Source: Halomonas sp.
GTDB lineage: Bacteria > Pseudomonadota > Gammaproteobacteria > Pseudomonadales > Halomonadaceae
Direction: 5' to 3'
Assembly (NCBI RefSeq): GCF_014859505.1
Contig: NZ_JACUUD010000020.1
Location: 1 to 38,477 of the forward strand
DNA length: 38,477 nucleotides
Part shown: one piece after another, positions 1-38,477 of the stretch
How the letters are laid out: each line of letters begins with the position of its first letter
Position numbering within the stretch: the first letter of the stretch is position 1
Notes under the pieces: model-generated
Told to the model about the DNA's origin: nothing
The model's database searches: none
The model's input: only the letters and a program-made list of their open reading frames with translations
Position numbers and translations under genes: made by a program

Positions 1-215
1 TCCAGGGCCGCCAGCAAGCGGGCCGGATCGGCCATGCTGCCCCCTGCACCGAAGGACTCCACCAGACGCCAGCCAAGCTCGCCACGGTCCGCCACACCCA
101 GCCCCTGTAAGCGTTCCAGGGCGGCCTGAGGCTCCACGCTCAGCGGGTCGGGGTCGAAGGCCCAGTCACACAGCACCAGCTGCTGGGCCCACCAGGCATT
201 CAGCGGATCGATCAA
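1..215 (-). CDS. Hypothetical protein, N-terminal part only
   Basis: An open frame runs off the left edge. It starts at a TTG (213-215) preceded closely by GAGGTGA and reads about 71 codons, beginning MIDPLNAWWAQQLVLCDWAF. The composition is rich in Trp, Leu, Ala and Asp, with no signal peptide or membrane segment in the visible part. The only nearby ATG (228-230) meets a stop after three codons, so TTG is the best start. I do not recognise the family with confidence; the W-rich alpha-helical look faintly recalls DUF1266-type proteins, but that is a guess. It is divergent from gabD. Confidence 0.45.
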   Translation of the reverse strand, partial: MIDPLNAWWAQQLVLCDWAFDPDPLSVEPQAALERLQGLGVADRGELGWRLVESFGAGGSMADPARLLAAL

Positions 216-364
216 GGCTCACCTCGGCATAGTCGGAAAGGAAGACAGCGGTCGCTGACGATGGTTGGCACCGGGTCGTCAGGCGCCCCCCGCTTTTTTC
301 AGGCGTGACAGTGTAGCGGAAAGCGCCGCCGCCGCCGATGGGTCGAGCCTCTCCTTTTGGCTCA

Positions 365-433
365 AAGCCCGGGCTTGCCGGTGCTTCGCACAGGCTTGGC
401 GAAACGTTTCAAATAATGCACACTGCGTAAAAT
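365..433 (+). promoter_or_regulatory. gabD upstream region with two palindromes and a weak promoter
   Basis: Two perfect palindromes lie upstream of gabD: AAGCCCGGGCTT (365-376) and GAAACGTTTC (401-410). The second has the central CG and AACGTT core seen in many LacI-family operators. A -10-like TAAAAT lies at 428-433 with only a poor -35, which would overlap the second palindrome. This arrangement suggests a regulated promoter, but no regulator gene is adjacent and the assignment is inference. Confidence 0.35.
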
Positions 434-459
434 ATGATGACAATCCCCATGGAGGCACC

Positions 460-1905
460 ATGCCACTCCTGCCCGACATCCTGATCCCCAAGGCCTTCAT
501 CGCCGGTGAATGGCGTGATGCCGAGGCTCGCTTCGCCGTCACCGACCCCGCCAGCGGCGAGGTCCTCGCCGAGGTGCCCGACCTGACCGCCGACGACGCC
601 CGCGACGCCGTGGCCGCGGCCGACGCCGCCTGGCCGGCCTGGCGGAAACGCACCGCCAAGGAGCGCGCCGACCTCTTGCGGGCCTGGTATGACGCCATCA
701 TGGCCCATCAGGAGGAACTCGCCCGGCTGATGACCCTGGAGCAGGGCAAGCCGCTGGCCGAGTCCCGCGGCGAGGTCGCCTACGGCGCCTCCTTCGTGGA
801 ATTCTACGCCGAGGAGGCCAAGCGCGTGGCGGGTGAGACCCTGCCGAGCCACGGCGTCGACAAGCGCATCCTGGTGTTCCGCGAGCCCATCGGCGTGGTG
901 GCTGCCATTACCCCCTGGAACTTCCCGCTGGCGATGATCACCCGCAAGTGCGCCCCGGCGCTGGCCGCCGGCTGCCCGGTGGTGATCAAACCCGCCGAGG
1001 CCACCCCGCTGACTGCCCTGGCCGTGGCGCGACTGGCCGAGCTGGCCGGCTTCCCCGCGGGCGTACTCAACGTGGTCACTGCCAGCCGCCCGGCCGGGAT
1101 CGGTGAGGTGCTGACCACCGACCCCCGCGTACGCAAGGTGTCCTTCACCGGCTCTACCCCGGTCGGCAAACGACTGCTGGCCCAGTGTGCCGGTACGATC
1201 AAGAAGGCGTCCATGGAGCTGGGCGGCAACGCCCCCTTCATCGTCTTCGACGACGCCGACCTGGACGCCGCCGTGGAGGGCGCCGTGGCCTCCAAGTACC
1301 GCAACTCCGGCCAGACCTGCGTGTGCACCAACCGCCTGCTGGTCCAGGCCGGGGTCTACGATGCCTTCGTGGAGAAACTGGCCGCTCGGGTCGCCGACCT
1401 CAAGGTCGGCAGCGGCCTCGAGGAGGGCGTGATGCAGGGCCCGCTGATCAACGCCGCGGCAGTGGACAAGGTCGAGGCCCACATTGCCGATGCCCTGGAG
1501 AAGGGCGGTCGCCTGATCTGCGGCGGCAAGCCCCACGCCCTGGGCGGCACCTTCTTCGAACCCACCGTGATTGCCGATGTCACCGAGGAGATGCGGGTCG
1601 CCCGGGAGGAGACCTTCGGCCCCCTGGCGCCGGTGTTCCGCTTCGAGACCGAAGAGCAGGCCATCGCCATGGCCAATGCCACGGAGTTTGGCCTGGCCGC
1701 CTACTTCTATGCCCGCGACTACCGTCGCATCTGGCATGTCATGGAGGGGCTGGAGTACGGCATGGTGGCAGTGAACGAGGGGATCCTCTCCACCGAGCTG
1801 GCCCCCTTCGGCGGCGTCAAGGAGTCAGGGCTGGGTCGCGAGGGTTCGCACCACGGCCTGGATGAGTACACTGAACTAAAATACGTGTGTATCGGCGGCC
1901 TGTGA
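460..1905 (+). CDS. gabD: NADP-dependent succinate-semialdehyde dehydrogenase
   Basis: Oxidises succinate semialdehyde to succinate, the second step of GABA degradation, in the cytoplasm. The 481-aa product is the usual GabD length (E. coli 482). Aldehyde dehydrogenase landmarks are clear: the TPWNFPL cofactor-site motif, general base Glu253 in MELGGNAP, and nucleophile Cys287 in SGQTCVC; a second Cys two residues on (Cys289) is typical of the GabD group. The ATG at 460 has GGAGG nine bases upstream and gives the family-length N-terminus, so the in-frame extension back to 265 is rejected. gabT follows after 29 bp, so the two form an operon feeding GABA carbon into the TCA cycle. Other semialdehyde substrates, such as glutarate semialdehyde, are possible. 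Confidence 0.93.
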   Translation: MPLLPDILIPKAFIAGEWRDAEARFAVTDPASGEVLAEVPDLTADDARDAVAAADAAWPAWRKRTAKERADLLRAWYDAIMAHQEELARLMTLEQGKPLAESRGEVAYGASFVEFYAEEAKRVAGETLPSHGVDKRILVFREPIGVVAAITPWNFPLAMITRKCAPALAAGCPVVIKPAEATPLTALAVARLAELAGFPAGVLNVVTASRPAGIGEVLTTDPRVRKVSFTGSTPVGKRLLAQCAGTIKKASMELGGNAPFIVFDDADLDAAVEGAVASKYRNSGQTCVCTNRLLVQAGVYDAFVEKLAARVADLKVGSGLEEGVMQGPLINAAAVDKVEAHIADALEKGGRLICGGKPHALGGTFFEPTVIADVTEEMRVAREETFGPLAPVFRFETEEQAIAMANATEFGLAAYFYARDYRRIWHVMEGLEYGMVAVNEGILSTELAPFGGVKESGLGREGSHHGLDEYTELKYVCIGGL

Positions 1906-1934
1906 GCGTCGCCGACCACCCAACAGGAGGCATC

Positions 1935-3227
1935 ATGACCAACGCTGAACTCAACGATCTCAAGAAGCGCTATGTCGCCAACGGCGCGGCCAGCCCCGCT
2001 ACCCAGTTCGCCGATCGCGCCGAGAACGCCCTGATCTGGGACGCCGACGGCAACCGCATCATCGACTTTGCCGGCGGCATCGGCGTGCTCAACATCGGCC
2101 ACCGCCACCCGAAGGTGGTCGAGGCCGTCAAGGCGCAGCTCGACCGCGTCATGCATACCTGCCAGACCGTGATGCCCTACGAGGGCTACGTGAAGGTGGC
2201 CGAGCAGTTGAGCAAGGTCACCCCGGTGCGCGGCCATGCCAAGGTGATGCTGGCCAACTCCGGCGCCGAGGCCCTGGAGAATGCCGTCAAGATCGCCCGC
2301 GCCGCCACCGGCAAGAACAACGTGATCTGCTTCGACGGCGGCTATCACGGCCGTACCTTCATGACCATGGCCATGAACGGCAAGGTCGCCCCCTACGCCG
2401 CCGACTTCGGCAGCATGCCGGGCAACGTGTTCCGCGCGCCCTACCCGGTGCCCTATCACGGCGTCAGCGAGGACGAGGCCCTGCGCGGCCTGAAGATGAC
2501 CCTGAAGACCGACGCCAACCCCCGCGACACCGCAGCCATCGTGATCGAGCCGGTTCTCGGTGAGGGCGGCTTCTATCCCGCCTCGGCGAGCTTCCTCAAG
2601 GCGATCCGCGAGATCTGCGACGAACACGGCATGCTGATGATCGTCGACGAGGTGCAGTCCGGCTTCGGCCGCACCGGCAAGATGTTCGCCATCGAGCACA
2701 GCGGCGTCGAGCCCGACATCATCACCATGGCCAAGAGCATGGCCGACGGCATGCCGATCTCCGCCGTGGTGGGCACCGACGTGCACATGGACGCCTCCGG
2801 CCCCAACTCACTGGGCGGCACCTACACCGGCAGCCCGGTCTCCTGCGCCGCCGTGCTGGCGGTCCTCGAGGTGTTCGAGGAGGAGAACATTCTCGAGAAG
2901 AGCCAGGCGCTGGGCGAGAAGCTGGGCAAGCGCTTCGCCAAGTGGCAGCAGGCCTTCGACTGCGTCGACAACGGTCGCCACCTGGGCTCCATGGCCGCGC
3001 TGGATCTCGTCTCAGACAAGGCCAGCCACACCCCGAATGCCGACCTGGCTGCGGCGCTGTGCAAGCGGGCCCGCGAGAAGGGGCTGGTGCTGCTCTCCTG
3101 CGGCCTCTACGGCAACACCATCCGCTTCCTGATGCCCGTCACCATCGAGGACGAGGTGCTGGAGGAGGGCCTGGATATCGTCGAGGCCTCCCTCAAGGAG
3201 CTGGTGGGTCAGCCCGCCACCGCCTGA
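1935..3227 (+). CDS. gabT: 4-aminobutyrate aminotransferase (PLP-dependent)
   Basis: Transfers the amino group of GABA to 2-oxoglutarate, giving succinate semialdehyde for GabD. The 430-aa product is a class III (subgroup II) aminotransferase. Visible landmarks are the NSGAEALENAVKIAR phosphate-site region, the GYHGRT motif, the DEVQSGFGRTG segment with the PLP-ring Asp, and Schiff-base Lys267 in TMAKSMADG, one residue off E. coli Lys268. The ATG at 1935 follows an AGGAGG box; the frame is open back to 1887 inside gabD but lacks an SD there. A stem-loop at 3251-3277 closes the operon. 5-aminovalerate is a likely alternative substrate. Confidence 0.93.
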   Translation: MTNAELNDLKKRYVANGAASPATQFADRAENALIWDADGNRIIDFAGGIGVLNIGHRHPKVVEAVKAQLDRVMHTCQTVMPYEGYVKVAEQLSKVTPVRGHAKVMLANSGAEALENAVKIARAATGKNNVICFDGGYHGRTFMTMAMNGKVAPYAADFGSMPGNVFRAPYPVPYHGVSEDEALRGLKMTLKTDANPRDTAAIVIEPVLGEGGFYPASASFLKAIREICDEHGMLMIVDEVQSGFGRTGKMFAIEHSGVEPDIITMAKSMADGMPISAVVGTDVHMDASGPNSLGGTYTGSPVSCAAVLAVLEVFEEENILEKSQALGEKLGKRFAKWQQAFDCVDNGRHLGSMAALDLVSDKASHTPNADLAAALCKRAREKGLVLLSCGLYGNTIRFLMPVTIEDEVLEEGLDIVEASLKELVGQPATA

Positions 3228-3250
3228 TCGGCATCTTGCCTGCGTGACCC

Positions 3251-3277
3251 CACCGCCCGGCCATGCACCGGGCGGTG
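3251..3277 (+). terminator. Stem-loop after gabDT
   Basis: CACCGCCCGG (3251-3260) pairs perfectly with CCGGGCGGTG (3268-3277) around a 7-nt loop, 23 bp after the gabT stop. There is no T-run, so it may act as an mRNA 3'-end stabiliser or a weak terminator. Confidence 0.6.
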
Positions 3278-3344
3278 CTCGTTGGGGCCTTGCCATCGAA
3301 CAGGCCAGCCGGGAAGATGACGGCGTCTACCGCGAGGCCATCCC

Positions 3345-3947
3345 GTGATACTGCGAACCCTCTCCCTGCTGCGCTCCCTGCAGGGCGCCAGCCATACCGC
3401 CCAGGAGGCCCAGGCCACTGTGCAGCAGGCCTGCGACTATCGCTGGCTGCACGGCGAGCTTCACCACGGTGCCATCACCGAACCGGCCACCACCCTGGCC
3501 GACGGCACCCCCGCCGTGGCCATCACCCTGGCCTACCCTGCCACCCGGGCGCACCTGGCCGGCGGCAAGTGGCCAGAGGACCCGACGGAGCGGGAGCGCT
3601 GTTTCGTCGAGGGTGCCCACGCCTGCCGTGCCGCCGGGGCCCCGCTCTACCGCACCCTGGAGAGTCTCTCCCGGGGACTGGCCTATGGTGCTGCCTCGGT
3701 GCTCACCGATTCTGCCCGCCTGCAGTACCTGATCGACCACCGTGCCCTGCGCCTCGTCTGGCGTCGTCCCGAGCACCTGCCCGCAGCCCTGGCCCGGCGC
3801 CTGACCGCCGGTAGCGCCACCCCCGGCGTTTTCCTGCTGGAGGTAAGGGTGCCGGCCCGGCGCGACGAGGTGGCACTGAGCGGCGCCTGGCTCGACCAGG
3901 CGTTGGATCGCTATCGGCGTATCCTGCCGCGCCCCGCCGACCACTGA
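3345..3947 (+). CDS. Unrecognised 200-aa cytoplasmic protein
   Basis: I do not recognise this protein. It begins at a GTG with GAGG seven bases upstream; an in-frame stop at 3318-3320 excludes longer starts. The 200-aa product has no signal peptide or membrane helix. The first half is mixed (about residues 30-70, including DGTPAVAITLAYPATRAHL), the middle appears helical, and the C-terminal third is Arg-rich. Codon use and GC match the neighbours, and a strong stem-loop closes the gene, which favours a real gene. It lies 117 bp after gabT, beyond a stem-loop, so it is probably transcribed separately. No function is proposed. Confidence 0.65.
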   Translation: MILRTLSLLRSLQGASHTAQEAQATVQQACDYRWLHGELHHGAITEPATTLADGTPAVAITLAYPATRAHLAGGKWPEDPTERERCFVEGAHACRAAGAPLYRTLESLSRGLAYGAASVLTDSARLQYLIDHRALRLVWRRPEHLPAALARRLTAGSATPGVFLLEVRVPARRDEVALSGAWLDQALDRYRRILPRPADH

Positions 3948-3957
3948 CGAAAACGAC

Positions 3958-3981
3958 GGCGCCCGGCATGAGCCGGGCGCC
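3958..3981. terminator. Bidirectional stem-loop between convergent genes
   Basis: A perfect 10-bp stem, GGCGCCCGGC (3958-3967) with GCCGGGCGCC (3972-3981) and an ATGA loop, lies between the convergent 3345 gene and the GlsB-type gene ending at 4008. There is no long T-run on either side. Confidence 0.7.
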
Positions 3982-4007
3982 GTGATCGCATGATGGCAAA
4001 CGGTAAA

Positions 4008-4250
4008 TCAGGCCTTTCTGACCTTCGAGATCACCCACAGCAGCACCACGGCGCCGACGATGGCAGTCACCAGCGAGCCGACGAAGCCCCCGGCCTGCAG
4101 CCCCAGAAGGCTGAACAGGAAGCCGCCGATCACCGCTCCCACGACCCCCACGCCGATATTGCCGAGGATGCCGAAGCCGCCCCCGCGCATGATATGGCCG
4201 GCGATCCAGCCCGCCAGGCCGCCGATGATCAACCAGGCAATCAGTCCCAT
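4008..4250 (-). CDS. GlsB/YeaQ/YmgE-family small membrane protein
   Basis: An 80-aa, Gly-rich, highly hydrophobic protein starting MGLIAWLIIGGLAGWIAG. This is the hallmark of the transglycosylase-associated (GlsB/YeaQ/YmgE) family, linked in several bacteria to general stress responses although the molecular role is not established. About three membrane helices are visible (roughly residues 3-20, 28-50 and 56-75), ending in a basic tail KVRKA. The ATG at 4250 has GGAGAG just upstream; the longer in-frame opening back to 4478 lies inside the DUF924 gene and is rejected. A 13-bp tandem repeat sits directly before the SD. It may be cotranscribed with the DUF924 gene 49 bp upstream. Confidence 0.85.
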   Translation of the reverse strand: MGLIAWLIIGGLAGWIAGHIMRGGGFGILGNIGVGVVGAVIGGFLFSLLGLQAGGFVGSLVTAIVGAVVLLWVISKVRKA

Positions 4251-4260
4251 GAAGCTCTCC

Positions 4261-4286
4261 TTGTCGTTACTCTTTGTCGGTACTCT
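4261..4286. repeat. 13-bp tandem direct repeat upstream of the GlsB-type gene
   Basis: TTGTCGTTACTCT (4261-4273) is followed immediately by TTGTCGGTACTCT (4274-4286), a 12 of 13 match. It abuts the SD of the GlsB-type gene and lies in the gap after the DUF924 gene. It could be a regulator-binding tandem site or replication slippage. Confidence 0.7.
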
Positions 4287-4299
4287 GGCGCCGAGCCAC

Positions 4300-4851
4300 T
4301 CAGAACGATGATCCCGGCTGTTCGAGGAAGGCCAGCTCCTCCGGCGTGGAGGGGCGACCCAGTATCGCGTTGCGGTGCGGGTAGCGACCGAAGCGCAGGA
4401 TGATGTCGCGATGGCGATGCTCGAAGTGCAGCTGCTCCTCCAGGCCCGGCTGGTCGAAGAGCCCCAGGGCCTCGTCATGGATCGCCAGGGACTCGCTGTG
4501 CATCCAGGGCATATAGAGGAAGGCGCGCCACGGCACCTCCAGGTGACGGTCGATGCGGCTGGCCACGGCTTCCTGGGCCAGCACCAGCGCCACCGGGTCC
4601 CGCGCGAAGGCCAGCGGCGTGTCGCGGTGGATATTGCGCGAGAACTGGTCGAGCACGATCACCTCGGCCAGGCGACCCCGCGCCGACAGCCGCCACGACC
4701 ACAGCTCGCCGCGCCCGGCGGCCTCGAGCAGCTCGCCGAAGCGCGCCGCGATCTCGCCATCCAGGCCGGGGTCCTGGCGAAACCACTGGGTCGGCGCCAG
4801 TTCGTCGAACCAGAAGCGGATCACCGCCTGGGCATCCGGTAACCTGGCCAT
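4300..4851 (-). CDS. DUF924 family protein
   Basis: The 183-aa product matches the DUF924 family in length and landmarks: an N-terminal IRFWFDELAPTQWF segment, the conserved VIVLDQFSRNIHRDTPLAFA stretch, the YMPWMHSES region and the C-terminal FGRYPHRNAILGR motif. The family is thought to have an all-helical, TPR-like fold; its biochemical function is unknown. The ATG at 4851 follows AGGAGG with good spacing; upstream in-frame codons to 4920 lack an SD. It is divergent from the small membrane gene at 4935, with 83 bp between them that must hold both promoters. Confidence 0.88.
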   Translation of the reverse strand: MARLPDAQAVIRFWFDELAPTQWFRQDPGLDGEIAARFGELLEAAGRGELWSWRLSARGRLAEVIVLDQFSRNIHRDTPLAFARDPVALVLAQEAVASRIDRHLEVPWRAFLYMPWMHSESLAIHDEALGLFDQPGLEEQLHFEHRHRDIILRFGRYPHRNAILGRPSTPEELAFLEQPGSSF

Positions 4852-4934
4852 GTGCTTCCTCCTGGTCGGCCCTGCGGAGATACCCCGACACCTGATACCA
4901 TTCCCCACAGCACACGGCAACCCGAGGAGCGCGC

Positions 4935-5123
4935 ATGTCGCCCCAGCACTTCATGGAGATGGCCTCCTTCAGCTTCAATCTGGTGGGCATGGTGGTCTGT
5001 ATCGGGGGCCTGACCCTGGCCCACCGTACCCGGCATCGCATGCCCGGCTACCTGCTGGCCGGCGCCGGCTTCGTGATCGCGGCGAGCCCGCTGCTCTATG
5101 CCATGCTCGCCGGCCCCCGCTGA
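4935..5123 (+). CDS. Small two-helix membrane protein upstream of ycjX
   Basis: A 62-aa protein starting at an ATG with GAGGAG upstream. Two hydrophobic stretches (about residues 9-28 and 38-58) flank a basic loop, HRTRHR, consistent with two membrane helices and a cytoplasmic loop. I do not recognise the family. Its stop is 20 bp before the ycjX start, so it is probably the first gene of a three-gene operon with ycjX and ycjF. A link to their membrane function is inferred from position only. Confidence 0.65.
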   Translation: MSPQHFMEMASFSFNLVGMVVCIGGLTLAHRTRHRMPGYLLAGAGFVIAASPLLYAMLAGPR

Positions 5124-5143
5124 GCGCCGAGGAGGCCCTGCCC

Positions 5144-6535
5144 ATGCGCCAGCCCCTGGCTCGCGAACTCCACGACCTGTTCGAGCGCGGCCGCGACCGC
5201 CAGCTGCGTCTGGCGGTGACAGGCCTGTCCCGCTCCGGCAAGACCGCCTTCCTCACCTCGCTGGTCAACCAGCTGCGCCATGTCGGCCTGGAGGCCAGGC
5301 TCGACCTGTTGCCTGCGGCCCGTCAGGGGCGCCTGCTGGGTGCCCGGCGGGTCAATCAGCAGGATCTTGGCGTACCGCGCTTCCCCTATGACCAGGCCAT
5401 GGCGGCCCTGGCCGAGACGCCACCGCGCTGGCCCGAGCCGACCCGCGGCATCAGCGAGCTGCGCCTGGCACTGCGCTATCGTCCGGCGAAGCGCGGCTGG
5501 TTTGCCGGCGAGACCCGCCAGCTCACCCTGGACCTCTTCGACTACCCGGGAGAGTGGCTGCTCGACCTGCCGCTGCTGGCCCACGACTACCCCAGCTGGT
5601 GTCGCAGCCAGCAGGCCCTGGGGGGGGATCAGCGGCACGCCCATTTCGCCGGCTGGCACGCCGCCGTGGCGACCCTGGACCCCGCCGGCGAGGCCGACGA
5701 GGCCCGCCTGGCCCAGATCGCCGAGCGCTACGCCGAGGGGCTGCGCGCCGCCCGGGAGGCGGGCTTCGCCGACCTTCAGCCGGGACGCTTCCTGCTGCCG
5801 GGCGATCTCGCCGGCGCCCCGGTGCTGCAGTTCTTCCCGCTGCCCGGCGTGGCCGAGGTCGACCCGGCCGCACTGGCCACCCTGCCGCCCGAGAGCAACT
5901 ACGCCACCCTGGCGCGACGCTTCCAGTACTACCAGCAGCACATCGTGAGGCCCTTCTACCGCGACCACTTCCGCCGCTTCGACCGCCAGATCGTGCTGGT
6001 GGATCTGCTCGGCGCCCTGAATGCCGGCCCGGAGCGCTTCCAGGATCTCTCGAGAGCCCTTTCCAACCTGATGCAGAGCTTCGACTACGGCCAGCGCAGC
6101 CTGCTGTCGCGGCTCTTCGCGCCACGCATCGATCGGCTGGCCATCGCCGCCACCAAGGCCGACCACGTCACCCCGGAGCAGCATCCACGGCTGGTGGCGC
6201 TGCTCGAGGCGCTGCTGGCCGAACCCCTCAAGGACCTGCGCTTCGCCAGCGTGCCGGTGCGGGCCCTGTCGCTGGCGGCCATCCGCGCCAGCGAGCCTCG
6301 CGAGGTGGAGCATCGCGGCAGGCGCACTCCCGCCCTGCGCGCCACAGGCCTCGATGGCGAACCGCTGCTGCTGTTTCCCGGCGAGGTACCGGAGCGCCTG
6401 CCCGACGCGGCCTTCTGGGCCCGCCAGGGTTTCACCTATCCGAGCTTTCGGCCGCTGCCCATGGAGGGCGGCGCCCTGCCCCATATCCGCATGGATACCG
6501 CCCTGGACTGGCTGATCGGAGACAAGCTGCAATGA
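5144..6535 (+). CDS. ycjX: YcjX family GTPase-like protein
   Basis: A 463-aa member of the YcjX/DUF463 family of P-loop nucleotide-binding proteins. A Walker A motif GLSRSGKT spans residues 27-34, the DYPGEWLLDLPLL region looks like the switch-II area, and AATKADHVTPEQHP resembles the base-specificity (TKxD) motif. In enterobacteria ycjX and ycjF lie downstream of the psp phage-shock genes and are sigma-54/PspF dependent; no psp gene or sigma-54 site is seen here. The start at 5144 follows GAGGAGG; the open frame back to 4553 runs opposite DUF924 and is not coding. It overlaps ycjF by 4 bp (ATGA). Confidence 0.9.
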   Translation: MRQPLARELHDLFERGRDRQLRLAVTGLSRSGKTAFLTSLVNQLRHVGLEARLDLLPAARQGRLLGARRVNQQDLGVPRFPYDQAMAALAETPPRWPEPTRGISELRLALRYRPAKRGWFAGETRQLTLDLFDYPGEWLLDLPLLAHDYPSWCRSQQALGGDQRHAHFAGWHAAVATLDPAGEADEARLAQIAERYAEGLRAAREAGFADLQPGRFLLPGDLAGAPVLQFFPLPGVAEVDPAALATLPPESNYATLARRFQYYQQHIVRPFYRDHFRRFDRQIVLVDLLGALNAGPERFQDLSRALSNLMQSFDYGQRSLLSRLFAPRIDRLAIAATKADHVTPEQHPRLVALLEALLAEPLKDLRFASVPVRALSLAAIRASEPREVEHRGRRTPALRATGLDGEPLLLFPGEVPERLPDAAFWARQGFTYPSFRPLPMEGGALPHIRMDTALDWLIGDKLQ

Positions 6536-7587
6536 CCCCGCCCCGCGACCCGCGCCCGGGCCAGCGTTTTTCACCCGAGGCCAATGAGGCGGCCGAGGCC
6601 GAGGCGCCCTCCTCGCCTGACCCGCGCCCCGCCGTGGCCTTCGACACCGAGCTGGCCAGCCGCCACCTGGCCGATGAGCCGCCGGGACCCGGCGAGCAGA
6701 CCCTGGAGGCGAGCCTGGCCCGGCCGCGGCGGCGACGCTGGGGGCTGCTGACCCTGCTCGGCGGCACCCTGGGGCTCGGCGCCGTGGAAGCCGGCAAGAC
6801 CCTCTACGCCGCCGGCCTGGGCGGAAACTGGCTGGCCGGCGCCTGGAGCGGACTCCTGCTGCTGGCCCTGGTACTGGGGGGCTCGGCGCTGGTTCGCGAG
6901 CTATGGCGGCTGCGCCGGCTGCGCCGCCACGACCGGCTGCGCGAACGCCTCGAGGCCCTGCCCGCGGCCACCTACGGGGAAGGCCAGGCCACCGCCGAGG
7001 CGCTGCGGCGCGCCCTGGCCCTGGATGACGACCACCCCCACTGGCAGGGCTTCCTGGCTGCTCGCCAGGCCCATCACGATGGCCATGACATCCAGCTGCT
7101 GCTTGACCACCACCTCCTGGCCCCCCGAGACCGCGAAGCGAGCCGGCTGATTTCACGGATGTCCGGCGAAACGGCGATCATGGTGGCGGTCAGCCCGCTG
7201 ACCCTGGTGGACATGGCGCTGGTGGCCTGGCGCAGCCTGGCGATGATCGACCGCCTGTGCCGCCTCTACGGCCTGGAGCTGAGCTACCCGGGAAGGATCC
7301 GCCTGCTGCGCAGCGTGCTTTATCACATGGCCTTCGCCGGTGCGACGGAGATGGCCGGTGACGCCGGCATGCAGATGCTTTCCATGAACCTGGCCGGCCG
7401 GCTCTCGACCCGCGCCGCCCAGGGCATGGGCGTCGGCCTGCTCAGCGCCCGACTGGGGCTGCGCACCCAGCGGCTCACTCGACCGCTGTCCTTCCCGGAA
7501 GAGAGCCGTCCTCGCCTGGGCGACCTACGCCGCGAACTGTGGCAGCAGCTGCGCCGGCTGGAGGCGAATGACGAGCGCCACCCTTGA
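6532..7587 (+). CDS. ycjF: YcjF family (DUF697) membrane protein
   Basis: A 351-aa inner-membrane protein, the usual partner of YcjX (E. coli YcjF is about 353 aa). It has a Pro/Ala/Glu-rich N-terminal cytoplasmic tail of about 65 residues, a basic patch RPRRRR, two membrane helices (about 70-88 and 100-121), then a cytoplasmic segment followed by a further hydrophobic DUF697-type region (around 208-235, SPLTLVDMALVAWRS). The ATG overlaps the ycjX stop in ATGA, indicating translational coupling. The molecular function of the pair is unknown; it is associated with envelope stress in enterobacteria. Confidence 0.88.
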   Translation: MTPPRDPRPGQRFSPEANEAAEAEAPSSPDPRPAVAFDTELASRHLADEPPGPGEQTLEASLARPRRRRWGLLTLLGGTLGLGAVEAGKTLYAAGLGGNWLAGAWSGLLLLALVLGGSALVRELWRLRRLRRHDRLRERLEALPAATYGEGQATAEALRRALALDDDHPHWQGFLAARQAHHDGHDIQLLLDHHLLAPRDREASRLISRMSGETAIMVAVSPLTLVDMALVAWRSLAMIDRLCRLYGLELSYPGRIRLLRSVLYHMAFAGATEMAGDAGMQMLSMNLAGRLSTRAAQGMGVGLLSARLGLRTQRLTRPLSFPEESRPRLGDLRRELWQQLRRLEANDERHP

Positions 7588-7602
7588 GACATGTCAATTC
7601 AC

Positions 7603-7618
7603 GCAGCCTCCGGGCTGC
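7603..7618. terminator. Possible weak stem-loop after ycjF
   Basis: GCAGCC (7603-7608) and GGCTGC (7613-7618) form a 6-bp stem around TCCG, 16 bp after the ycjF stop. It is short and has no T-run, so its role as a terminator is uncertain. Confidence 0.35.
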
Positions 7619-7687
7619 AGATGCATGACCTGGGCGCCGAAACCCGCTAGGCTCGGATTAACCCCGATTCATACAAGGAGTCTTTCC

Positions 7688-8131
7688 ATGTTCACCTCCA
7701 TCCTGGTCCCCATCGATGGTTCCGAGCACGCCCAGAAGGCGCTCTCCGTGGCCTGCCAGCTCGTCCGTCAGGAAGAGGGTTGCACCCTGCACCTGGTGCA
7801 TATTCCGGAAGAGCTCGCCCATGAGACCACCCTGGTATGGGGGATTGGCGCCATCGCCATCGAGGCCAGCCGCGAGGAGCGCGAGGAAGCCGGCAAGCAG
7901 GTGATCAGCCGTGCCGCCGAGGCCGCCCGCGAGCAGGGTGCCACCAGCATCGAGACCGTGATCGGTCAGGGCGACCCGGCCCGCACCATCCTCAGCGAGG
8001 CGCGCAAACGCGGTATCGATGCCATCGTCATGGGCAGCCGCGGCTTGAGCGACCTGCAGGGCTTCGTAGTCGGCAGCGTCTCCCACAAGGTGGCCCATAC
8101 CGCCGAGTGCACCGTGATCACCGTGCGCTGA
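7688..8131 (+). CDS. Universal stress protein, ATP-binding UspA family
   Basis: A 147-aa single-domain Usp protein. The N-terminal ILVPIDGSEHA strand carries Asp10, and the C-terminal G-2x-G-9x-G(S/T) nucleotide motif is intact (Gly116, Gly119, Gly129-Ser130), placing it in the ATP-binding, MJ0577-like group rather than the non-binding E. coli UspA group. Such proteins support survival under starvation, osmotic or oxidative stress; in halophiles one such Usp (TeaD) regulates an ectoine transporter, but no such transporter genes are adjacent here. The ATG at 7688 has AAGGAG upstream. It is convergent with the Nudix gene, with only 6 bp between stops. Confidence 0.9.
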   Translation: MFTSILVPIDGSEHAQKALSVACQLVRQEEGCTLHLVHIPEELAHETTLVWGIGAIAIEASREEREEAGKQVISRAAEAAREQGATSIETVIGQGDPARTILSEARKRGIDAIVMGSRGLSDLQGFVVGSVSHKVAHTAECTVITVR

Positions 8132-8137
8132 ACCCCG

Positions 8138-8686
8138 CTACACCGCCGTGGCCGCCATTGGCACCAGATGGTGCGCCACGTGCTCCAGCATGCGGGTCTC
8201 GCGAAGGATCGACAGCCCCATGCTCGCCTCCCTGGCCGCCATCACACCGCGATTGTGATCGATGGCCTCCTCAAGCCTGACCCAGCAAGGCTCCATGCCG
8301 TTGTTCCGCTCATAGTCCTCAAGCCGGGTCTCGCCGAGGTCCCGGTCGGCACGGCAATGGTAGAAGTAGGAGTTCATGTGCATCAGGTCATACTGCGGCC
8401 GGTGGTGCGGCCTGAACTCTTCGACCCAGCCGTACGGCGACACCACCTCGACACCGCTGGCACCGGTCTCCTCGGCCAGCTCCCGATGCAGGCCCTCGAG
8501 CAGATCCTCGTGATCATCCACCCCGCCGCCCGGAAAGCTGAAGTCGTTGTAGCGGCGCGTATAGAGCAGCAGGATCTCATCGCCGTCCAGGACGATGCCG
8601 CGTGCGGCACGGCGGCGATGAATCCGAGACGCCGGCACATCGAGGCGATTAAGCTCGGGATGGACGATGCGTTCGAGCAGCTGCAT
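8138..8686 (-). CDS. Nudix hydrolase
   Basis: A 182-aa Nudix-fold hydrolase. The signature G-x5-E-x7-REL-x-EE-x-G is complete: Gly54, Glu60, Arg68-Glu69-Leu70, Glu72-Glu73 and Gly75, giving the metal-binding helix that hydrolyses a nucleoside-diphosphate-linked substrate. The substrate cannot be read from the sequence. The C-terminal half, with YDLMHMNSYFYHCRA, is family-specific. The ATG at 8686 has GGAG about 9 bases upstream; an in-frame extension to 8746 lacks an SD. It sits 72 bp after gtsD on the same strand and could be read through from it, but I see no functional link to sugar uptake. Confidence 0.87.
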   Translation of the reverse strand: MQLLERIVHPELNRLDVPASRIHRRRAARGIVLDGDEILLLYTRRYNDFSFPGGGVDDHEDLLEGLHRELAEETGASGVEVVSPYGWVEEFRPHHRPQYDLMHMNSYFYHCRADRDLGETRLEDYERNNGMEPCWVRLEEAIDHNRGVMAAREASMGLSILRETRMLEHVAHHLVPMAATAV

Positions 8687-8758
8687 GTGACGACTCCGTC
8701 GAGGCGAGAAAGCGCGCAACTTACACATCTCCGAGCCGTGAAGCAACCACCCTTGCCA

Positions 8759-9880
8759 TTAGGCCAGCCGCCTTTCGGTCTCGCTATCGAAGAGCACCGC
8801 TCGCCCCATGTCGACGCGTAGTGCCAGGCGCTCGCCGGCGAGCACCCGGCAGCGGGGGCCCACCCGGGCGGTCACCTCTCCCTGCCCCAGTGGCAGCTGC
8901 AGCAGGATATCAGCCCCGGTGGGCTCGACGACCGAGATGCGAGCGGTGATCCGAGTACCCTCGTTGCGGTCGCCGAGGCGAGCATCCTCCTCGCCGATGT
9001 GCTCGGGGCGCAGCCCCAGTATCACCTCCCGCCCCACCTGCCCGGCCATGTCCGGGGTCTCCCGCACCGCCGGCCAGGGCAGCACCAGATCCTCCTCCTC
9101 CGGGGTGGCGATACGCAGGCGGTAGTCCCCCGCCCCACCCTCGAGGATGGCAACGATAAAGTTCATCGACGGCGAGCCCATGAAGCCGGCGACGAAGATA
9201 TCCACCGGGTCGTTGTACACCTCGTCGGGCGTGCCCAGCTGCAGGATGCGGCCGTCGCGCATCACCGCGATGCAGTCGGCCAGCGTCATCGCCTCGATCT
9301 GGTCGTGGGTCACATACACGATGGTGGTGCCGAGCCGCTGGTGAAGCTTCTTGATCTCGGTGCGCATGTCGACCCGCAGCTTGGCATCCAGGTTGGAAAG
9401 GGGCTCGTCGAACAGGTAGATCTTGGGTTCTCGGGCCAGCGCCCGGCCCATGGCGACCCGCTGGCGCTGGCCGCCGGAGAGCTGTGACGGCTTGCGGTCC
9501 AGCAGGTGCGAGATCTGCAGCAGGTCGGCGACCCGCTCGACGGCGGCCTCGCGTTCGGCCCTGGGCACCTTGCGCATCTCCAGCCCGAAGCTGATGTTCT
9601 GGCGCACCGTCATGCTCGGATAGAGCGCATAGGACTGGAATACCATGGCGATATCGCGCTCCGCCGGGGTCTGCCAGGTGACCTCCTCCCCGGCGATGCG
9701 GATCTCGCCGCTGGTCACCGGCTCCAGCCCGGCGATGGCATTCATCAGGGTCGACTTGCCGCAGCCCGACGGCCCGACCAGGATCAGGAACTCACCGGAG
9801 TCGATGGCCAGGCTGACGTCACGCAGCACCTGCTCACTCCCGAAGATCTTGCACACGTTATTGATTTCAAGCGCTGCCAT
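8759..9880 (-). CDS. gtsD: Sugar ABC transporter ATP-binding protein (MalK/UgpC type)
   Basis: The 373-aa ATPase energises sugar import with the GtsBC permeases at the inner membrane. Walker A GPSGCGKST is at 36-44, the Q-loop Gln at 82, the LSGGQ signature at 134-138, Walker B ending in Asp158 with catalytic Glu159, and the switch His lies in VYVTHDQ. The C-terminal 130 residues form the MOP/OB-type regulatory domain (GLRPEHI segment) characteristic of MalK/UgpC ATPases. Position as last gene of a gtsABCD-like operon suggests glucose (or mannose) as substrate; family sequence alone would not separate these from other CUT1 sugars. Confidence 0.9.
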   Translation of the reverse strand: MAALEINNVCKIFGSEQVLRDVSLAIDSGEFLILVGPSGCGKSTLMNAIAGLEPVTSGEIRIAGEEVTWQTPAERDIAMVFQSYALYPSMTVRQNISFGLEMRKVPRAEREAAVERVADLLQISHLLDRKPSQLSGGQRQRVAMGRALAREPKIYLFDEPLSNLDAKLRVDMRTEIKKLHQRLGTTIVYVTHDQIEAMTLADCIAVMRDGRILQLGTPDEVYNDPVDIFVAGFMGSPSMNFIVAILEGGAGDYRLRIATPEEEDLVLPWPAVRETPDMAGQVGREVILGLRPEHIGEEDARLGDRNEGTRITARISVVEPTGADILLQLPLGQGEVTARVGPRCRVLAGERLALRVDMGRAVLFDSETERRLA

Positions 9881-9908
9881 GTCGAAAACCTCTTTGTTGT
9901 TCGGTTGC

Positions 9909-10787
9909 TCAGCCCTTGACCGAGCCGGCCGTGAGACCGCGAACGAAATATTTACCCGCCAGCACGTAGACCAACAGGGTCGGCAGTGCCGCGATCATCG
10001 CCGCCGCCATGTCGACGTTGTATTCGCGGACCCCGGTGGAGGTGTTGACCAGGTTGTTGAGTGCCACCGTCACGGGCTGGGTGTCATGGGCGGAGAAGGC
10101 CACGCCGAACAGGAAGTCGTTCCAGATCTGGGTGAACTGCCAGATCACCGAGACCACGATGATCGGCGTCGACACCGGCAGCAGGATGCGCCAGAAGATG
10201 CGGAAGAACCCTGCCCCGTCTAGCTTGGCCGCCGAGACCAGTTCGGTGGGCACCGCCACGAAGAAGTTGCGGAAGAACAGCGTAGTGAAGGCGATGCCGA
10301 ATACCACGTGGACCAGGATCAGCCCCGCCCGGGAGCTCGACAGCCCCAGCCAGCCCAGTGTCTGCGCCATGGGCAGCAGCACCACCTGGAACGGGATGAA
10401 GCAGCCGAACAGCATCAGCGCGAAGAGCAGCTCGGAACCACGGAAGCGCCACTTGGTCAGGGCATAGCCGTTGAGGGCCCCGATGACCGTGGAGATGGCC
10501 ACGGCCGGTGCCACGATGGCGATGGAGTTGAAGAAGTAGCCCCCTACCCCCTCGCAGCGCATGCCGGTACAGGCCTCACCCCAGGCCTTGGCCCAGGGAG
10601 CCAGGGTCGGCTCCCGGGGCAGGGATAGCAGCGTCCCCGGCGAAATTTCCGCCAGCGGCTTGACCGAGGTGATCAGCATCACCGCCAGCGGCAGCAGATA
10701 GAACAGCGCGGCCAGCAGCAGCACGGCGTAGAGCATGGCGCGGCCGATCCGCGCGCCGACGGTGCGGCGCCGAATGACGTTATCCAT
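9909..10787 (-). CDS. gtsC: Sugar ABC transporter permease, MalG type
   Basis: A 292-aa inner-membrane permease of the CUT1 class. Six membrane helices are visible, the first at about residues 16-37. The EAA-loop motif that contacts the ATPase appears as AAKLDGAGFFRIFWRILLP. The short Cys-containing periplasmic stretch EACTGMRCEG near residue 70 is consistent with GtsC/glucose-type permeases, but I rely on gene order for that. The ATG at 10787 has AGGAG seven bases upstream and overlaps the gtsB end by 8 bp, so the two permeases are translationally coupled. Confidence 0.88.
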   Translation of the reverse strand: MDNVIRRRTVGARIGRAMLYAVLLLAALFYLLPLAVMLITSVKPLAEISPGTLLSLPREPTLAPWAKAWGEACTGMRCEGVGGYFFNSIAIVAPAVAISTVIGALNGYALTKWRFRGSELLFALMLFGCFIPFQVVLLPMAQTLGWLGLSSSRAGLILVHVVFGIAFTTLFFRNFFVAVPTELVSAAKLDGAGFFRIFWRILLPVSTPIIVVSVIWQFTQIWNDFLFGVAFSAHDTQPVTVALNNLVNTSTGVREYNVDMAAAMIAALPTLLVYVLAGKYFVRGLTAGSVKG

Positions 10788-11712
10788 GGCGGCGGCTCCT
10801 CAGCTCGGAGTAGAGATAGGGAATCAGGATCGCCAGCACGCCGCCCAGCATCAGCATGGCGCTGGCCGAGCCCAGACCGATCTGTGCCCGGGTGAAAGCG
10901 TGGGCATACATGAAGGTGGCCGGCAGGTCGGAAGCATAGCCGGGTCCGCCGCCGGTGAGCGCCACCACCAGGTCGAAGCTCTTGATGGCGATATGCGAGA
11001 GGATCATCACCGCGCTGAACACCACCGGGCGCAGGCAGGGAATCACCACCCGCCAGTAGATACGCGGCAGACTGGCGCCGTCGAGCTGGGCGGCCTTGAG
11101 AATGCTGTCGTCGATGCCGCGCAGCCCGGCGAGGAACAGCGCCATGACGAAGCCGGAAGCCTGCCACACCGCGGCGATCACCAGGGTGTAGACGGCCATA
11201 TCGGGATTCACCAGCCAGTCGAAGCGGAAGTTCTCGAAACCCCAGCTACGCACCATGGCCTGGATGCCAAGGCCTGGATTGAGCAGCCACTTCCACACCA
11301 CGCCGGTGACGATGAACGACAGTGCCATGGGATAGAGGTAGACGGTGCGTAACACCCCTTCCTGGCGGATACGTTGGTCGAGCAGGATAGCGAGCAGCAG
11401 CCCTAGTGCCAGGCAGATCGCCACGAACAGGCCGCCGAACACCACCAGGTTAGTGGAAGCCACCCACCAGCGATCATTGGCCATCAGCCGCGCATACTGG
11501 GCAAAGCCGACGAAGTCGTAGCTGGGCAGCATGCGCGAATTGGTCAACGAGAGAACGAAGGTCCACAGCATGAAGCCATAGACGAAGAACAGCGAGATGG
11601 CGATCGACGGCGCCAGTATCAGCTTGGGCAGCCAAGCCTGGAGCAGGCCGGACGAACTGCGCCGGGCACCAGGACCGGCGGCCGACTGCACCCCGGGACT
11701 CGATAGTGACAT
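10780..11712 (-). CDS. gtsB: Sugar ABC transporter permease, MalF type
   Basis: A 310-aa partner permease with a first helix at about residues 28-52 (LPKLILAPSIAISLFFVYG) and five more, ending in a short basic tail SRRHG. The EAA-loop appears as KAAQLDGASLPRIYWRVVIP. It lacks the long extra periplasmic domain of E. coli MalF, as is usual for glucose-type permeases. The ATG has GAGG about 8 bases upstream. A 79-bp gap with a strong stem-loop separates it from gtsA. Confidence 0.88.
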   Translation of the reverse strand: MSLSSPGVQSAAGPGARRSSSGLLQAWLPKLILAPSIAISLFFVYGFMLWTFVLSLTNSRMLPSYDFVGFAQYARLMANDRWWVASTNLVVFGGLFVAICLALGLLLAILLDQRIRQEGVLRTVYLYPMALSFIVTGVVWKWLLNPGLGIQAMVRSWGFENFRFDWLVNPDMAVYTLVIAAVWQASGFVMALFLAGLRGIDDSILKAAQLDGASLPRIYWRVVIPCLRPVVFSAVMILSHIAIKSFDLVVALTGGGPGYASDLPATFMYAHAFTRAQIGLGSASAMLMLGGVLAILIPYLYSELRSRRHG

Positions 11713-11745
11713 AGGGGGAACCTCGGACGTGAACGGCGTTCTACT

Positions 11746-11775
11746 GGGGCGGACCTGCAGGGACAGGCCCGCCCC
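11746..11775 (-). other. Stem-loop between gtsA and gtsB
   Basis: On the minus strand a 12-bp stem with one G-U pair (arms at 11746-11757 and 11764-11775) and a 6-nt loop lies between the binding-protein and permease genes. In maltose and similar operons such hairpins protect upstream mRNA so that the binding protein is made in excess; the same role is inferred here. Confidence 0.6.
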
Positions 11776-11791
11776 TCATTTCGACTAGGCG

Positions 11792-13069
11792 TTACAATGC
11801 CGCCTGGGCAGCGGTGACCATGCGCCGGGCGGCCTCCTCGGCGACCATGTCACGCGAGTTGAAGTAGTTGGTCACCACGTCGAAGATCGCCCCCTGCACG
11901 TCGGCACGGACCGCCATGCCGTGGGCCATGCTGGGCACCAGGCCGCCGGATTTTGCGGTGCGCTGGAAGTCGTCCAGCGACTGTCGCGCGCAGCTGTCGA
12001 AGTCGTTCATGTCCAGGTCGGGGCGGGCGGGGATCGACCCCTTGGCCTGGTTGAAGGCCTGCTGGAAGGTGGGCTCGAGCACCAGGCGCGCCAGGGTCTG
12101 CTGGGCCTCCCGCTCGGCCTCGCCGGTGACTCGGAACATCGCCAGGCTGTCGATGTTGAAGGTGAAGGCGCCCGCGGTGCCCGGCGCGGTGGCACACAAA
12201 TAGTCGTCGCCCGCCGTCAGGCCGGCGGCGGTGAACTCACCCTTGGCCCAATCGCCCATCAGCTGCATGGCGGCATCCCCCTGGATCACCATGGAGGTAG
12301 CGATGTTCCAGTCGCGGCCCGGCATGTCGTCGTCCATCAGCTCGCGCAGCCGCTTGAAGGTCTCAAGCGCCTTCACCATGCTATCGCTGCCCAGCGCCTC
12401 GGGGTCGAGATCGACCAGCGCCTGCCGGTAGAACTCGCTGCCTCCGGTCGCCAGCAGTACGCTCTCGAACACCGTAGCGTCCTGCCAGGCCTGGCCGCCG
12501 TGGGCCAGGGGGATGTAGCCCGCCTCGCGGATCGCCCCGGCGACCTCGAACAGCTCGTCGAGGGTGGTGGGCATGGCCACCCCGGCGGCGTCCAGCACCT
12601 CGGGGTTGGCCCACAGCCAGTTGACCCGATGGACGTTGACGGGCACGGCCACGTACTGGCCATTGTGGCGCATGATCTCGGCCACGGTCTCGGGCAGCAG
12701 GTCATTCCAGCCCTCTGCCTCGGCCACGGCATCCAGGTCACCGAGCAGGCCGAGCTCGCCCCACTCCTGGATCTCCGGTCCCTTGATCTGCGCCGCGGAG
12801 GGCGGGTTACCGGACATGGCACGAGACTTGAGCACGGTCATGGCCGTCTCGCCGCCACCGCCGGCCACGGCGAAGTCCTGCCATTCGTGCCCCTCGGCCT
12901 CCATCAGCTCCTTGAGCACGTTGGCCGCACGCGCCTCTCCCCCGGAGGTCCACCAGTGCAGCACCTCGACCTCGCCGGCCTGGGCGCTGGTCATGCTGAT
13001 GGCGGCCACCAGGCCGGTAGCAATCGCGAGTCGGGTCTTGTCGAAGCGGGTCGTCTTGAAGGCAGGCAT
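11792..13069 (-). CDS. gtsA: Periplasmic sugar-binding protein (glucose/mannose type)
   Basis: A 425-aa family 1 extracellular solute-binding protein that delivers sugar to GtsBC. A Sec signal peptide is clear: basic start (KTTRFDKTR), hydrophobic core LAIATGLVAAISM, and cleavage likely after SAQA near residue 31. The mature start EVEVLHWWTSGGEARA, with tandem Trp, is typical of glucose/mannose-binding proteins in Pseudomonas and Thermus. Two cysteines (YLCATAPG and FDSCARQS) may form a disulfide. The ATG at 13069 has GAGGAG seven bases upstream, directly preceded by a CA-repeat and a stem-loop that may control translation. The gene follows gtrS by 110 bp. Confidence 0.88.
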   Translation of the reverse strand: MPAFKTTRFDKTRLAIATGLVAAISMTSAQAGEVEVLHWWTSGGEARAANVLKELMEAEGHEWQDFAVAGGGGETAMTVLKSRAMSGNPPSAAQIKGPEIQEWGELGLLGDLDAVAEAEGWNDLLPETVAEIMRHNGQYVAVPVNVHRVNWLWANPEVLDAAGVAMPTTLDELFEVAGAIREAGYIPLAHGGQAWQDATVFESVLLATGGSEFYRQALVDLDPEALGSDSMVKALETFKRLRELMDDDMPGRDWNIATSMVIQGDAAMQLMGDWAKGEFTAAGLTAGDDYLCATAPGTAGAFTFNIDSLAMFRVTGEAEREAQQTLARLVLEPTFQQAFNQAKGSIPARPDLDMNDFDSCARQSLDDFQRTAKSGGLVPSMAHGMAVRADVQGAIFDVVTNYFNSRDMVAEEAARRMVTAAQAAL

Positions 13070-13076
13070 GGCGTGA

Positions 13077-13092
13077 CTCCTCGTGTTGTTGT
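13077..13092 (-). promoter_or_regulatory. gtsA SD with adjacent ACAACAACA motif
   Basis: The SD GAGGAG (13077-13082) is preceded almost directly on the minus strand by ACAACAACA (13084-13092). This resembles the A-rich AAnAAnAA catabolite-activity motif bound by Hfq/Crc near ribosome sites of sugar-uptake genes in Pseudomonas. A closely similar stretch occurs in the gltR leader. A role here is inferred. Confidence 0.4.
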
Positions 13093-13121
13093 CGTGCCCG
13101 GTACACCACCGGGATGACGAC
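13091..13121 (-). other. Stem-loop in the gtsA leader
   Basis: CCCGGT (13097-13102) pairs with ACCGGG (13108-13113) around a 5-nt loop, extended beyond an internal bulge by GTCGT (13091-13095) with ACGAC (13117-13121). It lies 22 to 52 nt before the gtsA start. It could end gtrS transcripts, stabilise gtsA mRNA, or gate its translation. Confidence 0.5.
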
Positions 13122-13179
13122 ACGCTACACCAAGTGCCGCGCCGGCAGGGGTTACCTAGTCCTGCATAGTGTTGGCGGA

Positions 13180-14673
13180 TTATTGCAGCTCGGTAATATG
13201 CTCCGGACGGGGCAACGACAGCCGCACCAGCAGGCCGCCACCGGAAGGCGACTCGAGGGTGATGTCGCCCCCCATTGCACGCGCGATATGCCGCGCGATG
13301 CCGAGCCCCAGGCCGCTGCCCCCGGTGTGTCTGCTGCGCGACGGTTCGAGACGCACGAAGGGAATGAAGACACGCTCGCGTTGCTCCCGGGGAATACCTG
13401 GCCCGTGATCGCGGATGGTAATGACCAGCTCGTCGGCGCCCTGCTCGAGCGACACCTCGGCACGCCCACCATAGAAGATCGCGTTTTCCAGCAGGTTGGA
13501 CAGGCAGCGCTTGAAGGCCAGCGGCTTGACCGCCAGGGGGGGTGCGTGCCCGCTGATCGCCACATCGCCGCCCTGCAGCCTCAGCTCCTCGGCCAGGTTG
13601 TCGAGGAGGTCGCGTGGGTCGAGCGCCTCGATCGCCTCGTGCAGGTCCAGCCCCTTCACCGAGGCCAGGGCCCCCTTGACCAGCAGGTCGAGCTCATCGA
13701 GGGAGGCGCAGAAACGCTCGCGTTGGTGCGGGTCGTCGAGCATCTCGGCACGCAGCCGCAGGCGGGTGATCGGTGTCTTGAGGTCGTGGGAGATCGCCGA
13801 GAACAGCCGTTCACGCTCTGCCACCTGCTCACGGATATGCTCCTGCATGCGGTTGAAGGCCAGGGCGGTGGCCACCACCTCCCGGGGACCGCTCTCGCGC
13901 AGTGGTGGTGCATCGAGATCGCGGCCGAGCTGCCGTGCCGCCCGCGACAACCGTGCCAACGGCCGGGTCGCGCTGCGGATGCCCATCAGCGACAGCCCGA
14001 TCACGGTGAAAAGTACGATCAAGCCCGCCAGCAGCCGCTCCTCCGACAGCCAGGCGTTCTCGCCTAGCAGGTCTGGTACCGGCAGCAGTGTCGCGACATA
14101 GAGCCAGACCCCTGGCTCGAGTTCCAGCTGCACCACCAGGATCGGCGGTGACAGAGGCTCGAGCAGCAGGCTGTGCTGTCCCCAGCGCGCCGGCAGGTCA
14201 TGCAACAGGACCTCGTTGTTGAACACCCTCAGAGTCTCGGGGCGCGAGAACTCGACGACCAGCTCGTCGAGATTGAGCTCCCGCGACAGGACATCCCGGA
14301 AGTTGCCCACCACCAGTTGCCTGGCAGCCCCGTCGCCGATGTCTTCCACGGCGATGCGCCGCTCATTGACGCTGACGAAGAAGCGCGTGCCGCCCATGTC
14401 ACGCAGCTGGTCGAGGACGATATGCCGATACCCGATGGGAAGCGAACGGAAGAAGCGCACCGTGGAGGCGACGCTGAAGGCCACGTTGCGCGACAGCTCG
14501 TCGAGCTGCTCGAGCTGGCTGGAGCGCACCTGGGTCGTCCAGATGGTGAAGCTGGCCAGTTGGGCCCCCAGCACGCCGACCACCATGATCAGCACGAAGC
14601 GCCCGCGCAGGCTACCGGGCAGGCAACGGGCACAGCGGCGCCTGATGCGACGCCAGCGCCCCCCTTCCCTCAC
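13180..14673 (-). CDS. gtrS: Sensor histidine kinase, GtrS-like
   Basis: A 497-aa inner-membrane EnvZ-type kinase. Layout: TM1 about 25-45, periplasmic sensor of about 180 residues, TM2 about 228-250, HAMP, a DHp domain with phosphoacceptor His296 in SAISHDLKTP, then the ATPase domain with N-box NLLENAIFYG, G1 DHGPGIP and G2 GSGLGLGIA. In Pseudomonas GtrS senses 2-ketogluconate or 6-phosphogluconate and acts with GltR on glucose uptake; the ligand here is inferred. The start is GTG, overlapping the regulator's stop in GTGA, so the pair is translationally coupled. Gene order with gtsABCD strongly supports the assignment. Confidence 0.85.
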   Translation of the reverse strand: MREGGRWRRIRRRCARCLPGSLRGRFVLIMVVGVLGAQLASFTIWTTQVRSSQLEQLDELSRNVAFSVASTVRFFRSLPIGYRHIVLDQLRDMGGTRFFVSVNERRIAVEDIGDGAARQLVVGNFRDVLSRELNLDELVVEFSRPETLRVFNNEVLLHDLPARWGQHSLLLEPLSPPILVVQLELEPGVWLYVATLLPVPDLLGENAWLSEERLLAGLIVLFTVIGLSLMGIRSATRPLARLSRAARQLGRDLDAPPLRESGPREVVATALAFNRMQEHIREQVAERERLFSAISHDLKTPITRLRLRAEMLDDPHQRERFCASLDELDLLVKGALASVKGLDLHEAIEALDPRDLLDNLAEELRLQGGDVAISGHAPPLAVKPLAFKRCLSNLLENAIFYGGRAEVSLEQGADELVITIRDHGPGIPREQRERVFIPFVRLEPSRSRHTGGSGLGLGIARHIARAMGGDITLESPSGGGLLVRLSLPRPEHITELQ

Positions 14674-15395
14674 GGCTGGGCTTCCACCGCCGCGGTGAGC
14701 ACATAGCCGGTCCCGCGCACGGTGCGGATCAGCTGGGAATGCTGGGCATCCTCACCGAGCCGCTGGCGCAGCCGGCAGACATGCACGTCGATGGAGCGGT
14801 CCAGCGGTGGCGCGGGCCGACCCCGCGTCAGCTCGAAAAGCGCCTCGCGGGAGAGCACCCGCCCAGGGTGCTCGAGGAAGACCTGCAGCAACTGGAAGTC
14901 GGCACCGGAAAGCGAGTGCCGCTCGCCCTGGCAGTTGACCAGCTCGCGGGTCATGCGATCGAGACACCACTCCCCGAAGGCCACCAGCCGTGCCTCGGCT
15001 GGCGCGGCTGGCGGGCAGGGAATGCGGGTTCTCCGCAACACCGCCTTGATGCGCGCCAGCAGCTCACGGGGGTTGAAGGGCTTGCCCAGGTAATCGTCGG
15101 CACCCAGTTCCAGGCCGAGGATGCGGTCGGTCTCGTCGGCACTGGCGGTCAGCATGATGATCGGCACCTCGCTCCGCCGACGCACCTCGCGACAGATCGT
15201 GAAACCGTCGTCACCGGGCAGCATGATGTCGACGATCAGCAGGTCGGGAGTCTCGTGGTCCAGCAATCGGCGCAGCACCTCGGCATCCTCGGCAACCAGC
15301 GCACGGTAGCCGTGGCGGCCGAGATAGTCGGCCAGCAGTTCGCGAATCTCGGGATCGTCATCGACCACGATCAGGGTGGCAGGGGTCGTCGTCAT
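14670..15395 (-). CDS. gltR: OmpR-family response regulator, GltR-like
   Basis: A 241-aa regulator with a receiver domain (acid pocket Asp12-Asp13, phosphoacceptor Asp56 in LIVDIMLPGDDG, conserved KPF lysine) and a C-terminal winged-helix DNA-binding domain with the typical RSIDVHVCRLRQRLGED recognition region and VRGTGY wing. It is expected to control the downstream gts genes, as GltR does in Pseudomonas. The SD before the ATG at 15395 is poor. The leader holds an AACAACAA motif 51 nt upstream. It is divergent from rnb. Confidence 0.87.
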   Translation of the reverse strand: MTTTPATLIVVDDDPEIRELLADYLGRHGYRALVAEDAEVLRRLLDHETPDLLIVDIMLPGDDGFTICREVRRRSEVPIIMLTASADETDRILGLELGADDYLGKPFNPRELLARIKAVLRRTRIPCPPAAPAEARLVAFGEWCLDRMTRELVNCQGERHSLSGADFQLLQVFLEHPGRVLSREALFELTRGRPAPPLDRSIDVHVCRLRQRLGEDAQHSQLIRTVRGTGYVLTAAVEAQP

Positions 15396-15445
15396 CGGAG
15401 CCTGGCATCGGGAGGGAGGGACAGGAGAGCATCGCCCCTGGCGTC

Positions 15446-15453
15446 TTGTTGTT
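15446..15453 (-). promoter_or_regulatory. AACAACAA motif in the gltR leader
   Basis: On the minus strand AACAACAA exactly fits AAnAAnAA, the Crc/Hfq catabolite-activity motif of pseudomonads. It lies within CGACAACAACA, an 11-mer also found just before the gtsA SD. It is farther from the start (51 nt) than usual sites, so the function is uncertain. Confidence 0.3.
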
Positions 15454-15590
15454 GTCGAGATTGTTATCGGGAATCGATGATGGCCAAGGGCGACAGCGCC
15501 GGCAAGCCGATTACGACCAAGGTGGCAACCTCATCCGTCTGCGCTCCCCGATGCAAGCTGCTGATTCGCCGTGGGGCGCACGCCCGGCGT

Positions 15591-15619
15591 TTGGCCCCGG
15601 GCCAGGGAATCCGTATAGT
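15591..15619 (+). promoter_or_regulatory. Predicted sigma-70 promoter of rnb
   Basis: A -35 TTGGCC (15591-15596), a 17-bp spacer and a -10 TATAGT (15614-15619) predict a transcription start near 15626. That leaves about 25 nt before the ATG at 15651 but only about 13 before the ATG at 15639, which supports the later start. Confidence 0.55.
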
Positions 15620-15650
15620 GGCCCCCTACCCCCGCCACATGTTCGTGATC

Positions 15651-17591
15651 ATGCTGCAGAACAACGCCCTGCTTGCCCAGCTCAAGCAACAGATTCGCTC
15701 CAGCACTCCCCGCGTCGAGGGAGTGATCAAGGCCACCCAGAAAGGTTTCGGCTTCCTCGAGACCGACGAGGGTGAGTCCTACTTCGTCCCGCCCCCCGCC
15801 ATGAAGCAGGTGCTGCACGGCGATCGCGTTGGCGCGGTCCTCCACGAGGAGGGCGACAAGAAGCGCGTCGAACCCGACACCCTGATCGAACAGGGCCTCG
15901 ACCGCTTCGTCGCCAGGGTGCAGAAGCGCGAGGGCCGTCTGGCCGTGGTGCCCGACCACCCCCTGATCAACAACTCGATCAAGGCGCGCATCAAGCGCAG
16001 CCTGGATGAGGCCAGCATCGGCGACGCCGACTGGATCGTCGCGCGGCTGGTGCGTCACCCCCTCAAGACCGACGATCGCGGCTTCCTCGCCCAGATCGAC
16101 GAGCTGGTGGCCAAGGCCGACGACCCCGCCGTGCCGTGGCGCGTCACTCTCGCTCGCCACGCACTGGAGCAGGAGTGCCCGGACGCCGGCGACGACTGGC
16201 CGCTGCTCGATGAGGGGCTCACCCGCGAGGACCTCAACGCCGAACCCTTCTTCACCATCGATGGCGAGAAGACCCGCGACATGGACGACGCCCTGCGCAT
16301 CGTGCCCCGCGAGGATGGCGGCTGGGACCTGAGCGTCGCCATCGCCGACCCCACCGCCTACGTGTCCGAGGGCCATGCGGCCGACCTGGAGGCACGCACC
16401 CGGGCCTTCACCGTCTACCTGCCGGGCCAGAACGTCACCATGCTGCCCGAGCAGCTGGCCGATGACCTCTGCTCGCTGTGGGAGGACAAGGAACGTCCGG
16501 TGCTGGCCTGCACCCTCACCGTGCACGCCGATGGCAGCCTGGGCGACTACCGCTTCTTCGCCGCCACGGCGACCTCCCACGCCAAGCTGGCCTACGACCG
16601 CATCTCCGACTGGCTGGAGGGCCAGGGCGACTGGGCCCCGGCCGAGGAGATCGCCGAGCAGCTCAAGGCGCTGAGAGCCATGACCGAGGCCCGCAGCGCC
16701 TGGCGCGCCGAGCACGCCCTGGTGTTCAAGGACACCCCCGACTACGTCTTCGACCTGGACGAGGCCGGCAACGTGCTGGGCGTGCGCACCGAGGAGCGGC
16801 GCATCGCCAATCGCATGATCGAGGAGTCGATGATCGCGGCCAACGCCTGCTGCGCCCACCTGCTCGCCGAGCACGTGGGCCACGGCATCTTCAACGTGCA
16901 CCGCGCCTTCGAGCCCGAGAAGGCCGAGGCCGCCCAGGAGTTCCTGGCCGCCCAGGACATCGAGGTGGAACGCGAGCAGCTCACCGAGCTGTCCCGCTAC
17001 ACCGAGCTGAAGCGCGAACTCGAGGGCCGCGACGACGCCTGGCTGGACGTCCGGCTACGCCGCTTCCAGGGCTTCACCAGCATGTCGGCAAAGCCCGGCC
17101 CGCACTTCGGCCTGGGGCTGTCCGCCTATGCCACCTGGACCTCCCCGATCCGCAAGTACGGCGACATGGTCAACCACCGCCTGATCAAGCGCGTGCTCAA
17201 GGGTGAGCAGGCGCCGGCCGAGGCCAGCCTTGCGCTTACCGAGCAGCTCACCGAGCGCCGCCGCCTCAACCGCATGGCCGAGCGCGACGTCAAGGACTGG
17301 CTCTACGTGCGCTATCTGGGCCCGGCCGCCGAGGCCCAGGAGGCCTTCGACGCCGAGATCATCGCCATCAACCGCGGCGGCATGCGCGTGCGCCTGACCG
17401 CCAACGGTGCCACCGCCTTCATCCCTGCGCCGATGATGCACAGCGACCGCAGCAAGGTGGCCATCGACGACAAGGAGGGGCGCATCCAGATCGAGGGCGA
17501 GGAGCGCTTCAAGCTGGGCGACCATATCCGCGTGGCCCTGACCGAGGCGCGCGAGGAGACCCGCTCCCTGGTGGGACGCCCCACGGACTGA
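15651..17591 (+). CDS. rnb: Exoribonuclease II
   Basis: A processive 3'-to-5' exoribonuclease that degrades single-stranded mRNA. The 646-aa product closely parallels E. coli RNase II (644 aa) end to end: two N-terminal cold-shock domains (PRVEGVIKATQKGFGFLE, SYFVPPP), the RNB catalytic domain with the metal-binding aspartates in FTIDGEKTRDMDDAL, the YATWTSPIRKYGDM(V/I)NHR signature, and a C-terminal S1 domain (RGGMRVRL). The start MLQNNALLAQLKQQ aligns with E. coli MFQDNPLLAQLKQQ, so 15651 is preferred over the ATG at 15639. No clear SD is present. It is convergent with the esterase gene, with 43 bp between them. Confidence 0.93.
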   Translation: MLQNNALLAQLKQQIRSSTPRVEGVIKATQKGFGFLETDEGESYFVPPPAMKQVLHGDRVGAVLHEEGDKKRVEPDTLIEQGLDRFVARVQKREGRLAVVPDHPLINNSIKARIKRSLDEASIGDADWIVARLVRHPLKTDDRGFLAQIDELVAKADDPAVPWRVTLARHALEQECPDAGDDWPLLDEGLTREDLNAEPFFTIDGEKTRDMDDALRIVPREDGGWDLSVAIADPTAYVSEGHAADLEARTRAFTVYLPGQNVTMLPEQLADDLCSLWEDKERPVLACTLTVHADGSLGDYRFFAATATSHAKLAYDRISDWLEGQGDWAPAEEIAEQLKALRAMTEARSAWRAEHALVFKDTPDYVFDLDEAGNVLGVRTEERRIANRMIEESMIAANACCAHLLAEHVGHGIFNVHRAFEPEKAEAAQEFLAAQDIEVEREQLTELSRYTELKRELEGRDDAWLDVRLRRFQGFTSMSAKPGPHFGLGLSAYATWTSPIRKYGDMVNHRLIKRVLKGEQAPAEASLALTEQLTERRRLNRMAERDVKDWLYVRYLGPAAEAQEAFDAEIIAINRGGMRVRLTANGATAFIPAPMMHSDRSKVAIDDKEGRIQIEGEERFKLGDHIRVALTEAREETRSLVGRPTD

Positions 17592-17634
17592 CCATCCGAT
17601 CTTTTTGCTCGATGGAGCGAACCTGGATGACGCA

Positions 17635-18891
17635 TCAGCTCACGCTGCGTCCGTCCTGCCGATGGCGATAGAAGAAGCGCAGCATCTCCTTCCCGGCGTC
17701 CGGGCCTCTGGGATCGGTATAGCTTCCCTGCGCACTACCTCCCGACCAGGCGTGGCCCGCGCCCGTTACCCGCCACTGCTCCAGGCGTGGCTCGCCCTCG
17801 GCGTCGTGATGCGTGGTACGGGTATAGGCATGGCCATTGACCACCCGCCCCTGCTCCACCGTGACCCTGGCGCTGCCCGCGCCGGACCTTGCCGACTCGC
17901 TCGCTCGGCGCGAGGCGGCGTACTGGGCGGCAACGCGCTGCGCGTTGCTGGGGTGCACGGTGGTGTCGTGATCGCCGTGAAAGATGATGGCAGGCACCTC
18001 GGACGCCCATCCGGACGCTCGGCCCCTACCGCCACCCAGGGGGCCCGTTCCCCCCCGCATTGCCCCCAGGGCATCGGGGAGACTCTGAGCCACGCCGTGT
18101 GGTAGCCCGGAGTGCACGCCTACCGCCGCATAGAGGTCCGGGTAGGTCATCGCCAGGGTCGTTGCCATGGCCCCACCGGCCGATAGCCCGGCGACATAGA
18201 CCCGGCTTGCATCGAGGTCGTAGGTGTCGATGACCTGGCGGGTCATGGCCGCGAGAATCGCCGGTTCACCGCCCTCACGCTGCTGGTCCTCGGCCCTGAA
18301 CCAGTTCCAGCACTTCGAATGGTTGGCGGTCACCGGCTGTGCCGGATAGAGCACGCAACACAGCTGTTCTTCGGCCAGCCGGTTCATGTTGGTTCCGACA
18401 GCGAAGTCATCGGGGGTCTGCGTGCAGCCATGCAGCATGACCACCAGCGGCAATGCCTGGCCATGATAGCCACTCGGTAGATACAGCTTGTAATCGCGCG
18501 TGCCGGCATGATGGGTACAGCGACCCGCGGTGAACGCGCCGGGCTCGGCTGCCTCGTCGATGCCCCGTGCCGGCTCGAGCGGCACAACGGACTCACGCAA
18601 CTGGCGCCACTTGTCGCGCCAGGCAGGAGACAGCCCGATGTCACCACCCGGGTCAGACGCCGATCTCGACTCCGGCACTTCCCCGTCCATGACCCGGCAG
18701 GTCCCCTCGAAGGTACTGCCCATGCGGGGAGTACCCGCGCGGCCCGGGTCAGCCTGCATTTCGTCTCCCATGCCCTGGGATGTGGCCTCGGGCATGGCGC
18801 CCCGGAGGACGGCCATGGCCTCGTGCAGCTTCCCCGCGCGGGTGAGCCGCGTCGCTTCTTCCATTTTTCGCGTCATGGTGGCGTCGATCAT
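17635..18891 (-). CDS. PHB-depolymerase-family esterase (alpha/beta hydrolase)
   Basis: A 418-aa serine esterase of the PHB depolymerase/feruloyl esterase (LpqC-like) family. The triad is visible: Ser237 in the lipase box GLSAGG, Asp309 in HGDHDTTV and His380 in GAGHAWSGG; VVMLHGCTQTPDDFA supplies the oxyanion hole. The first 35 residues (MEEATRLTRAGKLHEAMAVL) look like a TPR-type helix pair, and residues 40-100 are low-complexity. No signal peptide is seen, so intracellular action on PHA or short-chain esters is inferred. The ATG at 18891 has AGGG nine bases upstream, whereas the ATG at 18900 has it directly adjacent. It is second in an operon with the copG-like gene. Confidence 0.82.
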   Translation of the reverse strand: MIDATMTRKMEEATRLTRAGKLHEAMAVLRGAMPEATSQGMGDEMQADPGRAGTPRMGSTFEGTCRVMDGEVPESRSASDPGGDIGLSPAWRDKWRQLRESVVPLEPARGIDEAAEPGAFTAGRCTHHAGTRDYKLYLPSGYHGQALPLVVMLHGCTQTPDDFAVGTNMNRLAEEQLCCVLYPAQPVTANHSKCWNWFRAEDQQREGGEPAILAAMTRQVIDTYDLDASRVYVAGLSAGGAMATTLAMTYPDLYAAVGVHSGLPHGVAQSLPDALGAMRGGTGPLGGGRGRASGWASEVPAIIFHGDHDTTVHPSNAQRVAAQYAASRRASESARSGAGSARVTVEQGRVVNGHAYTRTTHHDAEGEPRLEQWRVTGAGHAWSGGSAQGSYTDPRGPDAGKEMLRFFYRHRQDGRSVS

Positions 18892-18914
18892 CGTCAACAT
18901 CCCTATTCAGTGAT

Positions 18915-19331
18915 TCAGTGGATCCGATCCGCCAGGGCAGCCTTCACCGCGGCGCTGGCATGCAGGGCCCCCAACACGACTACCGATTCGATGGTGGCGC
19001 GGGCAAGCTCCGGTGAGACATCCCCGGCGATGCGGGCCAGCCCAATCACCTGGATCTGCAGCACTTCTCCGGCGGCCTGCAGTGCCTCGAGATCGCTGCG
19101 ACTGAAGTCCTGCAGGCCCAGCACGAAAGCCTTGCGCGCCACGGTTTCCCTGACGACTTCCGCATGGGTGGCCAGCTGGTTGCGGATCGCCGTGCGAATC
19201 AGATCGGTACGGTTGGAGTAGAACCCTTCCTGGACCAGCAGATCGATCTGCCCCAGATCGACCACCCCCAGGTTGATGGTGATCTTTTCGCTGGCATCGC
19301 CGCCCTTGCGGCGCAATTCATGCACGCTCAT
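18915..19331 (-). CDS. Ribbon-helix-helix (CopG-like) transcriptional regulator
   Basis: A 138-aa protein with an N-terminal ribbon-helix-helix domain at about residues 16-52: a beta strand KITINLGVVDL followed by two helices with the typical SNRTDLIRTAIRNQL segment. The remaining 85 residues are helical, with an Ala/Val-rich C-terminus, perhaps for oligomerisation or ligand binding. The ATG has GAGGT about 8 bases upstream. It precedes the esterase by 14-23 bp and probably controls its own operon; a strong promoter and a 16-bp palindrome lie upstream. Target and signal are unknown. Confidence 0.85.
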   Translation of the reverse strand: MSVHELRRKGGDASEKITINLGVVDLGQIDLLVQEGFYSNRTDLIRTAIRNQLATHAEVVRETVARKAFVLGLQDFSRSDLEALQAAGEVLQIQVIGLARIAGDVSPELARATIESVVVLGALHASAAVKAALADRIH

Positions 19332-19427
19332 CCGTGATACCTCGTTGGCCCAGGAGGGAAGCCTCTCGCCCGGCGCTTATTGAACATCTTACGAATCCCA
19401 TAAAAACATCCAAATGTATTCCATATA

Positions 19428-19443
19428 CCATCCATATGGATGG
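19428..19443. promoter_or_regulatory. 16-bp perfect palindrome, likely operator
   Basis: CCATCCATATGGATGG is its own reverse complement. It lies at about +7 to +22 of the predicted copG promoter, in a local AT-rich patch, with another CCATAT half (19421-19426) beside it. The position suits a repressor site for the RHH regulator. Confidence 0.6.
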
Positions 19444-19456
19444 CTTAATGAGTGGT

Positions 19457-19484
19457 ATAGTAGGCCAGCCGGGGCAATAGTCAA
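19457..19484 (-). promoter_or_regulatory. Predicted sigma-70 promoter of the copG-esterase operon
   Basis: On the minus strand, -35 TTGACT (19484-19479), a 16-bp spacer and -10 TACTAT (19462-19457) predict a start near 19450 and a leader of about 120 nt before the copG-like ATG. Confidence 0.6.
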
Positions 19485-19500
19485 GCCGCGGACAGAGGAA

Positions 19501-19526
19501 AACGACCCGCCGACGGTTGGGTCGTT
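19501..19526. other. Inverted repeat in the copG/siaA divergent region
   Basis: AACGACCC (19501-19508) and GGGTCGTT (19519-19526) form a perfect 8-bp inverted repeat with a 10-nt spacer. The 440-bp region between copG and siaA (19332-19772) holds this repeat, the palindrome and the copG promoter; I could not identify a convincing siaA promoter in it. Confidence 0.4.
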
Positions 19527-19772
19527 ACGCAGGTGTCGGGAATGAAGTAACAGGAAAGCAAGATCGCACAGGCCCGGACCCATGCCAGACAGCAAAGGGC
19601 GCTAGTCGCCAATCCCCACTTCGCCTGTAGGAGATCGCCGCACTCGAGGGGTGGGCAATGTCGGTAAATCGCGCTGCGTTGACGGTGCCGGGATCCGGCC
19701 ATCGCCTGCATCGCCGCTTTATGGCAATGTCTGACAGTGGATGGAACCCAAACGTCACGAGACTCGCATGCC

Positions 19773-21824
19773 ATGGCAGCTCGACTCGGCCTACGCGGTA
19801 AATCGGTTAGCCTCCTCCTGCTGGCCTGCCTGCTGGCACTGATGCCGGCGGGGCTGATCGGCTGGAGGGCAGTCGCCGAGGTCCGCGATCATTTCGCCGG
19901 CGCCTTTGCCGAGCAGTACACCCTGCTGCAGATGCAGAGGGTGATCGCGCCCGTGACGCGGGAACTTGCCCTGTCACGAAGACTAGCCGACTCCATCGTG
20001 ACCCGTGAATGGCTGCGCGCCCCCGATGACCCGACGCGCCAGGCGCGGTTCCTCGCCGAGGCCGAGGGCTTCCGGCAACACTTCGCCAGCCGCTCCTACT
20101 TCATCATCGACCATGCCTCCGGGGACTACTACCTCGGGGATGGCGGCGGGGACAACGGCACAGAACCGCGCTATCGCCTGTCCCAGGAGGCACCTGACCA
20201 TGCCTGGTACTTCGCCACCATGGCCAGCACCTCCACCTACGACATCAACGTCAGCGCCGACCAGGCACTCGATAGGGCCATGGTCCGGTTCAACGTGAAG
20301 GTGATGGACAACGGCACCCTGCTGGGCCTGGCCGGGGGCGGCATCGATCTTCAGCAGTTCATCCGACGCTTCCTGGGCAACACCCCGGCCGGCATGACAC
20401 CGATGCTGGTCGACTCCCGCGGCACCCTGCAGGTGCATCCCGACACCTCACGCATCGCTCTAGGTTCGGGCCGCCATCCACTGGGAGACGATGATCGCCC
20501 GCGGATCCAGACACTCGTCGGCGTGTCCGACCGTGAGCCACTGCGGCGGGCCATGCACGACGCCATGCGCCGTCCCGGGACCGTGGTGGCACTGGAGGCC
20601 GAACTGGAGGGGGAGCCCCGGCTGCTGAGCGTGGGCTACCTGCCGGAGCTGCAGTGGCTACTGATCACCGCTCTGGACCTGCAGGCCGCTCCGCTCCTGG
20701 ACCGCCGCTGGTTCTGGCCCATGGTGCTCGCCTTCGGCCTATTGCTGGCGCTGCTGACAGCCAGCTTCGCCTACAGCACCCATCGCCTGATCCTCGCCCC
20801 GCTGCAGCGGCTGAAGCTCTCCGCCCAGGCCATCGCCGAGGGCCACTACCACTCCCGGCTTCCCACCGAGCGCCGGGACGAGATCGGCGAGTTGTCGCGG
20901 ACCTTTGCTCATATGGCAAGCCGGGTGGAAGGCTATACCCGAGATCTGGAAGGCCAGGTGCGCGAACGCACACGGGATCTCGAGGAAACCCATGCCCAGA
21001 TGGTGACGGCCCACCGCCAGCTGGAGGCCTCCATCCAGTATGCCAGCATCATCCAGCAGGCGATCCTGCCCGACGACGCCCTCGATCGGCACCTGCGGCA
21101 TCGCTATGGGGTCCTCTGGAAGCCGCGCGACGTGGTGGGCGGCGATTTCTACGTCTTCCGCGCCACCGAGCGCGGCTACCTGCTGGGCATCGTCGACTGT
21201 GCCGGCCACGGCGTGCCGGGTGCCCTGATGACCATGCTCGCCCGGGGCATCATCGACCACGCCCTCGCCCGACAGGGCGTCGAGGATCCGGCGGCCGTGC
21301 TGGGGGAGATCGACCGCCAGGGCCGCTTGCTGCTGCCCCAGGACCAACTGCCCGCCTCCATCGCCACCAGCATGGACATGGGCCTGGCCTGGGTCGACCC
21401 GACCGCCGGGACCCTGACCTTCGCCGGGGCCAAGATCGACCTCCATGCCAGCAACGGCGAGCGTCTGGAGACGCTGCCCGGCCACCGACGCGCCCTGGGC
21501 CATCGCCGGCCGACCCGCTTTGAAAACCGGGTGGCGCCGCTGCGCCGCGGCTGGACCTACACCCTGTGCAGCGACGGCTTCCTCGACCAGGCCGGGGGCA
21601 GCGACGGCTTCGGCTTCGGCAACCGCCGCTTCCGGGCGCTGCTGCTGGCCCAGGCCGGTCAACCGCTGGCGGAGCAGATGGCGGCCTTTGAGGCAGCCCT
21701 GCGCGATCACCAGGGCGACCTCTCCCAGCGTGACGACATCACGCTGCTGGCCTTCCGCCTGGAGCCGCAACCCCCGGACACCACTTCCCCACCGCCACCC
21801 CAGGAGACGGGCAACACCCGTTGA
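19773..21824 (+). CDS. siaA: SiaA-like membrane PP2C-type phosphatase
   Basis: In Pseudomonas SiaA dephosphorylates SiaC, freeing it to activate the cyclase SiaD. The 683-aa product has TM1 (about 10-30), a periplasmic sensor of about 280 residues with Cache-like segments (YFIIDHASGDYYLGD, TPMLVDSRGTL), TM2 (about 313-335), HAMP (RLILAPLQRLKLSAQAIA), a coiled coil, and a SpoIIE/PP2C phosphatase domain. Metal ligands appear as Asp458 (VGGDFYVF), Asp475 (VDCAGHGVPGA) and Asp654/655 (RDDITLL). ATG 19773 is chosen because it starts just before the basic/TM1 region; a GTG at 19737 is possible. No strong SD is present. siaB starts 9 bp after the stop. Confidence 0.87.
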   Translation: MAARLGLRGKSVSLLLLACLLALMPAGLIGWRAVAEVRDHFAGAFAEQYTLLQMQRVIAPVTRELALSRRLADSIVTREWLRAPDDPTRQARFLAEAEGFRQHFASRSYFIIDHASGDYYLGDGGGDNGTEPRYRLSQEAPDHAWYFATMASTSTYDINVSADQALDRAMVRFNVKVMDNGTLLGLAGGGIDLQQFIRRFLGNTPAGMTPMLVDSRGTLQVHPDTSRIALGSGRHPLGDDDRPRIQTLVGVSDREPLRRAMHDAMRRPGTVVALEAELEGEPRLLSVGYLPELQWLLITALDLQAAPLLDRRWFWPMVLAFGLLLALLTASFAYSTHRLILAPLQRLKLSAQAIAEGHYHSRLPTERRDEIGELSRTFAHMASRVEGYTRDLEGQVRERTRDLEETHAQMVTAHRQLEASIQYASIIQQAILPDDALDRHLRHRYGVLWKPRDVVGGDFYVFRATERGYLLGIVDCAGHGVPGALMTMLARGIIDHALARQGVEDPAAVLGEIDRQGRLLLPQDQLPASIATSMDMGLAWVDPTAGTLTFAGAKIDLHASNGERLETLPGHRRALGHRRPTRFENRVAPLRRGWTYTLCSDGFLDQAGGSDGFGFGNRRFRALLLAQAGQPLAEQMAAFEAALRDHQGDLSQRDDITLLAFRLEPQPPDTTSPPPPQETGNTR

Positions 21825-21833
21825 GGAGAGCCC

Positions 21834-22367
21834 ATGGACCTGCTGAGCATGCGGGAAAGCTACCAACGCGATCGCATCATGCTGTGCTTCAATGGCCCCA
21901 TCTCGCGCAGCCTGATCGAGGAGATCGGCAAGGCGCTCCGCAACTACCTCGACACCCAGCAGGCGACGCCGTCGGCGGCCATGGATGTCTTCGCCGTGTA
22001 TATCGAGATGACTCAGAATATTCGCCACTATGCCCGCCGCCAGGGCTATGACGAGAGCCAGGCCTCGGCCACGGTGGCGGTGGCCCAGGACGCCGAGGGG
22101 CGCTATCTGGTCTCGGCGGGCAACCTGGTCGATTTCGCCGACGGGGAACGCCTGACCGGCATGATCGAGGCGCTGGCGCCGCTTGACCGCGCCGAGCTCA
22201 AGGCCGCCTACAAGGAGCAGCTGCGACGCCCCCGCGATGCCGAACGCCAGAGTGGTGCCGGCCTGGGGCTGTTGGACATGGCCCGCAAGGCCTCCCGCCC
22301 CCTCCAGGCCTCGCTGCAGGCGTTGCCCGACGGGCAAGGTTTCTTCAGCCTGACCGCTACCATCTGA
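21834..22367 (+). CDS. siaB: SiaB family protein kinase
   Basis: A 177-aa cytoplasmic protein matching SiaB, the kinase that phosphorylates SiaC on a threonine. A GHKL-like N-box is visible as EMTQNIRHYA around residue 62, and a glycine-rich GAGLGLLDMARKAS segment near residue 142 resembles the G2 box. It has no membrane segment. The ATG has GAGGAGA upstream. Its stop overlaps the first possible siaC start in TGATG. Assignment rests on these motifs plus the complete siaABCD order. Confidence 0.85.
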   Translation: MDLLSMRESYQRDRIMLCFNGPISRSLIEEIGKALRNYLDTQQATPSAAMDVFAVYIEMTQNIRHYARRQGYDESQASATVAVAQDAEGRYLVSAGNLVDFADGERLTGMIEALAPLDRAELKAAYKEQLRRPRDAERQSGAGLGLLDMARKASRPLQASLQALPDGQGFFSLTATI

Positions 22368-22774
22368 TGGGTACCATGATCACCATGACTCCTGACCTCG
22401 ACATTCCCGGCAGCCAGTCGACGCCAGCCATCCAGACCAGCTGGCAGGCAGGCCGTCTGGCCATGCAGGGTGACTCCTACCCCGAGAACTCCTACGAACT
22501 CTTCGACCAGGTGATCGACTGGGTGCGGCGCTACCTCGACGACGAGGTGCGGCCGCTGCACCTCGATCTAAGCCTTGTCTACCTCAACACCAGCTCGGTG
22601 AAGGCGATGATGGACATCTTCGACCTGCTCGAGGAGGCCCACGCCGAGGGCCGCGAGGTATCGGTCGAGTGGCTCTACGACGCCCGCAACGAACGCATCG
22701 CCGAGCTGGCAGACGAATTCCGCGAGGACTGCAGCTACCCCTTCGCCATCAATCCCACGGCGACCCCGGCATGA
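22367..22774 (+). CDS. siaC: SiaC regulatory phosphoprotein (DUF1987)
   Basis: The phosphorylation-switched activator of SiaD. The 135-aa product carries the family core IPGSQSTPAI, QGDSYPENSYELF and the YLNTSSVKAMMDIFDLLEEA segment. Thr75 (numbered from the first ATG) lies in LNTSS, at the place of the regulatory phospho-threonine (Thr68) of P. aeruginosa SiaC. Three ATGs are possible: 22367 (coupled to siaB), 22376 and 22385; the last best matches the family N-terminus, so the true protein may be 129 aa. The end overlaps siaD in ATGA. Confidence 0.87.
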   Translation: MGTMITMTPDLDIPGSQSTPAIQTSWQAGRLAMQGDSYPENSYELFDQVIDWVRRYLDDEVRPLHLDLSLVYLNTSSVKAMMDIFDLLEEAHAEGREVSVEWLYDARNERIAELADEFREDCSYPFAINPTATPA

Positions 22775-23553
22775 CACGCCGGGACGAGCAGGCGCTGCTC
22801 GAGCGGGTCGCCGCGCTGCTGGCGGAGCCGGCCCATGCCGGCCATCCGCTCCACGAGGCGCTGGAGGCCCTCGCCGCCCGGTACCACAGCCAGCAGAAGC
22901 AGCTTGAGCGCCTGATCAGCATCTCCGACCGCTACCAGCAGCTGGCCCTGGAGGCGCGACAGGTGACCCAGAAGCGCTATGAACGCAGCCTGCACCGTCA
23001 GCAGAAGCTGTCGCGCATCTCCGACGGCTACCAGGCGATGATGCGCGAGCGCAACCAGGCGCTTCACCAGGCCTCCACCCACGACCCCCTCACCCAGCTG
23101 GCCAATCGCCGGCTGATCGACGAGCGCCTCCACCAGCTCGAGACCGCCGGACGGAACTACACCCTGGCCCTGCTGGACATCGACCGCTTCAAGAGCATCA
23201 ACGACCGCCATGGTCACGACGTCGGCGACCGGCTGCTGGTGGCCATCGCGGACGCCATGCGCAAGGTGCTGAGGGAATCCGACCTGTGCGGGCGCTGGGG
23301 CGGCGAGGAGTTCATCCTGCTGTTCGCCGAGACCCGGATCGACGAGGCCAGCGCGATCGTGGAGAGGCTGCGGGATCGCGTGTCGGCCGTCATTGTCACC
23401 AGCTGCGAGGAGCGGCTATCGGTGACCCTCAGCGCCGGGATCAGCGAGCATCGCATCGGCGAACGCCATATCATCACCCTGCAGCGCGCCGATCAGGCCC
23501 TGCTGGAGGCCAAGCGCAGCGGTCGCGACCGCTGTCTCATTGCCTCCCGCTGA
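22771..23553 (+). CDS. siaD: SiaD-like diguanylate cyclase
   Basis: Makes cyclic di-GMP from two GTP when bound by unphosphorylated SiaC, promoting aggregation and biofilm in Pseudomonas. The 260-aa cytoplasmic protein has an N-terminal helical coiled-coil region (about residues 1-110, rich in Gln, Arg and Leu) that should bind SiaC, then a GGDEF domain starting at THDPLTQLANRR. The active-site motif is GGEEF and an inhibitory I-site, RESD, stands five residues before it, so product inhibition is expected. It overlaps siaC by 4 bp. A strong hairpin follows 25 bp after the stop. Confidence 0.9.
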   Translation: MTRRDEQALLERVAALLAEPAHAGHPLHEALEALAARYHSQQKQLERLISISDRYQQLALEARQVTQKRYERSLHRQQKLSRISDGYQAMMRERNQALHQASTHDPLTQLANRRLIDERLHQLETAGRNYTLALLDIDRFKSINDRHGHDVGDRLLVAIADAMRKVLRESDLCGRWGGEEFILLFAETRIDEASAIVERLRDRVSAVIVTSCEERLSVTLSAGISEHRIGERHIITLQRADQALLEAKRSGRDRCLIASR

Positions 23554-23578
23554 GCGCCACCTGCACCGGCCCAAACGC

Positions 23579-23608
23579 AGGACGGGCACCCCTGGGGGTG
23601 CCCGTCCT
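23579..23608. terminator. Bidirectional terminator between siaD and sucD
   Basis: A near-continuous palindrome pairs AGGACGGGCACCCC (23579-23592) with GGGGTGCCCGTCCT (23595-23608). It lies between the convergent siaD and sucD stops and likely insulates both operons. Confidence 0.8.
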
Positions 23609-23636
23609 GTGGTTCCTCGCCTCGGCAGGGATCGGC

Positions 23637-24509
23637 TTACCAGCCGGTCACTTCCTTCAGGGCATCGCCGATCTCGGCCAGCGAACGCACGGTCTTCACG
23701 CCAGCGTCCTCGAGGGCAGCGAACTTCTCGTCCGCGGTGCCCTTGCCACCGGAGATGATGGCACCCGCATGGCCCATGCGCTTGCCCGCAGGCGCGGTCA
23801 CACCGGCGATGTAGGAGACCACCGGCTTGGAGACATTGGCCTTGATGTAGGCCGCTGCCTCTTCCTCGGCGGTGCCGCCGATCTCGCCGATCATCACGAT
23901 TGCCTCGGTGGCCGGGTCCTTCTCGAACATCGCGAGGATGTCGATGAAGTTGGAACCCGGGATCGGGTCGCCGCCGATGCCCACGCAGGTGGACTGGCCA
24001 AAGCCATGGTCGGTGGTCTGCTTGACCGCTTCATAGGTCAGGGTGCCGGAACGCGACACGATGCCGACCTTGCCAGGCTTGTGGATGTGGCCCGGCATGA
24101 TACCGATCTTGCACTCGCCCGGCGTGATCACGCCCGGGCAGTTCGGGCCGATCAGGCGCACGCCCAGCTCGTCGCACTTCACCTTGACGTCGAGCATGTC
24201 CAGGGTCGGAATGCCCTCGGTGATGCAGACGATCAGCTTGATGCCGGAGTTGGCGGCCTCCAGGATGGAGTCCTTGCAGAACGGGGCCGGCACGTAGATC
24301 ACGCTGGCCTCGGCGCCGGTCTTCTCCACGGCCTCCTTGACGGTGTTGAACACCGGCAGGCCCAGGTGCTCCTGGCCACCCTTGCCCGGGGTCACGCCGC
24401 CGACCATCTGGGTACCGTAGGCGATCGCCTGCTCGGAGTGGAAGGTCCCCTGGCCGCCGGTAAAGCCCTGGCAGATGACCTTGGTGTTCTTGTCGATCAG
24501 GATACTCAT
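23637..24509 (-). CDS. sucD: Succinyl-CoA synthetase subunit alpha
   Basis: Alpha subunit of the TCA enzyme converting succinyl-CoA to succinate with ATP or GTP formation. The 290-aa product has the CoA-binding Rossmann start [14 protein letters not shown], the [20 protein letters not shown] ligase signature, and the phosphorylated His247 in [14 protein letters not shown]. It overlaps the sucC stop by one base (TAATG), so subunits are translationally coupled. It is the last gene of the TCA block and is closed by the 23579-23608 hairpin. Confidence 0.96.
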
Positions 24510-25675
24510 TACTTGCCCTCCGCGGCCTTGACGACCTGCTGAGCCGCATCGGTCAGACTGGTAGCAGCGATGATGTTCAGACCACTGGAGGACAGTTTCT
24601 CGGTCCCCAGTTCGGCGTTGGTACCTTCCAGACGCACCACGACCGGCACGTTGACACCGACCTGTTCGACGGCGCCGATGATGCCCTCGGCGATCATGTC
24701 GCAGCGCACGATGCCGCCGAAGATGTTCACCAGCACCGCCTTGACGTTGTCGTCGGAGAGGATCAGCTTGAACGCTTCGGCCACACGCTCCTTGGTGGCG
24801 CCGCCGCCCACGTCAAGGAAGTTCGCGGGCGAGCCGCCGTGCAGGTTGACGATGTCCATGGTGCCCATGGCCAGGCCAGCGCCATTGACCATGCAGCCGA
24901 TGTTGCCGTCCAGCGCCACGTAGTTCAGCTCCCACTCGGCCGCCTCGGCCTCGCGCGCATCCTCCTGGGAGGGGTCGCGCATCGCCTGCAGGTCCGGGTG
25001 ACGGTACAGGGCATTGCCGTCCAGGTTGAGCTTGGCGTCGAGGCAATGCAGGTTGCCCTCGTCGGTGATCACCAGCGGGTTGATCTCGAGCAGCGCCAGA
25101 TCCTTGTCATGGAACAGCTTGGAGAGACCCAGGAAGATCTTGGCGAACTGCTTCACCTGGTCGCCCTTCAGGCCCAGGGCGAAGGCCAGCTCCCGCGCCT
25201 GGTAGGGCTGAGCGCCCACCAGCGGATCGATCTCGGCCTTGAGGATCTTCTCGGGCGTCTCCTCGGCGACCTTCTCGATCTCCACGCCACCCTCGGTGGA
25301 AGCCATGAAGACCACGCGACGGGTAGCGCGATCGACCACGGCACCCAGGTAGAGCTCCTCGGCGATGTCGGTGCAGTTCTCGACCAGGATCTTGGCCACC
25401 GGCTGACCGTTGGCGTCTGTCTGGTAGGTCACCAGGTTCTTGCCCAGCCACTGCTCGGCGAAGGCCTTGGCCTCCTCCGGGCTCTTGATCAGCTTGACGC
25501 CGCCGGCCTTGCCGCGACCACCGGCGTGGACCTGGGCCTTGACGACCCACTTGTCACCGCCGATCTTCTTGCAGGCTTCCGCCGCTTCTTCCGGGGTGTC
25601 GACGGCAAAGCCCTTGGACACCGGAAGACCGTAGTCGGCAAACAACTGTTTGCCCTGATACTCGTGAAGGTTCAT
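24509..25675 (-). CDS. sucC: Succinyl-CoA synthetase subunit beta
   Basis: Beta subunit, carrying the nucleotide-binding ATP-grasp domain. The 388-aa product begins [20 protein letters not shown] and contains [16 protein letters not shown], the LEINPLV metal-site motif and the [13 protein letters not shown] phosphate-binding loop, all as in E. coli SucC (388 aa). No clear SD precedes the ATG at 25675. The 140-bp gap to lpd holds two hairpins, so sucCD expression may differ from that of sucAB-lpd. Confidence 0.96.
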
Positions 25676-25754
25676 CGATTCATGCCATTGGTTGCATGTG
25701 ACTCGAACGGTGGTCCTGTCTCACCTGCTGGCGGACGCCTCGGACCACCACCGT

Positions 25755-25803
25755 CCCTTCCGATGCATCGCCGGAAGGGGCGCGCCGCCCGAAGGGGCGG
25801 CGC
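25755..25803. other. Two stem-loops between lpd and sucC
   Basis: One stem pairs CCCTTCCG (25755-25762) with CGGAAGGG (25772-25779). The other pairs GCGCCGCCC (25782-25790) with GGGCGGCGC (25795-25803) around a 4-nt loop, just after the lpd stop. They may partly terminate or process the TCA transcript. Confidence 0.6.
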
Positions 25804-25815
25804 TCGTTGTGCGAC

Positions 25816-27311
<1,496 letters not shown>

Positions 27312-27318
27312 GTGCCGC

Positions 27319-28875
27319 TCAGATATCCAGCAGCAGGCGCGACGGATCCTCGAGCAGTTCCTTGATGGTGACCAGGAACCGGACCGCATCCTTGCCATCG
27401 ATCATGCGGTGGTCATAGGAGACCGCCAGATACATCATCGGGCGGATCTCGACCTTGCCGTTCACCGCCATGGGACGCTCCTGAATCTTGTGCATGCCCA
27501 GGATGGCGGTCTGCGGCGGGTTGATGATCGGCGTGGACATCAGCGAGCCGAAGGTACCGCCGTTGGTGATGGTGAAGGTGCCTCCTTGCATCTCGTCGAT
27601 GCCGAGCTTGCCCTCACGTGCCCGCTTGCCGAAGTCGACGATGCCCTTCTCGACGTCGGCAATCTTCATGCTGTCGGTATCGCGCAGCACCGGAACCACC
27701 AGGCCGCGGTCGGTGGAGACCGCCACGCCGATGTCCTGATAGCCGTGGTAGACGATGTCGGTGCCGTCGATGGAAGCGTTGACGTCCGGGAAACGCTTGA
27801 GGGCCTCGGAGGCTGCCTTGACGAAGAAACCCATGAAACCGAGCTTGACGTCGTGAGTCTTGGCGAAGGTGTCCTTGTACTGGGCGCGCAGGGCCATTAC
27901 CGCGCTCATGTCCACCTCGTTGTAGGTGGTGAGCATGGCGGCAGTCTGCTGGGCCTGGACCAGGCGCTTGGCGATGGTCTGGCGCAGGCGGCTCATCGGC
28001 ACGCGCTTCTCGGTACGTTCGCCCTCGACGGCCGACGCGGCGGCAGCGGCCTTGGCGCCGCCAGCGGCCGGCTTGGCGGCCTTCTTCGCGGTGCCTTCCT
28101 TGACTGCCTTCTGCACGTCCTCCTTGAGGATGCGGCCCCCCTTGCCGGTGCCCTGGATGGCGCTGACGTCGAGGTCATGCTCGGCCACCATCTTGCGGGC
28201 CGCCGGGGCGAGGATCTTGTCACCCACCTTCTCATCGCTGGCGCCGTCATCGGCGGAGGCCGCCGGGGCCTCGTCGGCGGCGGTGTCGGCGCTGCCGCCG
28301 GCCCCCTCGGTGAAGATCGCCAGCACCGCCTCGGACTCGACCTGGCTGCCCTCCTCGGCCCGGATCTCGGCCAGCGACCCATCGGCCGGCGCCACCACTT
28401 CAAGCACCACCTTGTCGGTCTCGATCTCGGCCAGCACCTCATCTCGCTTGACGGCTTCGCCGACCCGCTTGTTCCAACTGGCGACGGTACCTTCCTGGAT
28501 GGACTCGGGGAAGGTCGGCGCCTTCACCTCGTGCTGCTTGCCACCACTGGCGGCGGGCTTGTCGGCCTTGGCGTCACTCTTCGGCTCGGCCTTGGCGTCG
28601 GCCTTCTCGCCCTTAGGCTTGTCGCCGCCTTGGGCCTTGCCTTCCCCGATCCTGCCCAGCACCTGCTCGGATTCCACGGTGTCGCCCTCCTCGGCGAGCA
28701 CCTCGGTGAGGGTGCCGGCCTCGGGAGCCAGCACCTCGAGCACCACCTTGTCGGTCTCGATCTCGACGATCAGCTCGTCGCGCTCGACGCTGTCACCGGC
28801 CTTCTTGTGCCAGGCGGCCACGCTGCCCTCGGCAACGGATTCCGGAAAGGTTGGGGCCTTGATCTCGGTAGCCAT
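27319..28875 (-). CDS. sucB: 2-oxoglutarate dehydrogenase E2, with two lipoyl domains
   Basis: Core dihydrolipoyl succinyltransferase. The 518-aa product is about 110 residues longer than E. coli SucB because it has two tandem lipoyl domains: residues 1-77 with lipoyl Lys43 and about 114-190 with Lys155, both in the motif [11 protein letters not shown], joined by a Lys/Ala/Asp-rich linker. Then come an E3/E1-binding domain (about 221-258, [16 protein letters not shown]), an Ala-rich linker and the catalytic domain, with His489 and Asp493 in DHRMIDG. The near-identical lipoyl domains suggest internal duplication. The SD is AAGGGAAA-like. sucA lies 42 bp upstream. Confidence 0.95.
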
Positions 28876-28917
28876 GTCGTTTCCCTTGTCTGTTCTTTCT
28901 CGTCCCGGTGGCGTGCC

Positions 28918-31752
28918 TTACAGATTGAAGGCGTCTTCCACCAGCTGGCGCTGCTGTTCGATATGGACGGACATGTAGCCCGCGGCGGGTGCGGCAGAGG
29001 CCGGACGACCGGCAAACTTGAGTGAGCCACCCAGGTTGCTCTTGAGCATGTCGGCCACGGCCCGCATGTGATGCTGACTCGAATACCAGGCGCCCTGGTT
29101 GAGAGGCTCCTCCTGGCACCACACCACGTACTTGACGTTGACGTAGGCCTTGAGGGCCTCGAAGAGCTCCTCCTTGGGGAAGGGGTAGAGCTGCTCGATG
29201 CGCACGATGGCGACGTCCTGGCGATCGTTCTCATCGCGCCAGGCGGCCAGGTCGTAATAGACCTTGCCGGCACACAGGATGATGCGCTCGACCTTCTTGG
29301 GCTCGCGCACGCCCTGGTCGGGCAGCACCATCTGGAAGTGGCCGGTGGCCAGCTCGTCGAGGCTGGAAGTGGCCTCCTTGTGACGCAGCAGGCTCTTGGG
29401 CGACATCACCACCAGCGGCTTGCGCAGCTGGCGAATCACCTGGCGGCGCAGCAGATGGAAGATCTGCGCCGGGGTGGTCGGTACGCAGACCTGCATGTTC
29501 TGCTCGGCGCACATCTGCAGGAAGCGCTCCAGACGCGCCGAGGAGTGCTCGGGACCCTGGCCCTCGTAACCGTGGGGCAGCAGCATGGTCAACCCGCACA
29601 GGCGTCCCCACTTGGTCTCGCCGGAGGAGATGAACTGGTCCACCACCACCTGGGCGCCGTTGAAGAAGTCACCGAACTGGGCTTCCCAGATCACCAGGTG
29701 GGTGGGCGCCGTGGTGGCATAGCCATACTCGAACGCCAGCACCGCCTCCTCGGAGAGGTAGGAATCGTGGATGGTGAAACGCGGCTGGCCATCGGCCATG
29801 TGCTGCAACGGCACGTAGCTGCTGCCATCCTTCTGGTTGTGCACCACCGCATGGCGGTGGGAGAAGGTGCCACGACCGACGTCCTGACCGGTGATGCGCA
29901 CCGGGTGGCCTTCATCGAGCAGCGTAGCGTAGGCCAGGGTCTCGGCGAAGCCCCAGTTCAGCGCCATGCCGCCGGCCTGCATCTTGCGGCGGTCTTCGTA
30001 GATCTTGGCGACCTGACGCTGCACCTCGATCCCGTCGGGGACCTCACACATCCTGGCGGCCAGGCGCTGAAGACGTTTCATCTCCACGGCAGTATCGGCA
30101 TGGCCGGTCCACTCGTGGCCGAGGTAGGGCTTCCAGTCGACGAACAGCGAAGTGTTGGGCTCCTGCACCAGGGCGTTGGCCACGTGATTGCCGGCCATCA
30201 GATCCTCGCGATAGGTCTCGATCATCGCCTTGGCATCTTCCTCGGAGAGCACGCCCTGCTCGACCAGACGCGCTGCATAGAGCTCGCGGGCGGTCTTCTG
30301 CTCGCGGATCTTCTGGTACATCAGCGGCTGGGTGCCGCTCGGCTCGTCGGCCTCGTTGTGGCCGCGGCGACGGTAACAGACCAGGTCGATCACCACGTCC
30401 TTCTTGAACTGCTGGCGGAAATCGAGCGCCACCTGGGTCGCATGCAGCACCGCGTCCGCGTCGTCGCCATTGACGTGGAAGATCGGCGCCTGGACCATCT
30501 TGGCGATGTCCGTGCAGTACTCGGTAGAGCGGGTATCCAGCGGGTTCGAGGTGGTGAAGCCGACCTGGTTGTTGATCACGATATGGATCGTGCCGCCGGT
30601 CTTGTAGGCGCGGGTCTGGGACATCTGGAACGTCTCCATGACCACACCCTGACCGGCGAAGGCGGCGTCGCCATGGACATTGATCGGCAGCACCTTCGTG
30701 CCGTCGCTGTCGTCGCGGCGATCCTGGCGGGCGCGCACCGAACCCTCGACCACCGGGGAGACGATCTCCAGGTGTGAAGGGTTGAAGGCCAGCGCCAGGT
30801 GAACCTCTCCGCCCGGGGTCATGACGTTGGAGCTGAACCCCTGGTGGTACTTGACGTCGCCGGAGCCACGCTCGATGACCTTCTTGCCATCGAACTCGTC
30901 GATCAGCTCGCCGGGGTTCTTGCCGAGGATGTTGACCAGCAGGTTCAGGCGGCCACGGTGGGCCATGCCGATCACCATCTCCTTGATGCCATAGCCGCCG
31001 CCGCGCTGGATCAGTTCGTCCATCATGGGGATGAAGGCCTCGCCGCCCTCCAGACCGAAGCGCTTGGTGCCCGGGTACTTGGACGCCAGGTAGTTCTCCA
31101 GGCCCTCGGCCGCGGTCAGCCGCTCGAGCACATGCTGGCGCACCTCGTTGCCGAACTTCGGCGCGCTGCGCACCGACTCGAAGCGCTGCTGCAGCCAGCG
31201 CTTCTCCTCGGTATCGACGATGTGCATGATCTCGCAGCCGATGGAGCGACAGTAGGTGTGCTCCAGCGCCTCGACGATGTCCTTGAGGGGCGCGCGATCC
31301 AGGCCGAGAAAGAAGGAACCGGTCTGGAACTCGGTATCCATGTCGCTCTTGGAGAGCTGGTGGAAGGAAAGGTCGAGGTCGGGAACCGGTGTCGGGCTGC
31401 GCAGCCCGAGCGGATCGATATTGGCCTTCTGATGGCCGCGGAAGCGGTAGGCGTTGATCAGCTGGAGAACCTTGACCTGCTTCTTGTTCTCTTCACCGTC
31501 GTCGGCGGCGGGGGCCAGGGCGGTGCGGCGAGCACGGCCAAGCTGGTAGAACTGGTCGCGGACCGGGGAAAGGGGAACATCTTGCGAGGCGCTGCCTTCG
31601 GGGGCCGGCAACTGATCGAAGTAGTTGCGCCACTCATCCGGGACAGCGGTGGGATCATCCAGGTACTGCTCGTAGAGCGCTTCCACATAGTGAACATTGC
31701 CGCCACTGACGTGGGAGGAGCGCCACATCAACTCCATTATGCCTTGTTGCAT
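28918..31752 (-). CDS. sucA: 2-oxoglutarate dehydrogenase E1
   Basis: Thiamine-diphosphate-dependent decarboxylase that transfers the succinyl group to SucB. The 944-aa product has the expected N-terminal E2-binding segment (MQQGIMELMWRSSHVSGGN), the GMAHRGRLNLLVNI active-site region, the ThDP/Mg stretch HVNGDDADAVLHATQ, and the FLQMCAEQNMQVC C-terminal domain. The start at 31752 fits the family N-terminus and has AGGGTGA upstream; an in-frame opening to 31815 is rejected. A 262-bp gap with a strong hairpin separates it from sdhB, so it probably has its own promoter, though I could not place it with confidence. Confidence 0.96.
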   Translation of the reverse strand: MQQGIMELMWRSSHVSGGNVHYVEALYEQYLDDPTAVPDEWRNYFDQLPAPEGSASQDVPLSPVRDQFYQLGRARRTALAPAADDGEENKKQVKVLQLINAYRFRGHQKANIDPLGLRSPTPVPDLDLSFHQLSKSDMDTEFQTGSFFLGLDRAPLKDIVEALEHTYCRSIGCEIMHIVDTEEKRWLQQRFESVRSAPKFGNEVRQHVLERLTAAEGLENYLASKYPGTKRFGLEGGEAFIPMMDELIQRGGGYGIKEMVIGMAHRGRLNLLVNILGKNPGELIDEFDGKKVIERGSGDVKYHQGFSSNVMTPGGEVHLALAFNPSHLEIVSPVVEGSVRARQDRRDDSDGTKVLPINVHGDAAFAGQGVVMETFQMSQTRAYKTGGTIHIVINNQVGFTTSNPLDTRSTEYCTDIAKMVQAPIFHVNGDDADAVLHATQVALDFRQQFKKDVVIDLVCYRRRGHNEADEPSGTQPLMYQKIREQKTARELYAARLVEQGVLSEEDAKAMIETYREDLMAGNHVANALVQEPNTSLFVDWKPYLGHEWTGHADTAVEMKRLQRLAARMCEVPDGIEVQRQVAKIYEDRRKMQAGGMALNWGFAETLAYATLLDEGHPVRITGQDVGRGTFSHRHAVVHNQKDGSSYVPLQHMADGQPRFTIHDSYLSEEAVLAFEYGYATTAPTHLVIWEAQFGDFFNGAQVVVDQFISSGETKWGRLCGLTMLLPHGYEGQGPEHSSARLERFLQMCAEQNMQVCVPTTPAQIFHLLRRQVIRQLRKPLVVMSPKSLLRHKEATSSLDELATGHFQMVLPDQGVREPKKVERIILCAGKVYYDLAAWRDENDRQDVAIVRIEQLYPFPKEELFEALKAYVNVKYVVWCQEEPLNQGAWYSSQHHMRAVADMLKSNLGGSLKFAGRPASAAPAAGYMSVHIEQQRQLVEDAFNL

Positions 31753-31890
31753 CTCTCGGTCACCCTGCACTGATGGGGTGGTATCGGCGTCACCGCACGC
31801 GAAGCGCAGCGACATCGGTGGTGCCCTGCCGGTGGGGCCAAGCTCATTCCGGCGCTAGCGGCCAGCGGCCGAAAGCCTTGAATTCCATGC

Positions 31891-31923
31891 TCAGGAGCCG
31901 GTGCCCTGGGCACCGGCTCCTGA
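31891..31923. terminator. Strong stem-loop between sdhB and sucA
   Basis: A perfect 15-bp stem (31891-31905 with 31909-31923) around a 3-nt loop lies about 90 bp after the sdhB stop. The rest of the 31753-32014 gap shows no gene; it should contain the sucA promoter. Confidence 0.75.
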
Positions 31924-32004
31924 CGCTACTGTGCCGCCGTGCGGCCGTGACAAGGCGTCGCAGCCGGAAACCGTGGGCCATGATAACAAGCCCCGGGCCA
32001 CGTT

Positions 32005-32024
32005 TTAAGTGGCATTAAGTGGCA
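32005..32024. repeat. 10-bp tandem duplication at the sdhB stop
   Basis: TTAAGTGGCA occurs twice in direct succession (32005-32014 and 32015-32024). The second copy encodes the sdhB stop region; the first lies just outside the gene. It looks like a small slippage duplication. Confidence 0.8.
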
Positions 32025-32719
32025 TTGGCCAGCAGCATGTCGCGGATCTTGCCGATCGCGCGGGTGGGGTTGAGCCCTTTCGGGCAGACCGCCACACAGT
32101 TCATGATGCCGCGGCAGCGGAACACGGAGAACGGATCCTCCAGCTCGGACAGGCGCTCACGGGTCGCAGTATCGCGAGAGTCGGCCAGGAATCGGTAGGA
32201 CTGCAGCAGGCCGGCCGGACCCACGAACTTGTCCGGATTCCACCAGAACGACGGGCAGGAGGTGGAACAGCAGGCGCACAGGATGCACTCGTAGAGACCG
32301 TCGAGCTTGTCCCGATCCTCCGGCGACTGCAGGCGCTCGATGGCCGGCGCCGGGGTGTCGTTCTGCAGGTACGGCTGGATGCGCTCGTACTGCTTGTAGA
32401 ACAGCCCCATGTCGACCACCAGGTCACGGATGACCGGCAGGCCCGGCAGCGGACGCAACGCCAGCTTGCCGTTCTTCACCACCTCGGAGAGCGGGGTGAT
32501 ACAGGCCAGACCGTTCTTGCCGTTCATGTTCATGCCATCGGAACCGCACACACCCTCGCGGCAGCTGCGGCGGTAGGCCAGACCGTTGTCCTGCTCCTTC
32601 ATCAGGTGCAGGACATCCAGCACCATGATGTCACGGCCCTGGGTGTCGACCTGGAACTCCTGCATGTACGGCGCGGAGTCGGTTTCCGGGTTGTAGCGAT
32701 AGATGGATACCTGAAGCAT
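32015..32719 (-). CDS. sdhB: Succinate dehydrogenase iron-sulfur subunit
   Basis: Carries electrons from the SdhA flavin to quinone. The 234-aa product has the three cluster motifs: [2Fe-2S] cysteines in CREGVCGSDG with the later Cys in GKNGLAC, [4Fe-4S] in CILCACCSTSCP, and [3Fe-4S] in CRGIMNCVAVCPKGLNP. Length matches E. coli SdhB (238). The ATG has GGTGAG upstream and lies 26 bp after sdhA. A 10-bp tandem duplication spans its stop. Confidence 0.96.
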   Translation of the reverse strand: MLQVSIYRYNPETDSAPYMQEFQVDTQGRDIMVLDVLHLMKEQDNGLAYRRSCREGVCGSDGMNMNGKNGLACITPLSEVVKNGKLALRPLPGLPVIRDLVVDMGLFYKQYERIQPYLQNDTPAPAIERLQSPEDRDKLDGLYECILCACCSTSCPSFWWNPDKFVGPAGLLQSYRFLADSRDTATRERLSELEDPFSVFRCRGIMNCVAVCPKGLNPTRAIGKIRDMLLANAT

Positions 32720-32745
32720 CTTGACTCACCCTCGTGATGGCGGAG

Positions 32746-34518
32746 TTAGTAGGTGCGGACTTTCGGCTCGAAGGTGTCGACGGTCTTGGGCGTGAAGTTG
32801 ACATCGCGCTTGGCAAGCCGCTTGTCCGCCGGGAAGTAGAGCGAGTGCTTCAGCCAGTTGACGTCGTCACGGTCCGGATAGTCGTAGCGGGAATGCGCGC
32901 CGCGACTCTCCTTGCGCTCCAGGGCCGAGATGGCGGTGGCTTCAGCCACTTCCATCAGGTTGTCCAGCTCCAGGGCCTCGACACGAGCGGTGTTGAAGGC
33001 GTTGGTCTTGTCCGGGAGGTAGGCATTGGCAATGCGCTCGCGCAGTTCGGCCAGTTGCCCGACGCCCTTCTGCATGTTCTCTTCCTCGCGGAACACGCCG
33101 AAGGAGTTCTGCATGATGTTCTGCAGGGCACGCTTGAGCTCCGGCACGGTCTCGCCGCCCTCGGACTCGTTCCAGCGATTCATGCGCTTCATGGCCGACT
33201 CGATGTCGGACTCGGTGGCGTCGAGATACTCGATACCCTCGTTGAGCGCGCCCTCGATGAACATGCCGGCCGCGCGGCCGAAGACCACCAGGTCGAGCAG
33301 CGAGTTGCCGCCCAGGCGGTTGGCACCGTGGACCGAGACGCAGGCCGCCTCGCCGCAGGCGAAGAGGCCATTGACAATCTGGTCGTTACCATCGGCGTCC
33401 TGCATGATCGCCTGGCCATGCACGTTGGTGGGGATCCCGCCCATCATGTAGTGGCAGGTCGGCACCACCGGGATCGGCTCCTTGGCCGGATCGACGTGAG
33501 CAAAGGTCTTGGAGAGCTCGACGATGCCGGGCAGTCGCTTGCCGAGCACCTCCTCGCCCAGATGGTCCAGCTTGAGGAAGACGTGGTCGCCGTGCTCGCC
33601 GCAGCCACGGCCCTCGAGGATCTCCATGACCATGGAGCGCGCGACCACGTCGCGGCCGGCCAGGTCCTTGGCGTTGGGCGCGTAACGCTCCATGAAGCGC
33701 TCGCCGTCCTTGTTCACCAGGTAGCCACCCTCGCCGCGACAACCCTCGGTCACCAGGGTGCCCGCACCGTAGATCCCGGTCGGATGGAACTGCCACATCT
33801 CCATGTCCTGCATCGGGAAGCCGGCGCGCAACGCCATGCCGATGCCGTCGCCGGTGTTGATCAGCGCGTTGGTGGTGGAGGCGTAGATGCGCCCGGCACC
33901 GCCGGTGGCCAGCACGGTGGCCTTGGACTTCACATGCACGACCTCGCCGGTCTCGATGTCCATGGCGATGCAGCCCACCACGTCACCGTTGGCGTTCTTG
34001 ACCAGGTCAACCGCATACCACTCGTTGAGGAAGGTGGTGTTGTTCTTCAGGTTGTTCTGATAGAGCGTGTGCAGCAGGGCGTGACCGGTACGGTCCGCCG
34101 CGGCACAGGTGCGTGCCGCCTGGCCGCCGGCGCCGAAGTCCTTGGACTGGCCGCCGAACGGACGCTGGTAGATGCGGCCGTTGTCGAAGCGGGAGAACGG
34201 CAGGCCCATGTGCTCGAGCTCGAACACCGCCTTGGGACCCTCGGAACACATGTACTCGGCCGCATCCTGGTCGGCGATGTAGTCGCCGCCCTTGACGGTG
34301 TCATACATGTGCCAGCGCCAGTCGTCGTCGGGGTCGGCGGAGGCGATGGCGCAGGTGATGCCGCCCTGGGCCGAGACGGTATGGGAGCGGGTCGGGAAGA
34401 CCTTGGACAGCACGGCGGTCTTCTTGCCGGACTTGGCCAGCTCGAGGGCGGCCCGCAGGCCGGCACCGCCACCGCCGATGATGATGGCGTCGAAAGAAAG
34501 GCTACGCAGGTTGGACAT
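32746..34518 (-). CDS. sdhA: Succinate dehydrogenase flavoprotein subunit
   Basis: Oxidises succinate to fumarate. The 590-aa product (E. coli 588) has the FAD fold [13 protein letters not shown], covalent flavin attachment at His46 in [10 protein letters not shown], the HPTGIYGAG substrate segment and the catalytic Arg region around [11 protein letters not shown]. The ATG has GGAG 8 bases upstream. It starts 3 bp after the sdhD stop in the order sdhCDAB. Confidence 0.97.
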
Positions 34519-34521
34519 GTA

Positions 34522-34869
34522 TCAAGCTCCCCACAGAATCTGAATGCCCCAGACCAGGAACACGAAGATGGCCAGGATGATGACGGTCTGGGCGCCGACG
34601 CGAATGCCTGTCGGCTTGATGTAGTCGGTGGTCACGGTCCACAGGCCGACCCAGGCGTGGGCGGACAGCGACACGAAGGCCAGCAGAGAGAAGATTCGCA
34701 TCCAGGTCTGAGCGAACAGGCCACTCCAGGTGGCATAGTCGAGGCCCGGGTTGAACAGCAGGTAGAGAACAATGAAGAGGGTGTAAAGAGCCAGGATGAC
34801 CGCCGAGACGCGCTGGATCAGCCAGTCTGAGAGACCGCTACGGCCGAAATTCGTGATGTTGGTTACCAT
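34522..34869 (-). CDS. sdhD: Succinate dehydrogenase membrane anchor subunit
   Basis: A 115-aa membrane protein with three helices (about 18-39, 56-77 and 91-112). The SAHAWVGLWTVTTDYIKP segment holds the conserved His and the Asp-Tyr pair used for heme b and quinone binding in SdhD. It overlaps sdhC by 7 bp. Confidence 0.93.
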   Translation of the reverse strand: MVTNITNFGRSGLSDWLIQRVSAVILALYTLFIVLYLLFNPGLDYATWSGLFAQTWMRIFSLLAFVSLSAHAWVGLWTVTTDYIKPTGIRVGAQTVIILAIFVFLVWGIQILWGA

Positions 34870-35240
34870 ACCCAGACTCCCGCCAGAATGATCAGGACAG
34901 CACTCACCACCACGGTGATCTGTGCTTTCTTGTGGCCGCCCTCGAGGGTCACGCCGATATCCAGGTCCATGATCAGGTGCTTGATGCCGGCCACGAAGTG
35001 GAAGGCCAGCGCCGAGAGCAGGCCCCAGGCGATAAGCTTGGCAAGGAAGTTGTTGGCCAGGGCATCACTGACCGCGTCGAAGCCGGCCGGAGACGACAGC
35101 GACTTTCCGAGGGCCCAGAAGGCGAAGATCAGGCCGACGAACAGGATCACGCCGGTGATGCGGTGGGTGATGGAGGTCAGGGCGGGAAGTGGGAACTGTA
35201 TCGTGGACAGATCCAGATTTACGGGTCGTTTGCTATTCAC
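34863..35240 (-). CDS. sdhC: Succinate dehydrogenase cytochrome b556 subunit
   Basis: A 125-aa three-helix membrane subunit. The N-terminal RPVNLDLSTIQFPLPALTS and ITHRITGV segments (quinone-site Ser/Arg region) and FHFVAGIKHLIMD, with the heme-ligand His, are diagnostic. The start is GTG (35240-35238) with AGAG upstream. First gene of sdhCDAB. Confidence 0.94.
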   Translation of the reverse strand: MNSKRPVNLDLSTIQFPLPALTSITHRITGVILFVGLIFAFWALGKSLSSPAGFDAVSDALANNFLAKLIAWGLLSALAFHFVAGIKHLIMDLDIGVTLEGGHKKAQITVVVSAVLIILAGVWVW

Positions 35241-35693
35241 GGCTCTCTACACACTCTCTATGGCCCACTTGACGACAGGACGGGCAAGGCCCGAGCGGGC
35301 GGTGGTTTCGGGAAATAGCGGCGCTTGCCGTGATGCAGGGCAAGACCGCCTGTTCCTGCCAGTCGCGCGGGGTGGATTATAGGGACATGGCCAGGCCATG
35401 ACAAACGAAGCGACGGCTAACTAGACCATGGTGCAAAGGCCGCCGCTTCCCCAACCACGCCATTCGGGAACGATTCCGCTCGCGCGCCCGCACAGGGATG
35501 GTGCACAGCACCAATTATTATACAGCAGTTTTACCGGAAGCGTGACAATGCACAACTCCCGGGTCGCCATGGGCTAATTGACAATCGCTGGAACGCTTCT
35601 ATAGTGGGCGAACCTTTTCGCCGGCAATCGCCGCGAAACTCGCTAGTGAAATAACGACTTATCGCCCTAACACAAACTCGAGAGGAGGCCTCC
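35241..35693. promoter_or_regulatory. sdhC-gltA divergent control region
   Basis: This 453-bp gap has no convincing gene. A perfect -10 TATAAT for sdh lies on the minus strand (35522-35517), but the nearest -35-like TTGTCA is 20 bp away, which is long. An inverted repeat, GGTGC-ACA-GCACC (35500-35512), sits near the predicted sdh start and could be an operator. The gltA promoter lies separately at 35578-35605. Shared control of citrate synthase and sdh, as in enterobacteria, is likely. Confidence 0.5.
35578..35605 (+). promoter_or_regulatory. Near-consensus sigma-70 promoter of gltA
   Basis: TTGACA (35578-35583), a 16-bp spacer and TATAGT (35600-35605) give a 6/6 and 5/6 match. Transcription should start near 35612, leaving a leader of about 80 nt. 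Confidence 0.75.
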
Positions 35694-36980
<1,287 letters not shown>

Positions 36981-37017
36981 GTCGGCAGAGGCGGCCAGGC
37001 CCGCATGCAACACCCTT

Positions 37018-37045
37018 CAGAAAGCCGCCTTCGGGCGGCTTTCTG
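37018..37045 (+). terminator. gltA terminator
   Basis: A perfect 12-bp stem, CAGAAAGCCGCC (37018-37029) with GGCGGCTTTCTG (37034-37045), closes on a stable TTCG loop 37 bp after the gltA stop. The stem carries A- and T-rich ends typical of intrinsic terminators. Confidence 0.85.
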
Positions 37046-37086
37046 CGTCACGATCTTCACCAACCCCACAAGAGTGAGTCTTCAGG

Positions 37087-37977
37087 ATGAGCAAGAGCAT
37101 ATCGACAGTCGCCTTTATCGGCCTGGGCGTGATGGGCTATCCCATGGCGGGCCACCTGGCCCGTGCCGGCCTTACCGTCCGCGTCTACAACCGCACTGCC
37201 GCCAAGGCCGAGGCCTGGGCCGCAGAGCACGGTGGGAGCCACCACCCTACCCCGCGCGAGGCGGCCCAGGGCGCCGAACTGGTACTGCTCTGCGTGGGCA
37301 ACGACGACGATGTGCGCCAGGTCACCACCGGCGATGGCGGTGCGCTGCACGGCATGACCGAGGGCAGCCTGCTGGTGGACCACACCACGGCATCGGCGGA
37401 TCTCGCCCTGGAACTCGACGCCGCCTGTCGCGAGCGCGGCATCGGCTTTGTGGACGCCCCGGTCTCCGGTGGCCAGCAGGGCGCCGAAAACGGCGCCCTG
37501 ACCGTCATGTGCGGTGGCAGCGAGGCAGACTTCGCCCACGCCAAGGCGTTACTCGCCCACTATGCCCGCGCGGTGACACTGATGGGCCCCGCCGGCAGCG
37601 GCCAGCTGACCAAGATGGTCAACCAGATCTGCATCGCCGGCCTGGTCCAGGGCCTGGCCGAGGGGCTGCACTTCGCCGAGCAGGCGGGCCTCGACCAGCA
37701 GCGCGTGGTGGACGTGATCTCCAAGGGAGCGGCCGGCTCCTGGCAGATGGAGAACCGCCACGGCACCATGATCGCGGACGAGTACGAGCACGGCTTCGCC
37801 GTGGACTGGATGCGCAAGGATCTCGGTATCTGCCTGGAGCAGGCACGGCGCCTGCAGGCACGCCTGCCGGTGACAGCACTGGTGGATCAGTTCTACGCCG
37901 ACGTCCAGGTGATGGGGGGAGGGCGCTGGGACACCTCCTCGCTGCTGCGCCGACTCCGCGCCCTGGGCCACCGCTGA
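37087..37977 (+). CDS. 3-hydroxyisobutyrate dehydrogenase family oxidoreductase
   Basis: A 296-aa NAD(P)-dependent beta-hydroxyacid dehydrogenase. The N-terminal Rossmann motif GLGVMG is at 12-17, the substrate-binding DAPVSGGQQGAENG segment lies near residue 120, and the catalytic Lys176 stands in GQLTKMVNQI. An Arg in VYNRTAAK at the end of the second strand, where an acidic residue is usual for NAD, may favour NADP. Substrate could be 3-hydroxyisobutyrate, tartronate semialdehyde or a related acid; no mmsA or glyoxylate genes are adjacent to decide. GAGTGAG lies about 9 bases before the ATG. Confidence 0.88.
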   Translation: MSKSISTVAFIGLGVMGYPMAGHLARAGLTVRVYNRTAAKAEAWAAEHGGSHHPTPREAAQGAELVLLCVGNDDDVRQVTTGDGGALHGMTEGSLLVDHTTASADLALELDAACRERGIGFVDAPVSGGQQGAENGALTVMCGGSEADFAHAKALLAHYARAVTLMGPAGSGQLTKMVNQICIAGLVQGLAEGLHFAEQAGLDQQRVVDVISKGAAGSWQMENRHGTMIADEYEHGFAVDWMRKDLGICLEQARRLQARLPVTALVDQFYADVQVMGGGRWDTSSLLRRLRALGHR

Positions 37978-37983
37978 GCACCC

Positions 37984-38005
37984 GGGCGGCGTCTGGGCGC
38001 CGCCC
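37984..38005 (+). terminator. Stem-loop after the dehydrogenase gene
   Basis: GGGCGGCG (37984-37991) pairs with CGCCGCCC (37998-38005) around a 6-nt loop, 6 bp after the stop. No T-run follows. Confidence 0.6.
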
Positions 38006-38025
38006 TCCTCCGGCCTCCCCGCCAG

Positions 38026-38384
38026 TATGAGATGGCTACTTTTTAGGTTGACAAACCTCATGTTAGAAGCATTATCGCGGTCTAAAACCGTTGTCCACAC
38101 ATTCTGTGGATAAACCTGTTCACAACCACTCGAAAAAGCCGTCAGATCGCCATGAAATGGGGGCTTGGCTTAGATTGATCAATTTTTGATCTCGCTTAAG
38201 TTACTGATTTTTATGTATTTTAAGAAAATGCCTGTGATCACGGGCAATTGCAGACCTGCTGTGCACAGAGACCCGGACGGAACCCCGGCTAGTGGACAAG
38301 TCAAGCGAAATTCACCCTGAAAAAGGGGTCGTGCACAAAGCCGTGGTGGGAGGCTTCAACGCTGACGGCTGGCGTCGAGCAATG
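38026..38384. other. AT-rich noncoding region with clustered DnaA-box-like sites
   Basis: No gene is supported in this 360-bp stretch, which is far more AT-rich than its surroundings. TTGTCCACA (38091-38099, one mismatch), TGTGGATAA (38105-38113, a perfect inverted DnaA box) and CTGTTCACA (38116-38124, two mismatches) lie within 35 bp. Further partial boxes occur at 38259-38268 (CTGTGCACAG) and 38329-38337. Four GATC sites fall between 38144 and 38239, next to an AT-rich run at 38195-38229. This resembles an origin, DARS or datA-type DnaA-binding locus; identity is inference. Confidence 0.4.
38048..38075 (+). promoter_or_regulatory. Possible promoter in the noncoding region
   Basis: TTGACA (38048-38053), a 16-bp spacer and CATTAT (38070-38075) could drive rightward transcription through the DnaA-box cluster. 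No convincing reading frame follows. Confidence 0.3.
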
Positions 38385-38386
38385 AA

Positions 38387-38416
38387 AAAAGGGCACTCCG
38401 CGAGGAGTGCCCTTTT
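38387..38416 (-). terminator. Rho-independent terminator of the tRNA-Glu transcript
   Basis: Read on the minus strand, a 13-bp stem (38416-38404 with 38399-38387, 4-nt loop) with GGGCACTCC/GGAGTGCCC core is followed by a run of six T (38390-38385). It lies 9 bp after the tRNA 3' end. Confidence 0.88.
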
Positions 38417-38425
38417 CAGGAAGAG

Positions 38426-38477
38426 TGGCGTCCCATAGGGGGTTCGAACCCCTGTTACCGCCGTGAAAGGGCGGTGT
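38426..38477 (-). tRNA. tRNA-Glu (UUC), 3' part
   Basis: On the minus strand the anticodon arm CCGCCCTTTCACGGCGG (anticodon TTC), the T-arm with GGTTCGAACCC and the acceptor end with encoded CCA (38428-38426) are visible. The 5' part lies beyond the right edge. The sequence closely follows the gammaproteobacterial tRNA-Glu. Confidence 0.95.

Follow-up and report, generated by a model that had tools for sequence, protein, structure and literature searches.

The closest described system is the siaABCD operon of Pseudomonas aeruginosa, which we take to be PA0172-PA0169. Its mechanism has been published (PMC7278518), and further accounts are given in excerpts of PMC8457831 and PMC7647112. As described in the PMC8457831 excerpts, residue T68 of the phosphoprotein SiaC inserts between the stalk helices of the diguanylate cyclase SiaD and contacts S82 and Q86, a second SiaD motif consists of S50 and Q54, and these docking Ser and Gln residues are both contacts and mutated sites; R84 of SiaD contacts E110 of SiaC, and phosphorylation of T68 blocks the SiaC-SiaD binding. 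Several cues have been reported for the sia pathway of P. aeruginosa: excerpts of PMC7647112 describe a response to carbon availability, and those of PMC12834913 put forward SiaA as a sensor of membrane perturbation when the temperature is shifted down. Searches of the open-licence literature turned up no experimental study of Sia in Halomonas. The treatment of siaABCD in excerpts of PMC9239204 and PMC10413115 concerns P. aeruginosa, SiaD is named once, in an Oxalobacteraceae, in those of PMC10434110, and the excerpted work on c-di-GMP in Halomonas (PMC12421958) deals with another cyclase, DgcY, and its response to salt and cold, SiaC and SiaD being unmentioned in these excerpts.

Here, a locus of Halomonas sp. 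is compared with this system. The window, i.e., the whole stretch of DNA analysed (38,477 nucleotides), comes from a 3.36-Mb draft genome in which one SiaC-family match was found. Judged from its sequence, the window carries a complete orthologous siaABCD operon, an ordinary example of the switch known from P. aeruginosa.

Organization and identity of the operon

Four open frames lie between positions 19773 and 23553 of the + strand, in the order siaA-siaB-siaC-siaD; they are contiguous and co-directional, a layout from which an operon is predicted. The features of the locus and their predicted products are the following:

17635-18900, - strand, PHB-depolymerase-family esterase, upstream of siaA
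18915-19331, - strand, RHH_8 regulator, upstream of siaA
19773-21824, + strand, siaA, 683 aa, membrane PP2C phosphatase
21834-22367, + strand, siaB, 177 aa, SiaC kinase with an ExxxN N-box
22367-22774, + strand, siaC, 135 aa, phosphoprotein (alternative starts at 22376 or 22385)
22771-23553, + strand, siaD, 260 aa, diguanylate cyclase
Downstream of siaD, convergent: sucD, sucC, lpd, sucB, sucA

The junctions are a 9-bp gap (siaA/siaB), a 1-bp overlap (siaB/siaC) and a 4-bp overlap (siaC/siaD), the same frames and junction lengths as in the first-pass annotation, which had been made from the letters of the DNA. The 1-bp overlap assumes the first of three in-frame siaC ATG codons (22367, 22376 and 22385); a clear Shine-Dalgarno sequence, judged by eye, is absent before all three, and a start at 22376 or 22385 is no less likely than one at 22367, since the alignment with the solved SiaC begins at residue 7 of the protein read from the first ATG. 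The G+C fraction of the four genes is 0.85-0.90 at codon position 3 versus 0.41-0.48 at position 2. A simple scan of the + strand from 19300 to 23700 found no sigma-70-like site, which is weak evidence, and a promoter and terminator scan returned 1 and 2 sites, respectively, versus 0.4 and 1.2 expected, none of them convincing.

In profile searches, each product exceeded the cut-off of the NCBIfam equivalog model of its own name, with 910 bits for SiaA (NF038263, cut-off 700), 289.9 for SiaB (NF038264, cut-off 225), 207.5 for SiaC (NF038265, cut-off 150) and 319 for SiaD (NF038266, cut-off 290). Since all four cut-offs are exceeded, a generic PP2C/GGDEF cluster mistaken for Sia was rejected. 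The Pfam models matched were SpoIIE and HAMP in SiaA, along with dCache_1 at 29.4 bits, under its cut-off of 45, DUF6272 in SiaB, PF09345, a family of its own, in SiaC and GGDEF in SiaD. The best PDB matches were 6k4e for the PP2C part of SiaA (E 1e-96), 6kko_A for SiaB (E 1e-75), 6k4f and 6kko for SiaC and 7e6g for SiaD (E 7e-74). Presumably, 6k4e and 6kko are P. aeruginosa proteins; this origin is documented for 6k4f, 6kkp and 7e6g in excerpts of PMC8457831 and PMC7647112. The identification of the cluster as siaABCD in the first-pass annotation is supported by these searches, and the alignments of the SiaC site and of the SiaD surface given below did not refute it.

Conservation of the functional residues

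The residues were compared in alignments of the window with the best 80 of 185 loci (at most 81 rows), a set biased to close relatives, and the counts overstate universality because they are drawn from these best 80 of 185 loci. The SiaA protein consists of a transmembrane segment, a Cache-like sensor, a second transmembrane segment, HAMP, a coil and SpoIIE/PP2C, the transmembrane limits being set by eye. Its metal-binding PP2C aspartates (458, 475, 601, 654 and 655), already noted as kept, are found in 79/79 rows from the best 80 of 185 loci. The P. aeruginosa residue numbers of SiaA were mapped by hand from the 6k4e alignment. Both R652 and F612, taken from excerpts of PMC7647112, are kept in the window, and the F612 substrate loop retains its G-F, the Phe position being F in 66 rows and Y in the other 13 of 79 (best 80 of 185 loci). 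The salt bridge E609-R618, proposed from modelling for P. aeruginosa in the same excerpts (PMC7647112), is not found here and is not a defining feature: the window has Ser at the E609 position and keeps the Arg of R618, and E occupies the former in 57/79 rows of the best 80 of 185 loci.

The SiaA sensor was compared with that of P. citronellolis, used as a stand-in for P. aeruginosa, with domain limits set by hand, and it proved more diverged (45% identity) than the PP2C domain (55%). A single residue accounts for 97% or more of the rows at 16/282 columns of the sensor and at 56/214 columns of the PP2C domain (best 80 of 185 loci). The sensor also gave weak matches to 8bmv and 9b9s, which we take to be chemoreceptor Cache domains.

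As the first-pass annotation had claimed, the SiaB N-box is kept, E58 and N62 of ExxxN being present in 79/79 rows with a letter there (81 rows; best 80 of 185 loci), and the glycine-rich GAGLG is found in 81/81 rows of the window and the same loci. The predicted phospho-acceptor of SiaC is T75 in YLNTSS, which corresponds to T68 of P. aeruginosa. The motif is identical in 6k4f/6kko and its NTSS part is invariant (81/81 rows; window and best 80 of 185 loci), so that the phospho-threonine site is conserved as in the crystallised SiaC; E110 (P. aeruginosa numbering) is likewise found in 81/81 rows of these best 80 of 185 loci and the window. Of the SiaC contact positions named in excerpts of PMC8457831, 11/12 are identical in the window, the exception being I71, replaced by Val.

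In SiaD, the I-site RESD (168-171) and GGEEF (177-181) stand in the segment RESD-LCGRW-GGEEF, and both were rightly described as kept: among the 81 rows (window and best 80 of 185 loci), R and D of RxxD are present in all 81 and each residue of GGEEF in 80 or 81. The SiaC-docking motifs of the stalk are S52/Q56 (distal) and S84/Q88 (proximal), aligned to S50/Q54 and S82/Q86 of 7e6g; their sequences in the window, ISDRYQ and ISDGYQ, both hold Ser and Gln. In the 81 rows, with the loci again being the best 80 of 185, the proximal Gln is invariant (81/81), the distal one is replaced by His in 11, and the Ser is Ala in 22 rows at the distal and 17 at the proximal motif. Among the proximal SiaD contacts named in excerpts of PMC8457831, 10/13 are identical, V78, R84 and D91 being replaced by Leu, Gly and Glu, respectively. 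With Ser and Gln in both motifs and with these proportions of identical contacts in SiaC and SiaD, the SiaD-binding surface is largely conserved on alignment.

The stalk differs from that of P. aeruginosa in one respect. P. aeruginosa SiaD has R84 in the proximal and G52 in the distal motif, whereas the window has the reverse, with Gly 86 proximal and Arg 54 distal. Across the window and the best 80 of 185 loci, the Gly-proximal/Arg-distal arrangement is present in 14/81 rows and the P. aeruginosa type in 48/81; 8 rows have Gly in both motifs, 2 have Arg in both and 9 have other arrangements. The 16 rows with a distal Arg are the window and its Halomonas-type relatives (L002-L015 and L019). 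This suggests that the two docking sites differ in strength, in an order reversed relative to P. aeruginosa.

Distribution and genomic context

Among the best 80 of 185 loci, the closest named relative is Halomonas campaniensis 5AG (L002), whose siaABCD has the same order and encodes proteins 84%, 90%, 91% and 90% identical to SiaA, SiaB, SiaC and SiaD of the window, respectively. The named loci in this best 80 of 185 belong to Halomonas and relatives, Pseudomonas, Stutzerimonas, Telmatospirillum, Thauera, Ectothiorhodospira and others. The ABCD order is seen in 78/80, and the other two (L003 and L055) come from short contigs whose first base falls within siaB, hence without siaA. The earlier statement that the system is known mainly from P. 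aeruginosa is correct for experimental work, but its sequences are widespread, and equivalog models for all four proteins exist at NCBI.

In 201 sampled genomes of the family (thresholds of E ≤ 1e-3 for SiaB and SiaC, E ≤ 1e-60 for SiaD and E ≤ 1e-150 for SiaA), SiaB, SiaC and SiaD were each found in the same 38 genomes and SiaA, under its stricter threshold, in 37 of them; in the remaining one (G024), a divergent siaA (32% identity) lies beside siaB-D. In one of the 37 (G027), siaA is interrupted by a stop codon. Over the curated cut-offs, SiaA was counted in 35, SiaB in 37, SiaC in 37 and SiaD in 33 genomes of the sample. This pattern looks like that of a module whose four genes are retained or lost together.

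The siaD and sucD genes are convergent, with 83 bp between their stop codons. Some of the best 80 of 185 loci are short, and in this set the distance from siaD to sucD is under 400 bp in at least 17/80, with sucD anywhere in the locus in at least 35/80; the RHH/esterase pair occurs in at least 4/80, in one of them (L018) on the opposite side of the operon. In the 16.4-kb locus of H. campaniensis 5AG, sucD is directly downstream and rnr upstream of the sia operon; neither the PHA esterase nor the RHH gene seen upstream of siaA in the window was found there. The first-pass annotation was thus right in placing the operon beside TCA genes and a PHA esterase, but with these frequencies in the best 80 of 185 loci the location is not informative. 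The TCA genes and the esterase were rejected as functional partners on the same counts and the convergence of sucD, and these neighbours look incidental to the sia system.

Proposed mechanism and alternative explanations

We consider it highly probable (roughly 0.93) that the four genes form an orthologous siaABCD switch controlling c-di-GMP through SiaC phosphorylation, the directions of the steps being carried over from P. aeruginosa. SiaB would phosphorylate SiaC on the YLNTSS threonine, keeping it off the SiaD stalk, and SiaA, switched on via its periplasmic Cache-like domain, TM2 and HAMP, would remove the phosphate. Unphosphorylated SiaC would bind both stalk motifs and assemble the active SiaD dimer; c-di-GMP would then rise, the RxxD I-site capping its level by product inhibition. 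In Halomonas, the result may be aggregation or exopolysaccharide production upon an envelope or nutrient cue. The direction of every step is argued by analogy with P. aeruginosa; gene order, family membership and the conservation of the catalytic residues and of most contact residues compared are observed in the window itself.

It could be argued that the four proteins do form a switch but that SiaC mainly regulates a target other than SiaD, e.g., a sigma/anti-sigma pathway. SiaC structurally resembles anti-sigma factor antagonists (excerpts of PMC7647112), P. aeruginosa has partner switches with other targets, such as HsbR/RpoS (excerpts of PMC6482189), and R84 of SiaD, a SiaC contact, is lost in the window, where Gly replaces it. 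However, both docking motifs of SiaD keep Ser and Gln, siaD is present in 38/38 sampled genomes having siaC, and the genome holds a single SiaC-family match, which makes this reading very unlikely. Harder still to believe is that these genes are a relic, decayed or silent, without a role in c-di-GMP. The sia genes are dispensable, since 163/201 sampled family genomes have no SiaC match, and the lack of a sigma-70-like site in the simple scan would also fit, though weakly; yet all frames are intact, the catalytic residues are kept, and the 84-91% protein identity to H. campaniensis together with the codon-position bias suggests purifying selection. A functional switch acting on SiaD is therefore the reading that we retain.

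Input, output and significance

The genome has 16 GGDEF matches (15 over cut-off) and 3 PilZ matches. One of the PilZ proteins is a PilZ-HlyD fusion encoded beside a family-2 glycosyltransferase (contig C151), a pair which we take to be the Alg44/Alg8 layout and which is a candidate output of the sia c-di-GMP. In the 201-genome family sample, an Alg8-like synthase was found in 27/38 sia-positive versus 42/163 sia-negative genomes (Fisher p 3e-7). Within the genus, the values were 15/20 and 15/29, respectively (p 0.14, not significant); on this result, by which shared ancestry may account for most of the signal, the idea that the synthase tracks sia was rejected. BcsB was not found in the genome and matched 2/14 control genomes, and PelD had no match in the genome nor in any of the 14 control genomes, so that the PelD result shows nothing.

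A small-molecule cue was considered because of the Cache-like character of the SiaA sensor and its weak matches to ligand domains of chemoreceptors. A tentative scenario, which we hold to be rather doubtful, is that Halomonas SiaA has its own cue, which could be osmotic state or a small molecule such as a compatible solute, that the c-di-GMP made by SiaD feeds the Alg8/Alg44-like synthase in replacement of the P. aeruginosa outputs, and that the moved stalk Arg makes the distal SiaC site the stronger one in this clade, the reverse of P. aeruginosa.

The locus shows the switch outside Pseudomonas with its four genes intact, and in the sampled genomes the module occurs either complete or not at all; therefore the fixed parts (active sites and phospho-site) can be read off against a drifting sensor. 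A halophile, such organisms being mostly harmless, would also be a convenient place to learn what SiaA senses; otherwise the finding changes little.

Comparison with known systems

The HsbR/HsbA/HsbD and BgrSTUWV systems, known here by description (excerpts of PMC8457831), are alike in that a STAS-domain partner-switch protein controls a diguanylate cyclase; they differ in that SiaC belongs to its own Pfam family, PF09345, and SiaB to DUF6272. With the P. aeruginosa siaABCD operon, the locus shares the gene order, the domains, the phospho-threonine site, the N-box, the PP2C residues, the stalk Ser and Gln, the I-site and GGEEF. The mechanism of siaABCD is already known in P. aeruginosa, and the locus described here is one more copy, in Halomonas.

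PilZ proteins and the neighbourhood of the sia operon

The esterase/regulator pair beside the siaABCD operon and the PilZ proteins encoded on other contigs of the same genome are located as follows:

Window, 17635-19331, minus strand: paired PHB-depolymerase-type esterase and RHH_8 regulator
L083 (contig C19), 3518-5254, plus strand: fusion protein with PilZ and HD_5 domains
L082 (contig C151), 2393-5865, minus strand: PilZ-HlyD protein and adjoining GT2 glycosyltransferase

Among the best 80 of 185 sia loci, some of them short, the esterase/RHH_8 pair was found at at least 4, lying upstream in three of these and downstream in one. At L083, a GGDEF protein, whose N-terminus appears substrate-binding-like by eye, is encoded just upstream of the PilZ-HD_5 protein. 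The pair at L082 has an Alg44/Alg8-like layout. Homologues of its glycosyltransferase were detected in 69 of the 201 family genomes sampled.

SiaC-docking motifs of the SiaD stalk

A divergent sia operon was observed in a 2.7-Mb family genome (G024):

L087 (G024, C20:48500-56000), 1546-2331, minus strand: siaD

Its SiaD apparently has one SiaC-docking stalk motif (RISDRLQ) instead of two, no second ISDxxQ being found upstream of RISDRLQ in the siaD frame as listed, and NTGS replaces NTSS in its SiaC. This locus may represent a natural one-site form of the sia switch.

In the window, the stalk positions compared are:

22930-22932, plus strand: siaD residue 54
23026-23028, plus strand: siaD residue 86

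The window SiaD carries Arg in the distal motif and Gly in the proximal one, an arrangement shared by 14 of 81 rows (the window and the best 80 of 185 loci). The P. aeruginosa SiaD shows the opposite arrangement, its SiaC-contacting stalk Arg lying in the proximal motif and Gly in the distal one (PMC8457831).
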